DNA from: Candidatus Thorarchaeota archaeon
GTDB taxonomy: Archaea > Asgardarchaeota > Thorarchaeia > Thorarchaeales > Thorarchaeaceae
Direction: 5' to 3'
NCBI GenBank assembly: GCA_004524445.1
Contig: SDNP01000010.1
Location: 1 to 64,000 of the forward strand
DNA: 64,000 bases
The notes under the pieces are model-generated. The model saw only the letters and a list, made by a program, of their open reading frames with translations, was not told where the DNA came from and ran no database searches. The position numbers and the translations under genes were made by a program. Below, in pieces: positions 1-64,000 of the stretch (position 1 is the stretch's first letter; each line of letters begins with the position of its first letter).

Positions 1-2
1 AT

Positions 3-2798
3 GGTATCGCAGTGGAGAATGGCTATGTCTATGTCACCGGATATACTTCTTCCACAGGCTTTCCAGTGGTCAATGCCTACGATGCAACTCACGATACTAA
101 TTCGGATTGCTTCGTGACGAAGCTGGCGACCGACGGTCAGTCCTTGGTCTACAGCACCTTCCTGGGCGGAGGCGATACTGAACGTGGAGGAGGTATCGCA
201 GTGGAGAATGGCTATGTCTATGTCATCGGAGATACTTGGTCCACAAACTTTCCAGTGGTCAATGCCTACGATGCAACTCACAATGGTGGGCCGGATTGCT
301 TCGTAACGAAGCTGGCGACGGACGGTCAGTCCTTGGTCTACAGCACCTTCCTTGGAGGATCTAGCAGTGATTTAGGGTATGGTATCGCAGTGGAGAATGG
401 CTATGTCTATGTCACCGGATATACTTCTTCCACAGGCTTTCCAGTGGTCAATGCCTACGATGCAACTCACAATGGTATTTCGGATTGCTTCGTAACGATC
501 CTAGCTGAAGATAGCGACTCAGATGGTCTGTCCAACTGGGATGAAGATTTCATTCATGGTACAGATCCTCGCAACATAGACACTGACAATGACAACTATC
601 ATGATGGTTATGAGGTCGAGATGGGGACCGACTCCCTTGATCCAGAACACTACCCTGGTATGCACCACGACCTGCAATACAGCAGTTATCTCGGTGGGTC
701 CCTAGATGATATGGGCTATGACATCGCAGTTGAGGACAGCTTCATATACATCACTGGTAAAACGCATTCAGGTAATTTTCCGACAGTCAATGCAATCGAT
801 GGAACACACAATGGTATGGGTGATGCATATGTCCTCAAACTGACCGAGGATGGTAATAGCATTGTATATAGCACGTTCATCGGCGGTTCTGACAACGAAC
901 TAGGTAACGCTATCGCAGTAAATGATGGGTGGGTTTGGGTGACAGGATATACCTACTCGACTGACTTTCCTACTGTGAATGCCTATGATGCAACGCATAA
1001 CGATGATAGGGACTGCTTTGTCCTTAGATTGACTCCGAGCGGTACCTCTTTATGGTTCAGTACATTCCTCGGTGGGTCTGGGGATGACTTTGGAGAGGAT
1101 GTCGCTGTCTGGAATAATCTAACATACGTTACTGGTTCTACGACGTCTGCTGGGTACCCAGTAACAACCGGAGCATTTGATGAGAGCCATAACGGCCAGC
1201 AAGACGCGTTTGTGACCAAAATCTCTTCTGATGGGTCCACCCTGGTCTACAGCACGTTCCTAGGTGGTACACAGAATGACTATGGTCACGGAATCGCTGT
1301 TGAGGACGCGTATGCATACATCACTGGGACAACAGTATCAGCATTCCCACTAAACAATCCCTATGATGGTACTCATGATGTCGGCTATGATGGTTTTGTA
1401 TCGAAGATATCCTTGGATGGGACGTCACTCATTTTCAGTACCTATATTGGTGCAGAATCATATGACAATCCACAAGATATAGCAGTAGAGGATGGGAATG
1501 CATATATTGTTGGTATAACTGGTTCTCTGCTGTTTCCAACAGTCCATGCGTATTGCTCTTCTCATCATGGAGATACGAGAGATGTGTTCGTTACAAAATT
1601 TGCTGCAGACGGTCAATCCCTTGACTACAGTACTTTTCTAGGGGGCACAGGTGCGGATTATGGTCTAGCTATTAGTGTTGAGAATGGCTATGCTGGTGTA
1701 ACCGGCTATACGAATTCCACAGATTATCCAACCACCTTCAATCAACCCAGTGGTGATGGTGATGAATGCTTCATAACGATGTTGTCAAAACACGGTCAGA
1801 GTATTATCTACAGTACAGTACTCGGTGGTGAGGGTGATGACAGAGGTCAAGGTATCGCAGTGCATGATGGTACCATGTATGCCACTGGATTAACAAGGTC
1901 TAATCATTTCCCAACTCATATTCCATTCGACTCATCTTACAATGGAAACTGGGATGCATTCGTTGCCGTCATCGGTCTTGACTCTGACCGAGATGGTGTG
2001 TGTGACTCCTGGGAGAACATGCTGGGGACCGACCCCAACTGGATTGACACAGATAATGATAACTTCCTCGATTACTACGAGTTCGTCTACGGCAGCAATG
2101 CGACTGATCCCGAAGACTATCCCGCTATGCCTCAAGTGTGGTATGAGGCCATCTACAATGATCTAGACGGAAACTCCACTCTAATCCAGCAAATCAAGGA
2201 CTGGCTTGATGGAAATCACACAGCCATCGAGACCCTGTTCACCTATGTTGAGGGGAATGCGACACTCCTATTGGATACAGTGGACGCTCTAGAAGGAAAC
2301 GCCACGGAGCTTGCTGTTGTAGCCGCACTTGCAACAGCCAATTATGACTGGTTGGAACAGCTAAATGCTACGGCGATAACCAACCTCACAGAGATCCGAG
2401 AGGTCCTCAATCAGCTAGGGGCATCTGTAGGCGACGCCGACTACGATGGACTTGACGACATAGACGAGCTGGAGCATGGCACGGACCTGCAATGTATAGA
2501 CACCGACTGTGATAATCTGAATGATGCCTATGAAATAAAAATAGGAACTGATCCATTGGACGACGATAGCGATGGGGACAGTTATCTTGATGGTGCAGAG
2601 ATTCTGAGTGGTACTGACCCACTTGATCCTAATTCGTATCCAGGGTCCTCAACGGATACTGATACGACGACCACCACAGCCCCACCACCGGACGAATCGT
2701 CACCGCTCATGATCATGGTTATCGTTATGGGAGCAGGAATCGGAGTAGTTGTAATCGTCGCGATTTTCCTCATCAGAAGACGAAGAGCGGCAGGGTAG
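3..2798 (+). CDS. Surface protein with SBBP beta-propeller and thrombospondin-3-like repeats, 5' truncated
   Basis: The reading frame is open from base 3, inside a repeat, so the true start and probable signal peptide lie outside the window. The visible part holds about nine SBBP-type units, each with a YSTFLGG-like and a GIAVENGYVYV-like strand, as in beta-propellers. The first units repeat exactly every 189 nt (63 residues). Three Asp-rich calcium-binding blocks of thrombospondin type 3 style (DTDNDN, GTDPLDP) lie near residues 165-217, 648-700 and 803-868. A helical Asn-glycosylation-rich linker (about 705-800) follows the second. The C-terminus is a Thr/Pro stalk, one hydrophobic helix (about 898-921) and an RRRR stop-transfer. 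I infer a large extracellular protein anchored by its C-terminus, for adhesion or an S-layer-like coat. Ligand unknown. Confidence 0.9.
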   Translation, partial: GIAVENGYVYVTGYTSSTGFPVVNAYDATHDTNSDCFVTKLATDGQSLVYSTFLGGGDTERGGGIAVENGYVYVIGDTWSTNFPVVNAYDATHNGGPDCFVTKLATDGQSLVYSTFLGGSSSDLGYGIAVENGYVYVTGYTSSTGFPVVNAYDATHNGISDCFVTILAEDSDSDGLSNWDEDFIHGTDPRNIDTDNDNYHDGYEVEMGTDSLDPEHYPGMHHDLQYSSYLGGSLDDMGYDIAVEDSFIYITGKTHSGNFPTVNAIDGTHNGMGDAYVLKLTEDGNSIVYSTFIGGSDNELGNAIAVNDGWVWVTGYTYSTDFPTVNAYDATHNDDRDCFVLRLTPSGTSLWFSTFLGGSGDDFGEDVAVWNNLTYVTGSTTSAGYPVTTGAFDESHNGQQDAFVTKISSDGSTLVYSTFLGGTQNDYGHGIAVEDAYAYITGTTVSAFPLNNPYDGTHDVGYDGFVSKISLDGTSLIFSTYIGAESYDNPQDIAVEDGNAYIVGITGSLLFPTVHAYCSSHHGDTRDVFVTKFAADGQSLDYSTFLGGTGADYGLAISVENGYAGVTGYTNSTDYPTTFNQPSGDGDECFITMLSKHGQSIIYSTVLGGEGDDRGQGIAVHDGTMYATGLTRSNHFPTHIPFDSSYNGNWDAFVAVIGLDSDRDGVCDSWENMLGTDPNWIDTDNDNFLDYYEFVYGSNATDPEDYPAMPQVWYEAIYNDLDGNSTLIQQIKDWLDGNHTAIETLFTYVEGNATLLLDTVDALEGNATELAVVAALATANYDWLEQLNATAITNLTEIREVLNQLGASVGDADYDGLDDIDELEHGTDLQCIDTDCDNLNDAYEIKIGTDPLDDDSDGDSYLDGAEILSGTDPLDPNSYPGSSTDTDTTTTTAPPPDESSPLMIMVIVMGAGIGVVVIVAIFLIRRRRAAG

Positions 2799-2993
2799 GA
2801 ATAGCGCTAAAGCGTATCTGAACTATCGGTGTCAGTCGCCGTCACGAGGTTTGACTGGCACCACATCATCTCCAAAGACAAGTCTGCATCTCATTTATGA
2901 GCACACTAACCCAACCATCGCAGATTTGTCGAACCTGGACTAGAATATTGCGATTGACTTGCTTCCAAACGCGTTATGGCTGGCTCCATCCAA

Positions 2994-3959
2994 CTATGTC
3001 ATCATAACTTTCTTTGAAGAGATTACTGCAGGTGTTGTCACGGTGGCAAGCGAGATTTCGGTTGCACCGAATGATTTTGCAATCCTCCTAACTGCTCTTC
3101 TCATGAATCGCAACAAAATCTCATTGAAGACAATGACGGGAATGACGTAGGCCATAGCGACGATGGGCAGCCCAAACGATTGGAGTGTGGCGGTGAGAAT
3201 GGACGTGATACTCAATTGGTTAGCCGCGATTATTGGAATGAAGTTGTTCACAAATGCAAGAATGGGGATAGTGAGCAGGGTGAATCCTCCGAGAAGGTTA
3301 CTCAACCAGCGCCCTACACCAATAGTATCTGGGCATCTTCGTACCCTCAGTTCCTCATCCTTCAGATGCATGACAATTCCAGCGTCATTGAGCAGCCATG
3401 TTGGAATGAAGAATCCCAACACAACAGGAAGCAGTATCAGCGCACTTACAATCTGAACCAGAGAATAATAGAAGGGAATAGCAGGGGGAGGCAAATTTGT
3501 GACTTCTGTGAATATGTAGTTCCTAAGAAGACTAGAAACAACTCCACCCAGCGATAGAGCAAAGAGGGCTGGAATTACCGACCTGCGAATCATCCTAATG
3601 CTCCCAAAATCTTCTCCAAGCTCGAGAATACTGATATCATATGCAGTAGAGCGGATGAGCATTGTTCCAAGCAACAGAATTGCGGCAATTGGCAATCCCA
3701 GAATGAGATACTCTGCGATGGTTATTATTGGAATGTACGTGAGTATCCAGTTGACATCGCTAACTGCTCTACCAGTCAAGGGACCGCCAATAAGATCATA
3801 CATTCCACCGTTAGGCAGAATTGCTACTAGGTTTTCTACAATACGTTGTATGAGCAATCCTGCAAGAACCACTCCTGCAACCGCAAAAACGATAGGTGCT
3901 ATGAATCTCAGATTTTTGTGAGTCATTGTCGCAACCATTACCCAAAACGATGGATCCAC
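2994..3959 (-). CDS. Multi-pass membrane protein, function unknown
   Basis: A 321-residue hydrophobic protein with about seven or eight predicted membrane segments (for example residues 18-38, 70-100, 128-146, 160-190, 215-245 and 255-285). It has a loop rich in charged residues (ELGEDFGSIRMIRR) in the middle and a basic RFMRRAVRRIAK stretch after the last helix. I recognise no family motif. The longest frame starts at GTG 3959; ATG 3926 is an alternative that begins just before the first helix. No strong Shine-Dalgarno site precedes either. It converges on the surface-protein gene and lies upstream of no obvious operon partner. It could be a permease-like or integral scaffold protein; no function is assigned. 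Confidence 0.8.
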   Translation of the reverse strand: MDPSFWVMVATMTHKNLRFIAPIVFAVAGVVLAGLLIQRIVENLVAILPNGGMYDLIGGPLTGRAVSDVNWILTYIPIITIAEYLILGLPIAAILLLGTMLIRSTAYDISILELGEDFGSIRMIRRSVIPALFALSLGGVVSSLLRNYIFTEVTNLPPPAIPFYYSLVQIVSALILLPVVLGFFIPTWLLNDAGIVMHLKDEELRVRRCPDTIGVGRWLSNLLGGFTLLTIPILAFVNNFIPIIAANQLSITSILTATLQSFGLPIVAMAYVIPVIVFNEILLRFMRRAVRRIAKSFGATEISLATVTTPAVISSKKVMMT

Positions 3960-4101
3960 ATTTGAGCTTACTTATTACTTGCATAAGACGATGATATGAA
4001 TTCCAAGTTCTTTTGGAATACGACCTCTCGCCATTTCTTCCTTCAGAGTTTCAAAGGAATATATTCTTTTAGAATCCTAATGGTTTGTAGTCCGTTTTCT
4101 C

Positions 4102-5067
4102 TCATATCGATAATGGATCAACAAGCTTTAGAAGAGTTTCATTGAGCGGCTTCTGTTTGCTGTAGGTATCAGCGAATTCAGTTTCCGCTACTTCTCCATC
4201 TATTTCTCCAACCAGTATGCCGCTTTTCCCTGCCGTCAAGCATTCTATTGCATAAGAACCGAGTTTGGAGGCTAAAATCCGGTCTTGCCTTGATGGGCTA
4301 CCCCCACGTTGGATATAGCCTAGAACTGACACACGACAATTCTCTCGCACGCGCCCGGAGAGTTTCTTGCTAATTTCCATTGCATCTCCTTCTTCATCAC
4401 CCTCTGCAACGATGATGAATGCAAAGGTCTTTCCCCGTTCCCTACCCGCTATGATGTGGTCCGCAATAGCATCCAGATCAGTTGGAGTCTCGGGAATCAC
4501 AATGGCTTCTGCTCCACAACAAATTCCAACGTGTAGAGCGATTTCACCCCGATCCCTACCCATAGTTTCGATGAGGAAGAATCTGTCAAAGGACTGTGCA
4601 GTATCACGAATCTTGTCAACAGCCTCTATCGCATTATTGACTGCTGTATCAAATCCAATAGAGAAATCAGTACCATAGACATCATTGTCAATGGTTCCAG
4701 GGAGACCTATGATTTGCCCATCCCACAAGTCACCAAGGATTTCTAACGCACGCATTGTACCGTTGCCACCAATGGCAATAAGAGCGTCAAAACCCTCCTC
4801 CTTCAGAATACGAGCAGCCTTCTTTTGTCCCGCCTCCGTCCTATATTCCTTAGATCTGCCTGTAGTCAATATGGTTCCGCCACGGTGTATGATATTACCC
4901 ACAGAACGCGCCTCAAATGGTTGGAATTTCTTGTCCAAGATGCCTTGTAGTCCCCCTTTGATTCCAACAATCTCTAATTCATGAAAAATTCCAACTCTTA
5001 CTATGGCTCTGATACACGCATTCATACCGGGGCTATCCCCGCCGCTAGTAAGGACTCCAACTTTCAT
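4102..5067 (-). CDS. pfkA: ATP-dependent 6-phosphofructokinase
   Basis: Phosphorylates fructose 6-phosphate to fructose 1,6-bisphosphate in glycolysis, in the cytosol. The 321-residue length fits the bacterial PfkA family. Visible motifs are the N-terminal GVLTSGGDSPGMNA loop, GGNGT at 100-104, the catalytic PGTIDND with Asp127, MGRDRGE for sugar phosphate binding, and the VLGYIQRGGSPS block with RQDRILA. Gly103 corresponds to the Gly that marks ATP rather than pyrophosphate use. The residue before it is Asn102 where many PfkA proteins have the Mg/ATP-contacting Asp, so metal or nucleotide handling may differ. Many archaea use ADP-dependent kinases instead, so this suggests bacterial-type glycolysis. 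It stands alone; no Shine-Dalgarno site is evident and the mRNA may have a short leader. Confidence 0.95.
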   Translation of the reverse strand: MKVGVLTSGGDSPGMNACIRAIVRVGIFHELEIVGIKGGLQGILDKKFQPFEARSVGNIIHRGGTILTTGRSKEYRTEAGQKKAARILKEEGFDALIAIGGNGTMRALEILGDLWDGQIIGLPGTIDNDVYGTDFSIGFDTAVNNAIEAVDKIRDTAQSFDRFFLIETMGRDRGEIALHVGICCGAEAIVIPETPTDLDAIADHIIAGRERGKTFAFIIVAEGDEEGDAMEISKKLSGRVRENCRVSVLGYIQRGGSPSRQDRILASKLGSYAIECLTAGKSGILVGEIDGEVAETEFADTYSKQKPLNETLLKLVDPLSI

Positions 5068-5131
5068 ATCAGCATGATAGAAACGGTGACAAATAAGGAA
5101 ACCGCATCATTGTCAAATATACAATATCAGC

Positions 5132-6097
5132 CTAGACAAGGTTATTGGTCCGAAGAATAATGAGAACTGGTAAAGTAATCAGAATACTCAAAATCATAAT
5201 GACTGGGAATGCCAAAGGGTCCTGTTCCAATGGTAACCCTACGTTCATTCCATATATGCTCGCTATTAGGGTGGGAACAGAAACAAGCAGAGATATAGAA
5301 GTTAATGTTTTCATGACCCGATTCAAGTTATGGTTCACAATACTGTCATAGGCGTTCATGGCGTTTTCGATAAGCTCACGGTATATTGAGCTTAAATCCA
5401 TTTGTTGCTTCAGGTCAACTGCCAGTTCTTCGAGGCGGTCTTCGTAAAGAATCATGCGGCCAACTCTCTGCAGACTCCTCATCCTCCTGAGAACCCTCAT
5501 ATTGGAGCGAAGAGCGGTTTCTATGAAGATGGCATCTCTTGAGAGCTGGAAGAAACGATCCATCCTCGATGGATAGAGCTCCTTCATTATGCTCGCCTCA
5601 GTGTTCTTGATGGTCATCTCAATGATATCAAGTGTTGTTTCGAACGAATGGATAATCGCTTCCCACTCTCTGTATATGACTTCACTTGGAGTTGTTGCGC
5701 GGCGTACAGCATAGAGGAGCCGTTTCTTTCGAAGGGGGAATCTTTCGTTTTGAATGATTATAATATCTCTACCATTAGTAACCATTCCGACCGGAGCAGT
5801 TGAGTGTACTCTATCGGTAACATCTAGGTCAAGAGGTACCCTCAGAACAACTAGTGTAAACTTGTCTTCGACCTGCAAACGAGGGCGCTCATCAGGATCG
5901 TTCAAGTCCTGCAAGTCCTCAAGGTCAATATCGAATCTTCTTGAGATGTCTAAGAGCATATCAGGTTGAATGCCAATCATTTCTACAAGAAGGGGTTCTT
6001 CGGGTGCGCTTTCAAGGTTTTCGTACTCAATTCCACTCTCCAGTGCCATGATGACGCAACTGCTCTCTTTCTTCTCTTTTGTACTCATCATAGACAC
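5132..6097 (-). CDS. corA: CorA-family magnesium/cobalt transporter
   Basis: A 321-residue member of the CorA/MIT channel family for divalent cation uptake. It has a large N-terminal cytosolic alpha/beta domain, long helices rich in charged residues (about 140-260), then two C-terminal membrane helices. The family signature GMN is present as YGMNVGLP, in the loop after the first helix (about residue 283). The C-terminus after the second helix is short and polar, as expected for the pentameric channel. Several Met codons lie close together at the start (MSMMS), so the exact start could shift by a few residues. It is transcribed away from the CaCA exchanger, sharing a 229-bp upstream region with it; both genes concern divalent cations. 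Confidence 0.93.
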   Translation of the reverse strand: MSMMSTKEKKESSCVIMALESGIEYENLESAPEEPLLVEMIGIQPDMLLDISRRFDIDLEDLQDLNDPDERPRLQVEDKFTLVVLRVPLDLDVTDRVHSTAPVGMVTNGRDIIIIQNERFPLRKKRLLYAVRRATTPSEVIYREWEAIIHSFETTLDIIEMTIKNTEASIMKELYPSRMDRFFQLSRDAIFIETALRSNMRVLRRMRSLQRVGRMILYEDRLEELAVDLKQQMDLSSIYRELIENAMNAYDSIVNHNLNRVMKTLTSISLLVSVPTLIASIYGMNVGLPLEQDPLAFPVIMILSILITLPVLIILRTNNLV

Positions 6098-6192
6098 CTC
6101 TTGGCTTGACGTGATATCGGTATGGAGATATTTGGATTGTCATATTACAAGTGAGCCTCATAATGTATTAGGATGAATCACCCTGAATAATC

Positions 6193-6204
6193 CAATTTAA
6201 ATTG
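6193..6204. promoter_or_regulatory. Palindromic TATA-like element between divergent cation transporters
   Basis: CAATTTAAATTG is a perfect 12-bp palindrome in the 229-bp gap between corA (minus) and the CaCA exchanger (plus). It is AT-rich in a GC-moderate region and could act as a TATA box in either direction or as an operator. Its distance to both starts (about 95 and 123 bp) implies leaders of some length. Prediction only. Confidence 0.35.
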
Positions 6205-6326
6205 ACATCTTTGGCTTTTGAGCTTTTTCTTCCGCGTTGAAAAGATTCATCTTTAACGCGATACTCTGATGATGTACTCTTGCTGCATTACTGTGTTCGG
6301 CTGCAGTTAACAATCATTGGAGAATC

Positions 6327-7430
6327 ATGATGCAAATGCTGGATATGTTTTTGAATCTGGGCACTTTTCTGGTAGGTTTGGCACTACTGGTCAAAGGCTC
6401 GGACTATCTCATACAATCAGCTACAGATATAGCGAAGCAGTTCAATGTATCTGACTTGCTCATTGGTCTTACGATAGTTGCTATTGGCACGTCACTTCCC
6501 GAAGTTCTTGCGTCACTTGTAGCTCTCTTTTTCGGGCGAGCAGACCTGGCGTTCTCAAATGTTATTGGAAGTAGTCTAGCTAATCTCACTCTGATTGTTG
6601 GAATTGGTGCCATCGTTGCCCCTTTGGCCACGAATCATATAGTCCTGGACCGAGATACCAAGATTATGATTTTGATGTTCGTATTGATAGCAGTCATGAT
6701 GCTGAATCCTCTTGCCTTTGGGTTTATTTCCATTATAGAATCCATAATCCTGTTATTGTTCATGATAGCCTACCTTTCATTCCTCTATTGGGGGCGAGAT
6801 GAATGCGATACCTGCTATCAATTTTCTATTTTCGTGGACTTCTTCATCAAAATGCGTTTTCTTACTGCAATTCGAGGAAAGGCGGCACCTCCACCCACTT
6901 CCAAGCAGGCACAGGAGGCAAGAGGAAAAGGGAGTGAAGAGGAAGAAGAACCTGCCAGTCTATTGAAACTCAAGAAGGAATTGGCGATTGTTGTTGTATC
7001 GGGGATAGCCGTCGCAATCGGTGCGCAATGGGTGGTTGCAGGAGCCGAATATATAAGTCTGAATTTTGGGATAGGAGAGAGCGTTATTGGGTTTACAATT
7101 ATATCGATTGGAACATCTCTTCCTGAACTCTCAGTTTCGATTAACAGCGCAAGACATGGCTTTGGCAGATTGCTCATTGGAAATGTTGTAGGCAGCAACA
7201 TAATCAACATAGCAATGGGTCTAGGATTCGCATACATTTTTACTACTGCAACCGTTCAGACCTTCTCTGCAGTGCTTCAGCTATCATTACTGTTGATCGT
7301 ATCGATTGTGTTCTACTACTTCATAAGAGAGGATTGGAGAGTGACTCGCGTGGAAGGCATTATTCTGGTAATGCTATATCTTGTAGTCCAGGTCATATTG
7401 ATTGGAAGTATCCAAGCCGTCATTATCTAG
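6327..7430 (+). CDS. Calcium/cation antiporter of the CaCA (YrbG-like) family
   Basis: A 367-residue membrane protein that likely exchanges Ca2+ or another cation for Na+ or H+ across the cell membrane. The two inverted halves each carry the CaCA alpha repeat: GTSLPEVLASLVA with the preceding GLTIVAIG near residues 50-67, and GTSLPELSVSINSA after GFTIISIG near 260-277. Each repeat keeps the Glu that binds the cation. Each half has about five helices; they are joined by a cytosolic loop (about 185-210) rich in Glu and Lys. ATG 6327 and ATG 6330 are both possible starts. Its stop overlaps the 3' end of the convergent peroxiredoxin-like gene by four bases. Confidence 0.93.
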   Translation: MMQMLDMFLNLGTFLVGLALLVKGSDYLIQSATDIAKQFNVSDLLIGLTIVAIGTSLPEVLASLVALFFGRADLAFSNVIGSSLANLTLIVGIGAIVAPLATNHIVLDRDTKIMILMFVLIAVMMLNPLAFGFISIIESIILLLFMIAYLSFLYWGRDECDTCYQFSIFVDFFIKMRFLTAIRGKAAPPPTSKQAQEARGKGSEEEEEPASLLKLKKELAIVVVSGIAVAIGAQWVVAGAEYISLNFGIGESVIGFTIISIGTSLPELSVSINSARHGFGRLLIGNVVGSNIINIAMGLGFAYIFTTATVQTFSAVLQLSLLLIVSIVFYYFIREDWRVTRVEGIILVMLYLVVQVILIGSIQAVII

Positions 7431-7936
7431 CAGAATTTTTTTTCTCTATCGGGACCTTTGATAACTGATAACACCATATCCAAATCGGGGAGTTCATGTG
7501 CCTTGTCTGAAACCCACCTATAGATTATTCTTTGCTTTTCATTTAGTACAAATACGCTCGGGAGAGCAACATGCCGGAATCCATCATATTCTTCGACAAA
7601 AACTCCATACTTTTTTGCAACGGTTCTCTCAAAATCGCTGAGGAGGATAAAAGGTAGCTCTTCTTGCTCCACAAGCGTCTTCAAGGTCTGGATTGGATCA
7701 ACACTTATTGCAAGGACCTTAGCACCTAAGGCCTGCAGACCTATGTAGGAGTCTTTAACCTTCTGCAATTCCATCATGGAAAACATTGTGAAGCTTATGG
7801 GGTAGAATACTATAACAACACAGTTTCCAGATAATTCTAGTAGTTGAATATCTTCACCATTCGTAGCAGGCAATGTGAAGTCTGGTGCAATCTGTCCCTC
7901 TTGAGGGGGAGATTTACTGGAATCCGGGTCAGTCAT
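7427..7936 (-). CDS. Peroxiredoxin-fold (AhpC/TSA, BCP-like) protein lacking the peroxidatic Cys
   Basis: A 169-residue thioredoxin-fold protein of the AhpC/TSA family, recognised by the APDFTLPATNGEDIQL opening, the VVIVFYP strand, and the later LAISVDP and LLSDFERTVAKKYGV blocks. Family members reduce peroxides using a Cys in the motif PxxxTxxC. Here the motif is P46 I S F T50 M F S53, so Ser53 replaces the catalytic Cys, and the codon is clearly TCC. The only cysteines are Cys39 and the C-terminal Cys169, neither in the usual positions. I infer that it does not work as a standard thiol peroxidase; it may be a redox sensor, chaperone or decayed enzyme. It runs toward the CaCA gene and is downstream of the FAD oxidoreductase on the same strand (55 bp gap). 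Confidence 0.88.
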   Translation of the reverse strand: MTDPDSSKSPPQEGQIAPDFTLPATNGEDIQLLELSGNCVVIVFYPISFTMFSMMELQKVKDSYIGLQALGAKVLAISVDPIQTLKTLVEQEELPFILLSDFERTVAKKYGVFVEEYDGFRHVALPSVFVLNEKQRIIYRWVSDKAHELPDLDMVLSVIKGPDREKKFC

Positions 7937-7991
7937 AATGAAAGATATGACGAATTCTCTTTTCTACTTTCTGACTTAGCCAATGTCCTCA

Positions 7992-9308
7992 TCAAATAAC
8001 GACGCTCTCAACCTCTACATCTCGGTCCTTTATGCTAAGAGCAGTTGATGATATAGTTCTTCCACCGAAAAGCTCTGCTTCGCCCTTTCCTTGATAGAGA
8101 GCATTAGCGATTCGCGCCATAGCATCTGCTTTCATTATCCCACTACCACTCGCACCGTTAGCAACCAGGACTCCATTTTCGTAGTAGACGAATGGAATTG
8201 CATCTGGTGAGTAGCAATAACCGCCTGCCCAACTATTTACTGGTCGCACATCACTAAAAGCGGGAAAGTACTTCGAGAGAACCGGGTAGATGCCATTCTC
8301 AAAGTAGGAGCTCTCGGGGGCTAGAACATCATCAGTCTGAATATACTTGTAAGCTCGACCGAATTTGTCCCCGCAGCCAATCCAGAATCCCTCCTCCTGT
8401 AATTGAGGACGAAAATAGACTCCCGCAGAAGGAAGAATCACGAAGGGTATCGAATCAAGTTCATTGAAACCCTCGCTATGCAGCACATCCTGCAGTCGTT
8501 TCTTATCCTCTGCATGAATGACAAACATCTGCCGTTTTTTGCATTTTGTTTGGCTATTCATTCCAATGGGATCGAGCAGCTCATTCGCCCAAGCTCCTGT
8601 AGCTAAAACAATTGTATCTGCATGTATTTCCGCTTCGTCGGTTTCAATACCAATAACACGTTTGTTTTGCCAAACATAGGGTTCTCCGGGCAGCTCTAAG
8701 GGCGGAACTGCTCCAAGGATAAGCCGCTTCACATTGAAACCGAATCTGGGCTTCACATGTGTTATCTTCTTGAATTCCTCAAGATAGTATTCAACCAGAC
8801 GTGTTGGGTCGAGAAAGCCGCAATCCCCACCAAACAGGCCATAATCGACCTCTTCGAGATTCATTAGGTCTACTTCTTCGTCACCTATGAAGTCAACGTT
8901 TAAAGAAGGAATCATCTTCTTGAGCTGCTTCTTATCATATACTTCGTGATGAATTCCAGACTTCTCCATCCGATTCATCCATTCCTTGACACTGGGGTGA
9001 TTGAATTGTGTCTCGCTCATAAGCCAAAGATAACCGGCCTTCTCGAAATGTAGGTCGTAGCCAATCTCTTCTTGAACATGTTCAATGTATTTGATTGTTG
9101 TATCGGTCAACAACTGATTTGTGGAGCTAGCGAACATGTTGCGTACCGCAGCTGCACTCAGGGCAGTATTTGCTTGTCCTGCCGCTGCATATCGGTCAAC
9201 TATCAGAATATTCTTGTCGGGATTATTCTTCTGCAGATGATATGCAGTAGCCACACCGATGACGCCAGCGCCTACAATGATGATATCAAAAGATTCGATT
9301 TCGGTCAT
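7992..9308 (-). CDS. FAD-dependent amine/D-amino-acid oxidoreductase family protein
   Basis: A 438-residue DAO-family flavoprotein. The N-terminal dinucleotide-binding motif is GAGVIGVATAYHL (residues 12-24), and the second FAD contact is the TIVLATGAWANEL segment (about 230). The C-terminal part has SWAGGYCYSPDAIPFV and NGASGSGIMKADAMARI, typical of sarcosine oxidase, glycine oxidase and related dehydrogenases. It therefore probably oxidises the C-N bond of a small amine or amino acid, producing an imine; the substrate cannot be read from sequence. No membrane segment is visible. Start ATG 9308. It is followed by the peroxiredoxin-like gene, which would make sense if the oxidase form releases hydrogen peroxide, but that partner lacks its catalytic Cys. 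Confidence 0.88.
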   Translation of the reverse strand: MTEIESFDIIIVGAGVIGVATAYHLQKNNPDKNILIVDRYAAAGQANTALSAAAVRNMFASSTNQLLTDTTIKYIEHVQEEIGYDLHFEKAGYLWLMSETQFNHPSVKEWMNRMEKSGIHHEVYDKKQLKKMIPSLNVDFIGDEEVDLMNLEEVDYGLFGGDCGFLDPTRLVEYYLEEFKKITHVKPRFGFNVKRLILGAVPPLELPGEPYVWQNKRVIGIETDEAEIHADTIVLATGAWANELLDPIGMNSQTKCKKRQMFVIHAEDKKRLQDVLHSEGFNELDSIPFVILPSAGVYFRPQLQEEGFWIGCGDKFGRAYKYIQTDDVLAPESSYFENGIYPVLSKYFPAFSDVRPVNSWAGGYCYSPDAIPFVYYENGVLVANGASGSGIMKADAMARIANALYQGKGEAELFGGRTISSTALSIKDRDVEVESVVI

Positions 9309-9387
9309 TCGTGATGAGCCCCTATCTTGCGTTTTTCGACTGAGTATGACTTGCCTTTAACGATTTTGATGATCTCATGTTGAGTGC

Positions 9388-10206
9388 TCACGAGCTCCTC
9401 GCTGCCACAGTAATTTGCATTCGCTCATTGAAGATCTGCTTTAGGAATAAGCGTGATGTCATCTCTGCCGCAATCACCTGTCCAAGAAATATCATGACGA
9501 AGATTATGACTTGATACAATGCAGAATAAATCGGGTCCTGTCCCCCAATAATCATCCCTGACATTAACCCGGGAATGCTGACAATGCCGAGTGCAGCATA
9601 TCTATTCAGCATGGGAATAATGCTGGAACTCATGGCGTCTCGGATGGATGTTTCTGATGCCTCATAGGGTGTGGCTCCCAGGGCCAAAGCAGTTTCCAAA
9701 AGGCCTCGTTGCTTCTGAGCATCCGAGTGCATCCGTTCAATAAGAAGGCTGCATAGACTCATACAGTTGCCGATGACCATGCCCCCCATAGGAATGATAT
9801 ACTCACCAATCGGAGGGATTATGCCCATAACGATAGTAAGGGTCATTACCAGCAGTCCGCCAACAAGAATCCCAGGTAGTGCAGCCGTGGCGACTCCGTC
9901 AATCTCATCCAAGTTGTTCCTGGCCGTATACGCTGCTGAAAGGCACATGAATACCAACATGGCATAGATCAATAGGATGTTCTTGATGTCAAAAATCGCT
10001 AACAGAACAGATGCTACTATGACAATCTGAATAGTTCCTCGGAGAGTTCCAATCAAAAGTTTGTCAGTTACGTCAAGCCCCTGCCATCGAGTGATGAAAA
10101 TTAAAACAACAAGCAGGACCATAGCCATGGCATAGGCTTGGAGTCCTTGAATCAGCTGTTCACTGATGGTGATGGGAATTCCGAAAATGTCGAAACTGAA
10201 CTGCAT
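9388..10206 (-). CDS. fetB: ABC transporter permease, FetB (UPF0014) family
   Basis: A 272-residue integral membrane protein with about seven helices. It matches the FetB/YbbM family in size and in conserved blocks: ARNNLDEIDGV, the IPMGGMVIGNCMSL helix, LETALALGATPYEA before the cytosolic loop, and SIPGLMSGMIIGGQDP. E. coli FetAB exports iron. Here it likely forms the membrane part of a metal exporter. The ATG directly follows the TAG stop of the ATPase gene with no gap, so the two are surely one operon and translationally coupled. The gene name rests on family similarity; the transported ion is inferred. Confidence 0.9.
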   Translation of the reverse strand: MQFSFDIFGIPITISEQLIQGLQAYAMAMVLLVVLIFITRWQGLDVTDKLLIGTLRGTIQIVIVASVLLAIFDIKNILLIYAMLVFMCLSAAYTARNNLDEIDGVATAALPGILVGGLLVMTLTIVMGIIPPIGEYIIPMGGMVIGNCMSLCSLLIERMHSDAQKQRGLLETALALGATPYEASETSIRDAMSSSIIPMLNRYAALGIVSIPGLMSGMIIGGQDPIYSALYQVIIFVMIFLGQVIAAEMTSRLFLKQIFNERMQITVAARSS

Positions 10207-10869
10207 CTATTCTTCCTCCTTTGCCTCTAATTCAATAATTCGATTAGTGAATCGCTCGGATTGGGATCGGTTATGAGTGACAATAATCACCCCCATATTG
10301 CGTTCCTCAATGACTTTCTTAATCGACTCTTCAACAACTAGAGTTGACTCTTTGTCCAGTGCTGAAGTTGGTTCATCAAGGAGCAATGCTTTTGGTTCCA
10401 GAATGAGTGCTCTTGCTATCGCAACACGTTGCTTCTCACCGCCAGATAGATTCTGTGCAACTTCGTCAAGATATCGTTTTTTCAAGTCAACTTCCTCAAG
10501 CACACTGACAAGCTTTTCATCACTTGCCTCCTCTTCTCTGATTTTGAGACCCCACTGTAGATTTTCTCTAACTGTGCCCGGAAACATCACTGCCTCTTGT
10601 GGGACCAATATCATGCATCGTCTGAGCTCCTGTGGGTCCCATTCCTTCACATTTTTCCCCAAGAAAAGGACCTCTCCAGATTTAGGAGATTCGAGGTCAA
10701 TAGCAATTCTGAGAATCGTACTCTTCCCCGAGCCAGACGGTCCTGAGATGCCAACGGTTTCATTCTGGTCCACAGTCATGGAAAAGTCTTCCAATACTTT
10801 ACGACCTCCATAACTCATTGAAATGTCATTCATGACTAAAATCGAGTTACTATTCATGCGATTCGCCAT
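10207..10869 (-). CDS. fetA: ABC transporter ATPase, FetA-like
   Basis: A 220-residue nucleotide-binding subunit. Motifs in order: Walker A GPSGSGKST (about 42-50), Q-loop LVPQEAVMFPG, signature LSGGEKQR, Walker B ALLLDEPTSALD, and the H-loop THN. All catalytic residues are intact. It pairs with the FetB-family permease immediately downstream, with no intergenic base. The first ATG (10869) gives an N-terminal stretch of 13 residues before the ILVMNDISMSYGG core; ATG 10857 is an alternative. Divergent from the propeller-protein gene, with about 100 bp of AT-rich promoter region between. The role is energy for metal ion transport, probably iron export. Confidence 0.92.
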   Translation of the reverse strand: MANRMNSNSILVMNDISMSYGGRKVLEDFSMTVDQNETVGISGPSGSGKSTILRIAIDLESPKSGEVLFLGKNVKEWDPQELRRCMILVPQEAVMFPGTVRENLQWGLKIREEEASDEKLVSVLEEVDLKKRYLDEVAQNLSGGEKQRVAIARALILEPKALLLDEPTSALDKESTLVVEESIKKVIEERNMGVIIVTHNRSQSERFTNRIIELEAKEEE

Positions 10870-10968
10870 CCTTCAAGAAAGATTCCAGAAGTCTACTATT
10901 TATTGTTGCTTGTCTCTCAGTCACCGAAAGCTTAACTAGCTGTTTCACTCATTTACAAATCGATATCG

Positions 10969-11961
10969 ATGGCTGGACTTGTTGTGAGAGAGGATAATGG
11001 GAATCTGAAGTGGTATCCCTTCTTTAAACAGGGAACAAAACACACATTCTATACTTCTAAGGAATACGGGCACCATCAAACTGGATTCAAGGTTGGAAGA
11101 GGCTTCCATTTCGACAAGTATCTTCCGGGTTATTGGCAGCCTGTACCTGCAAAGGAAGCTCATAGACGAATTGGTGGCGGATCAGACCTGGTTGTTTTAG
11201 ATGATGATGATTTGAAATACTATCGATTCGAGCGCCGCACATTTATGGTGGATGACACAGGTGACAAAGTGGGAAGGGGTTTCAGTAAGGAGTGGGACTA
11301 TTATGTCGCGGAGTGGACAAATAATGGCACATCGGACTTGCTAGTTCGGGATGATGATGGTCATCTCAGGCTTTTTCCTTGGAATGGAGAGGAGTTCAAA
11401 GACCTTGGCGGCGATGAAAAAGTGGGCGATGGATTTCATCAAGACAAGTATCCACACATATTCCCGGGCTACTGGCGTGGCAAGACCCATCCCGATCTAC
11501 TCGTCAGAGAAGAGAATGGTGATTTGTGGCTGTATGCATTTGATGGGAAGACATTCAAAGACCAAGGTAAGCCGAAGAAATTAGGCAGGGGTTTTGATGA
11601 TAGGTTTTCACACTATTTCGTTGACAATTGGATATCTAATGGCACTCCTGATATCATCGTACGAAATGATGATGATGACCTGATACTCTATCCATACGGA
11701 CTATTTGATGAGGATAAAGATTACCATGTATTTGCTGACCCGCCCTACAAGAGGGTTGGAAGAGGCTTCAAGCAGGACTGGAAGTATGTAGTTGGCCATT
11801 GGGAAAAGCCCTCTACACCGTCTCTCTTGGTTTGTGATGATAATAATAAAATGAGATTCTATCCTTTTGGACAGAATGGTTTCATAGACTTGGAAAACGA
11901 TGAAAAGTATGTTGGAGAGGGGTGGGATTTCACACATTTCTGGGACTTCTACCCGCTCTAG
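10969..11961 (+). CDS. Six-repeat FG-GAP/VCBS-like beta-propeller protein without signal peptide
   Basis: A 330-residue protein built from six imperfect units of about 50 residues. Each unit holds a strand such as DLLVRDDDGHLRLFPW followed by KVGRGF and a GYW-type turn. The cores occur near residues 3, 72, 125, 180, 232 and 283. The pattern resembles FG-GAP or VCBS propeller repeats, with Asp-rich DDDG loops that may bind Ca2+. Unlike most such proteins it has no signal peptide or membrane anchor: the first blade begins at residue 3. It is therefore either cytosolic or exported by an unrecognised route. The gene stands alone, with the FetAB operon divergent. Ligand and role unknown. Confidence 0.82.
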   Translation: MAGLVVREDNGNLKWYPFFKQGTKHTFYTSKEYGHHQTGFKVGRGFHFDKYLPGYWQPVPAKEAHRRIGGGSDLVVLDDDDLKYYRFERRTFMVDDTGDKVGRGFSKEWDYYVAEWTNNGTSDLLVRDDDGHLRLFPWNGEEFKDLGGDEKVGDGFHQDKYPHIFPGYWRGKTHPDLLVREENGDLWLYAFDGKTFKDQGKPKKLGRGFDDRFSHYFVDNWISNGTPDIIVRNDDDDLILYPYGLFDEDKDYHVFADPPYKRVGRGFKQDWKYVVGHWEKPSTPSLLVCDDNNKMRFYPFGQNGFIDLENDEKYVGEGWDFTHFWDFYPL

Positions 11962-12066
11962 AATAACAATGGACCATAGAAGACCGAATAACCAAATCAT
12001 AGATGCGGCATCTGCAATTTGTAGATAGTAATAGTATTAAGTACCGATTCTCAGGCGACTTGATTA

Positions 12067-12855
12067 GTGGTGGGCAACTTGAGCACAACTGAAATCGATC
12101 CCAAAGAAGAAAAGATGACACTTCTTCCCACGAACTCACAAACCAAGATACTCGCGGTGGGGGTCATGTTGGCCGCAGTCTATGCGGTGGGAAATTTGAT
12201 AGCGATTAGCGGTTTCATAGGAGCTTCTGGTGTGGTTGCATCAATCAGTCTTGCAATTGTTATAGCACCGCTTTTTGGAATACTCCTTGGACCATTTAGA
12301 GGTGCAAGCTTCGGATTGATAGCAGGATTTCTGGGCGCATACATATCTACATTCGTTGCAGGAGTGAGTTTAGTTGTTCCCACAGTAATTTTTGGACCAG
12401 CTGTGTCTGGTTTTTTGACCGGACTCTGTACAAGACGTAAGAAATCCCTCCTTCCCGGTCCCCTTTTGACGGCAATCTATCTTAGTTTGATTATAGCGCT
12501 GTATCTCATTCCTAACGCAAGTGCTTGGTGGTTCATTTTGCCCTATGCACTAGCGGTGGTCGTTTCTCTAGTACTGCAGTTGACGGACATTCGATTCAAT
12601 CCTAACAAGCAGGGACTGATGAAGTATGCGCAGCTCATTCCATTGACCTACATTGGAACAATGACTGACTTTTCATTGATGACCGTGGGAGCTGTGTATA
12701 TTCTGAATATCCCTGCAATCGTCTTTGGAACCATAATATTTCCCGCAATGATACTAGAACGAACCATATCGACAATCGGAAGTGCTGTGGTTGCGTCTTT
12801 AGTACTCATCGCATTTCAAGACCTATGGTCTGATTCAGATAGTGGAGTGCAATAG
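12067..12855 (+). CDS. ECF-type S-component-like membrane protein
   Basis: A 262-residue protein with about seven membrane helices beginning near residue 28. The pattern AAVYAVGNL, the small-residue helix IAPLFGILLGPFRGASFGLIAGFLGAY and the VFGPAVSGFLTG helix recall substrate-capture (S) components of energy-coupling-factor vitamin transporters. No T component or ATPase is adjacent, so it would rely on partners elsewhere. The frame opens with GTG 12067; GTG 12070, TTG 12079 and ATG 12115 are also in frame, and I cannot settle the start. The last 21 bases overlap the convergent pyroglutamyl peptidase gene. Substrate unknown; the family call is moderate. Confidence 0.75.
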   Translation: MVGNLSTTEIDPKEEKMTLLPTNSQTKILAVGVMLAAVYAVGNLIAISGFIGASGVVASISLAIVIAPLFGILLGPFRGASFGLIAGFLGAYISTFVAGVSLVVPTVIFGPAVSGFLTGLCTRRKKSLLPGPLLTAIYLSLIIALYLIPNASAWWFILPYALAVVVSLVLQLTDIRFNPNKQGLMKYAQLIPLTYIGTMTDFSLMTVGAVYILNIPAIVFGTIIFPAMILERTISTIGSAVVASLVLIAFQDLWSDSDSGVQ

Positions 12856-13455
12856 AGCATCTAACACCAATTCTATTGCGCGGACTTGCATCTCCAAGGC
12901 CATTGTCGCCAAAGAATAGTTGTTCTTCTCAATAGCTTGCTGCGGTAAGGGTGGTACATGAATAAAAGTAGCCATAGCATCTATCTCGCCTTTCGTTATC
13001 CAACTCATAACATTGAAGAAAAGCCAATTGCATCCATATGTGCCTGCGTGATAACTGATAGTGGCAGGTATGTCGTTTTCACGTAGAATATCGACCAGAG
13101 GGTGTGGGTCTATGTTAGAAAAATATGCAGCATCGAGCCTTTTGTCTATGATATCTGAACCGGGCTTATTTCCATAATTATCCTCGCGATCAGTGTTTAG
13201 GACATTTATTCCCATGCGTTCTATTGTTATGGAAGGTCTATTTGATTGACCTAGACTAAGAATAAAATCCGGTTCGTGTTCATCAAGTAGGATGCGAAAC
13301 TTCTCTAGAGCGCTGTTATAGTCCAGTGGAAGAACTATTGAGATGACTTTGGCGTCAGGGATAGATTTGCCCTTGAAAGCCTTAATTATCTCTGCGGACG
13401 GATTCACTGAATAGCCATCGAAAGGCTCGAAACCGGATATCAATATAGTCTTCAT
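12835..13455 (-). CDS. pcp: Pyroglutamyl-peptidase I (pyrrolidone-carboxylate peptidase)
   Basis: A 206-residue cysteine peptidase (family C15) that removes N-terminal pyroglutamate from peptides in the cytosol. The start GFEPFDGYSVNPS is a family hallmark. The catalytic triad is complete: Glu in TIERMGIN (about residue 79), Cys in HAGTYGCNW (about 140) and His in TFIHVPPLP (about 161). Length fits the family. ATG 13455 has a GGGGG stretch upstream (GTAGGGGGCTAG). The 3' end overlaps the convergent S-component-like gene by 21 bp. It probably serves peptide recycling. Confidence 0.95.
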   Translation of the reverse strand: MKTILISGFEPFDGYSVNPSAEIIKAFKGKSIPDAKVISIVLPLDYNSALEKFRILLDEHEPDFILSLGQSNRPSITIERMGINVLNTDREDNYGNKPGSDIIDKRLDAAYFSNIDPHPLVDILRENDIPATISYHAGTYGCNWLFFNVMSWITKGEIDAMATFIHVPPLPQQAIEKNNYSLATMALEMQVRAIELVLDALLHSTI

Positions 13456-13501
13456 GTTCTAGCCCCCTACGTTTCTATGAGTCATAAAGACTTGGTTCAT
13501 C

Positions 13502-14161
13502 TCACAAGATTATAGATATAATAAACCAGATTCCGAGCGCGACTTGGAAAACACCGATTATCACATTGACCCAGTTGATTCCTCCAGCAATAGCACGTTT
13601 GCTCGCTTCTGAACTGCCAACGGTGAGAAAAGCACCAAAAAGGAAATCTGTAGATATGTGTGTGATGTAAATTAAAACTGCGGCAATTAAGACCGTTCCC
13701 AATCCAACCTGCAACTCAGAAATCAACAAAGTAACATTCGCAAGGCCAATTGCAAACCACCAGAGGAGAAAATAGGGTGAAAAGATACTCACCGTGGCAC
13801 CTTGTGCTGTGGCTCCGAGCATTGTTGCAGCGTTTGTGTCATTTTCATCCATTCCGGATTCTTGGGGTGCACTGTACCGATAGTCTCGCAGGGCCAACAA
13901 GCCAAACAAAATGACAATGAACCCGCCAAATCCAACCATGATATTAATGGCGAAATCACTGAGAGTGAGCGATTGAACACTTAATACAATCGCAGAAACA
14001 ATGCTCAATTCTACGATTGCATGTCCTAACATTGGAAGCATGCCATGTAGTTTTCCTCGTCTACTGGCTTGCATTACCACCGCTGCCGATAGTGGTCCAG
14101 GTGCTAATGCCCCGGTCAGCGACAAGAGAAACCACGCAACAAGGATCTGAAGGACATCCAT
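13502..14161 (-). CDS. LysE/RhtB-family amino acid exporter
   Basis: A 219-residue membrane protein with six predicted helices. The first helix ends with the family motif GALAPGPLSAAVV, corresponding to the conserved GxxxGP-type segment of LysE/RhtB carriers. A short charged loop (ALRDYRYSAPQESGMDEND) separates the N- and C-terminal halves. Members export amino acids or related small metabolites down or against gradients coupled to protons. The substrate is not predictable. ATG 14161. It is divergent from the DUF389 gene with a 143-bp shared upstream region. Confidence 0.88.
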   Translation of the reverse strand: MDVLQILVAWFLLSLTGALAPGPLSAAVVMQASRRGKLHGMLPMLGHAIVELSIVSAIVLSVQSLTLSDFAINIMVGFGGFIVILFGLLALRDYRYSAPQESGMDENDTNAATMLGATAQGATVSIFSPYFLLWWFAIGLANVTLLISELQVGLGTVLIAAVLIYITHISTDFLFGAFLTVGSSEASKRAIAGGINWVNVIIGVFQVALGIWFIISIIL

Positions 14162-14233
14162 TTTGAGCTACCCATCAGCTATCATCCAATAATACGCTCC
14201 AAAAAGGTTAGCGATACTGACAATTGAGAATAT

Positions 14234-14243
14234 GATTTAAATT
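14234..14243 (+). promoter_or_regulatory. TATA-box candidate upstream of the DUF389 gene
   Basis: The AT-only run GATTTAAATTTG lies about 62-71 bp before the ATG at 14305. The spacing would give transcription start near 14268 and a leader of about 35 nt. Inferred from archaeal promoter geometry only. Confidence 0.35.
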
Positions 14244-14304
14244 TGTAATACAATCAGCTACAAAGCACTATCAAGAAACCCTTAATAGCATTGTAAAAAC
14301 TCCC

Positions 14305-15468
14305 ATGACGGAACTGTGGAGCGACAAACAAGTGAAACAGGTACAGATAGTGATTCCGTTCGATAAAACCGAATCCGTATATGAATTTCTTCATGATGTG
14401 TTAGAAGTTAAGAACATTATGAAATTCAATGCAGATAATGCGCATGTACTGCAAGTCAGGGTTTCAGATAGCAAAATCATGAAGACCATTGAAGGTCTTA
14501 AGAGCAGGGGCGTGGGTGTTGAATACGGATACGTTGATGTACTTGATTTGAGTGCATCATTACCTAGGGAAACAACAGAGGCAGACACTATCGAAAGAGC
14601 AGCTTCGATAGCTGTCGAAGGCATCCATGAAAATGTTACAAAACAGGCCTCGTTTAGTTTTGATTTCATGGCACTAGTCATCGTTGCTGCTGTTGTTTCT
14701 GGTGCAGGGCTTATTCAGAACAATGTGGCGTATATCGTCGCCTCCATGGTACTTTCTCCAATGATGGGTCCCATGATGGGCGTCGCCTTGGGATATATTC
14801 TTCGTGACAAAAAGCTGTTCCTCAAGGGGACCAGAAACGAATTGATCGCGCTAGCTCTCTCATTTGGTGTTGGTGCCATCCTAGCGATTTTGCTGCCAAT
14901 TCCTTTCATTAACCCGTATGCACCCGCGCCTTTTGTTGATGTTGTCATAGGCAATTGGGAAGCTGGGATTCTTACTGAAATAACTCGTCGGGGATACATC
15001 TTTACAGCACTTGATGTAGCTGTCGCTATCTTCTCGGGAGCCGCAGTGGCCGTGTCGATAACTAAGGGAGACATGTCCACCCTTGTTGGAGTGGCGATAT
15101 CTGCCGCGCTTATGCCACCAGCTGTCAATGTTGGTCTGATGCTTACTTTGGGACTCGTAACTGGTTCCTCAACAGCCACGACCATTGGATTTTGGTCGCT
15201 AGTGTTGCTCGTCATGAACATCATCTTGATTGATGTTGCAGCAGCAGCGATGTTCCGCATAAAGAAGCTTGGAGGCATGGTAGAAAAATCCGCCGAGTGG
15301 AAAGCAGTTACTACTTACAGAAAGTCTACTGGTAATACCCTATATCATTCAGCCCAATCAACCTCTTCAGAGGAACAGGAGGAGAAGAGAGAAGCTGCAA
15401 TGTTCAAGCCTGTTGAAACTAGTCAAGCATCAAGTGACGAGGAAAAAAGCAAGCGGGGTTCATCGTGA
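14305..15468 (+). CDS. DUF389-family membrane protein (TIGR00341-like)
   Basis: A 387-residue protein with a cytosolic alpha/beta N-terminal domain (residues 1-90) of ACT-like size, then about six membrane helices. It carries the DUF389 hallmark ASMVLSPMMGPMMGVALG (about residues 147-164) and a repeat-like AISAALMPPAVNVGLML later. The last 70 residues are a polar tail rich in Glu, Ser and Lys. The biochemical role of DUF389 proteins is not established. ATG 14305 lies in a short leader with no clear Shine-Dalgarno site. Stands alone on the plus strand. Confidence 0.9.
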   Translation: MTELWSDKQVKQVQIVIPFDKTESVYEFLHDVLEVKNIMKFNADNAHVLQVRVSDSKIMKTIEGLKSRGVGVEYGYVDVLDLSASLPRETTEADTIERAASIAVEGIHENVTKQASFSFDFMALVIVAAVVSGAGLIQNNVAYIVASMVLSPMMGPMMGVALGYILRDKKLFLKGTRNELIALALSFGVGAILAILLPIPFINPYAPAPFVDVVIGNWEAGILTEITRRGYIFTALDVAVAIFSGAAVAVSITKGDMSTLVGVAISAALMPPAVNVGLMLTLGLVTGSSTATTIGFWSLVLLVMNIILIDVAAAAMFRIKKLGGMVEKSAEWKAVTTYRKSTGNTLYHSAQSTSSEEQEEKREAAMFKPVETSQASSDEEKSKRGSS

Positions 15469-15652
15469 TTGATTTCCTTTTGGAAGGCGATTCTTCCATT
15501 GAAACTAGGTTGAATGTAAGGGCATCATGCATTTGTTAACTGATTCTATACTCAATATGAGAAGCCCGATAAGAATGGGGCTATAGCTAAGAGAGTAAGA
15601 AACAGCCGAAACTCATTATATCTTGAATTGAGAAATCACAAACAGTGAATAT

Positions 15653-15693
15653 TACTAGGTTCTATTAGTATTCTAAGAATGGTTAACCTAGTA
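15653..15693. promoter_or_regulatory. Perfect 9-bp inverted repeat ahead of a small gene
   Basis: TACTAGGTT at 15653-15661 is matched by AACCTAGTA at 15685-15693, with a 23-nt spacer. It ends ten bases before the ATG of the 118-residue gene. It could be a repressor operator covering the start site or a leader hairpin that hides the ribosome site. Confidence 0.4.
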
Positions 15694-15703
15694 ACTCCTT
15701 CAG

Positions 15704-16060
15704 ATGATTAAGATGACCATAAAGGGCGACAAAAACAAGCTTTTCAAGGGATTAACGGAACATGATGTCCTGACATGGGAGGAGGAGAAAATGCGCTATC
15801 AGCGCAAGGTAGGAAGTAAAGTGACGGATCTAGAATTTCTCCGTCATCTCCTTATGGTAGCTTCAAGGCCTGTCATTTCCTCTAAAGAAGGTGTTAAGTC
15901 AGGATTCATAACCGGACAAGGACCGATATACGAGAAAGGAGATACTCTTCTAGCCCAGTACCGAAACAAGCGCGCTGCAGACTACTCATTTGGTTTCGAT
16001 AATATAAGCGAAGCAGAAACACTGACGCAGAAAAAGAAAGAAAATGACTTGACTTCTTGA
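15704..16060 (+). CDS. Conserved-looking small hypothetical protein
   Basis: A 118-residue soluble protein rich in Lys and Glu with no membrane segment and no cysteine. It starts MIKMTIKGDKNKLFKGL and contains a WEEEKMRYQRKVGSKVTDLEFLRHLLM helix region, followed by a glycine-containing SGFITGQGPIYEKGD stretch. I recognise no family. Either ATG 15704 or ATG 15713 may be the start. An inverted repeat lies directly upstream. The coding character (balanced amino acids, ordered helix then strand) supports a real gene. Confidence 0.6.
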   Translation: MIKMTIKGDKNKLFKGLTEHDVLTWEEEKMRYQRKVGSKVTDLEFLRHLLMVASRPVISSKEGVKSGFITGQGPIYEKGDTLLAQYRNKRAADYSFGFDNISEAETLTQKKKENDLTS

Positions 16061-16078
16061 CTGCACCACCCTCAAAGC

Positions 16079-16087
16079 TTTTATACC
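16079..16087 (+). promoter_or_regulatory. TATA-box candidate
   Basis: CAAAGC followed by TTTTATACC resembles an archaeal BRE plus TATA box. It sits 28 bp before the ATG of a short interrupted reading frame at 16115 and would give a nearly leaderless transcript for it. Confidence 0.4.
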
Positions 16088-16114
16088 AATCAGTCCATAG
16101 TACTAGTGTAACTA

Positions 16115-16249
16115 ATGGTCCATAGTTGGAAGGAAAAATACGACCAAAATGTGGACTAACAAGATGATAGAATCCATCGAGAGAAAGGCAATCCTGAAAC
16201 AGCTAAAGAATATTTCCTATGCTTGATGGATAAACTTCGAGCTGAATAG
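16115..16249 (+). pseudogene. Possible broken microprotein gene interrupted by TAA
   Basis: One frame runs 45 codons from ATG 16115 to TAG 16247, with a single in-frame TAA at 16157-16159. The product would read MVHSWKEKYDQNVD, stop, then a helix-like segment containing NPETAKEYFLCLMDKL. A good TATA box precedes it. It may be a decayed gene, or two chance fragments; the evidence is only composition and promoter placement. Confidence 0.25.
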
Positions 16250-16295
16250 ACGGATGATGTCTGATATATAGATGACATACTGGGTGATTTAGAAA

Positions 16296-16973
16296 ATGGG
16301 TAGAGCTGATCGAGACGATTTGGATAAGGTCTTCAAAGCGCTTGGTCATATCACGAGGAGGAGAATTTTGAGACTTCTTGCACAAAACGCAAGATATCCC
16401 TATGAGCTTAGCAAACTCTTAGGAATGCGATCAAGAGTAATAACAAAACATCTAGAATCTCTAAGAGAAGCGGGCATAGTTATCAAGGAGCCTGGAGAAA
16501 GTCAAGTGGGACCCGATAGAACCTATTACAGACTCAATGTTGCATTTGGCTTATCTACGACCATTCTTCCTAATTCCTTTGTTGTCAGATTTCACCCAAC
16601 CAGCGTTCCGGAGGAAGAAAAAACAGCATTACCCGCATCAACAAGAGATATCCGAGTAATCCAAGCTCTGCTAAACCAACTAAAAGATGTCAATGAGAAA
16701 CTCAAGGAAGTCGACAATGAAAGAATCAAATTGGCTGAACGCAGAGGACAAATTATTAGAAACATTGAGAGATTCATGGATAACTGCGAATGGGATTCTC
16801 AACTCTGCCAAAGAATACGTTCGCTAATCAATCCAGTCAAAGCTCGAGAGCCTTCAGAGGATAATGAAACGAAATCAAGGGACCCCTTCAAGGAGGCAAT
16901 CAAATTGTTCGAGGATATTTTGGATTCTAATGAGGATAACGCAGACGGAGAAGTTGAACTAGAAGCTGATTAA
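16296..16973 (+). CDS. ArsR-like winged-helix regulator with C-terminal coiled coil
   Basis: A 225-residue DNA-binding protein. Residues 9-75 form an ArsR/HTH_20-type winged helix: VFKALGHITRRRILRLLAQ, the recognition helix region YELSKLLGMRSRVITKHLESLREAGIV and a wing ending RTYYRLN. Residues 120-160 form a Leu/Lys/Glu coiled coil (LLNQLKDVNEKLKEV) suited to dimerisation. The acidic tail has the pattern seen in many archaeal regulators. No metal-binding Cys cluster is present in the HTH. ATG 16296. It converges on the TPR gene, with 11 bp between stops. Target genes unknown. Confidence 0.88.
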   Translation: MGRADRDDLDKVFKALGHITRRRILRLLAQNARYPYELSKLLGMRSRVITKHLESLREAGIVIKEPGESQVGPDRTYYRLNVAFGLSTTILPNSFVVRFHPTSVPEEEKTALPASTRDIRVIQALLNQLKDVNEKLKEVDNERIKLAERRGQIIRNIERFMDNCEWDSQLCQRIRSLINPVKAREPSEDNETKSRDPFKEAIKLFEDILDSNEDNADGEVELEAD

Positions 16974-16984
16974 GCGCATTGCTG

Positions 16985-18571
16985 CTATTTTGTCCTTTCC
17001 AATGAATCAAGGAATGTTTCAAAATAGGGGCATAGTCCGGCCATCCAATAGAGATTACCATTGCATTCTTTGCGGAGGGATTGTCTATCAGCTCTGCATT
17101 CGAATGTTTTTTCTCGGTCGTATAAAATGCAAAGATCGCTTTGAATGTTTGAGTCGTGCATGATGCGTCTTCGCACCTTCCGCATGGGTTCAGCATCACC
17201 GGCCTTCAGCCATGTTTCTTTCAGACCTAAGATATCTCTAATTCTGTGTAACATCCTCGCATTTCCGGTTTTACCGCTTTCCCAAGCAGATACAATCTCG
17301 CTAACTAGCCCGTTGAATTCAACTATGGGGTACTCAAAATCCCTGGCAAATTCTTGTGCGCGTTTATACTCAGAGATGCTCTTGTCATACTCCTGATTTA
17401 TAAAATATGCATCACCGGCCAAAAAGATTACAAGTTTCGTGATGTCTTTCATGCCTGATGTTTCAGTTAATTCCAGAGATTCTTCATACAACCGTATTGC
17501 CTCGTCATGTCTTCCGGAACGCACTGCAATATCCCCTAGGTTGATCTTCGAGATAGCAATACCACGCATATACTCTGCTTCCTGGCTTATTTCTAATGCG
17601 CGCTGATTGTATGTTTCCGTCTGCTCTAGCTGTCCCAAGTCTCTATCTATTTCTCCCACATTAATTAGAGTGCGTGCTAGTCCTATCTGGTTGTTGAGAC
17701 GTTGCTGAATAAGAAGGAGCTCTTCAAACTGGTCTCGCGCATCCTGTAATTGCCCTTTTTGAAGCAAAATTATTCCCTTCAGGTTTCCGGCGTCGGAAAC
17801 CCCCTGAAGATAGCCTGTTCGTTGGTATTCGGAAAGTGCAGCGTCTACGAGGTTCATTGCACGGTTATATTCATGGGATTCTTCTAGAATGCGGGCACGT
17901 ACATATTTGATAGTCGTTAGACATAGCCTATGGTCGAGAAGATGAGCTGTGTCTTCAGCTGAATCAAGTCGCAGTATTGCCTCTTCTCTTGCGCCAGCTT
18001 GCATGGCAATCTGTGCCATCACAATTCGTGCCCTCAATAGGGCAGCTTGAACCTGATTACGTATATCTTCATTCTTTGAAGTGGCTTTTGTTACTTTGTC
18101 AATGCTCTCTGATGCAGCCTCTTTGGCATAATCAGCATATCCTAACTCGATGAGTACATCCGCTAGCTCTCCTGATAATTCAGCGAAAGCGACGTAGTCC
18201 TTAGACTGCCATGCTTGGTTCACATAGTTCCTCAAATTGTTAACCCAGCGGGGATCCAAGCTCTGTCTGCAGTACGCAGCAGCAGCATAGCCATTGCATA
18301 TCACAGAGTCTGTTTCCTTGGCAATGACTTGATTATACCCATATAGACCTCTAAGAAAAGCAGCCTTTGAGCACATCGAGAGGAATCCCTGGCTTCTATT
18401 CCTGAATTCACCAGTTCCAATGTACTCGGTAACGACATCTGTGAAACTCATGAAGCGATCTTTGCCGGTTCTTGTGACCATCGAGAGTCGCTTTCTCAAT
18501 TCATCAATCTCAGAATCTTCTAGACGTTCCTCATACATAGCAAATTCTGGTATAATCGGGCTAGCTTGCAA
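16985..18571 (-). CDS. TPR-repeat protein with a regular C-terminal Cys ladder
   Basis: A 528-residue soluble protein. From about residue 110 to 420 it is a tetratricopeptide solenoid: repeated 34-residue helix pairs such as GIAISKINLGDIAVRSGRHDE and ARTLINVGEIDRDLGQLEQTE. Such arrays bind partner proteins and are common next to signalling genes. The C-terminal region has four cysteines spaced exactly C-x10-C-x10-C-x10-C (about residues 481-514), followed by PYF, suggesting metal or cluster binding. The frame opens with TTG 18571; ATG 18538 starts at MYEERLED and is plausible. Two receiver-only response regulators lie just upstream on the same strand, so a signalling role is likely. Confidence 0.85.
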   Translation of the reverse strand: MQASPIIPEFAMYEERLEDSEIDELRKRLSMVTRTGKDRFMSFTDVVTEYIGTGEFRNRSQGFLSMCSKAAFLRGLYGYNQVIAKETDSVICNGYAAAAYCRQSLDPRWVNNLRNYVNQAWQSKDYVAFAELSGELADVLIELGYADYAKEAASESIDKVTKATSKNEDIRNQVQAALLRARIVMAQIAMQAGAREEAILRLDSAEDTAHLLDHRLCLTTIKYVRARILEESHEYNRAMNLVDAALSEYQRTGYLQGVSDAGNLKGIILLQKGQLQDARDQFEELLLIQQRLNNQIGLARTLINVGEIDRDLGQLEQTETYNQRALEISQEAEYMRGIAISKINLGDIAVRSGRHDEAIRLYEESLELTETSGMKDITKLVIFLAGDAYFINQEYDKSISEYKRAQEFARDFEYPIVEFNGLVSEIVSAWESGKTGNARMLHRIRDILGLKETWLKAGDAEPMRKVRRRIMHDSNIQSDLCILYDREKTFECRADRQSLRKECNGNLYWMAGLCPYFETFLDSLERTK

Positions 18572-18691
18572 GGTCTTCGCTCACTGCTGTTTTCTGGAAT
18601 ACTATCTAAGTGTATTTCGCTGATGTACCTTGTTGGGTTTCAAAAAGCTTCTAGTGCATCTCTCCGCACATTAAGAAATGAAATTCTGGAA

Positions 18692-19051
18692 CTACAGGAT
18701 TGGTTTAACCTTCTTTATGGTTTCCCTGATATCAAATATGCTAAATGGTTTCTCTAGATATGCTCGGGCACCAGCCGAAAGCACCTTGGTGCCAAGATTG
18801 TCCGCGGCTTCTGCGACAACAATGACTGATATTTTTGAATCAAGGTCCAGTATCTGCTCGATCAGACGAAGACAATGGGTCTCCGGGATATGCAAATCAA
18901 TGATGATAACCTGTGGTTTAGCATCAAAACACATCATTAGGAGGTCTTCTTGATTAGCTGCAATGGAAATATCATCATAACCCGAGTCTTGAATCGCCAT
19001 TTTCAAGAGAGAAGCAAGCATAGGAACATCCCCAGCGATTATAATATTCAT
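18692..19051 (-). CDS. Single-domain response regulator, degenerate acidic pocket
   Basis: A stand-alone CheY-like receiver domain of about 119 residues. The phosphoacceptor Asp is in VIIIDLHIPE (about residue 50) and the switch Lys in YLEKPF. The first acidic position usually reads DD, but here it is GD (IIIAGDVPML), so magnesium binding may be weaker. There is no output domain, so it must act by binding a partner. I chose ATG 19051 (MNIIIAGD); the longer frame begins at TTG 19066 and would add five hydrophobic residues. Lies between a second receiver (47 bp upstream) and the TPR gene (120 bp downstream); a phosphorelay using the TPR protein as target is possible. Confidence 0.88.
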   Translation of the reverse strand: MNIIIAGDVPMLASLLKMAIQDSGYDDISIAANQEDLLMMCFDAKPQVIIIDLHIPETHCLRLIEQILDLDSKISVIVVAEAADNLGTKVLSAGARAYLEKPFSIFDIRETIKKVKPIL

Positions 19052-19098
19052 TAGCAACGCCAACAAGAATCATTCATTCTAAGAGTTTTAAAAAATCA

Positions 19099-19461
19099 TT
19101 AATCAGTGGCGGCGCTTTCCACGAGATCCAGCATATGCCTAATGGTTACAGGTTTTAGTCCGAAACTCACAGCGCCATACTTCATGGCTTGATCACGCAC
19201 ATTTGCATCTGCACTAATGAATACAATCCTGGCATCAGGCTCGATTTCAAGAATCTCGCTCATCGCCTTCAAACCATCCTTGTTCGGCATCCTGTGGTCC
19301 ATGATTAAAATCTCTGGTCTTGGGTCCATTTTGCGGTAGGTTTCCACAGCCTCCTCTCCATCATACGCATCCGCAACTACCTCATGACCTTTGATGGCAA
19401 ACACATCTTTGTAGAGTCGATGCAGGATAGCCTCGTCATCTATGATGAAGATACTGACCAT
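19099..19461 (-). CDS. Single-domain response regulator (CheY-like receiver)
   Basis: A 120-residue receiver domain with all key residues: the acidic pair in IFIIDDEA, phosphoacceptor Asp in LIMDHRMPNKDG, Thr/Ser-type switch in VFISAD and Lys in GLKPV. No output domain follows, so it signals by protein contact. ATG 19461 is favoured because GGTTGG lies about ten bases upstream; a TTG at 19473 would add four residues. No histidine kinase is present in the window, so the phosphodonor is encoded elsewhere. First gene of the receiver, receiver, TPR run on the minus strand. Confidence 0.92.
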   Translation of the reverse strand: MVSIFIIDDEAILHRLYKDVFAIKGHEVVADAYDGEEAVETYRKMDPRPEILIMDHRMPNKDGLKAMSEILEIEPDARIVFISADANVRDQAMKYGAVSFGLKPVTIRHMLDLVESAATD

Positions 19462-19473
19462 ATTCTTTACCAA

Positions 19474-20772
19474 CCTTTACCCGGAATCAGGTGTATTAAC
19501 GCATGCAACAACTAGGAGGTCCCCATAGATTGTTACTTAGCAACTATTTCTGATGATTAAAGTGATTCTTATGTTATCAGAAATAACCAAGAGTCCTATA
19601 AAAATGAATACTTGATGCATGCAAGCAAAATGATGTCAGTCTTTTCTCTCTTGCTAGCGTTAGTTCTGCCAATTGGATGGGGCCACAAAGGTCTAGGGTA
19701 ATGTCTTCAACTAGAGAGTCTTTTTATTTGGATAAGTCTCTTCCAATTGAATCAATGCTCATACCTATCCTGAGCGCAGGTATTCCCATTGATCGAACTT
19801 GGCTCTAGAATTCTAAAATCATAAAGTGGCTTCAACTTTACCAGATTCTCCTTCAATCTAGTTTATATAGCCTATCTATCATTCATCCTCGATTTTTAGA
19901 TAACTTTTTCTATTTTTCGCAATTATCAATCTAGTGAGCTATCTCCACAATAAATGCAATATTTAGTTGTTCATTACATAATATTTCCCCTATTATCTTA
20001 TGATAGTATATAATCATCGGCAACCATCTGTTCGGTTGTTTATTATGACCAATATTTGATATTATCGACTCGATATAATTCGTATACAAAACACTTGTTC
20101 ATATGCAAAAACGAGATTACTGAGCTGAAAAAGCCGTATTCGACTATCGAATACGGATGATACTCAAATCAACCACACCCCCCATTTTTCATACTCATTT
20201 AGTGTGTATTGGTACCCTTTGTCGAGGATAATCAGGGGTATTTAGATCAAAAAATGTCGGGCAGGGGTTATGATACGAAAAGTGAGTATGCGGTCACAAT
20301 TAGATGTGATGTGCGTGTAGGATTAAGATGTCCCATTTTTCCTTTGAGATGGTCAAGTCGCATTTGTAGCAAAAATATAACACAGTTATTTTAGATTATA
20401 GTCATCGATAGTATATGCCGTCATATGGTACATAAAGTACAAGAGATAGGCATTATTTTCGACTATTACATTTACCTAATCTATATAATATATGTTTTAT
20501 GTAATGTGGAAATTGAGGGATAGAATAAAATAATATATACAAAATAAAATATAATAAATGACGGCTTAATGCGGTTTTCTAGTATCAGAATTCATATACG
20601 AAGAGGAGAGAATGAACTTGTTGAGAAGTTTGGAACAGAATTTAGTGAGTCCATGAAGAGGGTTTCAGCACTATGTAAGGGTCCTTGATATTACTAGTTA
20701 TCTCCGAGGGCCAAATAGCTTGGAATCGTATGTTTCTGAAATGAAGCACAGGATTTTTAGTCGTAGTAACCT
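19474..20772. other. 1.3-kb AT-rich gene-free region
   Basis: No convincing gene. The base composition is much richer in A and T than the flanks, most of all at 20470-20570 (runs of AATATATA, TAAAATA). A 23-residue hydrophobic frame (ATG 19630 to TAA 19701) with a CTATAAAAA box 35 bp upstream is the best small candidate. A strong hairpin lies at 20134-20156. A weaker stem (CAACC / GGTTG) is near 20021-20038. It may be a regulatory RNA locus, a decayed insertion or an unwinding element. Confidence 0.5.
20134..20156. terminator. Perfect 9-bp hairpin with 5-nt loop
   Basis: CCGTATTCG, loop ACTAT, CGAATACGG: a perfect stem in an otherwise AT-rich gene-free stretch. There is no coding gene ending nearby on either strand, so it may be part of a non-coding RNA or a protein-binding dyad rather than a terminator. 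No strong T tract follows. Confidence 0.4.
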
Positions 20773-21423
20773 TCAGATACGTGAAGGTAGAAGGTCCTCT
20801 GCTTCTATCCGTGCTCTTTCTGCACGCTGTCGGAGCTGCATTGAGAAGTATGGTTTGGCATTATATGACTCAACCTTCTGCAAGGCATCTCTAACAGATT
20901 CGATTTGCTCTGGTTCGGAAGCATCCTTCGTTTTGGCTTCCACAATTGCCCGGTTGAGATTGACAACTAACTGATAATAATGACTCTCTGAACCGCTTCT
21001 TGTCTTTATTTCCCTCCGAGCCTGCTGAAACCTCTTTCTAACGGTATCTAGTGCCATCTCAATCTCATCAGGTGTTTCACTAACGCGTTCAGCTAGCGAG
21101 TGAATTTTGTTTAGGGTCTTGTCAAGCTCTTTTTCAGCAATCTTTTCGCTCCACTCTTCTACTACTGAGAAAGGTATCTGTTCTATGTAATCTGATAATT
21201 CAGATATGCCATCCAGAATGCTTGTTTCAGACACACCTCTTGGAATGGTCTTTTTGGATATAACAGAAGACTTCTCTGATCTAGTCTTCAGTCCGATGGT
21301 TTCTCCAAGAATCTCGTGCTGGGTGACACTACCTTTGAACCAGATTACAATCAGCACGACTACTACAGCAATAACAAATGCAATCTGTACAAATATTCCT
21401 GGTAATGTTCCCGCGAATTGCAC
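20773..21423 (-). CDS. N-terminally membrane-anchored coiled-coil protein
   Basis: A 216-residue protein with one N-terminal membrane helix (about residues 8-30, IFVQIAFVIAVVVVLIVIWF) and a mainly helical, highly charged remainder, including segments near 75-130 and 135-215 with Leu/Glu/Arg heptad-like patterns. There is no enzyme motif. The topology would leave the helical domain in the cytosol. Start GTG 21423, with GAGGAT about nine bases before it. It lies 17 bp downstream of the archaemetzincin-like gene on the same strand, so the two are probably co-transcribed; a role at the membrane with that protease is possible but unproven. Confidence 0.75.
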   Translation of the reverse strand: MQFAGTLPGIFVQIAFVIAVVVVLIVIWFKGSVTQHEILGETIGLKTRSEKSSVISKKTIPRGVSETSILDGISELSDYIEQIPFSVVEEWSEKIAEKELDKTLNKIHSLAERVSETPDEIEMALDTVRKRFQQARREIKTRSGSESHYYQLVVNLNRAIVEAKTKDASEPEQIESVRDALQKVESYNAKPYFSMQLRQRAERARIEAEDLLPSRI

Positions 21424-21440
21424 GACTCAGATCCTCTTGT

Positions 21441-22007
21441 TTATCTTCTCTCGCCGATTTGACTTAGATACGTTTCTTTCAATTTGCTCTTGCACTCATC
21501 ACAAAATCGCGCATCATAAGAATCTATTTTCTCTATTGTAGAAATACCAGACATGATGCATTCATTATCACATGCTTCTAGGCCCATCGAATGTCCAAAT
21601 TCATGCATTGCAACCTTCAATGCTCTCTCCTTGAAGAGTTTGGTGTCAGGTTCTCTTCCATAGAATTGCTCACGAAGTCTAGCTAAAGAAACCAATGAAT
21701 TACGCCCCTTTTCAGCCAGCCCGAATACATGGTCCTGGCGAGAAGTTAGAATGTCTTCGTCAATAATGCCTATGGCGCGACCATGTTCTGGCATATGAGA
21801 AACCAGCTGGGGCAGTACTTGCTCTGCACGGTATCGATTACGTGTTGGAGCGAAGGCATCTTCTGGAACATTTAATCGTTCAGAATACGCAGTCACTTCC
21901 TCGAAGAGACCATCGGGTAGTTTTTCTTGTATTTCATCTCTAACGTAGAAAATTAGGTTGTTATCGGTTTGCTTGCCAGGTATAATACGCAATTCAGCCA
22001 TAATCAT
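21441..22007 (-). CDS. amzA: Archaemetzincin-like zinc metalloprotease
   Basis: A 188-residue archaeal metzincin. The zinc site HEFGHSMGLEAC (residues about 135-146) gives the three ligands and Glu base, then CIM supplies the Met turn and a later CDEC (about 167-170) completes the family Cys pattern. In archaemetzincins the signature is HExxHxxGx3Cx4CxMx17CxxC; here the spacings are x3 and x16, one residue shorter at two places. All ligands are kept, so I expect an active zinc peptidase, probably with a structural zinc site formed by the four Cys. ATG 22007 and ATG 22001 are possible starts. Followed at 17 bp by the membrane coiled-coil gene. Confidence 0.88.
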   Translation of the reverse strand: MIMAELRIIPGKQTDNNLIFYVRDEIQEKLPDGLFEEVTAYSERLNVPEDAFAPTRNRYRAEQVLPQLVSHMPEHGRAIGIIDEDILTSRQDHVFGLAEKGRNSLVSLARLREQFYGREPDTKLFKERALKVAMHEFGHSMGLEACDNECIMSGISTIEKIDSYDARFCDECKSKLKETYLSQIGERR

Positions 22008-22300
22008 ATCCCATCTTTAGCAATACAATATTGTTAAGAGATAGCAATAAAGGCTAGGGATGCGGATTCTCTGATGTTCAATCAAAGATATTCAACAAGA
22101 TGCCCGTATATGCTGTAGAAAATCCCATTTCGACTGAATTCAATGAACAAGAACATATTACAAGGGTCAAAATACTACCATTCGAGTCCAATTATAAGGA
22201 AACCGCCACACTCAACTAGATCAGGTAAAATAGTTCGTTCTTCCAGATAGTGTTTACTCCAAATATGCAACATGTACTTGGGCGTGAATGGAATATCAAA

Positions 22301-22415
22301 CGTTTACTGCTGAATTTTCTTGGTCGTTTTCCGGACAAGCCTGTCTGGTGTGGGGCGAACGGTCTTTGTAAACGCTAGTCATGTTTCATTGATATGTCAA
22401 TTGTTGAACGTTTAC
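22301..22415. repeat. Cluster of three GTAAACG elements
   Basis: Three copies of GTAAACG occur in the gap between the metzincin and reductase genes: minus strand at 22301-22307, plus at 22368-22374, minus at 22409-22415. Extended forms share AGTAAACGYT. The same element recurs at 24654-25105. The 505-bp gap (22008-22513) has no gene that I can support. Confidence 0.55.
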
Positions 22416-22513
22416 TAGTGATTTTCAACGTGTATCGAATCTCTGGAGTACACACGTTCTAGAAGATGGATTAGGAATAGTATTTTAGTGCGAGCCAGCA
22501 AACTCAAGAAGTA

Positions 22514-23725
22514 ATGAAGGTTGATTCGGATATAACGATAATAGGTGCAGGTCCAGCAGGATTGTCTGCTGCAAAGACTCTAGAGGAACAGGGTGTAGGG
22601 TATCAGCTTTACGCGAAGGAGAAGCACCCCTGTAGGAATAAGCCCTGTGGTGGTTTCATTCCACAAAGGACAGTATCACAGTTTGATCTTAGTAATATCG
22701 AGGATGCCTATCCAATCAATACTGTAGAGATGAGATTCCCTGGAGTTGGCATCAAGCAAGTCGCATTTGAAGAATCAATTGGCGTAAATGTTAGTCGAGG
22801 CGAGCTGGGTCAGAAAATGCTCTCTAATCTCGGTCAAGCCCAACCTAGGATTAATTTGGGTCATGAAGTTCGCATGATAGAACGGCAAGATGGCTACTGT
22901 ATTATCAAGATAACTGCGGATCAATCAGATTATGAAATAGCTTCAAGGCTTGTTATCGATGCTTCAGGTGCATACCCAGTTGCAGTGAAAAGCGGCCTAG
23001 TTAGACCTAAATTGACAGGTAGTCAAATGGGATATGGACAGCAATACCACTTCGAAAAGGAAAGCAATGCGGACGATTTTGAACCTGTGAACAGATTCTA
23101 CTACGGACATGAATTCTCGCCAGGCGGATATGCGTGGGTATACCCGAGGAAACGAACCGTAGTCATAGGATCAGGTGGGCTGCTGGCTCGAGTAAAAAGC
23201 GATGACAAGCGAGTAGCCGAATACATAGAAGAACTCATCAAAGAACCGATTATCAAGGAGATGTTGGCAAACGCAACTCCTGTCAAAAAGGATGCAGCGC
23301 CAGTGCCCCTGGGAGGTCAAATCACGCCCTCTTATGCAGGTCATATTCTCTTGGCAGGCGATGCTGCAGGACATTGCTCTCCGATATCTGGTGAGGGTAT
23401 TCATTACTCTCTGGTGGCAGGGAAGATTGCTGGCTCAGTTGCAGCAGAAGCCGTCAAGGAAAGCGACTTCTGTGCAAGATATCTCAAGAGATATCAAGAC
23501 CATTGGAAAAAGGCCTTTGGCAGTGATTTGAAGTGGGGGCTGTGGCTGCAGAAGAGATTCACTGGGTCCGATGATGGTGAGAGTAAATCTGCATTCTTGG
23601 AGTCTGAGAAATCTTGCCGTGTGGTTGCAGAGATGCTGATTGGGAGACGGGAGGTTTTCAGTGCCATGAAGGCAATAGCACCCTCGTACCTTGCGTCCAA
23701 AGTCAAATCAGTATTCTCCCGCTAG
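22514..23725 (+). CDS. Geranylgeranyl reductase family flavoprotein
   Basis: A 403-residue FAD enzyme of the geranylgeranyl reductase (GGR/ChlP) family. In archaea such enzymes saturate the isoprenoid chains of membrane ether lipids; some act on quinones. Motifs are the N-terminal IIGAGPAGLSAAKTL (residues 9-23), the substrate-side PCGGFIP, YAWVYPRK (about 208-215) and GDAAGHCSPISGEGIHYSL (about 283-301). The last 90 residues are helical. No membrane segment is seen, so it is probably peripheral to the membrane. Start ATG 22514. Upstream are three GTAAACG elements and the AT-rich sequence around 22480. Confidence 0.9.
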   Translation: MKVDSDITIIGAGPAGLSAAKTLEEQGVGYQLYAKEKHPCRNKPCGGFIPQRTVSQFDLSNIEDAYPINTVEMRFPGVGIKQVAFEESIGVNVSRGELGQKMLSNLGQAQPRINLGHEVRMIERQDGYCIIKITADQSDYEIASRLVIDASGAYPVAVKSGLVRPKLTGSQMGYGQQYHFEKESNADDFEPVNRFYYGHEFSPGGYAWVYPRKRTVVIGSGGLLARVKSDDKRVAEYIEELIKEPIIKEMLANATPVKKDAAPVPLGGQITPSYAGHILLAGDAAGHCSPISGEGIHYSLVAGKIAGSVAAEAVKESDFCARYLKRYQDHWKKAFGSDLKWGLWLQKRFTGSDDGESKSAFLESEKSCRVVAEMLIGRREVFSAMKAIAPSYLASKVKSVFSR

Positions 23726-23815
23726 TCCGATAATCCACTCGTAAGCACGCCAATTCTAACAGTGCTTTAGAAGTAAGATCAGTCACTCTTATGTGCGAAG
23801 TTTCTCAGAGAACTC

Positions 23816-23974
23816 TCAGTTCCCATAGGACCGATAACAAACCAAGAGAAAAAAGAGGCAGGGAAGAAGTACACCTACCAAAAGAAATAGCGGATAGTCT
23901 GCAGGACTGTCGACCGCATAGAACCAAAGCGAGGCCGACTCGATAAATGCTAGAATCATTAGGAGACAAATCAC
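23816..23974 (-). CDS. Possible 52-residue two-helix membrane microprotein
   Basis: From GTG 23974 the frame encodes 52 residues with two hydrophobic helices (ICLLMILAFIESASLWF and FLLVGVLLPCLFFLLVC) and ends at TGA 23816. GGAG lies about eleven bases upstream of the GTG. The frame is open further upstream for 31 codons to a TAG at 24068-24070, and again beyond it to GTG 24085, without ATG. It could thus be the intact part of a longer gene broken by an amber codon. The rest of the 620-bp gap between the reductase and the next gene shows nothing else. Confidence 0.4.
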   Translation of the reverse strand: MICLLMILAFIESASLWFYAVDSPADYPLFLLVGVLLPCLFFLLVCYRSYGN

Positions 23975-24345
23975 CGGAGTAGATTCTCCTTCATTTATGT
24001 CCTCCAGTTCCCATGGCTTTGCATCATGAGTTAGTGTATTTGACTCACTAGGCGTCCTGAGTACCCCCTACAACAAGTCATCCACCTCATTGTAGATTTT
24101 GAAAACTTATGAATTTAGCGCCACGACTAATAGAGAAATAAAACTGTGAGAGTTGCTGCAAGAAGTAATTGTAGTTGATTACACCAAGATCGGGTCTTCG
24201 TCGTCTGTGGAAAATCTGATCTATCTTGTGCTGAGTGTTAATTTGATCCCTAGGAGTCCTATGAATTAAAATCACAGGACCCTTTGGAATAGCTGTTCTT
24301 ATTGGGTGGCTTTCTCGTAAGGCGTCAGTGTATTAAGTGATAGAT

Positions 24346-24615
24346 CTAAGAACCTGCTTCAGCCATTCGGTTCACAATGAAACATTTCTGGCGGTATGAC
24401 TCATCTTCGAGTTGATCGATGAAATCCTCCAGACGTGCAACACCCTTGAATTCCCTATCAATATCTAGGTCTCTCACGGTTATGTGCGCTCGCTTGTTTT
24501 CAATCCGCACGTATATGCCGCCGATTCCGACGTTGTGCTTCATGTAAACGGGTTCGTCCTGATTCTTCACTCTATAGAAACCTTGCCTTCTTAGCATACG
24601 TGTAAACATCATCAT
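24346..24615 (-). CDS. Small hypothetical protein
   Basis: An 89-residue basic protein, no membrane segment, one Cys. The middle (VGIGGIYVRIENKRAHITVRDLDID) looks like alternating beta strands and the end (ARLEDFIDQLEDESYRQKCFIV) like a helix. No family recognised. ATG 24615 is followed by two more Met codons; GGAGGG about 12 bases upstream gives a good ribosome site. The promoter side carries the GTAAACG elements at 24654 and 24695, so it is a candidate target of whatever binds them. Confidence 0.6.
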   Translation of the reverse strand: MMMFTRMLRRQGFYRVKNQDEPVYMKHNVGIGGIYVRIENKRAHITVRDLDIDREFKGVARLEDFIDQLEDESYRQKCFIVNRMAEAGS

Positions 24616-24653
24616 TTCGCGTTTAACCCTCCCGGCGGTTAAAACTAAAGAGA

Positions 24654-25105
24654 GTAAACGCTAACTGGTATATAAAACCATAGGATATTTGGAAGTAAAC
24701 GTTTATGCAAGTTATGGAAGCTATATTGCACAATTTTCTATTTTCGACTTCTATTTGATATAAAATGCTGTAGCTATATAAGTAGTATGGCGAAAAGGAG
24801 CTATTTATTGACTTGATAGCTTCCATATTAAAATAAAGCGCGCGAAATAGCTATACGTGTACTAATATGGTTTATCCCTTTTACAAGGCAGCTAGCTAAC
24901 GTTTACTTCCACTGGAAGTCTACGCTGCGGCCCTGATCCAAAGAGCTTTGGTTTCCACGGGGAGATATGTTGAGAATGAGGTACTCTGATGTGTATGGAC
25001 AATTCGGCCTTGTTAATCCATGCTTCACCCATGGATTTGGTACTAGAGTACATACTGCATGACGACATTCGCTCAGCGGACATCATCCCATCCAGATAGT
25101 AAACG
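24654..25105. repeat. Cluster of four GTAAACG elements with an ORB-like dyad
   Basis: Copies at 24654-24660 (plus), 24695-24701 (plus), 24900-24906 (minus) and 25099-25105 (plus). Two share the longer form TGGAAGTAAACGTT. The 24900 copy abuts a 15-bp dyad at 24905-24919 (ACTTCCA C TGGAAGT) that resembles the TCCAGTGGAAAC core of archaeal origin recognition boxes. The intervening 24700-24890 is very AT-rich. No gene is supported in 24616-25213. Confidence 0.55.
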
Positions 25106-25213
25106 TAACAATTTACCAAGAGATTTGCCATCACATAATGAAGAGGCTACTTAGCAGAGTTCTGATGATTCATGTAAAAATGCTTAAAACACAGCCAATA
25201 GGTCCATGACCTG

Positions 25214-25789
25214 TTGAAGGCTATGGATATATTCAGTGACATCATTCAGGCTATTACATCATTCATGTCGCCAGTGCAGTACATGCCTGCCTCCACAGTA
25301 TTCATCGTACTAGTAAGCGTTGGGCTTTCGCTGATTTCAATATGGGCTACCAATCGCTTTACAGATGTTGATGAGATGAAGGAGAATATGAAGGAGGTTC
25401 AGGAATGGCAGAAGAAGTTTAAGAAGGCCAGAGAGACCATGGACCCGGTGCTCTTACAGGAGGTTCAAGATAGTCAGTCTCGAATAATGACACTGCAAAG
25501 CAAGATGATGTCAGCACGTTGTAAGCCAATGCTGATCTTCTACATCCCATTGATTTTGGTGTTCACAATTCTCAACAATCTCTATGCAGGAGTACCTGTC
25601 GCAGTTCTTCCCTTCAACCCACAGGATGCATTATGGTTTATTGACCCATGGTTAGGCGTCAATATCCCTGGCAGTGGCTTCGGATTGCATTTCTACACCT
25701 GGTACCTTCTTTCAAGCGTGGGCCTGGGCAACATGATTCGGAAAGCATTTGGTCAGGACTTGGCATCCACAACCCCGGGTCTTGGCTGA
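25214..25789 (+). CDS. DUF106 membrane protein, EMC3/Get1-like insertase
   Basis: A 191-residue protein of the archaeal DUF106 family, which belongs to the Oxa1/YidC superfamily together with eukaryotic EMC3, TMCO1 and Get1. It helps insert membrane proteins. The layout is typical: a first membrane helix (about 28-46), a long charged cytosolic helical hairpin (about 50-105, MKENMKEVQEWQKKFKKA), then two or three C-terminal helices including ARCKPMLIFYIPLILVFTIL and the short TWYLLSSVGLGNMIRKAFG end. TTG 25214 opens the frame and ATG 25223 is an alternative. In most archaea this gene sits near secY and ribosomal genes; here it is isolated. Confidence 0.88.
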   Translation: MKAMDIFSDIIQAITSFMSPVQYMPASTVFIVLVSVGLSLISIWATNRFTDVDEMKENMKEVQEWQKKFKKARETMDPVLLQEVQDSQSRIMTLQSKMMSARCKPMLIFYIPLILVFTILNNLYAGVPVAVLPFNPQDALWFIDPWLGVNIPGSGFGLHFYTWYLLSSVGLGNMIRKAFGQDLASTTPGLG

Positions 25790-25852
25790 GGGATATGAAT
25801 CATATAGACCTGTAATTCTCAGAGAGAAGAGTGGAAGCATCGGAGTATCTCA

Positions 25853-27172
25853 CTAGACATCCACATGATTTCTTGAATTGAAGACTAGGTTCTGTCTTGT
25901 GAAACGAAATGACTTCAACAGAACACCGATGCCCACTAGAATGAGCAATATAGCGGCAATAAAGCTACCTCTGTAGGCGTCTGCATTCGTGAATCCCGTG
26001 CCTATCAGGATATCAGCAATCGGCCCAGTGATTAGCGTTGCTGCAATGCCCCAGCTGAGGAAGAATGTAGCATTATAGTACGCAAAGAGGCGTCCCCGAA
26101 ATTCTGCGGGAGCCATGTGTGCCACTATTGAGTAGCTTGAAGATTGAATGATAACATGGGATGCACCAATAAGAAATGATGATGCTATGCTGAGCAGAAA
26201 AGTGGGCGTTACAATGAGCCAGGCTATAGCTGTGATTGACAGAAATGAGCCAAACAACAAGACTTTGTCATCATCACTGTCGGCAACCACAGACCCAACT
26301 AATAGCCCTGAAACCATGGAAGCAATACTCCCAATGTTGCTAAAGAGGGCGATTTGCCCGCCAGTGGCTCCAAAAGCTGTGGAATCCGCGAGAAATAGGC
26401 TTGATATGATTGAGATTGAATTACGTCCAAAGTTCAGAAAGACCAATGCTGTTATGAAGAGCAAGTACGCCTTCCGTAATTTCGCAGGCAAAACACTTAG
26501 AGACGGCATTTCTACTGGCTCAGGTACGCCTATATTCTCCACAGCCAACCCATCTTTCATACGGATGGCGAAGTAGACGATGAAACTAGAGAAGATCATC
26601 ACCATGGCAGCAATAAAGAAAATACTTCCATCAGCAAACCCTGCGCCATTATCAAAGAGAAAACCACCCAGATATGCACCTCCAATTCCACCGAATCCTC
26701 CAACGATAGAGAGTTGACCCATTATCTTCTTTCTTTCATCAAACTCCGTCAGCTCGGATATCAGTGCAGACCATCCCACATTGGACATGCTCCAGAAAAC
26801 CTCGATCCCCCCTAAACTGAAAATAATGATGTAACCCACCACAATCGTATTGCCTATTCCAAGGAAATACTGGTACCCGAAGACCATAAAGATGTGTCCA
26901 GCACCGGCAAGAAATTCTCCTAGCGCTACAAATTCAGTTGGTCTCCGGTATTTGTCTAGAGCACGTCCCCAGAGAAGAGATTGCGTCCCAGCATTAGCAA
27001 TCATTCCCACCGTTGCCATCAGTGTCACTTCTGTAGTGGAGAGACCCAAGGACCGTAAGTAGATTGACAGAAAGGTGTAGACAATGGCTCTGCGAAAGTA
27101 TGTGAGAAACTGAAATGTTGAGAGTCCTGTGAACTCTCTCATCCTAAGCCGGGAATAGTCTAGGAGCGTCAA
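25853..27172 (-). CDS. Major facilitator superfamily transporter
   Basis: A 439-residue carrier with twelve predicted membrane helices in two halves. The loop between helices 2 and 3 has the MFS-type GRALDKYRRP element, and the second half has a matching GSVVADSDDDK loop. The central cytosolic loop (about 205-225) is short. The substrate is not predictable; the length and absence of extra domains suit a drug or metabolite exporter. TTG 27172 opens the frame about 30 bp from a TATA-like element; ATG 27142 is an alternative start. No co-directional gene overlaps it. Confidence 0.9.
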   Translation of the reverse strand: MTLLDYSRLRMREFTGLSTFQFLTYFRRAIVYTFLSIYLRSLGLSTTEVTLMATVGMIANAGTQSLLWGRALDKYRRPTEFVALGEFLAGAGHIFMVFGYQYFLGIGNTIVVGYIIIFSLGGIEVFWSMSNVGWSALISELTEFDERKKIMGQLSIVGGFGGIGGAYLGGFLFDNGAGFADGSIFFIAAMVMIFSSFIVYFAIRMKDGLAVENIGVPEPVEMPSLSVLPAKLRKAYLLFITALVFLNFGRNSISIISSLFLADSTAFGATGGQIALFSNIGSIASMVSGLLVGSVVADSDDDKVLLFGSFLSITAIAWLIVTPTFLLSIASSFLIGASHVIIQSSSYSIVAHMAPAEFRGRLFAYYNATFFLSWGIAATLITGPIADILIGTGFTNADAYRGSFIAAILLILVGIGVLLKSFRFTRQNLVFNSRNHVDV

Positions 27173-27483
27173 AGTGATTTCAAGTCGAATAACACGGTCT
27201 TAATAGTATATTCTTTCAAGGCATCATTTTATCATGGCTGAAACAAGGTTCTAGGATTCGTACTCATGCAAGCTTTGCGTAGAACTAATGCATTACTATA
27301 ACTCATTTATCCTTCATTGACAATATGATGAACCTCAGCAATGAGGAGAATGGTATCATGGCATAGTCGAGTAATACTTGGTTTGTCATATTTTCCATGC
27401 CAACTTAACAAATCCCACTGTATACAAAATTGTCGAGAAGCAAATCGAAAGAACACGCTTCTTTCAATCCCATGTTTTCATTA
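27173..27483. other. Intergenic region with MFS promoter
   Basis: 311 bp without a supported gene. On the minus strand AATATACTATTA at 27201-27212 is a plausible TATA box for the MFS gene, implying a very short leader. The rest lacks clear signals. Confidence 0.4.
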
Positions 27484-28176
27484 TTATTCCGAATAATAGG
27501 AGGCATAGACGTGGTGAGGGTCTATCCCGAGCATATACAAAATACGAGCAGACCAGATTCTCAGAATGTAGCCGATAAGTCCATACTTGCGATATTTTTC
27601 CGCGCTTGTTATTATTTCCTGGCCAAGTAACACAACTCGCCCGTGCTTGTGCATGCATCGAGTCAACCGCAAATCCTCAAAGATTGGAACTTGAAGCACA
27701 GACAAACAGCGTTTGAGGATATCAGAACGAACGAACATAGCACGGTCACCATAGAGTTCACCCGAAAGCCAGACCCATAGATTTGATAGCCACGTGATTA
27801 TCTCCAAGGTGGGTTTGGAGGTGTCATATGAAAGAGAGAATCCACCACCGACTACTCGAGTGTCTTCTAATGCGCTAAGTATCGCAGCATCCCATCCAGA
27901 GGGAAGATTTGTATCAGAGTGCAATAATAGAGCAATATCGCCTTTGGCGTTAGAAATACCCTCAAGAAATGCATATCCACGTCCCCTTCTAGAACAGAAT
28001 ACCACTTCTTCATTAGAGGTCTTCGGGCTAATTTCTTTGACAAGTTTCTGATTATTTACCACAATTATAATTTGGATTGGTACAATCGCGGAGGATAATG
28101 ACTTTCTGATCACAGGAAGTCTATGGTTTCTAGAATGAACGGGCGTAATCACAGATATTAGCGGGGAATGAGTCAA
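27484..28176 (-). CDS. TIGR04283-family GT2 glycosyltransferase (arsenosugar-associated)
   Basis: A 230-residue GT-A fold glycosyltransferase. After the ISVITPVHSRN start come the RGRGYAFLEGISNAKGD segment, the metal-binding LLHSDTNLPSGW motif (about residues 83-94), GELYGDRAMFVRSD and PIFEDLRLTRCM, and the terminal ITSAEKYRKYG with a hydrophobic end. This order matches the TIGR04283 family, which NCBI names for its link to arsenosugar synthesis. It is third in the run arsS, TIGR04282-type transferase, this gene, with a 165-bp gap before it. TTG 28176 is preceded closely by GTGAT. I infer transfer of a sugar to an arsenosugar or related glycolipid. Confidence 0.85.
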   Translation of the reverse strand: MTHSPLISVITPVHSRNHRLPVIRKSLSSAIVPIQIIIVVNNQKLVKEISPKTSNEEVVFCSRRGRGYAFLEGISNAKGDIALLLHSDTNLPSGWDAAILSALEDTRVVGGGFSLSYDTSKPTLEIITWLSNLWVWLSGELYGDRAMFVRSDILKRCLSVLQVPIFEDLRLTRCMHKHGRVVLLGQEIITSAEKYRKYGLIGYILRIWSARILYMLGIDPHHVYASYYSE

Positions 28177-28341
28177 GAATCACATCGCCTTATTCCATTA
28201 CAAGCATAACTTGGTCAGGTTTGATACGTAGCTGGTTAATAACTTCACTATTTCGAAACTAGATGTAGTTACATTATTGAAAATAGCTTAATAGCAGCTT
28301 AGTGACCATAATTTTTTCTAAAAGCACTCACAGATATCTGG

Positions 28342-29049
28342 TTACGAATGCGCTCCCAAAATATCAGGATGGCTGCGAATATAGCTCAAAGTGCGAGGAG
28401 CCGTTGACGGCTGCATCTGGTATGCTTCATAGAATTTTCTAAGGTCAGTTTCTGTGTCGATATCCATCCATTTGGGCAAGATATGAACCCGGTTAGAAAT
28501 CGATTTCAATTGTGACAACGTCTCTCGAAACACAGCTTCGGTACCCCATGATATTCCTTCAAAAGCTGAGGGAATGTAGGTATCCCTTGAGAAGCCTATC
28601 AAATAATATCCGCCATCGAGAGCTGGTCCTAATACCGCATTTTGGCTTCGAAGGCTTGATGCTGCTTTGGATAGAATGTCGATTGGAAGACCTGGACTAT
28701 CGCTGGCAAGGGCTATCACTTGTTCATACTTTTCCTCAAACATGGTCATGAAACCATTATGTAAACGCTCACCGAGATCCGCACCGTTCTGGCCAAAGAC
28801 CTGATATGAACGCCCGAGCCATTCAATGAACCTGTCCTGGGTGGCGGGTGGGAATATCGCAATATGAAATGGAATTTCAAGAGCATGTAATGTGCTCAAT
28901 GTGTCTAAAATGAATGCTCGATATAGGTCAGTTGCGGCCTCGCTCCCAATAGATTTGGCGAGGCGCGATTTGACTGAACCAACCTCAGGATACTTCACCA
29001 TAACAAATATCCCCGGATCAAATTTTCTTGGAAAGTTTTCACTAATCAA
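28342..29049 (-). CDS. TIGR04282-family (DUF2064) glycosyltransferase-like protein
   Basis: A 235-residue GT-A superfamily nucleotidyl/glycosyltransferase. Diagnostic blocks are MVKYPEVGSVKSRLA (about 17-31), LYRAFILDTL, NGADLGERLHNGF, ALASDSPGLP with the likely metal Asp, VLGPALDGGYYLIGF and DIDTETDL. These are the hallmarks of the DUF2064/TIGR04282 family, placed by NCBI in arsenosugar biosynthesis. It begins 18 bp after arsS and is surely in the same operon. TTG 29049 opens the frame; ATG 29001 would start right at the core. The exact donor and acceptor have not been shown for most members. Confidence 0.87.
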   Translation of the reverse strand: MISENFPRKFDPGIFVMVKYPEVGSVKSRLAKSIGSEAATDLYRAFILDTLSTLHALEIPFHIAIFPPATQDRFIEWLGRSYQVFGQNGADLGERLHNGFMTMFEEKYEQVIALASDSPGLPIDILSKAASSLRSQNAVLGPALDGGYYLIGFSRDTYIPSAFEGISWGTEAVFRETLSQLKSISNRVHILPKWMDIDTETDLRKFYEAYQMQPSTAPRTLSYIRSHPDILGAHS

Positions 29050-29067
29050 ATCAAAACCTATCCCTTA

Positions 29068-30021
29068 CTAATCCTCTAATGCGCCCTCGCAAGAAGATCC
29101 ACAGCCTGCAGTGCAACCGAAACAATGTGGCCCCGTTACAATCTCACGATTCAGATGAGACTTACTATCAAAATGATTTGCATCACGGGGAGTGGAGAAC
29201 ACAGGTAATTTCAAAGCAAAGTTAAAATCACAATCATAAATCAGACCGTCCCATCCAACACATATCTGATGTCTACACATCAATTTCTCGAGAGTAGTGG
29301 GATTGAAGCTGTTCTCAAGTAGTTGCTGATACTCTACAACGTTCTGTTCTCCTTCCAAATATTGCTTGAACCGTCCAATTGGCATATTCGTGATGGTTAA
29401 GAGATGGTTGAAATAAATTCCATATTTAGATGACAGAATCTCCTTGTATGTGGTCTCCAATTGCGATTGTTCGGGTGGTAAGACCGGACCATCGGGATTA
29501 AAAACAAGATTTAATTCCAGCTCAGGCTCAATGCCATAACCGCGTTTGTTAAGCTCTCTTAGGCTTCTTATGCTGTCCTTGAATACACCTTTTCCCCTCT
29601 GTTCATCAACATTCTCTTCAGAATGACATGGCAACGATGCAACTAAGCGAATTTGCAGATCTCTGTATAGATCCATAAATCCGCTATGCTTTGAATTTTG
29701 TAGGACCGTGAGATTTGTGCGAACTTGGACCTTATGTACTCCATCGGCTAAGGCTTTCAAAAATTTAGGTAGAGATGGGTTGAGTTCCGGTGCGCCGCCT
29801 GTGATATCTATGAGTTCTGGATCGACTGATTCTGCAATTCTTACCACATCTTGCATTGTTTCCCACGACATTAGATCATCACTCTCTGGACAAGCTCCTA
29901 AGTGACAATGAGAACATGCCTGATTGCATCGATTTCCGATATTTGCCTGGAGTGTCTTATGGGTCAATGCTCTGAGTTTTGACCCCTCTACGGATGCTAT
30001 GAGTTTATTGAATTTGGACAC
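29068..30021 (-). CDS. arsS: Radical SAM protein, arsenosugar biosynthesis ArsS family
   Basis: A 317-residue radical SAM enzyme. The cluster motif is CNQACSHC (residues 33-40, CX3CX2C), followed by the SAM-binding DITGGAPELNP. The C-terminus has the ArsS-type Cys-rich domain: GLIYDCDFN, then HCFGCTAGCGSSCEGAL. ArsS joins an adenosyl group to dimethylarsenite made by ArsM, giving the precursor of arsenosugars. Downstream genes of the TIGR04282 and TIGR04283 families complete the usual neighbourhood; arsM is not in the window. GTG 30021 has AAGGTG about nine bases before it. It diverges from the DUF362 gene. The family call is strong, and a chemically related substrate cannot be excluded. Confidence 0.88.
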   Translation of the reverse strand: MSKFNKLIASVEGSKLRALTHKTLQANIGNRCNQACSHCHLGACPESDDLMSWETMQDVVRIAESVDPELIDITGGAPELNPSLPKFLKALADGVHKVQVRTNLTVLQNSKHSGFMDLYRDLQIRLVASLPCHSEENVDEQRGKGVFKDSIRSLRELNKRGYGIEPELELNLVFNPDGPVLPPEQSQLETTYKEILSSKYGIYFNHLLTITNMPIGRFKQYLEGEQNVVEYQQLLENSFNPTTLEKLMCRHQICVGWDGLIYDCDFNFALKLPVFSTPRDANHFDSKSHLNREIVTGPHCFGCTAGCGSSCEGALED

Positions 30022-30220
30022 GAGTATACACCTTCAACGGAAACCAGCTTACTAAAAGAGCTAGTATGAAACAAGTTCAATTATTTTAGACCTTTTGCAT
30101 ATCTTCGTTGATTCGCAAATGCACAAGCCAAATTGCTTCCTCTATACCTGTAATGCCAACGGGGTGCAGCAATAGCGAACTCTTTTGCCTATTCAAAACG
30201 ATTTTATCTTGCAATGCGTT

Positions 30221-31432
30221 ATGCAGACTATGACAAATCAACCTTCACAGGTCTACTTTGGGTCAATCCAACATGGCAATCCTGGTAGATTTGCATCTAT
30301 GAGTGCGAAACTGGAAAAAATAATCAAACACCTGGATTTCTCAACGATTGAAAAGAAGGATAAGGTTGCCATAAAGATGCATCTTGGCTTTAGAGATGGC
30401 TACCAGACAGTCCCTGTGTTTTTCGCTAGAAGAGTCGTAGAAGCTGTGAAGGAAACCGGGGGCTATCCCTTCGTAACTGACAATCCAACTGCGGTCTATA
30501 ACGCAGCAGAACGAGGCTATACATCAGAAACCCTCGGATGTCCGTTGATACCTGTAGCAGGTGTAAAAGATGGATATCATGAGGAACGCGAATTCGATTT
30601 TCACAATGTGGACACTCTGTCAATTGCAGGAGTTCTACGTGATGCTGATGTTCTCATTGATCTGAGCCATGCTAAAGGACACAATACATGCGGATATGGC
30701 GGAGCTATCAAAAACATAGCTCTTGGCGGATACACTGGCCCTAGCAGATGGAAAAAAATCCACGGGGTAGAAAATAGCATAGAATACTGGGATGCCGACA
30801 AATGCAGCCCCGAGCATGCTAAGGAACTGGTCGAAACGTGTCCTGAAGGGCACATTAAATACGATGAGGAAAAACATGAACTCACGATTGCCTTTGGTAT
30901 GTGTAATCAGTGCATGGAATGCATCGATGCAGATGAAGGCACCGATTGTCTGCATTTTGGACCTGAGAACTTTGCTTTATTCCAAGAGCTGATGGCGAAT
31001 GGCGCGAATGAGATTATAGATACGTTTGACGAGGATAAGAGATTCTACCTCAATTTCCTGCTGGATATCACAGCGCTCTGCGATTGTTGGGGGATTGCAC
31101 AACCAGCAGTGGTTAATGATATTGGGATATTGGGAAGTCGAGATATTGTTGCCATTGAGCAAGCCACTCTCGACCTCATAGCAAAGGAAGGATTAGTCGA
31201 AAGCATGATTCCACCCTATTTCAGGAATGTGGATTTGGATTCTGAAGATGAGCTGCATCCATTTGCAAGAATTCACGGTCGAATGAAGACCCCATACTTG
31301 GTCACTGAATATGCAGAGAATCTTGGGATGGGATCACGAAGCTATGAGTTGATTGAGCTATTATCACCAGATGAAACAAAGGAAATGGAAGCACCTAAGG
31401 GCGTAAGTGAGGACCAACCTACATTCTTCTAG
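30221..31432 (+). CDS. DUF362 iron-sulfur domain protein
   Basis: A 403-residue cytosolic protein of the DUF362 family. It keeps the VAIKMHLGF opening, PFVTDNPTAVYN, the DLSHAKGHNTCGYGGAIKNIALG block (about residues 147-169) and a later cluster CNQCMECIDADEGTDC that suits Fe-S binding, though spaced unlike a standard double 4Fe-4S ferredoxin. The C-terminal part has CDCWG and VNDIGILGSRDIVAIEQA. DUF362 proteins are thought to be redox or metal-site proteins; the reaction is unknown. The open frame reaches back to TTG 30185, but I prefer ATG 30221 (ATG 30230 possible), where homology-like sequence begins. Divergent from arsS with about 200 bp between. Confidence 0.85.
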   Translation: MQTMTNQPSQVYFGSIQHGNPGRFASMSAKLEKIIKHLDFSTIEKKDKVAIKMHLGFRDGYQTVPVFFARRVVEAVKETGGYPFVTDNPTAVYNAAERGYTSETLGCPLIPVAGVKDGYHEEREFDFHNVDTLSIAGVLRDADVLIDLSHAKGHNTCGYGGAIKNIALGGYTGPSRWKKIHGVENSIEYWDADKCSPEHAKELVETCPEGHIKYDEEKHELTIAFGMCNQCMECIDADEGTDCLHFGPENFALFQELMANGANEIIDTFDEDKRFYLNFLLDITALCDCWGIAQPAVVNDIGILGSRDIVAIEQATLDLIAKEGLVESMIPPYFRNVDLDSEDELHPFARIHGRMKTPYLVTEYAENLGMGSRSYELIELLSPDETKEMEAPKGVSEDQPTFF

Positions 31433-31632
31433 AGAATCGACTTCATTGCATCATGACAGCCTCTAATCGTTCCACCAAACTTTCAAATAGCCTCTCACTT
31501 GAAGCAGAAACATACATTAGCTGTGCTGTACAGCCTTGATTTGAATAGTAGAGCTATAAGTCAAAGCAACGAGTTGCATTCACCTAGCAAGACCCAAACT
31601 GCTCAGTACGTTGCATAGAAATACAAGGGGCA

Positions 31633-32517
31633 TTGGGTGGTAGCTCTAATAGTTGGAGGTTGCTGAATCTGGGTTCATCCGGGTGGTCAAGAAAGAAAGA
31701 TGAAGCCTTTCTAGAGAAAGTCTTGGACCTTGCTAATAGGGGAGATTTCGTCGCTATCACTAAAACCTACAACGACTTTTGGAAGGACAAAAACAAGAAT
31801 CCCTTGCATAGAATAGATAGTATAGCAATGAGGAATTTTCAAGACGCGGATGAAGTTGAATTAACGAATACCCTATTGCAAATCCGGAGTAGTGTTTTTT
31901 CTTATCTGGGCTTGTTGTCTCTGAGCATAGCGACTGAGGTATCTACAAAAGATATCCTCCAAGTTATGCTAAACGAAGATAATAGCAAGAAGGGTAGGAA
32001 AAAAGCTAGGGAATTTCTTACTGCTCAAGCCAAGCAGCTTATCGATAAGAACCGAGTAAATCATCTCATTCCAACTGAGCTAAAGAGAGATGGCCTGGGA
32101 TATCTGACTGAAAAAGTACGTGAAGCCCAAATTGAAAACTATCGGAAAGCAAAACCTTCAGTCAAGAAAGGCAAGCTTTCCTTGAAGAAACTCTCGCATA
32201 CTGTGCTAGGGAAGAAGATTCTTCGTGATTTGTGCATCGATGCAAATGAACTTGACGCAAATAGTGATGAGGCATCGCGGATTGGGGAGGCATACGATCA
32301 TTATCTCTTAGAAATCGAGCTCTCAGAGGATTTTGTCATGCCGGATATAGAAGATACCCAACAGCTTTCTTTGGAAGGTAAACCGCTTGATGCCGATGAA
32401 TCAGACGAAACTAAGAAACCATCAGGAAAAAGAAACGAACCAGACCAGGAGAATCTAACCCGCTATCTTGCAGAAGACGAAGCAATACCTAGTTCGGAGA
32501 AAAAGAATAAGGGGTAG
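31633..32517 (+). CDS. Hypothetical helical protein upstream of HEAT-repeat gene
   Basis: A 294-residue soluble, mostly helical and very charged protein. Residues 20-110 read as amphipathic helices (KKDEAFLEKVLDLANRGDFVA, LTNTLLQIRSSVFSYLGLLSLS), residues 115-200 are Lys-rich, and the last 60 residues are an acidic, disordered tail. I recognise no family. The frame opens at TTG 31633 with AAGGGG close upstream; no ATG lies near. It is followed after 54 bp by the HEAT-repeat gene, so the two may act together as scaffold or nucleic-acid-associated proteins; that is inference. Confidence 0.65.
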   Translation: MGGSSNSWRLLNLGSSGWSRKKDEAFLEKVLDLANRGDFVAITKTYNDFWKDKNKNPLHRIDSIAMRNFQDADEVELTNTLLQIRSSVFSYLGLLSLSIATEVSTKDILQVMLNEDNSKKGRKKAREFLTAQAKQLIDKNRVNHLIPTELKRDGLGYLTEKVREAQIENYRKAKPSVKKGKLSLKKLSHTVLGKKILRDLCIDANELDANSDEASRIGEAYDHYLLEIELSEDFVMPDIEDTQQLSLEGKPLDADESDETKKPSGKRNEPDQENLTRYLAEDEAIPSSEKKNKG

Positions 32518-32571
32518 AACAACAAGAAGAAGACATCATACCCTGGCAGTAATCAGACGGGGCGGAATATA

Positions 32572-34032
32572 ATGACGAAGGAAGAAGAGAAGGCGGAGAA
32601 GAAGGAGCTTGAGGGGTTAAGAAACCTTAGGGCTATATCCAACTCACTGGATTCTCCGGACTTGGGAGTTGCGTACACGGCTGCTGCTGAATTAATGCAG
32701 CACCAAGCGGCTCGCTCACTTCTCCCTAAGATAATGAGCATTCTGAATGTTGATGATTTGACACTAAGGAAACTCAATTTCAGATTTGCAGGAATGCATG
32801 CTTTTGGGCCCTATATCCCATCATTATTCCAGGCTCTTGAATCCATCAATCCAGCTGAAAGGGAGCAGGTACTTCAAAGCGTAGAGGAGGCATTTAGCAA
32901 AACGGGAGGGCCGCTTTCATCATTAGAACAAAAGAGATGGGTTGAGGCACTCGATGAAGTCGGTCATGAACATCAAGCTACCGTCTTTGGTATAATGGCT
33001 CATCTTGGCAGAAGGGGTGCACGTTGGGTTGGCGACAAAATTAGAAAACAAACAGAAATTGTTTCATATGGTTCAGTTCCCAAGATTCTATCATTTAGAG
33101 AAAGCACGGCCAAGAGAATGCTGAAGACACTCGCCAAGAAAGCGGCGAAAAGGAAACCCGAATTGCTCGAGTACATTTGCGGAGTTGTAGATCAGTCTAC
33201 GATAGGATATCTTGCTCCATTCCTGTCTTCTGGTGACTGGAAGACACGTGCTGAAGTTGCAAAAGCGATTGGGAAAATAGGAATCACCTCTGCATCCGGT
33301 ATAGTAATGGAAATAGTATCAGACCCGGATTGGAGGGTCAAGCAAGCACTGTTAGAAAAAATCAACATCAGCGATTCAAGATTAACGAGTTTGCTGAAGA
33401 TCATTGATTGTTTTGCTAACGACTCTCACGTTCGAGTTAGAGGACAGGCTGAGCGTACTCTGTTGAATTTGGGTCATGCGGCCTGTGATGAGGAGGATCT
33501 GGACGAGCAGAGAGACCGTATTATGAGGAAATTTAGACAGCGTCTATTGGACGCTGCTACAAACAATCCAGATATTGATTCTAATTGGATGGGTGTAGAG
33601 GTTGAAGAACACCCGATTCCATATATGGCGGAGGCAGACGATTCGCAGAAGGGCATTAGCCTTTCAGATATTGCACCATCAGAGGAAGAAGCCAAGAGTG
33701 GTGGTTCAGAGCAAGCAGGTCTCCTGAGCGCCCTACTAAAGGCAAAGGATTCGGTGAATAGCGGTCAGAAAGCTGGTAGTTCTAAGCGAGATGCACCAGA
33801 CAAATTGGAATTGGATGACGATATGTCGGAAACAGAGCGATTTATGAGGCTGCTCAAATATCTGTCAGGTGGGCAAGACAGGGATGTCACACTTGAGGAC
33901 CTCCACAAAAAGGCAGGAGAGGCGAACCTTACAGAAGAAGATCTAGAGGAAGCATTGGAGCAATTGGAGAGAGAAGGAACTGTATATCGATCCAAAAAGG
34001 GGGCTATTCGTAGAGTAGATATGGAACTCTGA
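32572..34032 (+). CDS. HEAT-repeat protein with C-terminal winged-helix-like domain
   Basis: A 486-residue soluble protein. Residues 20-330 form a helical solenoid of HEAT-like repeats, clearest at TIGYLAPFLSSGDWKTRAEVAKAIGKIG, SGIVMEIVSDPDWRVKQALLEKI and IIDCFANDSHVRVRGQAERTLLNLG. A disordered acidic linker (about 345-415) leads to a C-terminal domain (about 420-486, RFMRLLKYLSGGQDRDVTLEDLHKKAG, then LEQLEREGTVYRS) that looks like a winged helix. This suggests a protein- or nucleic-acid-binding adaptor. ATG 32572 follows GGGGCGGAAT. Downstream, after 47 bp, is the amidohydrolase. Confidence 0.8.
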   Translation: MTKEEEKAEKKELEGLRNLRAISNSLDSPDLGVAYTAAAELMQHQAARSLLPKIMSILNVDDLTLRKLNFRFAGMHAFGPYIPSLFQALESINPAEREQVLQSVEEAFSKTGGPLSSLEQKRWVEALDEVGHEHQATVFGIMAHLGRRGARWVGDKIRKQTEIVSYGSVPKILSFRESTAKRMLKTLAKKAAKRKPELLEYICGVVDQSTIGYLAPFLSSGDWKTRAEVAKAIGKIGITSASGIVMEIVSDPDWRVKQALLEKINISDSRLTSLLKIIDCFANDSHVRVRGQAERTLLNLGHAACDEEDLDEQRDRIMRKFRQRLLDAATNNPDIDSNWMGVEVEEHPIPYMAEADDSQKGISLSDIAPSEEEAKSGGSEQAGLLSALLKAKDSVNSGQKAGSSKRDAPDKLELDDDMSETERFMRLLKYLSGGQDRDVTLEDLHKKAGEANLTEEDLEEALEQLEREGTVYRSKKGAIRRVDMEL

Positions 34033-34079
34033 GAATCCTTTACAATAATGTAAACAAAATGTAATGGAGGCTAGAAATC

Positions 34080-35405
34080 TTGAGCAAGACGACAGCAATT
34101 GAAAACGCATTTATCGTTACTGCAGATGAAGAGCTGGGCATTATCGAGAGAGGATATATCCGAATTGAAGATGATAAGATAGTAGAGCTCGGAGAGGGGC
34201 AAGCCAAATCTGCTGATAATTTGATTGATGCAAGCGGATGTGTTGTAATTCCAGGTCTCATTACTGCGCATACACATCTCTACGGCATTCTTCTTCGAGG
34301 CGCATCGTTGAATATTGAACCCCCAACTGATTTTGCGCAGGTTCTTCAGCGAGTATGGTGGCCGGTGGACGAAGCACTTGATTTGAATAATGCCGAAGCA
34401 AGTGCATTATCTGCTTCCGCTGATATGTTGAGAAATGGCAGTACATTTTTTGCTGATACTTACTCTGGCCCCAACTCGATTGAGAATAGCTTAGATGCTG
34501 TATCTAGAGGAACCGAAAAGATAGGTATTCGTTCTATGCTTGCATTCGAAATGACTGAGCGGCACAATCATGAGGAGGCGGAGAGGGGACTTAAAGAGAG
34601 TATGCGTTTCATTAAGGAGAATAAGAAAGAGAATGGATTAACCTCCACAATGATGAGTCTTCATGCATCCTTTACAGTCGATGATGAAATGATCAAGAAG
34701 ACAGTAGATGCTGCAAAGAATCTAGAGGTTCCCATCACTATCCATACTTCAGAGGGACTTGTAGACCTATATCATAATCTGGAGAAATATGGAGAGAGGA
34801 CTATTGAGCGACTAGATCGATTAGGAGTTCTAGGGAAGCATGCAGTTCTAGCTCACTGCGTTCATGTTAATGAACACGAATTGGATTTGGTTGCCCGGTC
34901 AGGAGCCTCAATAGCCCATAATCCAATGAGCAATATGTTGAATGCGGTCGGAACGGCGCCTGTTCCGGAAATGCTGCAAAGAGGAATTACGGTCGGATTG
35001 GGTAACGATGGCTGGGTCTACGACCCATTTGAAAATATGCGATGCGCTTTGACAGTGCATCGATTAGCGAACAGCAATCCAAGCATTATTGGTGAAAAAG
35101 AGGTCTTCGAGATGGCGACTATCAGTGGTGCAAGATGTTATGGAGTTGACGACAAAATTGGCAGTCTTCAGCCTGGAAAATTGGCAGACATTGTAATACT
35201 TGATGCGACTAGGGTTCCCACACCAATCACATCGGAGAGCGTCATCGGGCATCTTGTCAACACATTTTCTGGACGCGATGTTAGAGATGTTCTGGTCGAT
35301 GGAAAAGTAGTACTGAAGAATCAAAAGCTCCAAAGATTATCAGATGAGGAAGTGAGCAGGTTGTCCCGGGAGTCTGCGAGTTCGCTTTGGAATAGGCTGA
35401 GGTGA
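34080..35405 (+). CDS. Amidohydrolase, SsnA/chlorohydrolase-like aminohydrolase
   Basis: A 441-residue metal-dependent hydrolase of the amidohydrolase superfamily (S-adenosylhomocysteine deaminase/SsnA branch). Metal and catalytic motifs are present: GLITAHTHLYG (first HxH, about 59-69), HTSEG (about 221), AHCVHVN (about 259), and GLGNDGW with the final Asp. It begins with a small beta-sandwich (ENAFIVTADEELGII) completed by the C-terminal DVLVDGKVVL. Members deaminate purine-like or other heterocyclic substrates; the substrate is open. TTG 34080 is well supported as start by GGAGG eleven bases upstream. An isolated promoter for the next gene lies just after its end. Confidence 0.88.
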   Translation: MSKTTAIENAFIVTADEELGIIERGYIRIEDDKIVELGEGQAKSADNLIDASGCVVIPGLITAHTHLYGILLRGASLNIEPPTDFAQVLQRVWWPVDEALDLNNAEASALSASADMLRNGSTFFADTYSGPNSIENSLDAVSRGTEKIGIRSMLAFEMTERHNHEEAERGLKESMRFIKENKKENGLTSTMMSLHASFTVDDEMIKKTVDAAKNLEVPITIHTSEGLVDLYHNLEKYGERTIERLDRLGVLGKHAVLAHCVHVNEHELDLVARSGASIAHNPMSNMLNAVGTAPVPEMLQRGITVGLGNDGWVYDPFENMRCALTVHRLANSNPSIIGEKEVFEMATISGARCYGVDDKIGSLQPGKLADIVILDATRVPTPITSESVIGHLVNTFSGRDVRDVLVDGKVVLKNQKLQRLSDEEVSRLSRESASSLWNRLR

Positions 35406-35462
35406 CAGCCATCTTGATTGCTCTACTATAAGCGCAAAGAATATCCTGCGTTTAAGATACGA

Positions 35463-35470
35463 CATATATA
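35463..35470 (+). promoter_or_regulatory. TATA box for the ABC-2 transporter operon
   Basis: CATATATA, preceded by an A-rich stretch, lies 44-51 bp before GTG 35514. Transcription would start near 35490-35495, which excludes the longer reading frame beginning at 35418 and supports the internal GTG as the true start. Confidence 0.55.
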
Positions 35471-35513
35471 CTCCAATCGTTATTTGAGATTAAACGCGAC
35501 TGGTGTCAAGAAC

Positions 35514-36293
35514 GTGGCTGCGATTCAAATATCAGATTTAACAAAGACATTTGGAGATGTAAGAGCTGTTGATAATATCTCTCTCGAAGTCAGGAATGGA
35601 GAAATATACGGCCTTTTGGGGCCTAACGGAGCAGGAAAAACTACAACACTAAAGGTTATCATGGGGCTTCTTGACCCAGATTCAGGTACTGCTTCTGTCA
35701 TGGGCCTGAATAGTCTCGAAAATCCAGTTGAGGTAAAAGCAGTAGTCGGTTATGTTCCAGAAGAAACTGTTCTATATGAGTCGTTGACACCGAGGGAATT
35801 GTTTGAATTCATTGCATCAGTCAGAGAACTTGCGAAGGCTTCAATCAGTTCTAGAGTAGCAGAAATTGCCAAGGGTTTAAATTTTACAGAATATATGGAC
35901 AAAATGATTGTGACCCTTTCTTCAGGTAATAAGCAGAAATGTCTTCTAATGGCAGCACTCATACATCGACCAAAGCTGTTGATTCTAGACGAACCATTCT
36001 CAGGGCTTGATGCAAGAGTAGTCAGAATCCTGAAAGATGCAATACAAATCCATGTAGACAATGGCGGCTCGGTGCTCTTGAGCACGCATATAATGGAGGT
36101 TGCTCAAGCTCTCTGTGATAGAGTTGGCATTATTGATCATGGAAAGATAATTGCAGATGGAACACTAGAAGAATTAAGAGAGCAGTCAAAAGAAGAGAGT
36201 GCTACTTTGGAACAAATATTCTTGAAATTGACTGAACAGGTAGATGAAGTCACTGAGGGCGTAGATAACCTGAGGGAGGCTCTATCTGGATGA
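35514..36293 (+). CDS. ABC transporter ATPase (ABC-2 type)
   Basis: A 259-residue ATPase when started at GTG 35514, where the ABC fold begins (AAIQISDLTKTFGDVRAV). Motifs: Walker A GPNGAGKTT, Q-loop VPEETVLYESLTPRELF, signature region TLSSGNKQKCLL (a variant of LSGGQ, reading LSSGN), Walker B LLILDEPFSGLD and H-loop STH. The tail is Glu-rich. The second Gly of the signature is conserved and the first is Ser, which is tolerated in this subfamily. Its TGA overlaps the ATG of the permease gene, so the two are translationally coupled. Probably powers export of a lipid, peptide or drug. Confidence 0.92.
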   Translation: MAAIQISDLTKTFGDVRAVDNISLEVRNGEIYGLLGPNGAGKTTTLKVIMGLLDPDSGTASVMGLNSLENPVEVKAVVGYVPEETVLYESLTPRELFEFIASVRELAKASISSRVAEIAKGLNFTEYMDKMIVTLSSGNKQKCLLMAALIHRPKLLILDEPFSGLDARVVRILKDAIQIHVDNGGSVLLSTHIMEVAQALCDRVGIIDHGKIIADGTLEELREQSKEESATLEQIFLKLTEQVDEVTEGVDNLREALSG

Positions 36294-37930
36294 ATTTTGG
36301 CAAGAAATGGAAGCTTGCAGGCACTATAATTCGGGAAACCAGATTCAGGTCCCAACTGAGTTCGAATCCATCTTTTCGTTCTAGAGCTAAGGAAAATCCT
36401 GAACGAATTATGAAAAACGCCAAGAGGGGTAATATAATCAGCATGGTCTTCACAACATTTCTGGTTATTATTCTCGCTGCAGTGTCATTGGCTCTCATCA
36501 TCTTTGGGGATCCAGCTCAATCTCCAATCATATCATTGGCCGTTAGCTTCGGATCCTTTCTCTTGCTAAGTTTCGTGTTGATATTCTTTCTCAATCTACT
36601 AGGGACATCTGGATTCTTTATGTCGGGTGTTGCATCGTTTCCGGCGATGTTACCCATTTCAAGAGGGGACTTGGAGGATATTGTCTTCTTTGCATTCATG
36701 CGCACATTTGCAGGGCCGTCTATCGCAATTCTAACTGTCTTCCCAATTGGCCTCTTGATATTGATTGGGCCTGTTGCATGCTTGGCTGCATTCTCCTCTT
36801 GTTTGATAACAGTACTCGCGTCATTCACAGCCCTCATTCTCGTTGCTAAGTGGTATCACAAAAAATCTCTAGAACAACCCGGATCTACCGTTTCCACAAT
36901 TGTGCGGGTACTCGCTGGAGTCATGCTCATGGTAGGCTTCATTGCTGTCTATTCAGTTGGAAACTACTTACCGGTCCTAGTAGGTATTTTGACCAACCTA
37001 TCACAACAATACGGAATTGCCATCAACATTTTGCTCAGTGTTGTGTTCCCGTTTAATGTGGGATTGCTAACAGGAATCGCAACGTACGGATTACTTGTAA
37101 CTCCAGAAATCATAGTGCTTTCAATAGCATCTGCCATACTGTATTCTTTTCTGGCTGTTCGTGGTTATCGTATAGCAAGAAAAGAACTGAGAAAGACAGT
37201 TTTGGGAGGAATTGAAACCAAAGTGACTTATGAGGCTGTAGGAAGGCCACTCGACATTTCCAGTCCTACTTTGGCAATCATCAGGAAAGACATAAGGCTT
37301 GCAACACGCGATTTGGGGTCTCTAGCCATTCTGATTTTTCCCCTGATCATGCTGGTTGCATGGATACCAACTTTTGCTCAGGTGGCAGGGGGTGTGGTCA
37401 GCATCACAACTATTCTCACTCTAATGATTATGGTGCAGAGTTTCTCAGGAATTAGCATGACGGGCCTTCTAGGCGTAGACACCCAAGGTGCTTCGGTTTA
37501 TGATGGACTACCACTGAGTACTATCACGAATCTCAAAGCTAAAGCTACATTGTTCACCGTTACCTATGTTTTTTTCATGGCTGTTGTATCGTTTCTTTTC
37601 GTAGTTGGTACGCCTTTTTCACCTTTCGCGATTTTCATCCCGATTATCCAGATTCCTCTTGGCTATGGACTTGCATTAGTTGTCGGAGGAGTTCTGTTTC
37701 GAGTTGTTGGAGGAGGAAGAACAGTAGCGGTAAACCCAGTGAATAATCAGAAAGCTACGGTCATTGCACTTTTCATCGCCCTTGTGGTTGGAACAATCCC
37801 ATTGCTTGGCTTGGCCCTAGGCTTGTTTCTCACAAATGGGATACTTGTCGGACTTGGATTTCAGGGTGTTCTTGTTGCTGTCGAGATTCTCCTTGCGAGA
37901 ACCATGGTTCCTAGAATGCTGATCAATTAG
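36290..37930 (+). CDS. ABC-2 type transporter permease
   Basis: A 546-residue membrane protein with about fourteen predicted helices in two similar halves, separated near residues 305-345 by a soluble segment (LGGIETKVTYEAVGRPLDISS). The start overlaps the stop of the ATPase gene (ATGA), marking an operon. The N-terminal 50 residues are basic and cytosolic. I see no substrate clue. Its 3' end lies four bases from the convergent gene at 37935. With the two secreted, membrane-anchored proteins next door it may form an envelope-related set. Confidence 0.85.
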   Translation: MNFGKKWKLAGTIIRETRFRSQLSSNPSFRSRAKENPERIMKNAKRGNIISMVFTTFLVIILAAVSLALIIFGDPAQSPIISLAVSFGSFLLLSFVLIFFLNLLGTSGFFMSGVASFPAMLPISRGDLEDIVFFAFMRTFAGPSIAILTVFPIGLLILIGPVACLAAFSSCLITVLASFTALILVAKWYHKKSLEQPGSTVSTIVRVLAGVMLMVGFIAVYSVGNYLPVLVGILTNLSQQYGIAINILLSVVFPFNVGLLTGIATYGLLVTPEIIVLSIASAILYSFLAVRGYRIARKELRKTVLGGIETKVTYEAVGRPLDISSPTLAIIRKDIRLATRDLGSLAILIFPLIMLVAWIPTFAQVAGGVVSITTILTLMIMVQSFSGISMTGLLGVDTQGASVYDGLPLSTITNLKAKATLFTVTYVFFMAVVSFLFVVGTPFSPFAIFIPIIQIPLGYGLALVVGGVLFRVVGGGRTVAVNPVNNQKATVIALFIALVVGTIPLLGLALGLFLTNGILVGLGFQGVLVAVEILLARTMVPRMLIN

Positions 37931-37934
37931 AGAA

Positions 37935-38624
37935 TTATCTTGGCCGGTATCTTTTCGCTGCCAGCAACACCACCAACGCAACCACAGCGATTGTGAGCGG
38001 AGGTGCCAGAATAGTCAGGACCCTCTCAATACCAAGCTGGATATTCATTCTCGATGCTTCTCGGTATTCCAGAGTTTCATTGGTTCCCGTATCGAATAGC
38101 TTGTAGACATAGTGTGACAAGAATCCATCATCCTTTAGATACACAGCTCGAAGTGAGGCTTCGATATTAGTCAGGCTTATTCTCAAGATGTTTCTCCATT
38201 CATAACCCCAAAAATCGCTATCCTCTATGAGTTCATAATCCACCATGTCTTCCTGTTCAATATAAGTAGATAGTAGCCACCAGTCGCCAACTGGATATGC
38301 CAAATGCTCCAAGGCTTTGTTCCAGGGTTCATCAAGAATTAGCTCAGTTCCATTCAAAAAGGATTGTTCAACTTCGACAAGGGGAATTCTGCTTATGGAG
38401 CTAAAGGTATCAGTGAGATTTGGAGTATTGATGACCCTGAGCATGACTCTATAATCTATTTTAATATGACCCGATGATTCAACGTACAACTCAAATTCGT
38501 ATTCATCGCCTTCTTCAATGCCCCACCAATGGCGCAGGGCAACTACTGGAAATGCATATGAGTGCAAAATGACAACCAGGAAAATCCCAATTACCAAATA
38601 ATTCTTCGTTATCTCGCGCGTCAT
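37935..38624 (-). CDS. Membrane-anchored extracellular protein, function unknown
   Basis: A 229-residue protein when started at ATG 38624. A signal-like helix (YLVIGIFLVVILHSYAFPVVAL) is followed by an extracellular beta-rich domain (GDEYEFELYVESSG, DYRVMLRVIN) and a C-terminal helix (TIAVVALVVLLAAKRY) ending in basic residues. The topology resembles the neighbour at 38724 and suggests relatives: both have an EGD(E)-type strand after the signal and a DGFLxxY motif before the last helix. The longer frame to 38717 adds 31 residues of unlikely sequence. Function unknown; perhaps accessory to the ABC-2 transporter. Confidence 0.75.
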   Translation of the reverse strand: MTREITKNYLVIGIFLVVILHSYAFPVVALRHWWGIEEGDEYEFELYVESSGHIKIDYRVMLRVINTPNLTDTFSSISRIPLVEVEQSFLNGTELILDEPWNKALEHLAYPVGDWWLLSTYIEQEDMVDYELIEDSDFWGYEWRNILRISLTNIEASLRAVYLKDDGFLSHYVYKLFDTGTNETLEYREASRMNIQLGIERVLTILAPPLTIAVVALVVLLAAKRYRPR

Positions 38625-38723
38625 ATCAAACAATCTATCAGAAAGTATACGATTTGCACAGAAAAGGGCTTCGGGTAAGCCTGCAATAAAAGAAGGGTAA
38701 TGGGGGAAAACCCCCATTAGAAA

Positions 38724-39416
38724 CTATTTGCGTTTACAAACAACAAGACCAATAATCACAATCGCAGCAACGCCGATGCCAACATAAAGGATGTTATCCT
38801 CTAGAAGCTGCAATATATCGTCAAGGCCTCCGCCAGGAATCGTCTCCCTAGTGACCTCAATAGACTCAAGGAGTGTATCATTCAGGGTACTCCAGGTTTC
38901 GATTCTATAATCTGCAAGGAATCCATCCGATGTTGAGTAAGCAGCAGTAATTTTGGCCTCTTCAGTTGCAGTAGTGTCCATACTCCATTCTACAGTCCAT
39001 AGCCCACCAGCAGTATTGATATCTTCACCGGTAAGCTCAGGTGCAAGCAAATTCTCCAAGAGCGTAAAGTTCCCTATTGGTAGAGTGAATTTTCCGCCAA
39101 CAAAGAATATTCCAATGAAAATCAATGCTGTAATACCCATGCTGGTCCCATTCTGCCACCAGAAGTCGATATCAGGTTGTGGAATGGCATTCCAATCAGT
39201 CAGGGGATCAGGTATCGCAAGAGCAGGCATATCAGTTATATTGACATATAATCCCTCGCTTGGAACATCTTCATCAGTGCTAGTCATGGTAAAGTCGAAT
39301 CGATCACCAAACTGCACACCCCACTCCAATCCTTGTGATGTGGCCGCAGCTACAGGTGAGACCATAAACATTGACACAATTGCTAGTACAAAAATCATAT
39401 TTAGCGCGCGTTTCAT
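38724..39416 (-). CDS. Secreted protein with C-terminal membrane anchor, related to its neighbour
   Basis: A 230-residue protein from ATG 39416, chosen because AGGAGAT lies nine bases upstream and a signal peptide (MKRALNMIFVLAIVSM, cleavage after VSPVAAA) starts there. The extracellular part starts GLEWGVQFGDRFDFTMTS, and a hydrophobic stretch (ALIFIGIFFVGG) lies inside it. The C-terminus is one membrane helix (ILYVGIGVAAIVIIGLVVC) and KRK. The DGFLADYRIETW segment parallels DGFLSHYVYKLF of the next gene, so the two are probably distant paralogues in one operon. Function unknown. Confidence 0.78.
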   Translation of the reverse strand: MKRALNMIFVLAIVSMFMVSPVAAATSQGLEWGVQFGDRFDFTMTSTDEDVPSEGLYVNITDMPALAIPDPLTDWNAIPQPDIDFWWQNGTSMGITALIFIGIFFVGGKFTLPIGNFTLLENLLAPELTGEDINTAGGLWTVEWSMDTTATEEAKITAAYSTSDGFLADYRIETWSTLNDTLLESIEVTRETIPGGGLDDILQLLEDNILYVGIGVAAIVIIGLVVCKRK

Positions 39417-39556
39417 TGTTGATATATCTCCTAAACCATTCACGAATGGCTACTCTATCAATTGTACTTGACTAAAAAGGTCTTCTGTTATCAAGTAGTG
39501 CAGTATCCTTTCCGCGAGGGACAGAGTTTTGAAGGAGATTCTGTCAACGGTGTTTG

Positions 39557-40504
39557 ATGAAATATCCAAATCTCGACTACAAATATGATGGGCCAATATT
39601 TGATTCTCATGCTCACGTAATCGAATTGGAGGCGCTCAAGCTATTCGTGGAAATAGGCAAGAAATACGGAACAGAGAAATCCATACTGATAGTACATAGC
39701 GATGATATAACTGCCTATGAAAGAATGTACCCGGGTCGATTTGTCTATGCCAAATATATGTCGGGGTGGAGATTGTTCACGGAAGGACCAGAACCTTCTC
39801 TAAAAGAAGTGGCCCGCCTTCGCGAAGAAGGATATGGATTAGTAAAAATGCATTTTGCGCCGTTCTGGACTGATAGATTAGAAAAAGAGAAGGTTCCTTC
39901 TGTTGACAGTCCGGTCTTTGACCCACTTTTTGATGTTCTAGCAGAGCATAATCTGCCTGTTCTGATTCACATAGCAGATCCGGACACATATTTTGAGAAT
40001 CGTTATGCAAATTCCAAACAATATGGCACCAAGGATGGACACATAGAGGAATTCGAAAACAGACTGAAACGGAGTGGTGATGTGGTATTTCAACAAGCTC
40101 ATTTTGGTGCTCAGGCGGAGCCCCATCGCTTGGAAAATTTGGCAAGGATGTTTCACCAATATCCAAACCTACATGTTGACACCAGTAGTGCTAGATGGAT
40201 GGCTAGGGAGTTGGGTAAGGCACCGGAAAAGGCTAGAAAAGTGATTATCAACCATTCGGATAGAATCCTCTATGGCACCGATTGTGTTGCAAGAAGCATG
40301 GATATAGATTACTACGAAGGCAGGCATCATACTGAGAGAATGATTTGGGAAACCGATGTGCGAAACGTGCCTCTCCCATTCGTGGACCAGGATACAGTTG
40401 GCAGAGGGGGCACTTACATCAACGGACTCGATTTGCCTCTAAATGTATTAGAGAAGATGTACTGGAAAAATGCTGATACGATTTATGACTTAGAATGGAA
40501 TTGA
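39557..40504 (+). CDS. Amidohydrolase (Amidohydro_2/COG2159) family protein
   Basis: A 315-residue TIM-barrel metal hydrolase or decarboxylase. The metal motif is DSHAHV (residues 16-21), followed by GLVKMHFAPFW, a His in VLIHIADPDTY, another in FQQAHFGAQAEP, and the conserved Asp in RILYGTDC. COG2159 members include decarboxylases of aromatic acids and hydrolases, so the substrate is open. No signal peptide. ATG 39557 is likely; a TTG precedes it by one codon. Converges on the SnoaL-like gene with one base between the stops. Confidence 0.85.
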   Translation: MKYPNLDYKYDGPIFDSHAHVIELEALKLFVEIGKKYGTEKSILIVHSDDITAYERMYPGRFVYAKYMSGWRLFTEGPEPSLKEVARLREEGYGLVKMHFAPFWTDRLEKEKVPSVDSPVFDPLFDVLAEHNLPVLIHIADPDTYFENRYANSKQYGTKDGHIEEFENRLKRSGDVVFQQAHFGAQAEPHRLENLARMFHQYPNLHVDTSSARWMARELGKAPEKARKVIINHSDRILYGTDCVARSMDIDYYEGRHHTERMIWETDVRNVPLPFVDQDTVGRGGTYINGLDLPLNVLEKMYWKNADTIYDLEWN

Positions 40505-40505
40505 T

Positions 40506-40916
40506 TTAAAGTCGCAATCTCTCTAGCTGCTTTTTTCTCTCCACAGCGGCTAGAAGGCGTGTTCTATCAAAGTAGACCTCGTTACGCGTTATCTTTGTGT
40601 CCTCCAGTTCAACAATGTCAATTCCAACCTCGTGCAAGACCTCTTGCCCAACAGGAATCTCACATTCCCATTTAACGATTGCACCAGTTCTTATTGGAAA
40701 TACCTCAACCGGTTTCCATCTCCAATCCTGATAGACTCTCAATAATCTCTCAAAGTATTGAAGTATATCCTCATGTCCCTGGAGTCCTTCTCGATGGGCA
40801 GGATCGGCATATAGGGCATCTTCAGAATAGAACTTAATTAGCTCTTCCGGCTGATTCCCGGTCCAAGCAGATAGCCACTCCTTGCAGAACTCAAATAGCT
40901 CATCTTCATTCATCAT
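40506..40916 (-). CDS. SnoaL-like (NTF2-fold) protein
   Basis: A 136-residue cone-shaped alpha+beta protein of the SnoaL/NTF2 superfamily: a first helix pair (DELFEFCKEWLSAWTGNQPEELIKFY), then SEDALYADPAHREGLQGHEDILQYFERLL and strands (VFPIRTGAIVKWECEI, VLHEVGIDIVELEDTKITRNEVYFD). Related proteins are isomerases, dehydratases or ligand-binding proteins. Catalytic residues are not obvious. ATG 40916 or 40913. Lies 98 bp downstream of the winged-helix gene on the same strand. Confidence 0.82.
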   Translation of the reverse strand: MMNEDELFEFCKEWLSAWTGNQPEELIKFYSEDALYADPAHREGLQGHEDILQYFERLLRVYQDWRWKPVEVFPIRTGAIVKWECEIPVGQEVLHEVGIDIVELEDTKITRNEVYFDRTRLLAAVERKKQLERLRL

Positions 40917-41014
40917 TTTTCCAGCAATACCAAAATGGAACGCACTACGCTATAGGATTTACGCTTCGGATAGTTTGGAAGTTCGTTCGGATATCTATGA
41001 GAATGACCCTCATT

Positions 41015-41313
41015 TCAGTAATCAGTCAATGCAGTCTGTCCTGTCTGACTTAGTTTCCAACCCGAGCCGTTTTTTTGCGGAGTGACAGTGCCCTCAGCCT
41101 GCATATTTTTCAGATGATAAAGAACCGTGCTATAGGTTACATCGATCTTCTCTGCAATCTCGGCAGCGGAGGTCCAATTATCATAATTCAAATGCTTCAA
41201 GATTTCGCTGCGGGTGATGAGCCCGGATCGGACATTCCGGATTTTGACCAGATAAGCACGTCGATTGAACTTCAGTGTTTTTTACCCGTGAATATTTTGA
41301 ATCCTTGCCTCAT
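41015..41313 (-). CDS. Winged-helix transcription regulator, apparently frameshifted in an A6 run
   Basis: The conserved part is a winged helix (ITRSEILKHLNYDNWTSA, AEIAEKIDVTYSTVLYHLKNM, then EGTV and a GSGWKLS wing). Within the annotated frame it only starts at TTG 41200, in the middle of helix 1. Homology-like sequence continues upstream to a stop at 41282-41284 without a normal start. In another frame ATG 41313 encodes MRQGFKIFTGKK, ending at the run of six A residues. One extra A (seven) would join both into a continuous protein of about 100 residues. ATG 41313 lies 24 bp after the gelsolin-like gene, fitting an operon. A sequencing error or a true frameshift explains it. Confidence 0.7.
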
Positions 41314-41337
41314 CACTATATCGGTTATGGATGAGAA

Positions 41338-41616
41338 TTAGTGGCGTTCTACGTCTACAAGGTCTAAGAATGCAGATGGCTCTTGATCCTCAGCTATAGG
41401 TCGAATTCTGTAGCGCTTGTATTCATGCGAGAGCTTTGCTGCAACGCGAGTACCCATCAATTTCTTGAAGAGGCTGGCCTTTTTGCCTCTCCACAGGTAT
41501 ACTGTTTCGTTATCATGGTCTATGACAACAATTACTTTCGAAGTGTCCAGTTGAATTGTTTCGGTGGTTATGTCCACCAGCTGTGCATCAGAGTCCACTT
41601 CATAGGCGTCCAGCAT
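41338..41616 (-). CDS. Single gelsolin-like domain protein
   Basis: A 92-residue protein consisting of one gelsolin-type domain: VIVVIDHDNETVYLWRGKKAS (strand, turn, strand with the WRGKKAS motif), an amphipathic helix LFKKLMGTRVAAKLSHEYK, then strand YRIRPIAE and EPSAF. Gelsolin domains bind and regulate actin; one- and two-domain forms occur in Asgard archaea and are counted as eukaryotic signature proteins. The typical acidic calcium site is only partly visible. ATG 41616 has GGTAGTGAT seven bases upstream. It heads a small operon with a winged-helix regulator. The binding partner is inferred, not shown; no actin gene is in the window. Confidence 0.75.
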   Translation of the reverse strand: MLDAYEVDSDAQLVDITTETIQLDTSKVIVVIDHDNETVYLWRGKKASLFKKLMGTRVAAKLSHEYKRYRIRPIAEDQEPSAFLDLVDVERH

Positions 41617-41775
41617 GATATCACTACCTTATAGTATTCACTAGTTGCAATGACCTATATTTGATTATCTTCTATTTAGAGATTGTGAGAAGTAGAGCGT
41701 TTCTCGTGTAATACAATATAATATAATTTGGAAATATCCTCAGTGAAATGGTAGAGTGACACTTAGGTGATACAA

Positions 41776-42501
41776 GTGAATTCTCCGGAGAGAGGAATCA
41801 TAAAATTCATCGATAGAGACTCGAGGAGAATTGAATTTGATTATGGCGGTTTCCAGCTGAATTATCCGTTGAATGCTATCCCGGAGTCACTCTATAATGC
41901 CTTAGCCACATTAGTTGATGGTTCTGAGGAGCCAATGCAAATCTATGGGCAGATGGTGAGGAATAGTGTCTACAAGCCGGCTGTTATTTCAAATGAGCAG
42001 ATTAAACCATTTGGTGTGAATGCCGCCACAAAGATCGTCAGATTGACTCTTACAGACGATGAGATTGAGAAGAGAATCAACGAGATTGAAGGTGTGATGC
42101 TCACCTTTCAAGGAAGGCCCTTTGAAGACACTATGTCACAGAGGATAGAATTGTATAAGGAGTTGCTCATCGACGATAACAAAATCGACCGGATGAGGTT
42201 GGGTGTCGCTGAAATGTTTGGCTTAAGAACGTACAACAATTTGCTTCACGACCCTCGATGTAGTCTAGCCTTTAGCTGGTACGACTCTGATAGTGGCCAA
42301 TCATTAGGATTTCAGATAAATTGCCTTGTTGAAATAGTACATCAAGGAGATCCATTTTATCGCTATATGCGTGTAATGCGCTCCTTATTTTCCAGGCGTT
42401 TCTTAGACTTGGAACATGAGGAATACATTTGTGCCTACAAGATGTTTATTTCAGAGGTTATAGACAAAAGCCTGGCAAGCTCGACAGGTTTTTCCCACTA
42501 A
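41776..42501 (+). CDS. Unknown conserved protein, tandem paralogue A
   Basis: A 241-residue soluble protein with no recognised family. It is a clear paralogue of the next gene, with shared blocks LNYPLNAIPESLY, ATKIVRLTLTD, IEGVMLTFQGRPF, DDNKIDRMRLGVAEMFG, DPFYRYMRVMRSLFSRRFLDL and EEYICAYKMFISE. The start is GTG 41776: GGTGAT lies four bases before it, and the earlier GTG 41767 is part of that ribosome site. Mixed alpha/beta composition, no membrane segment, no cysteine cluster. Converges, with its twin, on the VWA/MoxR pair. Possibly substrates or partners of that ATPase module. Confidence 0.78.
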   Translation: MNSPERGIIKFIDRDSRRIEFDYGGFQLNYPLNAIPESLYNALATLVDGSEEPMQIYGQMVRNSVYKPAVISNEQIKPFGVNAATKIVRLTLTDDEIEKRINEIEGVMLTFQGRPFEDTMSQRIELYKELLIDDNKIDRMRLGVAEMFGLRTYNNLLHDPRCSLAFSWYDSDSGQSLGFQINCLVEIVHQGDPFYRYMRVMRSLFSRRFLDLEHEEYICAYKMFISEVIDKSLASSTGFSH

Positions 42502-42572
42502 CCAGCAAGTGATTTATGTGATAACTGCTTATTGTCTTCCATATTAGGAATATTGAATGCATTGTGATAAGC

Positions 42573-43295
42573 ATGCAGACTGAACATACTCGCGTACGTT
42601 TCATTGATCGCGAACTGAGAAAAATTGAGGTGGAACGAGGAGATATTGTGCTATCTTACCCTTTGAATGCGATACCCGATTCACTGTATGAGAAGATAGC
42701 AGGGGCTCTTGGTGGTGACGAACCCTCAGCAACAAATCTTCGCTCAGTCTATAGAGACACCGTGATGAAACCTGCAGTCTGTACTTTTGACATACATCGT
42801 CCATATCCAATCAATGTCGCTACAAAAATCGTCCGTTTGACCCTTACTGATTCTGAGCTCGAAAAAAAGATTAATGATATAGAGGGAAAAATCCTCAGCT
42901 TCCAAGGTGTTCCTTTTGACGATTCTATTGAAGATAGAATCCAATTCTACAGAGACCTCTTCATCGATGATAAGAAGATTGACAGGTTTAGGATTGGAGC
43001 TGTTGAGATGTACGGAGACGCCACATACTCCAATATTCTAAATGACCCTCGAGTAACGCTCGGATTCTATTGGCGTTCAAGCAATCCACCAAACGCCATG
43101 AGCTATCAAATCAATGCAATCGCAGAGATGGTGAACAAGGATGACCCCTTCTATAGATACATGTGGGCTCTAAGGGGACTCTTTTCGCATAGATTTTTGG
43201 ACTTGGGGCGCGATGAATATGTATGCGCCTACAAGTTTTGGGTTTCAGAAACTCATGAGAAATCATTGACTGGAAGAACTGGCTTTACGCCCTAG
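42573..43295 (+). CDS. Unknown conserved protein, tandem paralogue B
   Basis: A 240-residue paralogue of the gene just upstream (71-bp gap). N-termini align when ATG 42573 is used (TRVRFIDRELRK against GIIKFIDRDSRR), and GTGAT lies four bases before that ATG; the GTG at 42564 is part of the ribosome site. Shared blocks include LSYPLNAIPDSLY, ATKIVRLTLTDSE, SFQGVPFDDS, DPFYRYMWALRGLFSHRFLDL and ICAYK-like VCAYKFWVSE. No family recognised. Duplication followed by divergence of both copies suggests a hetero-oligomer or specialised pair. Confidence 0.78.
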   Translation: MQTEHTRVRFIDRELRKIEVERGDIVLSYPLNAIPDSLYEKIAGALGGDEPSATNLRSVYRDTVMKPAVCTFDIHRPYPINVATKIVRLTLTDSELEKKINDIEGKILSFQGVPFDDSIEDRIQFYRDLFIDDKKIDRFRIGAVEMYGDATYSNILNDPRVTLGFYWRSSNPPNAMSYQINAIAEMVNKDDPFYRYMWALRGLFSHRFLDLGRDEYVCAYKFWVSETHEKSLTGRTGFTP

Positions 43296-43299
43296 GAAG

Positions 43300-45759
43300 C
43301 TAATAGTTGGTCAGCTTGAGCAGTCTTTCTGGCAATTCTTCGATGGATGCGATATCTAGTACAGCTCCATGAGACTTCTCGGCTAGTTTCTCAGCAGCTT
43401 GACTATTATATGAAGACCGTGGCACAAGAATAATCATCTCGATGCCCTGTTGCTTGAATTTGGTAGCTAATTCCTCACAGATTGATTGGTCAGACAAGTA
43501 AGCATCCGTACTGAAGATGAATATTTTCTCCTTTGCACGTGTATCCTCAAAATTCCGCAGAGCCAAGTTCATCGATTGGCGACCACCCGTCCCGCCGCTC
43601 GCACGAACCTCTAGCAAATCGGCAGCGACCTTTTCTACTGAAACTGATTTGTCAGCAATTTCTTTCACAACATGGGTGTGACTATCAAAGAGTACCACGC
43701 CAAAATCATCTTTCTGGACGCCATATAGGCCTGCCATGACGGATATGGATAGCATGCCCAGCTTCTCGGGACTATGCATCGAGCCTGATTTGTCAAGAGC
43801 CCAGTAAAACGCTCTGTGCCCCTGGTATGTTTCAGTGATCAGGAAATCCTCGGGGTCAACAAAGTTGAAATTCGTGTTTCCAGAGGAGAGCAGATGGTCT
43901 ATTGTTTCTTCCAGGTCGATAAGGTCAATGTCATCTCCGATACGGAATGGACGGACAGTTGTGGACTCTTGGATGCCCCCTAGCATTGATGAACCCATAG
44001 TCTGTCGAGAATAGCGAAGACCAAGGTCAATGAGCAGCTGACTGGCAATCTTCTTCAGACGTTGCCGCAATTCTGGGGGCAGTTCGTCTCGGTATGAGTA
44101 CCATATTCGAATCACATTAGAAGCTGGTCCGCCCATAAGACCACCGAATACAGAGTTCGCTCGCTTTTGATCGACGCCGTGCATTCCGCGGCCTGACTGG
44201 CCCATTGCCGCCCGCAGGTCATGGTGGCCAATTGCGCCTAATGCACTTTGGTTGTCCCTTTCATGTGCCATATCGGCAAGAATTCTCAGTTGTTGATGTG
44301 ATAAACCGGCTTGAGATACTAGAGTATGAAGCCTATCAAAATCCGAAACTCCAGCTTGAATTAGTTTCTTAATGACCTCGAAGGATGGGTTTAGCAACTC
44401 CTGAATTTCCGTATCACTCATTCCAACACGTCTACCGGCTTTGGTAACAGCCTGCTCAGAAGCCGGTGCCCCCATTGAGGAACATTGTTGTACGCTCTGT
44501 CGCAGATGAGTTCTATCAGGAGACCTGCCCATAACACCATCAGCGAGCTCCTGCATGCTTTCTTGCCATTTATTCCTGCATTGTGCGTCGGAAATTCCCT
44601 TCTTGAGATTCATCATCTCTTTGATTTTTTGTTTCAGAAAATCAGAAGGAGCAGACCGAGTGTCAGCATCCGTCAAGATATCATCAGTAACCCTGTCAAC
44701 AAGATCATTCCAACTGGATGTACTCCGATGATTTTCGGCAAGTTGACGGAAATCAACCTTATCTCGTGCACCCTGCTCGTAGAAGTCTGCATATGACTTC
44801 ATTACATTATCACTGACTCTTTCACCGGTAGCTGATTCGATACTGGATCCCATTTCCATGGCGTCGCTTAGTGAGTAGTTTCGGTATGCAGACTTCACAT
44901 GTTGGTCCAAAGAACCAGGGGTTCTCTCTAATCTCGATGCATACTCCGCAGCCTCATCAAGATTCTTGAGGCTCTTCTGCAGTTCTTTGTCCATGGCTTT
45001 GAGCATGTCGTCTGACAATCGTTCAAGGTCTTCCATGAGCTTCAGAGACTGAGCTGCAGAGGAAGGGTCACGATCTGCTAAGGCGGAGAATCTTTCTGCT
45101 ACGTCAGAGTCCCCACGTAAGGCGCGCGCAGCTATTTGTTCCGCCTCGAAGGATGAATCACAAATCCTTTCTAGAGAGTTCAATGTTGCTGCATTCAGGA
45201 GGTCTTTATGACTTAGGTTTCCTGTGCCTTGTATTAACTCGTCTGATGCCTTTTCCTTCAACTCCGAGTCAGAGGATATGCCTTGCAAAACGACATCTCC
45301 CTCATTCAAATAATCCATAGCTGCAGAATGCAGTTGCTTGTCCATTTTCTTTCGCAATTCTTGAAGGTAGGCATAGCCCGCCTCCACCTTATCTTGCTGA
45401 ATTTTTGCTGCAAGTTCTTGTTCTGCAATTATTTGGTCTATGATGGACTGGATATGCGTGTTATTTCCAGAGGCTGGCTTCTTCACCTCTTTGACTGGAG
45501 GAGGCGGCATTTTCTGCCGCTCTCTTCCGAGTAGAATATCTTCAGCAATTTTTCGTGCAATCTTTTGGTCAGGGGGGTGAGTTGTAAAGACTGCGGCATC
45601 CACAAAATCATCCAGTGATAATCCGCCTTGCTTGAAGTACCGGGCGGAAAGAAACTTCGGAATTGCTTGAGTCTGCCGAACACTCGGATAGAACCTGACT
45701 TCTTCTGATCTTCGCATGCGTGTCACAAATTCATGTGAGAAACCCGGAACATTTTCCAT
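43300..45759 (-). CDS. VWA-domain protein partner of MoxR ATPase
   Basis: An 819-residue soluble protein from ATG 45759. The N-terminal 80 residues (RFYPSVRQTQAIPKFLSARY) resemble VWA partners of MoxR ATPases. A long helical middle (about 85-600) is rich in Glu, Lys, Asp and Ser, with no known motif. The C-terminal quarter is a von Willebrand factor A domain with the metal site DKSGSMHS (about residue 651), followed by DDFGVVLFDSHTHVV and IFIFSTDAYLSDQS. VWA and MoxR pairs act together to insert cofactors or remodel target proteins. The ATPase gene ends 13 bp upstream. The longer frame to 45813 overlaps it and is less likely. Confidence 0.87.
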   Translation of the reverse strand: MENVPGFSHEFVTRMRRSEEVRFYPSVRQTQAIPKFLSARYFKQGGLSLDDFVDAAVFTTHPPDQKIARKIAEDILLGRERQKMPPPPVKEVKKPASGNNTHIQSIIDQIIAEQELAAKIQQDKVEAGYAYLQELRKKMDKQLHSAAMDYLNEGDVVLQGISSDSELKEKASDELIQGTGNLSHKDLLNAATLNSLERICDSSFEAEQIAARALRGDSDVAERFSALADRDPSSAAQSLKLMEDLERLSDDMLKAMDKELQKSLKNLDEAAEYASRLERTPGSLDQHVKSAYRNYSLSDAMEMGSSIESATGERVSDNVMKSYADFYEQGARDKVDFRQLAENHRSTSSWNDLVDRVTDDILTDADTRSAPSDFLKQKIKEMMNLKKGISDAQCRNKWQESMQELADGVMGRSPDRTHLRQSVQQCSSMGAPASEQAVTKAGRRVGMSDTEIQELLNPSFEVIKKLIQAGVSDFDRLHTLVSQAGLSHQQLRILADMAHERDNQSALGAIGHHDLRAAMGQSGRGMHGVDQKRANSVFGGLMGGPASNVIRIWYSYRDELPPELRQRLKKIASQLLIDLGLRYSRQTMGSSMLGGIQESTTVRPFRIGDDIDLIDLEETIDHLLSSGNTNFNFVDPEDFLITETYQGHRAFYWALDKSGSMHSPEKLGMLSISVMAGLYGVQKDDFGVVLFDSHTHVVKEIADKSVSVEKVAADLLEVRASGGTGGRQSMNLALRNFEDTRAKEKIFIFSTDAYLSDQSICEELATKFKQQGIEMIILVPRSSYNSQAAEKLAEKSHGAVLDIASIEELPERLLKLTNY

Positions 45760-45772
45760 GGTGGATTCGATT

Positions 45773-46711
45773 CTAGGTTGATTGGCCACTCTCAGAACTC
45801 CTCTTACTCCCAAGTACCCGTCTCACTAACGCATTAACGGCAGGCTCAGCATCTACTCCAGGTCGGAATCGCAGTGCTCCTACCAAGACGTAATGCGCTG
45901 CTGTTGAAAGAGTGTTATGATCTATCTCCTCTAGCCTCTTCCGCCTAGCCATCTGCGCGCTCAGTCTGGCAATCGAAATGCCAGCTCGAATAGATGCTGG
46001 AATCTCAATATCAGTTGAAGAGCGGGTTGCAGAGACAAGTGAGTAAATCTGCGCCAGTACATGATCTGATAGGTTATATTCCGGACAATTTACTTTCACT
46101 ATCTCGATTTCAGTAGCCTTCCTTGGATAGCCGAGCTTTATCCATACTCGAATCCGGTCTCTCAATGCTTCACTTAGCCTATGGGCACCAGCCATTTCCT
46201 CGGGATTCATACTCAGCACTGGAAAGAAATCCTCATCCGCTTGGATTCGCCCTAGACGCTGTACATTTGCTGAACGTTCTTCGAAGGGCTCAAGAAGACT
46301 ATTTTGAACATATTCAGGCAATCGATTGGCTTCATTAAGCCCGAATACTGAGCCGAAAACCATGGATTTTAGGAGAGGCCCTGGTTCAAAAGATTCGAGA
46401 TTGAACCCCTTCTGCAATACCAATGCCGGATTGAAGGAGCCAATAAGATGCGACGGTCTCACGCCCTCGTCGCCCGTAATCCAGTGGAAGTTCCTCTTGC
46501 TCTTTTCAGCATAGGCACGTAGAAGCAGAGTTTTACCCACTCCAGGTGGGCCCACTATACCTGGTATGAGACCTGCATTCTCGCAGTCCTCCAACACCTC
46601 AAATGCGTCCTTATATTGCTCCTTTATGACTATGCGTACACGTTCCTGTGAAGCGGCATCCATGCGCTTCTTGAACTGCGATGCGAATAATCGATGTTCT
46701 TTTTGCACCAT
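45773..46711 (-). CDS. MoxR-type AAA+ ATPase with Asn in Walker B
   Basis: A 312-residue AAA+ ATPase of the MoxR/CbbQ branch. Walker A is GPPGVGKT (about residues 54-61). The Walker B region reads VFGLNEANRLP, where Asn replaces the Asp that normally coordinates magnesium (usual form LxxDEINR), while the catalytic Glu is kept. Sensor-1 MNPEE and the arginine-finger region SEALRDRIRVWIKL are present. MoxR ATPases work with VWA proteins as chaperones. ATG 46711 has GGGGGTT about 11 bases before. Same operon as the VWA gene. Whether it hydrolyses ATP normally is uncertain. Confidence 0.9.
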   Translation of the reverse strand: MVQKEHRLFASQFKKRMDAASQERVRIVIKEQYKDAFEVLEDCENAGLIPGIVGPPGVGKTLLLRAYAEKSKRNFHWITGDEGVRPSHLIGSFNPALVLQKGFNLESFEPGPLLKSMVFGSVFGLNEANRLPEYVQNSLLEPFEERSANVQRLGRIQADEDFFPVLSMNPEEMAGAHRLSEALRDRIRVWIKLGYPRKATEIEIVKVNCPEYNLSDHVLAQIYSLVSATRSSTDIEIPASIRAGISIARLSAQMARRKRLEEIDHNTLSTAAHYVLVGALRFRPGVDAEPAVNALVRRVLGSKRSSESGQST

Positions 46712-46796
46712 AACGAACCCCCAATGTAAATTCGTTGTTAGACATCCATTTTAAACTACACTGTTTAATTCTAACGGTTGGTAGCTTGAATCTTCA

Positions 46797-47525
46797 TCAG
46801 CAATATATCTCATTAGCGGGATTATTCCCATATTTGACCCAGAATGCCAAAAAGAATACAGCTACGATGAATATGTAGTCGCCGATGTTATACAAGTAGG
46901 TGCCAAACAGAGCCAAGTAGAAAATCGTATCCTCCATTAGTGACGGAATTGTGTTTTTGACAAAATGAAGAATACTGGCAACTGGAATCACTACAGAAGC
47001 AAATTCAAAGAATATCGGCCGTGTCGAGTTGGCAGCTGCGGTCCAAAGTGTGAGCCCAGCTAGCGTCCACACAAAAATACGAGCTATATTGACGACAAAC
47101 AGCCCAATAACCGGATCAACACTACTAAAGGCAATTTGCAGAGGAGCAACCACCACTAGAAACAGGAATCCCTGCGAGGCCATGGTTGCATATTTGTTGG
47201 GGGATCTGTCGTTGAATGCTTTGAAAGCCTGCCAAAATAAACCACTATACAGGACGGCGAATACAGTTGTCAAGCCGCTTAACACTGATATAAGAACGGT
47301 GCCGTTCTGAGAAAACAATATTGGTCTATACGCCAGTAGTAGGCTGACAACAAAACCAGAGAACATGAAGACAGATGCATACAATCCGTATTTGAAGTAT
47401 CTCCTACTTGACTCTAGCCTTGCTGAACGAGTCCCTGTTTCCATTTCATATTCTTGTGTGTGATGCTCCATTTTCTTCCCCATACAATCAATAGAAAGTT
47501 TGGATGTGGTGAACGACTTCTTCAT
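46797..47525 (-). CDS. Multi-pass membrane protein, function unknown
   Basis: A 242-residue protein with about seven predicted membrane helices between residues 45 and 235 and a polar N-terminus of about 40 residues with two extra Met codons (15 and 19) as possible starts. Sequence shows conserved small features (ARIFVWTLAGLTLW, GDYIFIVAVFFLAFW) but no family I recognise. Its design is similar to the next gene: both have seven helices, a polar N-terminus and a FNDRSPNKYA or FNNRFAYYAA segment after the helix 3 region, suggesting distant paralogues. Confidence 0.75.
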   Translation of the reverse strand: MKKSFTTSKLSIDCMGKKMEHHTQEYEMETGTRSARLESSRRYFKYGLYASVFMFSGFVVSLLLAYRPILFSQNGTVLISVLSGLTTVFAVLYSGLFWQAFKAFNDRSPNKYATMASQGFLFLVVVAPLQIAFSSVDPVIGLFVVNIARIFVWTLAGLTLWTAAANSTRPIFFEFASVVIPVASILHFVKNTIPSLMEDTIFYLALFGTYLYNIGDYIFIVAVFFLAFWVKYGNNPANEIYC

Positions 47526-47677
47526 TTAACATGGCAATTCCAGAAACATAAAAGTCTGGTTTATCCACCAACTTTCACGTGTTTCATATTTCTACTTAAT
47601 ATAAGGGATAACATCAAGCTGTGAATAATTTTGCGGCTGAAAAAATATCAAAGTAAATTGTGTTTATGTGCCCTTCT

Positions 47678-48331
47678 TTAGGGGAGTTGGGACATCCTGC
47701 GGAAGAAAATTGCGAATAAGAGAATGGGTCTAATAATTCCACACGTAATGAAATTTGGAATAATAAAGGGATTACTCGTGAACCTTGCCTGGTATAGAAT
47801 GATTTGGATATTTCTAGTAAGGGCAAAAACACTGAAGGCAGTACAGAGAAGAAATACGAAACACATACTGATGTAGAGTTGCCTGTCTTTTGCTCTGTTT
47901 CGCTCCGACCAAAATACCACTGCTGCCAGCGCAGAGATGGTAATTCCAGATACTAAAGAAACAAAAAAGGATGGAGTCGATGGTGATAAAAATCCAGCGA
48001 CTGAAAATAAAACCATTGCCAAATAGCCGAGAGCCGCATAGTATGCAAAACGATTATTGAACTCGCGATAGACGGCCTGAAATCCCCTAGAAATCAAAAA
48101 TATTGATGCAATATCTACTATATTCGAAATAAGGTAGAGTGCATTAGAGATAAGTAAATTGATCGAGCCTGAAGTCCAAGAGATCAATAAATACATGGTT
48201 AGAACTGACAGTACATTCCGTACGACTATTTGGATTGATACGCCAATTAGTCCTAGCCGGTATAGTTTCTTAATTTCCTTAGAAATGGCAGGTGGTATTA
48301 CTCCCATATCGTAATGAATGCCTTTACCCAA
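47678..48331 (-). CDS. Multi-pass membrane protein, possible paralogue of neighbour
   Basis: A 217-residue protein with about seven membrane helices. The first starts near residue 28 and there is a charged loop SERNRAKDRQ in the middle. The segment GFQAVYREFNNRFAYYAALGYL resembles the KAFNDRSPNKYATMASQGF segment of the protein encoded at 46797, so the two may derive from one ancestor. TTG 48331 opens the frame; ATG 48307 (MGVIPPAISKE) is an alternative. No function is assigned. Confidence 0.72.
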   Translation of the reverse strand: MGKGIHYDMGVIPPAISKEIKKLYRLGLIGVSIQIVVRNVLSVLTMYLLISWTSGSINLLISNALYLISNIVDIASIFLISRGFQAVYREFNNRFAYYAALGYLAMVLFSVAGFLSPSTPSFFVSLVSGITISALAAVVFWSERNRAKDRQLYISMCFVFLLCTAFSVFALTRNIQIILYQARFTSNPFIIPNFITCGIIRPILLFAIFFRRMSQLP

Positions 48332-48489
48332 TTGACCTACACCCTAACCTAGTACTGGAATTCCCCAGAGCCTTTCAGTTTTTCCCATTAGAAGAGAGCT
48401 GCAAGATTTGACAACAAGCAATTCTGCGGGACTGTCTTAGATTCAATGGTTGGCTCTCAGCAGAAGCAGCATGCCTTTACAAAGATGTT

Positions 48490-49473
48490 TCACTGCATGA
48501 AGCATGAAGATTTTGTGAAAACACTAGGTGTCCCGCCAGTATGCCAGAAAAGGACCTTCTCATCGGATTCGATTTCGCCAGCCAATGCCATTCTTATCAG
48601 AGCCATTGCTGCTCGACCCGTATAGACCGGATCTAAAAGGATGGCATCCATCTTCGCGAACATCTCGATTGAACTCTTCACTCCATCACTCATTAGTGAG
48701 TATCCTTCTCCAAGAAATCTATCATCAATAGTGAAGTCGGGCGTGGATTTGGGGATGAAATCGTATTCCCTCTGCATCTCAACTAGTAGGTTGTTTACTT
48801 TCGCTCTATGCTGTTCTACATCATCCATAACAGTGATAGCTATGATTTCTGAATCAATGTCCATCAGTTGAGCGCCTACCAACATTCCTGCGATCGTACC
48901 TGCAGTGCCAGATGCCATAATAATGCGGTCCGGAGAAGAGCCAACCTCATCAAATTGGAGCTTGACCTCCTCCATCGCCTTGACATACCCTAATGACCCG
49001 AGTGGGTAGGCAGCTCCGGCTGGAATTCTATGTGGTTTGAGTCCTAAATCTTGCAGCGTGTCAATAATAGTATCAAGCCGACCTGACAACGAATGAAAAT
49101 CGTCATCTGGGAAGAATTTCAATTCAGCGCCTAAGAGCATGTCAAGAAGCAAATTACCTTCATAGACATCAGGCTCTTCACCTGCAAGAAGAAGGATACA
49201 TCTCAATCCGGCAACTGCAGCTGCTGCAGCAGTTTGTCTACAATGATTTGACTGCAGGGCGCCAACTGTGACAAGGGTGTCTGCATTCTCCTCCATTGCC
49301 TTTCCAAGAACATACTCTAGCTTTCTGGTCTTATTACCCCCAAATGCGAGGCCTGTTAGGTCATCGCGCTTAATCCATATTTCATTTAGCCCTAGGGAGT
49401 CCTCGAGATGCGATAATCGATGAAGGGGAGTCGGAAGATTTGCCAAATGAAATCGGGGGATATCTTCAAGCAT
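48490..49473 (-). CDS. dcyD: D-cysteine desulfhydrase / ACC deaminase family PLP enzyme
   Basis: A 327-residue fold-type II PLP enzyme. The cofactor Lys is in FGGNKTRKLEY (about residue 47), SNHCRQTAA follows for the carboxylate, and the phosphate loop is ASGTAGTIAGM. The C-terminal LLDPVYTGRAAMALI fits the family. Related enzymes convert D-cysteine to pyruvate, ammonia and sulfide, or cleave 1-aminocyclopropane-1-carboxylate; the two activities are hard to tell apart by sequence. ATG 49473. Sulfide release would fit the thiol and sulfur genes later in the window, but it is not adjacent to them. Confidence 0.85.
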   Translation of the reverse strand: MLEDIPRFHLANLPTPLHRLSHLEDSLGLNEIWIKRDDLTGLAFGGNKTRKLEYVLGKAMEENADTLVTVGALQSNHCRQTAAAAAVAGLRCILLLAGEEPDVYEGNLLLDMLLGAELKFFPDDDFHSLSGRLDTIIDTLQDLGLKPHRIPAGAAYPLGSLGYVKAMEEVKLQFDEVGSSPDRIIMASGTAGTIAGMLVGAQLMDIDSEIIAITVMDDVEQHRAKVNNLLVEMQREYDFIPKSTPDFTIDDRFLGEGYSLMSDGVKSSIEMFAKMDAILLDPVYTGRAAMALIRMALAGEIESDEKVLFWHTGGTPSVFTKSSCFMQ

Positions 49474-49637
49474 CGGTTACACAGTCGTTCCAGTTAACAG
49501 TGAGATGAGATACATCAGTCTTGTTATGATGATAGCAGCCAACAGCGGATTCACGCCGCAGTTGGCCATGCATGTGCATAGGTCTACAAGGATAGCAGTG
49601 TTAAAAATCTCTCTAGATACGAGAATCGCGATTGAAA

Positions 49638-49766
49638 TCAACCTCCCGCTATGATTCCAAGCAGAACCAATGCGCCACCGAAGTCAATCATTGCCAAGGA
49701 AGCCCGTACAATCTCAACGCCCCGAGTCAATTCAAGCACTCTAATTGTTCGTTCCAAGAAACTCAT
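49638..49766 (-). CDS. Possible 42-residue membrane microprotein
   Basis: From ATG 49766 to TGA 49638: 42 residues, an amphipathic helix (MSFLERTIRVLELTRGVEIV) then a glycine-rich hydrophobic helix (FGGALVLLGIIAGG). AAGGA lies four bases before the ATG. The open frame continues upstream but without a standard start. The remaining sequence in 49474-49929 shows nothing else I can support. Evidence is coding character and ribosome site only. Confidence 0.4.
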   Translation of the reverse strand: MSFLERTIRVLELTRGVEIVRASLAMIDFGGALVLLGIIAGG

Positions 49767-49929
49767 ACTGTCCTTCGCTCTTTTCCGATTCAAATTCTGC
49801 GGTTTCTTCCCTTTGAATCGCAGGAAATCTACGCTCCATAATGGAATTAATTCTCGATATCTTCCAGACTCATTTTTTTATTAGTCAGCTGGTGATGCTT
49901 CAAGGGGCAAATTCACCATAGCATTTACA

Positions 49930-50109
49930 TTAGAAAATGAACCAAAACACATCAGTAAATATTGCTAAAAGGATTGATATCAGAATCAAAGCTACAACAA
50001 TTTGACACCAACACTCGCAGCACCTGTCGCAGCACCCACTACTTTTTTCCTCATCTTCTTCATGGCGTTTTGGTGGCTGAATGTCGTCGGGCAGTGGAAT
50101 TTCAGTCAT
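49930..50109 (-). CDS. Cys-rich single-helix membrane microprotein
   Basis: A 59-residue protein from ATG 50109 with TTAGGAG about eight bases upstream. The N-terminal half is polar (PPKRHEEDEEKSS), then CCDRCCECWC (six Cys and a Trp in ten residues, positions 26-35), immediately followed by one membrane helix (QIVVALILISILLAIF) and a short aromatic end. Cysteines next to the membrane suggest lipid modification or metal binding. It is too short for common annotation thresholds. Neighbouring genes give no clear link; no family recognised. Confidence 0.6.
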   Translation of the reverse strand: MTEIPLPDDIQPPKRHEEDEEKSSGCCDRCCECWCQIVVALILISILLAIFTDVFWFIF

Positions 50110-50263
50110 GTTTTCGGCTCCTAACTACGCTGAGATAATGTACCACAGTCCATTTTGTGTTCCTTAAGAAATTATTGGCATCAGATTGGTGAAAATGTCC
50201 TATCCAGAAGAAAGATAACTGAGAACATCTTAGGGAACAAGTCTAGATCATGAAGGCGGTCAC

Positions 50264-51772
50264 ATGTCAGCATATGAAAAACTACTAGTTAAAACAAAAG
50301 AGATTCTGCTTACTTACAGCTCATTAAGCATCTTGAACTGGGATAGGGAAACATACATGCCTGCTGGAGGAATCGGACTAAGAAGCGAACAACTTGGTTT
50401 GATGAGCCAACTGGCGCATAGAATGAATGTCAATCCAGAAATCGGGGACCTTTTGGCAGAGGCAAGCAAGGGAAAGGATTCTCTCAACGATGTGGCCCAG
50501 CGCGACCTGTATTTAATGAAGAAGCAGTATGATGAACAGACAAAACTGCCCGAGAAACTGGTCGCAGATATCGCTAAGCAAAGAGCAGTATCAACAGAAA
50601 CATGGAAAAAAGCGAAGAAAAAACAGGATTGGGACATGTTTCAGCCCGAGTTGACGAAGATTGTTGATTTAGCCAAGGAAAGAGCTGAGTATCTTCAGGA
50701 GGTTAAGGAAGCATCCAACATTTATGACGCCATGATTGACGATTTTGAACCAAAAATGACTGCAGGTGAGATAACTCGGGTCTTTGATGAACTGAAGAAG
50801 GGGCTCATCCCTCTTACAAAAAAATATGCGGATGAAACAGCTGACTTTGACAACTCATTCATGAATGTGAAAGTTCCCCTGCCTTTTCAGCGGAAACTGG
50901 CAACTGAACTGGCAGCTCTGGTTGGTTATGATACGACATCTGAGGAGGCTTCAGGGAGAATCGATGAAGTAGAACATCCTTTCACCACAGGCTATTATGA
51001 TGACGTTCGGATTACGGTTCACTACCATGAAGATAATGTGGCGTCAGCAATCTTTGCGATTCTACATGAGGCAGGTCACGCACTATATAAACTAAATCTG
51101 AATCCAGAGTGGAAGTTCCAAGCAATCGGCTCTGCATGCAGCGCAGGTATCCATGAATCGGAGTCAAGATTCGTGGAGAACATGATTGGGCGGTCGCCTG
51201 AGTTCTGGGAGTTCTACTATTCCAAACTGAACAACTTAACCAACAATGCATTCAAGGGAATTTCCAGAGAGCGCTTCACTCAAGCTGTAAACCTAGTTCG
51301 CCCCTCAAAAATCAGAATTGAGGCCGACGAGGTTACCTACTCCCTACATATCATCATAAGATTTGAAATAGAGAGAGACCTTTTCAGCGGTAAGATCGAG
51401 GTCTCTGAATTGCCTCAGATTTGGAACGAAAAATATGAGAAGTATCTTGGAATTGAGATTGAGAACGATTCTGAGGGAGTAATGCAAGACACACACTGGG
51501 CTAGTGGACTCTACGGGTACTTTCCCAGCTATGCTCTGGGGAATGTGTTTGATGGTATGTGGTACAATAGGATGAACGAAGACATTCCTGATTGGTATGA
51601 AGAGGTTAGAAGAGGCAACATTAGAAAGGCAATACACTGGCACATGGAAAATATTCATCAGAAGTCGAATAGGTACGATCCGGCAGACTTGATTGAACGT
51701 GTTGCGGGAGAGAAGATGACTGCAAAGCCTTTCTTAGCATACCTTGAGAACAAGTTCAAGAAAATATTCTAA
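50264..51772 (+). CDS. M32 family carboxypeptidase (carboxypeptidase Taq-like)
   Basis: A 502-residue zinc metallocarboxypeptidase of family M32, cytosolic. The zinc site is HEAGHALYKL (about residues 268-277, two His and the catalytic Glu), with the third ligand Glu in GIHESESRFVENMIGRS downstream. WDRETYMP near the start, RITVHYHEDNV and DTHWASGLYGYFPSYALG near the end are strongly conserved family blocks. It trims C-terminal residues from peptides. Length is typical. ATG 50264. It is preceded by an AT-rich stretch and ends 67 bp before the convergent pseudo-GTPase gene. Confidence 0.94.
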   Translation: MSAYEKLLVKTKEILLTYSSLSILNWDRETYMPAGGIGLRSEQLGLMSQLAHRMNVNPEIGDLLAEASKGKDSLNDVAQRDLYLMKKQYDEQTKLPEKLVADIAKQRAVSTETWKKAKKKQDWDMFQPELTKIVDLAKERAEYLQEVKEASNIYDAMIDDFEPKMTAGEITRVFDELKKGLIPLTKKYADETADFDNSFMNVKVPLPFQRKLATELAALVGYDTTSEEASGRIDEVEHPFTTGYYDDVRITVHYHEDNVASAIFAILHEAGHALYKLNLNPEWKFQAIGSACSAGIHESESRFVENMIGRSPEFWEFYYSKLNNLTNNAFKGISRERFTQAVNLVRPSKIRIEADEVTYSLHIIIRFEIERDLFSGKIEVSELPQIWNEKYEKYLGIEIENDSEGVMQDTHWASGLYGYFPSYALGNVFDGMWYNRMNEDIPDWYEEVRRGNIRKAIHWHMENIHQKSNRYDPADLIERVAGEKMTAKPFLAYLENKFKKIF

Positions 51773-51839
51773 AAACATGGCAAACCGGAGTCTTGGCAAT
51801 TGATGTCAAGGCTCTAATTCCCAGAAAACTTCCCCGGTG

Positions 51840-52412
51840 CTAGGAATCTATCATACCAGCTTCTTTGTCTACTTGAATGTCAACAGCCAGTTCTCTGAAT
51901 ACTTGGTCAATATTCTCTCCTGTTACAATATTTGCCAATCTGACGGGCAAATCAAGTTGCTCGCCCAATTCAACTATCTTTTTCACTTCCTCTTCAGTCA
52001 TTTCCAATGAGGAATCACCAACCAAGACTATGGGAATCATTCTACCTGAATGGGCATGAATAGCATCAATAAATTCAGGAATATGAGTAAATGAATCAAG
52101 ATTTCGAGGATTGACAGCGAGAAGTGCTGCATCAAATCGTCTATAGTAATCCCGCGGCTCCATGACATTGTATAACTCCCACACCCATGGACCATGGAGC
52201 TCAAGATCCAGTTCCATTGTGGTTATCTCTCCATCAATGGAAACAGACATGAATTTCGTCCATTCTGCCTCTGGCCAATCACTAGCTAGAGCTTTTTCAG
52301 CTAGTTTTCGAGGATACCTTAGAGAGTCATTAGTCAGTTTGGCACAGAGGCCATAACCCAATATTGAATCACCCGCCACAAGCACTTTGTATCGGTCATG
52401 TTCTGAACTCAC
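51840..52412 (-). CDS. Ras/Rab-fold pseudo-GTPase with degenerate nucleotide site
   Basis: A 190-residue protein that follows the Ras-fold order but lacks nucleotide-binding residues. YKVLVAGDSILGYGL aligns with the P-loop strand; the GxxxxGK[S/T] consensus becomes G14-x4-G19-Y20-G21, so both Lys and Ser/Thr are lost. DLELHG replaces DxxGQ, IVLVGDSS replaces NKxD, and LANIVTGENIDQVF aligns with the SAK loop and last helix of the true GTPase at 53735. Strands and helices between them match throughout. It is expected to bind no GTP, or to bind it abnormally, and probably works as a scaffold. GTG 52412 follows GAGGAGAA. Downstream of the PRC-barrel and GTPase genes on the same strand. Confidence 0.8.
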   Translation of the reverse strand: MSSEHDRYKVLVAGDSILGYGLCAKLTNDSLRYPRKLAEKALASDWPEAEWTKFMSVSIDGEITTMELDLELHGPWVWELYNVMEPRDYYRRFDAALLAVNPRNLDSFTHIPEFIDAIHAHSGRMIPIVLVGDSSLEMTEEEVKKIVELGEQLDLPVRLANIVTGENIDQVFRELAVDIQVDKEAGMIDS

Positions 52413-52870
52413 GTGTTTCTCCTCATTCTATGTATTAATTACGTCCACTAGTGACGGAAGCGAAACCTTGGTGAACCTGATAGATTGGACTCTGATAAGT
52501 ATATTCTTGGAAAATATATTTCAAAAAGAAGAACGACGACCCATCACCAGGGGCCGACAAGTGTACCCAGCTTTATTATCCGTTGATTGAAAAACCCTCA
52601 AATGCCATTGTGGGGCTCTCAACATTAGGTCAGGATTATGACCCCGAAAGCCGGGCATTCGACATATAGAATGTTTCATCGACTCACTTCAATGCGTTCT
52701 TCATGGAGAAATCAGCATGTATTTTGTTAGCAAAACGGGGAAACTGGTTTCTTTTCTACACTTTAGTTTCAGTACTTCAGGCTGTACAAAATCCTCTCTA
52801 TATCCTCAGGTGAAACAAAGGGCGAACATGTTTTGGCTCGCCCATTATCTAGGAAAGTTACTGGTCATTT
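52413..52870. other. 458-bp intergenic region
   Basis: No supported gene. A weak stem (GGGCGA / TCGCCC, 52820-52843, 12-nt loop) lies about 27 bp after the PRC-barrel stop on the minus strand and could be a terminator. The rest shows AT-rich patches near 52500 but no tRNA-like fold. The gap separates the pseudo-GTPase from the PRC-barrel gene, so they need not share a transcript. Confidence 0.4.
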
Positions 52871-53641
52871 TTACCAATACCCAGGTAGGTCAAAGTGCTC
52901 ATAGAACCTCAATTCTTCTTCTCTGGTGAACTCTCCACCACGGTCAAATTTGGGTGCCTCTTCAAACTGCGCTCTCTTGACTCCTACGCGAATTTTTTGT
53001 TCTAGATAATCGATTGATTCAATCCAAATTGTTGGTACAACATATTCAGTTCCTTCTTTCCAATTACCAACATCAGCAATCAGATACATCACATTCCAGT
53101 CAGCAGTATCCACGAGAAAGTCAGCAACGCGACCAAGCATCTCATCTTCTAGCTGAATAGAATAGCCGTGAACCTCAGAGGTGTTTCTGAGATGTCTTTC
53201 AGGTACTGGAGCCCTATGCTCTTCGCCTCGAGATTCATCAGTAATTACATACTGGGTTGTAATAGAGTCAGGCATAGCTGTCCCTGGAACAGTAGAAGGC
53301 TCATCAGGGAGAATTCCGGGCCTAAATGTAGACCATTCGTAATATCGATGCAAGTCCGCTAACTCTCTTTCGGAGATTGGTTTGCTCAGGTCCACGCTAG
53401 GTGCGTCTTCAATGCGGGACTTCCGCAAATCTGTGCGTATTACCTTTTCACCGATATTTGGGGTTCCTACAATTTCGGTTGATAGAAGAACATTGCGTCC
53501 AGTTAACCATTCCTCCGTATCTACTATCAAATAATCTACATGCCATTCTCGGTCATCAAATAGGAATGCCACTACATCTGCAGATTCGCCATCCCCCGTA
53601 ATCAAAGTGCATTTTGCTATATCAGTTGCAAGCTCAAACAT
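52871..53641 (-). CDS. Protein with two PRC-barrel domains
   Basis: A 256-residue soluble protein made of two PRC-barrel-like halves. The first has VVAFLFDDREWHVDYLIVDTEEWLTGRNVLL and the second MLGRVADFLVDTADWNVMYLIADVGNWKEGTEYVV, each ending with a strand such as KVIRTDLRK or KIRVGVKRAQFEEAP. PRC barrels serve RNA processing and photosynthetic or cell-division complexes as protein-binding domains. A proline-rich linker (about 108-150) joins them. ATG 53641 has GGAG eleven bases upstream. It sits between the true GTPase (93 bp upstream) and the pseudo-GTPase on the same strand. Confidence 0.87.
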   Translation of the reverse strand: MFELATDIAKCTLITGDGESADVVAFLFDDREWHVDYLIVDTEEWLTGRNVLLSTEIVGTPNIGEKVIRTDLRKSRIEDAPSVDLSKPISERELADLHRYYEWSTFRPGILPDEPSTVPGTAMPDSITTQYVITDESRGEEHRAPVPERHLRNTSEVHGYSIQLEDEMLGRVADFLVDTADWNVMYLIADVGNWKEGTEYVVPTIWIESIDYLEQKIRVGVKRAQFEEAPKFDRGGEFTREEELRFYEHFDLPGYW

Positions 53642-53734
53642 CCATTCTTAGCTCCGTTGTACTATCTATAGTTAACTCGGCGATACTAATAACTCACATG
53701 GATTGGGAAAAATGAAGCCAGACCCAAGAGGAGT

Positions 53735-54292
53735 CTATTTCCGCTGAGTGGCAAGTCTTCTAGGAGGATAATCTGCATAGAGCTCCTTAGCTATCCTCAT
53801 GAATACTTGCTCAATATTCTCTCCAGTCTTCGCGCTGCATTCAAAGAACGGCCATTTTAGTTCTTCAGCATATTTTCGTCCCTTTGATGAAGGTATCTCA
53901 CGCCTATTGGATAGGTCCTTCTTATTTGCAAGAACAAGTCCAGGGATTTCTGTCTTCTTCTGTGGTTCTATGCTACTCATGAGACCATCATGCCAGGATT
54001 CCAAGCATTCAAATGAATATCGATCTGCCAGATCATATACAAGAAGGGCATAGTGGGCGCCTTTGTAGTACTGAGTTCTAAGAGCCGAGAAGTCCTCCTG
54101 TCCTCCGAGATCAATAAGGGTTAGAATCACGGGTGTGATAGGATCTATGTTCAAAGGGACTGCACTAAGGTCGACACCTACTGTGGCGTGATATTGCTCA
54201 TCGAACTCTCCCAAAAGGAGTCTCCTGATAATCGATGACTTGCCAACATTAGGTTCTCCAATCAGAAGGATTTTGTAAGTAGCAACCGTCAA
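53735..54292 (-). CDS. Ras/Rab-like small GTPase
   Basis: A 185-residue small GTPase with all motifs: G1 GEPNVGKSS (residues 12-20), G2 Thr in HATVGVD, G3 DLGGQE (about 63-68), G4 NKKD (about 122-125) and G5 ECSAKTG. The Gln of DLGGQE supports normal hydrolysis. There is no C-terminal Cys for prenylation; the end is basic (YPPRRLATQRK), so membrane attachment would be electrostatic or absent. Expanded families of such GTPases are a mark of Asgard archaea. TTG 54292 is the only start near the first strand. Upstream of the PRC-barrel gene; downstream of a CocE-like gene. Confidence 0.93.
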   Translation of the reverse strand: MTVATYKILLIGEPNVGKSSIIRRLLLGEFDEQYHATVGVDLSAVPLNIDPITPVILTLIDLGGQEDFSALRTQYYKGAHYALLVYDLADRYSFECLESWHDGLMSSIEPQKKTEIPGLVLANKKDLSNRREIPSSKGRKYAEELKWPFFECSAKTGENIEQVFMRIAKELYADYPPRRLATQRK

Positions 54293-54332
54293 CCTATTGG
54301 CCCCTTTGAATATTATAGCACCTCTGTCTTAT

Positions 54333-55874
54333 TTATTCATCGAGATATGATAGTGAAACGTATGAAGGCATTGAATCTGATGTGTAAACAGACTGCACAA
54401 TAGGTTCATCGAGTTCTGGAAGCGCAAACTTGGGAAAGTTTGACCATGAAATATGTAGCCCCAGCCTTTCATCTTTCTTTATCTCCATTCCAGTTGCTAG
54501 AAGGTCAATAGTAATCGGAGCTGGATTCTTCTTAGATGGCCCAACAACAGCAATACCGTCTTGGATTATGCGTTCCTTCTCTTCCGTAATCAATGTCAAT
54601 TTGGCGGTGAAATGCATGCCATCAAACGGAGTAGTTACCCAAAGATCCGCATGGATTGGCCCTAGAAGGGCTCTTGATTTCTGCAACGGAGGAGAAACGA
54701 AACGAATGATATCCGACCTAGCACTCAACGAGGATTGGTCAGCGGGTCCTGGTTCGAGATGAGGGGGAAACTCCCACACGGAACCACCTATCGTAGGAAC
54801 AGGATCACTTGGCTGAACCGGAATACCAAATTCCATTTCCTCTTCAGGTGGTTTCTCTAGCAACTCATAATCGCAGCCCAGGTATAGCCTTTCTTCAACA
54901 GTATCAGTCGGTGGCCATTCATCTAATTCGATCCATTCATCCGACCGGAGGATATAGACCCGAATGAGTTGCTCTGATTTGGACTTTGTTCTCTCTATCA
55001 AATCTAAGAAGTCTTTCATTGCCTGACCTCTACCTCTTTCGCCCAAGTCGAAGTCACCCACGCCTGAGAGGCTCTGGAGATAGCCATTGTGCCCCCAACC
55101 GCCAATTATAAGATCAGGCTTAATGCCGCCAGCAGCCATTAGATCCTCATAACTGGTTAGAGTACCACCCAGTAGAAAGTCATACCATCCGCCTACAAGG
55201 CAAGCTCTTGACTGAAGTGGTTTTTTGAATTCAATCCGAGACTCTTTCCAGCTCCTATCGTTTAGTGGAGTAAGAAACATATCCCAAACATGCTGAGGCC
55301 ACCCGAGCTGCTTTACTTTATTTTCTAGAGGTCCGCGATATGCCTCAGGCCATTCTCCATCAATCAGCTTGAGAGATGCTTGTACGCGGGTGGAGGTCAT
55401 AATAGCCCATGGTAATGCCCAATGTAGCTGTAAGACGCCATCGCGATACACCATGCCATCATCAGGCCGAGTGAATGTCATCGGTGCGAAGACAGCATCA
55501 ATGCAATCACATTCATCGTCCAGTACCTGAAGACCAGCATATCCAAGGTATGACGGACCAAAGACGATAATCCTTCCATTAGACCATGATTGTTTTTTAA
55601 TCCACTCAAAGGTATCAAATGAATCCTTCCGTTCCCTCAGAGGAATGAATCGCTTACCCTGAGAATCATATCTTCCGCGAGTATCCTGGATGACGAAAGC
55701 CAATTGGTTCTGGTCCAATAGGGCGTTGGCTAGACTGACGAAGTTCTTAGCACTATACGGAGTTCTCATGAGCACTGTAGTAAACGTACCAGTTGCCTCT
55801 GGAAGAATTACGATTGATGAGAGCTTAACACTGTCTCTCATGGGTACGGGGGAATGGAAGTCATAGTGTGGCAT
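54333..55874 (-). CDS. CocE/NonD family (S15) hydrolase
   Basis: A 513-residue alpha/beta hydrolase of the Xaa-Pro dipeptidyl peptidase / cocaine esterase family. The nucleophile is in GPSYLGYAGLQ (about residues 107-117, GxSYxG), an Asp in the ARSDI or PDD region is likely part of the triad, and the His is in GGWGHNGY (about 267-274). The N-terminal VPMRDSVKLSSIVILPE and the C-terminal jelly-roll SALLGPIHADLWVTT-like half match the family. Start ATG 55874: GTGAT lies four bases before it, while GTG 55883 is part of that site. No signal peptide, so a cytosolic esterase or peptidase. It ends 40 bp before the small GTPase gene. Confidence 0.9.
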   Translation of the reverse strand: MPHYDFHSPVPMRDSVKLSSIVILPEATGTFTTVLMRTPYSAKNFVSLANALLDQNQLAFVIQDTRGRYDSQGKRFIPLRERKDSFDTFEWIKKQSWSNGRIIVFGPSYLGYAGLQVLDDECDCIDAVFAPMTFTRPDDGMVYRDGVLQLHWALPWAIMTSTRVQASLKLIDGEWPEAYRGPLENKVKQLGWPQHVWDMFLTPLNDRSWKESRIEFKKPLQSRACLVGGWYDFLLGGTLTSYEDLMAAGGIKPDLIIGGWGHNGYLQSLSGVGDFDLGERGRGQAMKDFLDLIERTKSKSEQLIRVYILRSDEWIELDEWPPTDTVEERLYLGCDYELLEKPPEEEMEFGIPVQPSDPVPTIGGSVWEFPPHLEPGPADQSSLSARSDIIRFVSPPLQKSRALLGPIHADLWVTTPFDGMHFTAKLTLITEEKERIIQDGIAVVGPSKKNPAPITIDLLATGMEIKKDERLGLHISWSNFPKFALPELDEPIVQSVYTSDSMPSYVSLSYLDE

Positions 55875-55986
55875 AGCTATCACTCTGCACGGGATAGGTT
55901 GGTCGTCATCCTAAAATATCCGATGGAACAAGCTACAAAAGCAGACATGAGAAGGCAATTGTTGTATATATGGAGGATTAAGCAAC

Positions 55987-56868
55987 TTGCTGCAGTACGA
56001 AGGATCCATCTGGCGGCCCCCAAGTGAAGCTAGAAGTCTAATCCTGCAGGCAACAGTAGGTTGTTCACATAATGCCTGCATTTATTGTGTTTCATACAAA
56101 CAGAAGAAGTTCCGTGTAAGAGGGGCAGAGGGGATAAGGCATGATCTCCAGCAGCTTTCATCCGGTCAGAAATCGCGAGTGAAACGTGTATTCTTAGCAG
56201 ATGGCAATGCTCTCGCAATGACTACAGATGAGATGGCTGACACACTAGATGTACTAAGTGACGAGCTTCCCCGTCTTCAGCGTGTCGGGACCTATGCTTA
56301 TGCCAGAGATGTTGATAGTAAGAGCATTAGTGAGCTGAAACAACTCCATAAGAAAGGTCTTGGAATCGTCTATCTAGGATTAGAGACCGGTGATGATGAT
56401 CTATTAAGCTGGGTCAGAAAAGGAGTCTCCTCGAGAGAGAATGCTGAGGCATGTAAAAAGATTCGAAAGGCATGCATACCTCTTTCACTCACAATCATAT
56501 TGGGATTAGGTGGAAAAGAGCATTCAGAAAGACACGCGAAAGCAACGGCTGCAGCACTGAATGAGATTGACCCCGAATATGTTGGGGCGTTGACATTGAT
56601 GACACCCCCAGGTACAGCAATCCATGAGATGGTTAAGCGAGGAGAATTTAGGACCATGTCATCACTTGAAATACTTAGAGAACTAAGGACTATCGTGGCG
56701 GACCTGGAATTGACCAGCTGTATCTTCCGGACAAATCACGCATCAAATTACCTACCGGTTAGAGGAACGCTAAATCGCGATAAAGAACGCGTGCTGGACA
56801 CGATAGATAAGGTGCTTGAAAAGGGGGATTTGAGCAGCCTCCGGTCCTCATATCTGAGAGGCCTCTAG
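55987..56868 (+). CDS. Radical SAM protein (CX4CX2C type)
   Basis: A 293-residue radical SAM enzyme without extra domains. The iron-sulfur motif is GCSHNACIYC (residues 24-33), which has four residues between the first two Cys instead of the common three, a form seen in a subgroup that includes a YKQKKFRV segment. SAM contacts appear in FLADGNAL and GIVYLGLETGDDDLL. It resembles B12-independent Elp3/HemN-like enzymes of unknown product. TTG 55987 is supported by GGAGGATT about seven bases upstream. Divergent from the CocE-like gene with about 110 bp between. Confidence 0.85.
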   Translation: MLQYEGSIWRPPSEARSLILQATVGCSHNACIYCVSYKQKKFRVRGAEGIRHDLQQLSSGQKSRVKRVFLADGNALAMTTDEMADTLDVLSDELPRLQRVGTYAYARDVDSKSISELKQLHKKGLGIVYLGLETGDDDLLSWVRKGVSSRENAEACKKIRKACIPLSLTIILGLGGKEHSERHAKATAAALNEIDPEYVGALTLMTPPGTAIHEMVKRGEFRTMSSLEILRELRTIVADLELTSCIFRTNHASNYLPVRGTLNRDKERVLDTIDKVLEKGDLSSLRSSYLRGL

Positions 56869-56890
56869 GAATTCAATGCACGTCGTTGCA

Positions 56891-57718
56891 TTAGGGAATG
56901 AAGACACCACTCATAGGTGTGACTTCCAGCCCCTTCTCCTCTAATGCTTTCACGAAGGGGGCAATTCCAACGGAATCAGAAGAGATATGACCTGTAGCAA
57001 CAAGATTTCCACTTAGCTCCTCTTGCGATAGTTCCTTCTTATCAGATGTTCCAAGGTGCATATAGATGACTGTTGAATACCCGTGAGTGAAATACGCCTT
57101 CGCAACTCCTGCACCACCATTTGTGCCTCCGGCCATGGCAACAACCCATTTTCCGAGTAGATTATCTTTGGACCCAACATACACCTTAGGCTCCGTCATG
57201 CCCTCTTGCAATTCGGGAAGTGTTTCCATTGCATCAATGGCGTCTTGCACTTTCGGTTTTTCCAGTTCATCAGTTTCATTCCTAATTACATCGATGAATC
57301 TATTCCTGCAAACAATATCCAACGGCAAATGAATATTCATAAAAGGTATCTCTAGAAGACGGGCTGCTGATGGTGTGCGATCATAGTTACCCACATGGGT
57401 GCCCACTCTGACAAGGTCCAGCCTAGGCTCAAGAGCTTTCTCTGCAATGTGAGGCGGAATATCAGCTTCAACCATCTGGTCAATCTGTCGCTTAACAACT
57501 TCTTCAAAATGAATTCTTGATTCTCCACCGGGCGGATGATGAGCAATCACTAAATCATACCCCAACTCCTTTGCCAAGAGAAGCTCAGCAGTACCCATGT
57601 CTATTCCTATGAGGACACGTTCGATATCCTTGCCGGGAACATGAATTGCCGTGTCCCCGGGGACCTCATTCAAACCTGCTAAATCAAGTGCAATTTGCAT
57701 TATTTCATCAGTATTCAT
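56891..57718 (-). CDS. NIF3-family (GTP cyclohydrolase 1 type 2-like) metal protein
   Basis: A 275-residue NIF3 family protein from ATG 57718. The dinuclear metal ligands are in DLVIAHHPPG (about residues 52-61) and toward the C-terminus (YMHLGTSDK, ATGHISSDS with His and Glu/Asp). VPGDTAIHVPG and VLIGIDMGTAELLLAKELGYD match the family. Members form a hexameric toroid; activity is uncertain, with one member called GTP cyclohydrolase. GTG 57730 is an alternative but is probably part of the ribosome site. Divergent from the DUF22-like gene and converging on the radical SAM gene. Confidence 0.87.
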   Translation of the reverse strand: MNTDEIMQIALDLAGLNEVPGDTAIHVPGKDIERVLIGIDMGTAELLLAKELGYDLVIAHHPPGGESRIHFEEVVKRQIDQMVEADIPPHIAEKALEPRLDLVRVGTHVGNYDRTPSAARLLEIPFMNIHLPLDIVCRNRFIDVIRNETDELEKPKVQDAIDAMETLPELQEGMTEPKVYVGSKDNLLGKWVVAMAGGTNGGAGVAKAYFTHGYSTVIYMHLGTSDKKELSQEELSGNLVATGHISSDSVGIAPFVKALEEKGLEVTPMSGVFIP

Positions 57719-57926
57719 ATCGAATTCCACGAGTGCTGCAGAATCATTCTCCCATATAACACCTCAGGCGGATAACTTGGTATTTCTGTGTCCCCCAATG
57801 ATTAGAATTCTTCGCTGCGTTGCAATCAGAATTCAGAAAAGCAACCTATTCTTTAACAAGAATACACCTGTAATTACTTAAATAGCAAAACACTCAATTC
57901 GAATCGACCATAAGGGTGGCTTTCCA

Positions 57927-58334
57927 ATGACTGACAAGATATACGTAATAAGCTGCAATCAAGAATTGGCTTCAATGGGCCTCGATAGAATGCGAACAAG
58001 CGTGCAGGGTCTCGATCCTGCTACGCTCGACATCGACTGGAGCAACGCTCGATTGGTACCTATCGTCGCGGCAGAGAGAGTTGCCTTTGAAGAGGATGAA
58101 ACAAAAATGGTTTCCATTCAACCGATTGATGTTCCAGCCAATTCAATAGTTCTTAATTCGTTCTATGGGTCAAATGGAATGGGTCATCTTACTTGCATTG
58201 GTTCCACAGAAATGAAGCCTGATTACGAAAAACGAACCGCAACCATAGGAATGTTTAGGTCGCGAGTGAAAGCACCCGTCATGCAAAACGATCTCCTAGG
58301 TATGGCATTGATTGTAGAAGCTAAGAGAAAATAG
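57927..58334 (+). CDS. DUF22-like small protein
   Basis: A 135-residue soluble protein. The second half has the DUF22-type order: PIVAAERVAFEEDETKMV, a strand IDVPANSIVLNSFYGSNGMGHLTCIGS, MKPDYEKRTATIG and QNDLLGMALIV. DUF22 is a small archaeal domain with a beta-rich fold and unknown role. The first 40 residues (ISCNQELASMGLDRMRTSV) have no match I know. ATG 57927 follows GGGTGG. A promoter-like AT-rich segment lies upstream. Convergent with the DsrEFH operon. Confidence 0.6.
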   Translation: MTDKIYVISCNQELASMGLDRMRTSVQGLDPATLDIDWSNARLVPIVAAERVAFEEDETKMVSIQPIDVPANSIVLNSFYGSNGMGHLTCIGSTEMKPDYEKRTATIGMFRSRVKAPVMQNDLLGMALIVEAKRK

Positions 58335-58346
58335 GCTCCAACCAAA

Positions 58347-58646
58347 TCAAATTGATACTACTCGGTCGAATTTCTCCATTATCAAGTCAACTATTTCATC
58401 GTAACCCACCAGGGATACGTCACCCACGAGTCGGCTCTTGATTCCCCGTTCTTCTACATGATGTTGAGAAACAAACATTGGAACATCCAAATCAACAACC
58501 TTCGAGGAATGCTCACAACCTCTGTCAGCTAAGAATACACCATCTTGGACCAGCAAAAGAGAAATTTCATGTCCCTCTGACTTGAGTGCTTTTGCTATCT
58601 CTTCGACGCTTTTGCATTCACTTGATAACCAAAGCAGGAACTTCAC
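58347..58646 (-). CDS. DsrH/TusB-like sulfur-relay protein
   Basis: A 99-residue member of the DsrH/TusB group, third of the DsrE-DsrF-DsrH run. It has the ALKSEGHEISLLLVQDGVFLADRG pattern (alpha/beta Rossmann-like DsrE fold) and IVDLIMEKFDRVVSI at the end. Start GTG 58646: GAGGGTGAT precedes it by four bases and matches the 16S tail well; GTG 58655 is inside that site. It begins ten bases after the DsrF-like gene ends. In sulfur relay systems the protein stabilises the complex that passes sulfur to an acceptor. Confidence 0.78.
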   Translation of the reverse strand: MKFLLWLSSECKSVEEIAKALKSEGHEISLLLVQDGVFLADRGCEHSSKVVDLDVPMFVSQHHVEERGIKSRLVGDVSLVGYDEIVDLIMEKFDRVVSI

Positions 58647-58657
58647 ATTTATCACCC

Positions 58658-59008
58658 TCAGAATGTTACCACGATTTCATTCTCTGTGAACATCTTCCCA
58701 ATCTCAGTGCTGTCCACTATTTCCAAATCTTCCTGAATCTCGTCCGGCGATATCTTTCTCTCATCCAGAGAATCCTTGCTAACACATATTCGTCCTTCAA
58801 AGCTCTTGTAGACGGATTTGAACATTCTAATAGGCATATCATCCATATCTTTCAATGCCGCATATACGCCATCACTCAGAAGTAGCATTGTTGGTTCATG
58901 ATCCATTCCGAACATGCCTACGCTTGCTCGCCACCCTTCAAAATTCGTTACTGTTCCAAATGGTCTACTTCTGATCAAGAGCAATACTCTTCGTTCTGTG
59001 AACTCCAT
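58658..59008 (-). CDS. DsrF/TusC-like sulfur-relay protein
   Basis: A 116-residue DsrE-superfamily protein: RRVLLLIRSRPFGTVTNFEGWRASVGMFGMDHEPTMLLLSDGVYAALKDM is the typical opening with the FG segment and the DGV strand. The middle-position placement between DsrE- and DsrH-like genes and the lack of a catalytic Cys (one Cys, in RICVSKD) fit DsrF/TusC. ATG 59008 has AGGAGG nine bases upstream. It starts 12 bp after the DsrE-like gene stops. Confidence 0.83.
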   Translation of the reverse strand: MEFTERRVLLLIRSRPFGTVTNFEGWRASVGMFGMDHEPTMLLLSDGVYAALKDMDDMPIRMFKSVYKSFEGRICVSKDSLDERKISPDEIQEDLEIVDSTEIGKMFTENEIVVTF

Positions 59009-59020
59009 TGTACTAGCCTC

Positions 59021-59386
59021 CTACATTGTAAATGTCACAAATCTTTCACATTCGCCAACTATCTCAGCCAGTTCAGTTAATCCAGTGACTTCAATTTCGG
59101 GGATAAAGTCAGATCCCTCTTGGTCAAAACCTCTCGCAGAAGTGCAAAGCCCACATGCTTGAAATTCTGCGCCTAATTCTGCAAGCTCTTTAAATTTCTG
59201 CTCCATTGGTCTATCAGGGTCAGGTTCCTGTCCAAGTATCGCATTATTTACGCCATCAATGAACAGGAATACCTTCACACAATATCCCTTCTCCAAGGTA
59301 GCCTTCGCAAGATCAAAAAACGTGTGGCTATTCTCATAGGTATATGGACCAGTAAGCAAGAGGATGCCTAAGCATTTCTTTTCCAA
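59021..59386 (-). CDS. DsrE/TusD-like sulfur-carrier protein
   Basis: A 121-residue DsrE-fold protein. The active Cys is probably Cys in FQACGLCTSARG, the segment that carries persulfide in TusD/DsrE. The opening LGILLLTGPYTYENSHTFFDLA and KVFLFIDGVNNAIL are typical. Start TTG 59386: GGAGCTTGAT lies four bases upstream; a TTG at 59395 would be inside that site. First gene of the three-gene operon. With the thioredoxin reductase and glutaredoxin at 62-63 kb it may supply or move sulfur for thiolation of RNA or Fe-S clusters. Confidence 0.88.
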   Translation of the reverse strand: MEKKCLGILLLTGPYTYENSHTFFDLAKATLEKGYCVKVFLFIDGVNNAILGQEPDPDRPMEQKFKELAELGAEFQACGLCTSARGFDQEGSDFIPEIEVTGLTELAEIVGECERFVTFTM

Positions 59387-59572
59387 GGGTATCAAGCTCC
59401 AGATAGTAGATTTCCAAAGCTGGGTTGCTGTTTAAAAATCCAACTGAAAGGACTTTGATGCAAATTGAGAATTACAGAGAAAGTTAAAACATGCCCATCT
59501 TCATTCGCAACAAGATTGAATAGCATATGTGGCTGCAAATAGCAAAGAATCATAGATGTCGAGGACCTGTGA

Positions 59573-60640
59573 ATGGCAAGGATAAAGATTAGTTATACTG
59601 ACAAGGATGGAAGGGAAAGAATATACGAGGTCAACGAAGGAGAAGTTTCCATTCCTCTAAGGCGGAAAAAAGTCGCAGATATAGATTTGACCCCTTTGGC
59701 AGGAATGACCGGAATTGTTTCACTGGATTTGGGCGCAAACTATCTAGATAGTGTAGATTTGACACCACTGGGTGAATGTCCTGATTTAGAGTCGATCAAT
59801 CTCTTCAAAAACCCGTTAGGAACCCTTGATATCGAACCGCTAAAAAGCTGCGAAAAGCTTCAGGAGCTGAATCTTGGTTCAACAGAACTCGCATCAATAT
59901 CCCTAGACCCTCTGTCAGGAACAGATCTAAGAAGAATCCGGTTATTCAACAATCAGATCTCCGAGATAGACTTGCGACCGCTTTCAGCTTGCCGCAATTT
60001 GGAGTCATTAGAACTGGAAAACAACCAACTCTCAGGGATAGACTTGGTCCCTCTCTCTAATTGCAAACACCTGAATCAACTCAATCTCATGTACAATGAG
60101 CTGACCACACTTGACCTTAGTCCTATTGCAGATTGTCAAGAAATGAAGTTTCTTTACCTCCACCATAATATGCTCTCCGAGATAGACCTCTCGCCAATGG
60201 AGAAATGGCATGATTTCAGAATCTTGAGGCTCGGTGGTAACGATCTGGAGTTTCTCGACCTGAGCCCATTATCAAATTGTCGCGAACTAAGACGGCTTGG
60301 CTTGGCAATGAACCGGATTTCAGAGCTCGATTTGCAGCCATTAGAAAATTGTCCCGAATTGCGTGCATTAGACGTGGCAGGAAATGACATAAAATCATTA
60401 GATTTGTCCCCCCTTGCAAAATGTGAGTCTCTAGAGGATTTCTATATCTATAGCGACCATCCTGACGAAAACGATATCAATGAACTGGATATCAGCCCAC
60501 TTTTTACATGTGGTAGTCTGGAGGATTTAACTGTGTCCCCCCATACAGAGATTCATGCTAAAGGTAATCTAAAAAATTCGGATGATATTCCGTTTGCGAT
60601 TGAAGACCTTATTGAAGAAAAGAGGATAAAATGGGACTGA
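59573..60640 (+). CDS. Leucine-rich repeat protein
   Basis: A 355-residue soluble protein with about eleven leucine-rich repeats of 22-23 residues from residue 33 to 315. The repeat is of the form LxxLDLSPLxxCxxLxxLxLxxNxLxxI, with a regular Cys/Asn in each unit. LRR proteins of this plain type are abundant in Asgard archaea and bind other proteins. Residues 1-30 form a small strand cap, and the end (IPFAIEDLIEEKRIKWD) is helical. No signal peptide or membrane segment, so it is cytosolic. ATG 59573. Isolated on the plus strand. Confidence 0.9.
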   Translation: MARIKISYTDKDGRERIYEVNEGEVSIPLRRKKVADIDLTPLAGMTGIVSLDLGANYLDSVDLTPLGECPDLESINLFKNPLGTLDIEPLKSCEKLQELNLGSTELASISLDPLSGTDLRRIRLFNNQISEIDLRPLSACRNLESLELENNQLSGIDLVPLSNCKHLNQLNLMYNELTTLDLSPIADCQEMKFLYLHHNMLSEIDLSPMEKWHDFRILRLGGNDLEFLDLSPLSNCRELRRLGLAMNRISELDLQPLENCPELRALDVAGNDIKSLDLSPLAKCESLEDFYIYSDHPDENDINELDISPLFTCGSLEDLTVSPHTEIHAKGNLKNSDDIPFAIEDLIEEKRIKWD

Positions 60641-60674
60641 ATGATATTGTTTCGAAGTTAATCTAATAATCGGT

Positions 60675-60687
60675 GAAATTTTTATAG
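60675..60687 (+). promoter_or_regulatory. BRE/TATA promoter for the 75-residue gene
   Basis: GAAATTTTTATAG is 63-75 bp before ATG 60750. It implies a transcription start near 60710 and a leader of about 40 nt. Good archaeal promoter geometry. Confidence 0.5.
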
Positions 60688-60749
60688 AATTAAGTAACTA
60701 TTATACCAGCGCGCCTAACGTCAATAGTTGAATCGTTGGGTTTGATTAT

Positions 60750-60977
60750 ATGGATGCTAGACGAGAAGAAATCGAGCGGATGGCAAAAATCTACATGGAG
60801 TACCTGAATGGTCCAATTGGAAAGGGGGTCCTGGGTCGGCTTGAAGAGGGAGAAGAATTTTCGATAAAGACCCAAAGTGAGATAATGCGAGTAAAGAAGA
60901 AAGATGGAAAAGCTGTTGTTGAAGTTGAGCCAATGCCCTCAGACAATTTCAGCAAGAATAAGTATGAGCTGTTCTAG
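60750..60977 (+). CDS. Small hypothetical protein
   Basis: A 75-residue protein, acidic then basic, with an N-terminal helix (REEIERMAKIYMEYLNGPIGKGVLGRLEEGEEF) followed by probable strands (SIKTQSEIMRVKKKDGKAVVEVEP). One sequence-like element of a wing or small beta domain. No family recognised. A clear TATA promoter upstream and a stop in a gene-free stretch support a real, separately expressed gene. Confidence 0.65.
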   Translation: MDARREEIERMAKIYMEYLNGPIGKGVLGRLEEGEEFSIKTQSEIMRVKKKDGKAVVEVEPMPSDNFSKNKYELF

Positions 60978-61097
60978 CGAATCTTTGAATCGAAGCTGAC
61001 CACTTCAAGACTATTTAAGGAAAAAAACACATGGCAATAGGTTCTTATGAAGTAACTCACACCTCCGTCTAAATCATACCTACTAGGTGGTTGTAAA

Positions 61098-61742
61098 ATG
61101 GTAGTAGAGATGGATCAAGAAACACAAGCGCAGGTTAAGACCCTTTTTGCACCTCTTGATAGTGATGTCAAGATACACCTTTTTGTGAAGGAGCACGAGT
61201 GCCTGTATTGCGGCGACACGCGAACACTTGCCGAAAAAGTAGCAGAATTGTCTGATAAAGTTCAAGTCGCGGAACACCATGATGAGCCAGGAAAGGGTAA
61301 GGCTGGTGAATTTGGAGTTCAAAGAGTACCTGCTATAGTTTTGGAGGGGAAGGAACCATACAAAGTCCGATTCTACGGAATTCCCGCAGGACATGAATTC
61401 GGAGCATTGATTGCCGGTATTATCGCGGTTTCGACTGCAGAGATTCCGTTGGACGGAGCCATCATTGAGGATATCAAAGACATTGATGAACCCGTTCATA
61501 TTCAGGTCTTCACGACACCTCAATGCCCGTACTGCCCAGATATGGTGAAGTTAGCTCACTACGCTGCAATACTGAATCCGAACATAGAGTCGGACATGGT
61601 TGAGTCTCTAGAGTTCCAGGATGTTGCCAAGAAATATGAGGTATTTGGTGTTCCAAAGACAATAATCAATGAGAATACCGCTATCGAAGGACTAGCATCG
61701 CCGGACCTCTTCGTAGATAAGCTATATGAAGCAATAGGATAG
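61098..61742 (+). CDS. Protein disulfide oxidoreductase with two thioredoxin folds
   Basis: A 214-residue PDO/glutaredoxin-like protein. The first thioredoxin fold carries CLYC (about residues 35-38) in a KEHECLYCGDT context; the second carries CPYC (about 144-147), followed by a cis-Pro-type VFGVPKT. IPAGHEFGALI is a family block. Such proteins make, break or reshuffle disulfides in the cytosol of archaea, and are reduced by a thioredoxin reductase; one lies 0.4 kb away. ATG 61098 has GGTGG seven bases upstream. Promoter ACTATTTAAGG near 61010. Confidence 0.93.
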   Translation: MVVEMDQETQAQVKTLFAPLDSDVKIHLFVKEHECLYCGDTRTLAEKVAELSDKVQVAEHHDEPGKGKAGEFGVQRVPAIVLEGKEPYKVRFYGIPAGHEFGALIAGIIAVSTAEIPLDGAIIEDIKDIDEPVHIQVFTTPQCPYCPDMVKLAHYAAILNPNIESDMVESLEFQDVAKKYEVFGVPKTIINENTAIEGLASPDLFVDKLYEAIG

Positions 61743-61769
61743 AGTATGACGCTCTACTGACGTGATATT

Positions 61770-62060
61770 ATGGTGCATTCCTCTGTTATTATTCTGAGAC
61801 CAGCTCCATCGTATGGAAGTGGAGATTCAGACAAAATAGTCTCAGACCACTTCAACTATCTCAAACAGCTGCATTCGGAAGGTCTAGTGAAGATGGCGGG
61901 TCGATTTTCAGACGTGTTGTTTGGTCTCGTCATACTTGAAACAGAAACGCTTGAGGAAGCCAGAGATATTATGAATAATGACCCCGCCGTCAAAGGAAGA
62001 GTTTTCCACGCGGAACTCTATTCCTGGAGTGTTGCAATAGGAGAGTTCGAAAAGGGTTGA
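61770..62060 (+). CDS. YCII-domain protein
   Basis: A 96-residue dimeric alpha/beta barrel-like protein of the YCII family: a first strand SSVIILRPAPSYGSG, a DHFNYLKQLHSEGLVKMAGRF helix-turn with His, then LFGLVILETETLEEARDIMNNDPAVKGRVFHAELYSW. The HFxYL plus D-P-A-V pattern fits. Members may bind or dehalogenate small molecules; the activity is unknown. ATG 61770 has GTGAT four bases upstream. It follows the disulfide oxidoreductase after 27 bp, so probably the same transcript. Confidence 0.85.
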   Translation: MVHSSVIILRPAPSYGSGDSDKIVSDHFNYLKQLHSEGLVKMAGRFSDVLFGLVILETETLEEARDIMNNDPAVKGRVFHAELYSWSVAIGEFEKG

Positions 62061-62105
62061 TTTTTTGACCTCCAAATCAACCTTAAAATGACATATCCAG
62101 CTAGA

Positions 62106-63113
62106 TTACCGAGTGATAATGTCTTCATCCGTAGTTTCTGCCATTTCTTTGGTTGAAGTGGGTTCGAATTCACCCTCTTCAAGCTGTTGACAAGTAAAGA
62201 CGAATTCATTCTCATTCACATATCGATAGGCCTGATAGGCGGCATGCACACCTTCGGCAACTCCCGTGATAGCCTGTTTGAATTCGCTATCAACAACATC
62301 TCCTGCAGCAAATACACCAGGAACGTTGGTTCGGCTCGAGCGGTCAATCATTATCTCCCTTTTCACATTGACCTCAACCCCTAGTTCTTGAGCCAGATCG
62401 GATTGAGGAATGCCACCAATAGCAACGAAGATACCATCCAGCTCAAGTGCGTCACTACCGTTTTGTGGGTTGTCCAGCTTTACTCCTTCAACTCTGTTCT
62501 CACCAAGAATCTCCACGACATTTGTATTTGTAATGACCTCTATCTTGTCTTCCTTGGTGATCCTTCTTTGATTTACAGGCTCAGGTCTGATTTTGTTGCC
62601 GCGATAAATGATGTAAACCTTGGGACAATATTTTGCAAGTAATAATGCCTCCTTTGCGGCGCTATCACTACCGCCGACAACAGCAACTGTCTTTCCTTTG
62701 AAAAGAGGTGCATCGCAGAGAGCGCAGTAACTCACGCCTCGGTTTTTCAAACGATCGTGCCCTGGTACCTCAAGTTCCCGTTCTTCCATTCCCGTGGCAA
62801 TAAGCACAGTTTTTGCAAGGTAGGTCTTACTATCAGTTACAACATAGAAGAACCCTTGCTTATCCCGGAAGATTTTCTCAACCATGTCAATGTCGATATG
62901 AACAGGATAATCCAGCGTATGCACCTTGATCTTGTCTGCTAGCTCCTGTCCCGTCAGCTGAATAAACCCAGGATAGTTGGCTACATCATCAGTAAGAGTG
63001 ATGGTGCCACCATCAACATCCCCAATCACAGCTGTCGATAGGTCGAGCCTAGCAGCATACATTGCGGCTCCATATCCCGTAACACCCGAGCCCACTACTA
63101 CTAAATCGTACAT
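62106..63113 (-). CDS. trxB: Thioredoxin reductase
   Basis: A 335-residue flavoprotein that reduces thioredoxin-like partners. FAD motif GSGVTGYGAAMYAA (residues 8-21), active-site Cys pair CALC (about 133-136, usually CATC), NAD(P)H motif VVGGSDSAAKEALLLAKY (about 148-165) and the FAD-closing VFAAGDVVDSEFKQAITG. The C-terminal 25 residues are extra, acidic and disordered. ATG 63113 follows AGGGACTGAT closely. The glutaredoxin gene ends five bases upstream, forming one operon. Its likely targets are that glutaredoxin and the PDO. Confidence 0.94.
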   Translation of the reverse strand: MYDLVVVGSGVTGYGAAMYAARLDLSTAVIGDVDGGTITLTDDVANYPGFIQLTGQELADKIKVHTLDYPVHIDIDMVEKIFRDKQGFFYVVTDSKTYLAKTVLIATGMEERELEVPGHDRLKNRGVSYCALCDAPLFKGKTVAVVGGSDSAAKEALLLAKYCPKVYIIYRGNKIRPEPVNQRRITKEDKIEVITNTNVVEILGENRVEGVKLDNPQNGSDALELDGIFVAIGGIPQSDLAQELGVEVNVKREIMIDRSSRTNVPGVFAAGDVVDSEFKQAITGVAEGVHAAYQAYRYVNENEFVFTCQQLEEGEFEPTSTKEMAETTDEDIITR

Positions 63114-63117
63114 TGCA

Positions 63118-63360
63118 TCAGTCCCTCATCTTTCTTTTGATTCTTCTCTCAGTGCGACGATCAAATCCGATGAAGAAATCATCACCAATCGCCGTTACTG
63201 GTACTGCCTTCTGTTTGGTTAGGTTGAATAGCTCTTGCAAAGTCTCGGGATTTGTGAGAATGCATTTTTCCTCGTAGGAGATATCTTGTTCATCGAGATA
63301 CTCCTTGAGCTTTTTCGAATGCGGGCATTGCGGAGCGGTATAGATTACTGCAGTTGGCAT
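63118..63360 (-). CDS. Glutaredoxin-like protein with CPHS site
   Basis: An 80-residue glutaredoxin when started at ATG 63360 (AGAGGACACC upstream), matching the family's size. VIYTAPQCPHSKKLKEYLDE has the single active Cys in CPHS (residues 10-13), so the second Cys is Ser (monothiol-like). KAVPVTAIGDDFFIGFD has the cis-Pro and glutathione-loop region. The longer frame to 63429 has an unlikely hydrophobic start. Five bases separate it from trxB, so its reductant is probably TrxB. Confidence 0.88.
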   Translation of the reverse strand: MPTAVIYTAPQCPHSKKLKEYLDEQDISYEEKCILTNPETLQELFNLTKQKAVPVTAIGDDFFIGFDRRTERRIKRKMRD

Positions 63361-63574
63361 TATGTGGTGTCCTCTGTAAATTAACTCTCTTTCAAGCATA
63401 ATGATAGTCCACGCAATATAAATAATCAATTGGTGGCAATACCCCTCAGCTCTGACTACTCTTAAATGGTTTTGCAGGACTAGGCCTAGAGCCGTGTTTC
63501 TGATAGTTATGCCTATAGCCTTAAGTAGAGTATAGAGGTAATTTCCATGCTTTAAAGGCTAGGAGAAGAGCCAG

Positions 63575-64000
63575 ATGGATAAAGAAAAAACGTTGGAATT
63601 TATTGAAGAACAAGTAAAGCTCGAGCATCAAATAATCTCTCTTATTGAGTCCAATGTCGAGAAACTTGGAAATGCCTTTGTAAAGGTCATATTACTTGCG
63701 ATTTCACGAGATTCTAAGAAGCATGCTGAATTGCTAGGTGCCCTCAAGGAAGCGGTTACGGGCCCAACTCCATTCATCAGTGAAGAAGAACGAGATAAAA
63801 TAGCGAAAGGAATCGAGAAGCACATCGAGTTGGAGCAAAAGGCCATCGATACCTACGGCAAACTAGTAGAGTCCAGTGACAATCATCAAGTCATGACCAT
63901 CGCTTCCATCATCAAAGAAGACGAGATCAAGCATCATAACCTTCTGAAGGAGTTGCACAAGACAGTCATCTCTCCAGAAACTCTAACCGAAGACATGATA
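63575..64000 (+). CDS. Ferritin-like (rubrerythrin-type) protein, 3' end outside window
   Basis: The frame is open from ATG 63575 to the window end; the first 142 residues are visible. A four-helix ferritin-like bundle is suggested: KLEHQIISLIESNVEKLGN (with Glu-16-like ligand), DSKKHAELLGALKEA (DxxxH), GIEKHIELEQKAIDTYGKLVE and KEDEIKHHNLLKELHK (ExxxH). These give two Glu/His pairs typical of di-iron centres, so iron storage or peroxide defence is likely. GGAG lies eight bases before the ATG (GAGAAGAGCC between). It is next to the thiol-redox genes, fitting an oxidative stress role. Confidence 0.82.
   Translation, partial: MDKEKTLEFIEEQVKLEHQIISLIESNVEKLGNAFVKVILLAISRDSKKHAELLGALKEAVTGPTPFISEEERDKIAKGIEKHIELEQKAIDTYGKLVESSDNHQVMTIASIIKEDEIKHHNLLKELHKTVISPETLTEDMI

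Follow-up and report, generated by a model that had tools for sequence, protein, structure and literature searches.

Two paralogous genes in a Thorarchaeota genome converge on a gene pair encoding a MoxR-family AAA+ ATPase and an unusually large VWA protein, and the question raised by this locus is whether the four genes form one self-contained module, in which the paralogues serve as clients of the pair, or whether they are neighbours that can be separated. The former was suggested in a preliminary description made from the sequence. The window analyzed here is the whole stretch of 64,000 nucleotides from Candidatus Thorarchaeota archaeon (GCA_004524445.1, contig SDNP01000010.1, positions 1 to 64,000), and the genome carrying it comprises 2.79 Mb. 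In this study, the four genes were examined with respect to their domains, predicted structures, distribution, neighbourhood and decay.

Layout, folds and motifs of the four genes

The positions and the convergent layout of the four genes (Table 1) were borne out by open reading frames and orthologues, and the genes are regarded as real coding sequences because orthologues of each were found repeatedly in Thorarchaeota genomes. The mechanical reading frame of the VWA protein (43300-45813, minus strand) opens at a TTG at 45813 and comprises 837 aa; the GTG start at 45789 was favoured over it because a purine-rich stretch lies upstream and orthologues begin at the GTG. The end of the MoxR gene overlaps the start of the VWA gene (45773 versus 45789, both on the minus strand), and the stops of the second paralogue and the VWA gene lie 4 nt apart, tail to tail.

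Table 1. Positions of the four genes and of the regions distinguished within them (window coordinates)
Feature	Position	Strand	Description or basis
Paralogue 1, P0001, 244 aa	41767-42501	+	PNPOx/F420/haem-binding split beta-barrel (predicted)
Split-barrel region of P0001, model residues 72-233	41980-42465	+	Model secondary structure, Foldseek, Pfam PNPOx_N at residues 144-211
Paralogue 2, P0002, 243 aa	42564-43295	+	Same family as P0001
VWA protein, P0003, 829 aa from GTG 45789	43300-45789	-	N-terminal part, all-helical middle, C-terminal VWA with MIDAS
VWA domain of P0003, residues 658-837 of the 837-aa ORF	43300-43842	-	MIDAS, hydrophobic C-terminus LLxxTNY
Best-conserved segment of P0003, residues 600-645 (837-aa numbering), ...TMGSSMLGGIQESTTVRPFRIGDD...	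43879-44016	-	Alignment; just ahead of the VWA core
MoxR-family AAA+ ATPase, P0004, 312 aa	45773-46711	-	AAA_5/AAA_3 matches, motifs

P0001 and P0002 are 50% identical across 236 aa (E 2e-91). They had been assigned to no recognised family, a statement that has to be revised: the AlphaFold model, the Foldseek search and weak PNPOx_N matches point to a recognisable flavin/F420/haem split-barrel fold. The model of P0001, built with 35 relatives as input, reached a pLDDT of 89.4 and a pTM of 0.86, and Foldseek against the PDB retrieved F420-binding MSMEG_6526, HupZ, an FMN-binding protein, PaiB and further split barrels, with a best E of 6e-5 at probability 1.00 and target-normalised TM scores of 0.57-0.75 for the better matches. 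Pfam PNPOx_N scored 23.2 bits for P0001 and 20.9 bits for P0002, under the gathering score of 28.1, and was weakly matched by 23 of the 35 relatives. By predicted fold, P0001 and P0002 are split-barrel proteins of the PNPOx/F420/haem-binding kind. Their core fold is common to PNPOx, FDOR, FMN-binding protein and HupZ, whereas in comparison with small split barrels they have an additional beta-hairpin at the N-terminus and, inserted between strands of the barrel, two long helices. In a by-eye alignment of the Thorarchaeota members, an aromatic residue appears to stand where many PNPOx proteins have a Lys in contact with the FMN phosphate.

The tandem arrangement of the paralogues holds for the window and for genome G196 but not as a rule, since no other locus with two adjacent copies was found. 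The two window paralogues fall apart in the family tree and are therefore not a recent duplication. Deep branches of this tree are unresolved, and single and repeated gain of the MoxR/VWA pair are not separable in it. Most pairs in the selection test had saturated synonymous sites; the few usable ones gave dN/dS values of about 0.02-0.15, with 0.22 in one near-saturated pair. Relatives of the paralogues were not found by short peptide patterns across 84,980 species.

The identification of a MoxR/VWA pair was confirmed by intact ATPase and MIDAS motifs, which do not vary among the aligned Asgard relatives. P0004 matched Pfam AAA_5 (E 1.6e-16) as well as AAA_3 above the cut-off, and its Walker A GPPGVGKT, Walker B NE126-127, N169, R186 and R242 are invariant among 21 relatives. 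Its best NCBIfam match was GvpN (TIGR02640), which at 62.7 bits missed the equivalog cut-off of 266.8, and no NorQ/CbbQ equivalog was assigned to it in NCBIfam. P0003 matched PF00092 above the cut-off and contains a complete MIDAS (DxSxS-T-D), the residues of which (D674, S676, S678, T742 and D770) are invariant in 36 sequences; its C-terminus LLxxTNY is fixed among the aligned relatives. The claim of a helical middle of about 500 residues agrees with DSSP of the AlphaFold model, in which a purely alpha-helical region (about residues 118 to 606) precedes the C-terminal VWA domain. Residues 612-617 form a low-confidence tip, and the surrounding segment 600-645 is a putative counterpart of the NorD finger, judged from its conservation and from the model. 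The top PDB fold match of the P0003 model was NorD in the NorQD complex (9qhd, E 1.5e-5); the likeness to NorD rests on the VWA end because no good fold match was obtained for the helical part.

Profile comparison placed MoxR-type 2r44, NorQ and CbbQ nearest to P0004. Midasin is a eukaryotic protein with six AAA domains plus a MIDAS domain, and a close archaeal relationship of the Asgard pair to it was considered, given a whole-sequence E of 3e-53 with the MoxR-family profile and the fifth rank of the human MDN1 MIDAS domain among the fold matches of the VWA model. The underlying score adds up nine matched AAA pieces, and the highest-scoring individual Midasin domain reached 39 bits, below NorQ (47), CbbQ (48) and 2r44 (76); the VWA profile yielded no Midasin sequence match at E 0.1. 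On the single-domain scores this kinship was rejected, and we regard it as highly improbable. A defence system was also dismissed, PADLOC having returned generic ATPase scores and nothing more. A plasmid search gave distant matches to the MoxR protein and none to the VWA protein.

Co-occurrence, synteny and decay within Thorarchaeota

A total of 228 genomes of the phylum were searched with P0001, P0003 and P0004, 47 of which belong to the host family. In this family a paralogue-type gene was found in 38 genomes, the orthologous pair in 30 and both in 29; the genome bins are incomplete, and part of the absences may be assembly gaps. Co-occurrence, which the preliminary description had proposed to check, is frequent: 29 of the 30 pair-bearing genomes hold a paralogue-type gene, compared with 9 of the 17 pair-less ones (Fisher p 5.5e-4, a value that ignores phylogeny and contig loss), and the sole exception among the former, G216, is truncated at a contig end. 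The two are adjacent and tail to tail in 28 Thorarchaeota genomes, with 3' ends ranging from an 11 nt overlap to a 4 nt gap, and the join was kept in 21 of 21 loci measured. All linked loci lie in one block (clusters 12, 9, 5, 4, 14, 8 and 7, the paralogue-type gene, the pair, then clusters 6, 10, 2, 2 and 11), and the linkage is for this reason read as one inherited arrangement rather than many independent events. Four genomes (G188, G195, G207 and G213) are without both the pair and the paralogue-type gene, and this joint absence is uninformative on coupling because a close orthologue of the block's amidohydrolase is missing as well.

Several other genes of this neighbourhood were recorded. 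A gene for a 92-aa single gelsolin-like domain (window 41338-41616, minus strand) is divergent from the first paralogue and kept in 21 Thorarchaeota loci. Two adjoining secreted or membrane-anchored paralogues, one with a weak PDGLE match (37935-39443, minus strand), occur in many Thorarchaeota blocks. Two hydrophobic, probably membrane proteins (46797-47525 and 47678-48331, minus strand) had no family match and no relatives in the neighbouring loci compared.

The pair was found to be decayed, absent or unlinked in several genomes. What is left at the G187 site is residues 9-105 of MoxR, interrupted by stop codons, together with the tail of the VWA protein, and at the G200 site the last VWA codons only, fused to an unrelated frame; the paralogue-type gene beside these relics is full length in both (242 and 245 aa, respectively). 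In the tree the G200 gene lies on a branch of ordinary length (0.17) inside a pair-bearing genus, and the G187 gene pairs with that of pair-bearing G186. Four genomes at least 92% complete (G182, G184, G189 and G221) possess a paralogue-type gene and lack the orthologous pair; a MoxR-VWA-SWIM set of another kind is present in G182. The G189 copy within the block is broken by a stop or frame changes (locus L110, 1901-2398, minus strand), and a full copy is present elsewhere (L109, 8964-9701, plus strand). In G222 the pair and the paralogue-type gene are located on separate contigs (C8 and C29), the latter in the usual block with no relic of the pair alongside. The preliminary description had named paralogues without the pair in most genomes as the result that would refute its proposal; in the family such genomes amount to 9 of the 38 holders, and the decayed pairs are the stronger evidence against clients.

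SWIM-type partners in other Asgard archaea and the relation of paralogues and pair

Full-length relatives of the pair were found in numerous genomes of Lokiarchaeota and other Asgard archaea, with VWA identities of 22-31%, and among the matches listed the VWA-protein profile recovered Thorarchaeota, Lokiarchaeota and Heimdallarchaeota together with three bacterial matches confined to the VWA domain. In 17 of the 20 fetched loci elsewhere in Asgard archaea a protein with a SWIM motif is encoded beside the pair. In 15 of them the next gene belongs to cluster 13 (about 725-787 aa), whose members share an invariant SWIM-type motif, HxC...CxH, and in two further loci a different neighbour carries this motif. 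Three of 393 other long proteins carry such a motif, two being those different neighbours, and Pfam SWIM was matched by 2 of 14 cluster-13 members. No SWIM gene lies beside the window pair, and a search of the window's genome with profile A3 retrieved no relative; full-length SWIM-type relatives in the host family were found in G182 and G201 only, each beside a second, different pair. These results point to a MoxR-VWA machine that occurs widely among Asgard archaea and is in most cases accompanied by a SWIM-type zinc protein. The Asgard MoxR-VWA-SWIM gene set and the SWIM-less Thorarchaeota pair are the main new points of this study, and no description of a MoxR-VWA(-SWIM) machine in Asgard archaea was found in the literature searched. 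The conserved SWIM partner and the contrast between Lokiarchaeota and Thorarchaeota open the question of the client to comparison.

Two further observations concern proteins and pairs of related type. A protein of 743 aa (L208, 5749-7980, plus strand) combines a SWIM motif with motifs that by eye resemble those of helicases, and SWIM matches in ORFs of similar length recur in most Thorarchaeota genomes; this SWIM protein of about 740 aa is a separate protein, and its motifs in the window's genome look helicase-like. Asgard MoxR-VWA pairs also include a second type (L084, 6150-13141; L088, 5819-13177), which in one Lokiarchaeota-family and one Thorarchaeota genome lies beside a different three-gene set that includes an SbcC/Rad50-like ATPase of 846-858 aa.

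With respect to the locus itself, we consider it probable that two neighbouring, separable systems are present, a NorQD/CbbQO-like MoxR-VWA machine and split-barrel proteins that are functional without it, their linkage being mainly due to vertical inheritance. P0001 and P0002 would then keep a function in the absence of the pair, and the pair would occupy a site, tail to tail with a split-barrel gene, within a block that is conserved in Thorarchaeota. The strongest evidence is that paralogue-type genes are intact beside decayed pairs, which disfavours an obligate dependence on the pair; the co-occurrence and the kept tail-to-tail join are points against this reading, and a facultative link may exist in pair-bearing genomes. 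The same two points (29 of 30 versus 9 of 17, and 21 loci with the conserved join) speak for the reading that the paralogues are clients unfolded or loaded with a cofactor by the pair and that the four genes are one module, and since iron is loaded by a bacterial relative of the machine (PMC13036017), a protein with a cofactor-type fold is a plausible client. We nevertheless regard this as unlikely, because the gene remains intact beside decayed pairs and is retained in pair-less genomes of 92-98% completeness, because it is unlinked in G222 and encoded on the opposite strand, not in an operon with the pair, and because pairs in the 20 fetched loci elsewhere in Asgard archaea have no such gene beside them and no MoxR/VWA match is present in the fetched flanks where other Asgard families encode distant relatives of the paralogues. 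The proposal that the paralogues are clients is thus unsupported, and so is that of a self-contained four-gene module, given the unlinked genes in G222 and the SWIM-type third gene that accompanies pairs elsewhere in Asgard archaea.

Another reading of the contrast in SWIM genes is that the split-barrel protein replaced the SWIM-type protein in Thorarchaeota as a third component for specificity or sensing; it would work together with the pair rather than as a client, with a second job explaining its survival after loss of the pair. A SWIM-type third gene in 17 of 20 other Asgard pairs and none with the Thorarchaeota pair, which almost never occurs without a split-barrel gene, would fit such a replacement; the opposite strand, the unlinked genes of G222 and the survival without the pair speak against it, and we hold it to be improbable. 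We likewise give little credence to its extension, that the Thorarchaeota machine exchanged the zinc protein for a flavin-fold third component and became a new redox-sensing or cofactor-loading remodelling system. Under the separable arrangement that we prefer, the unknown module of four genes resolves into two nameable systems that are separately testable, and the locus serves as a warning that conserved gene order within a single archaeal family can be mistaken for a functional link.

Comparison with known MoxR/VWA systems

Pairs of an ArnB-type VWA protein and a GvpN-like ATPase are known from archaea (arCOG02900/arCOG00441), and in Thaumarchaeota they occur in association with type IV pilus loci (PMC4858521). 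The window pair resembles them as an archaeal combination of MoxR/GvpN and VWA, but no pilus genes were recognised beside it. In E. coli, the yehL-yehM-yehP-yehQ operon encodes a MoxR protein, one uncharacterised gene product, a VWA protein and a SWIM zinc finger, the same three ingredients as the Asgard MoxR-VWA-SWIM loci, whereas the window pair is without the SWIM gene. YehL and the window MoxR share just 28% identity in the ATPase core, the YehP alignment is confined to the VWA end of P0003, and comparison of YehQ with the Asgard SWIM protein, like that of YehM with P0003, revealed no similarity.

Among the closest parallels are NorQ-NorD of denitrifying bacteria and CbbQ-CbbO, which like P0004 and P0003 are encoded by adjoining genes for a MoxR-type AAA+ protein of about 270-310 aa and a large VWA protein, the latter with a helical front part and a C-terminal VWA/MIDAS domain in NorD/CbbO-type partners and P0003 alike. 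P0003 differs from NorD by a mostly helical part of more than 500 residues for which no good fold match was obtained. No norCB or Rubisco genes are among the neighbours with recognised domains, which are amidohydrolases, a PLP enzyme, an M32 peptidase, an ABC transporter and small gelsolin-like and winged-helix proteins. In NorQD, a finger ahead of the VWA core enters the pore of the ATPase, the ring serves as docking site for the C-terminus of NorD, and twisting of the linker by ATP turnover allows iron insertion (PMC13036017). In the alignment, the docking sites expected for the NorQD/CbbQO type have candidates at matching places of P0003, namely segment 600-645 and LLxxTNY, and a NorQD-like mechanism is the best guess because of the conservation of this segment ahead of the VWA core and the fixed C-terminal end. 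We infer from this analogy that the AAA+ ATPase would form a ring holding the VWA protein by a finger hairpin in its pore and by the C-terminus, that ATP hydrolysis would rotate the VWA domain and thereby strain the long helical region, and that the MIDAS site or the helical region would grip a client, opening it or loading a cofactor. The pair itself has intact motifs, strict pairing, a helix-plus-VWA layout and NorD as its best structural match, and to judge from these parallels it is most likely a NorQD-like remodelling machine. It belongs to a known kind of machine, the MoxR/VWA AAA+ remodelling pairs, as a new variant.
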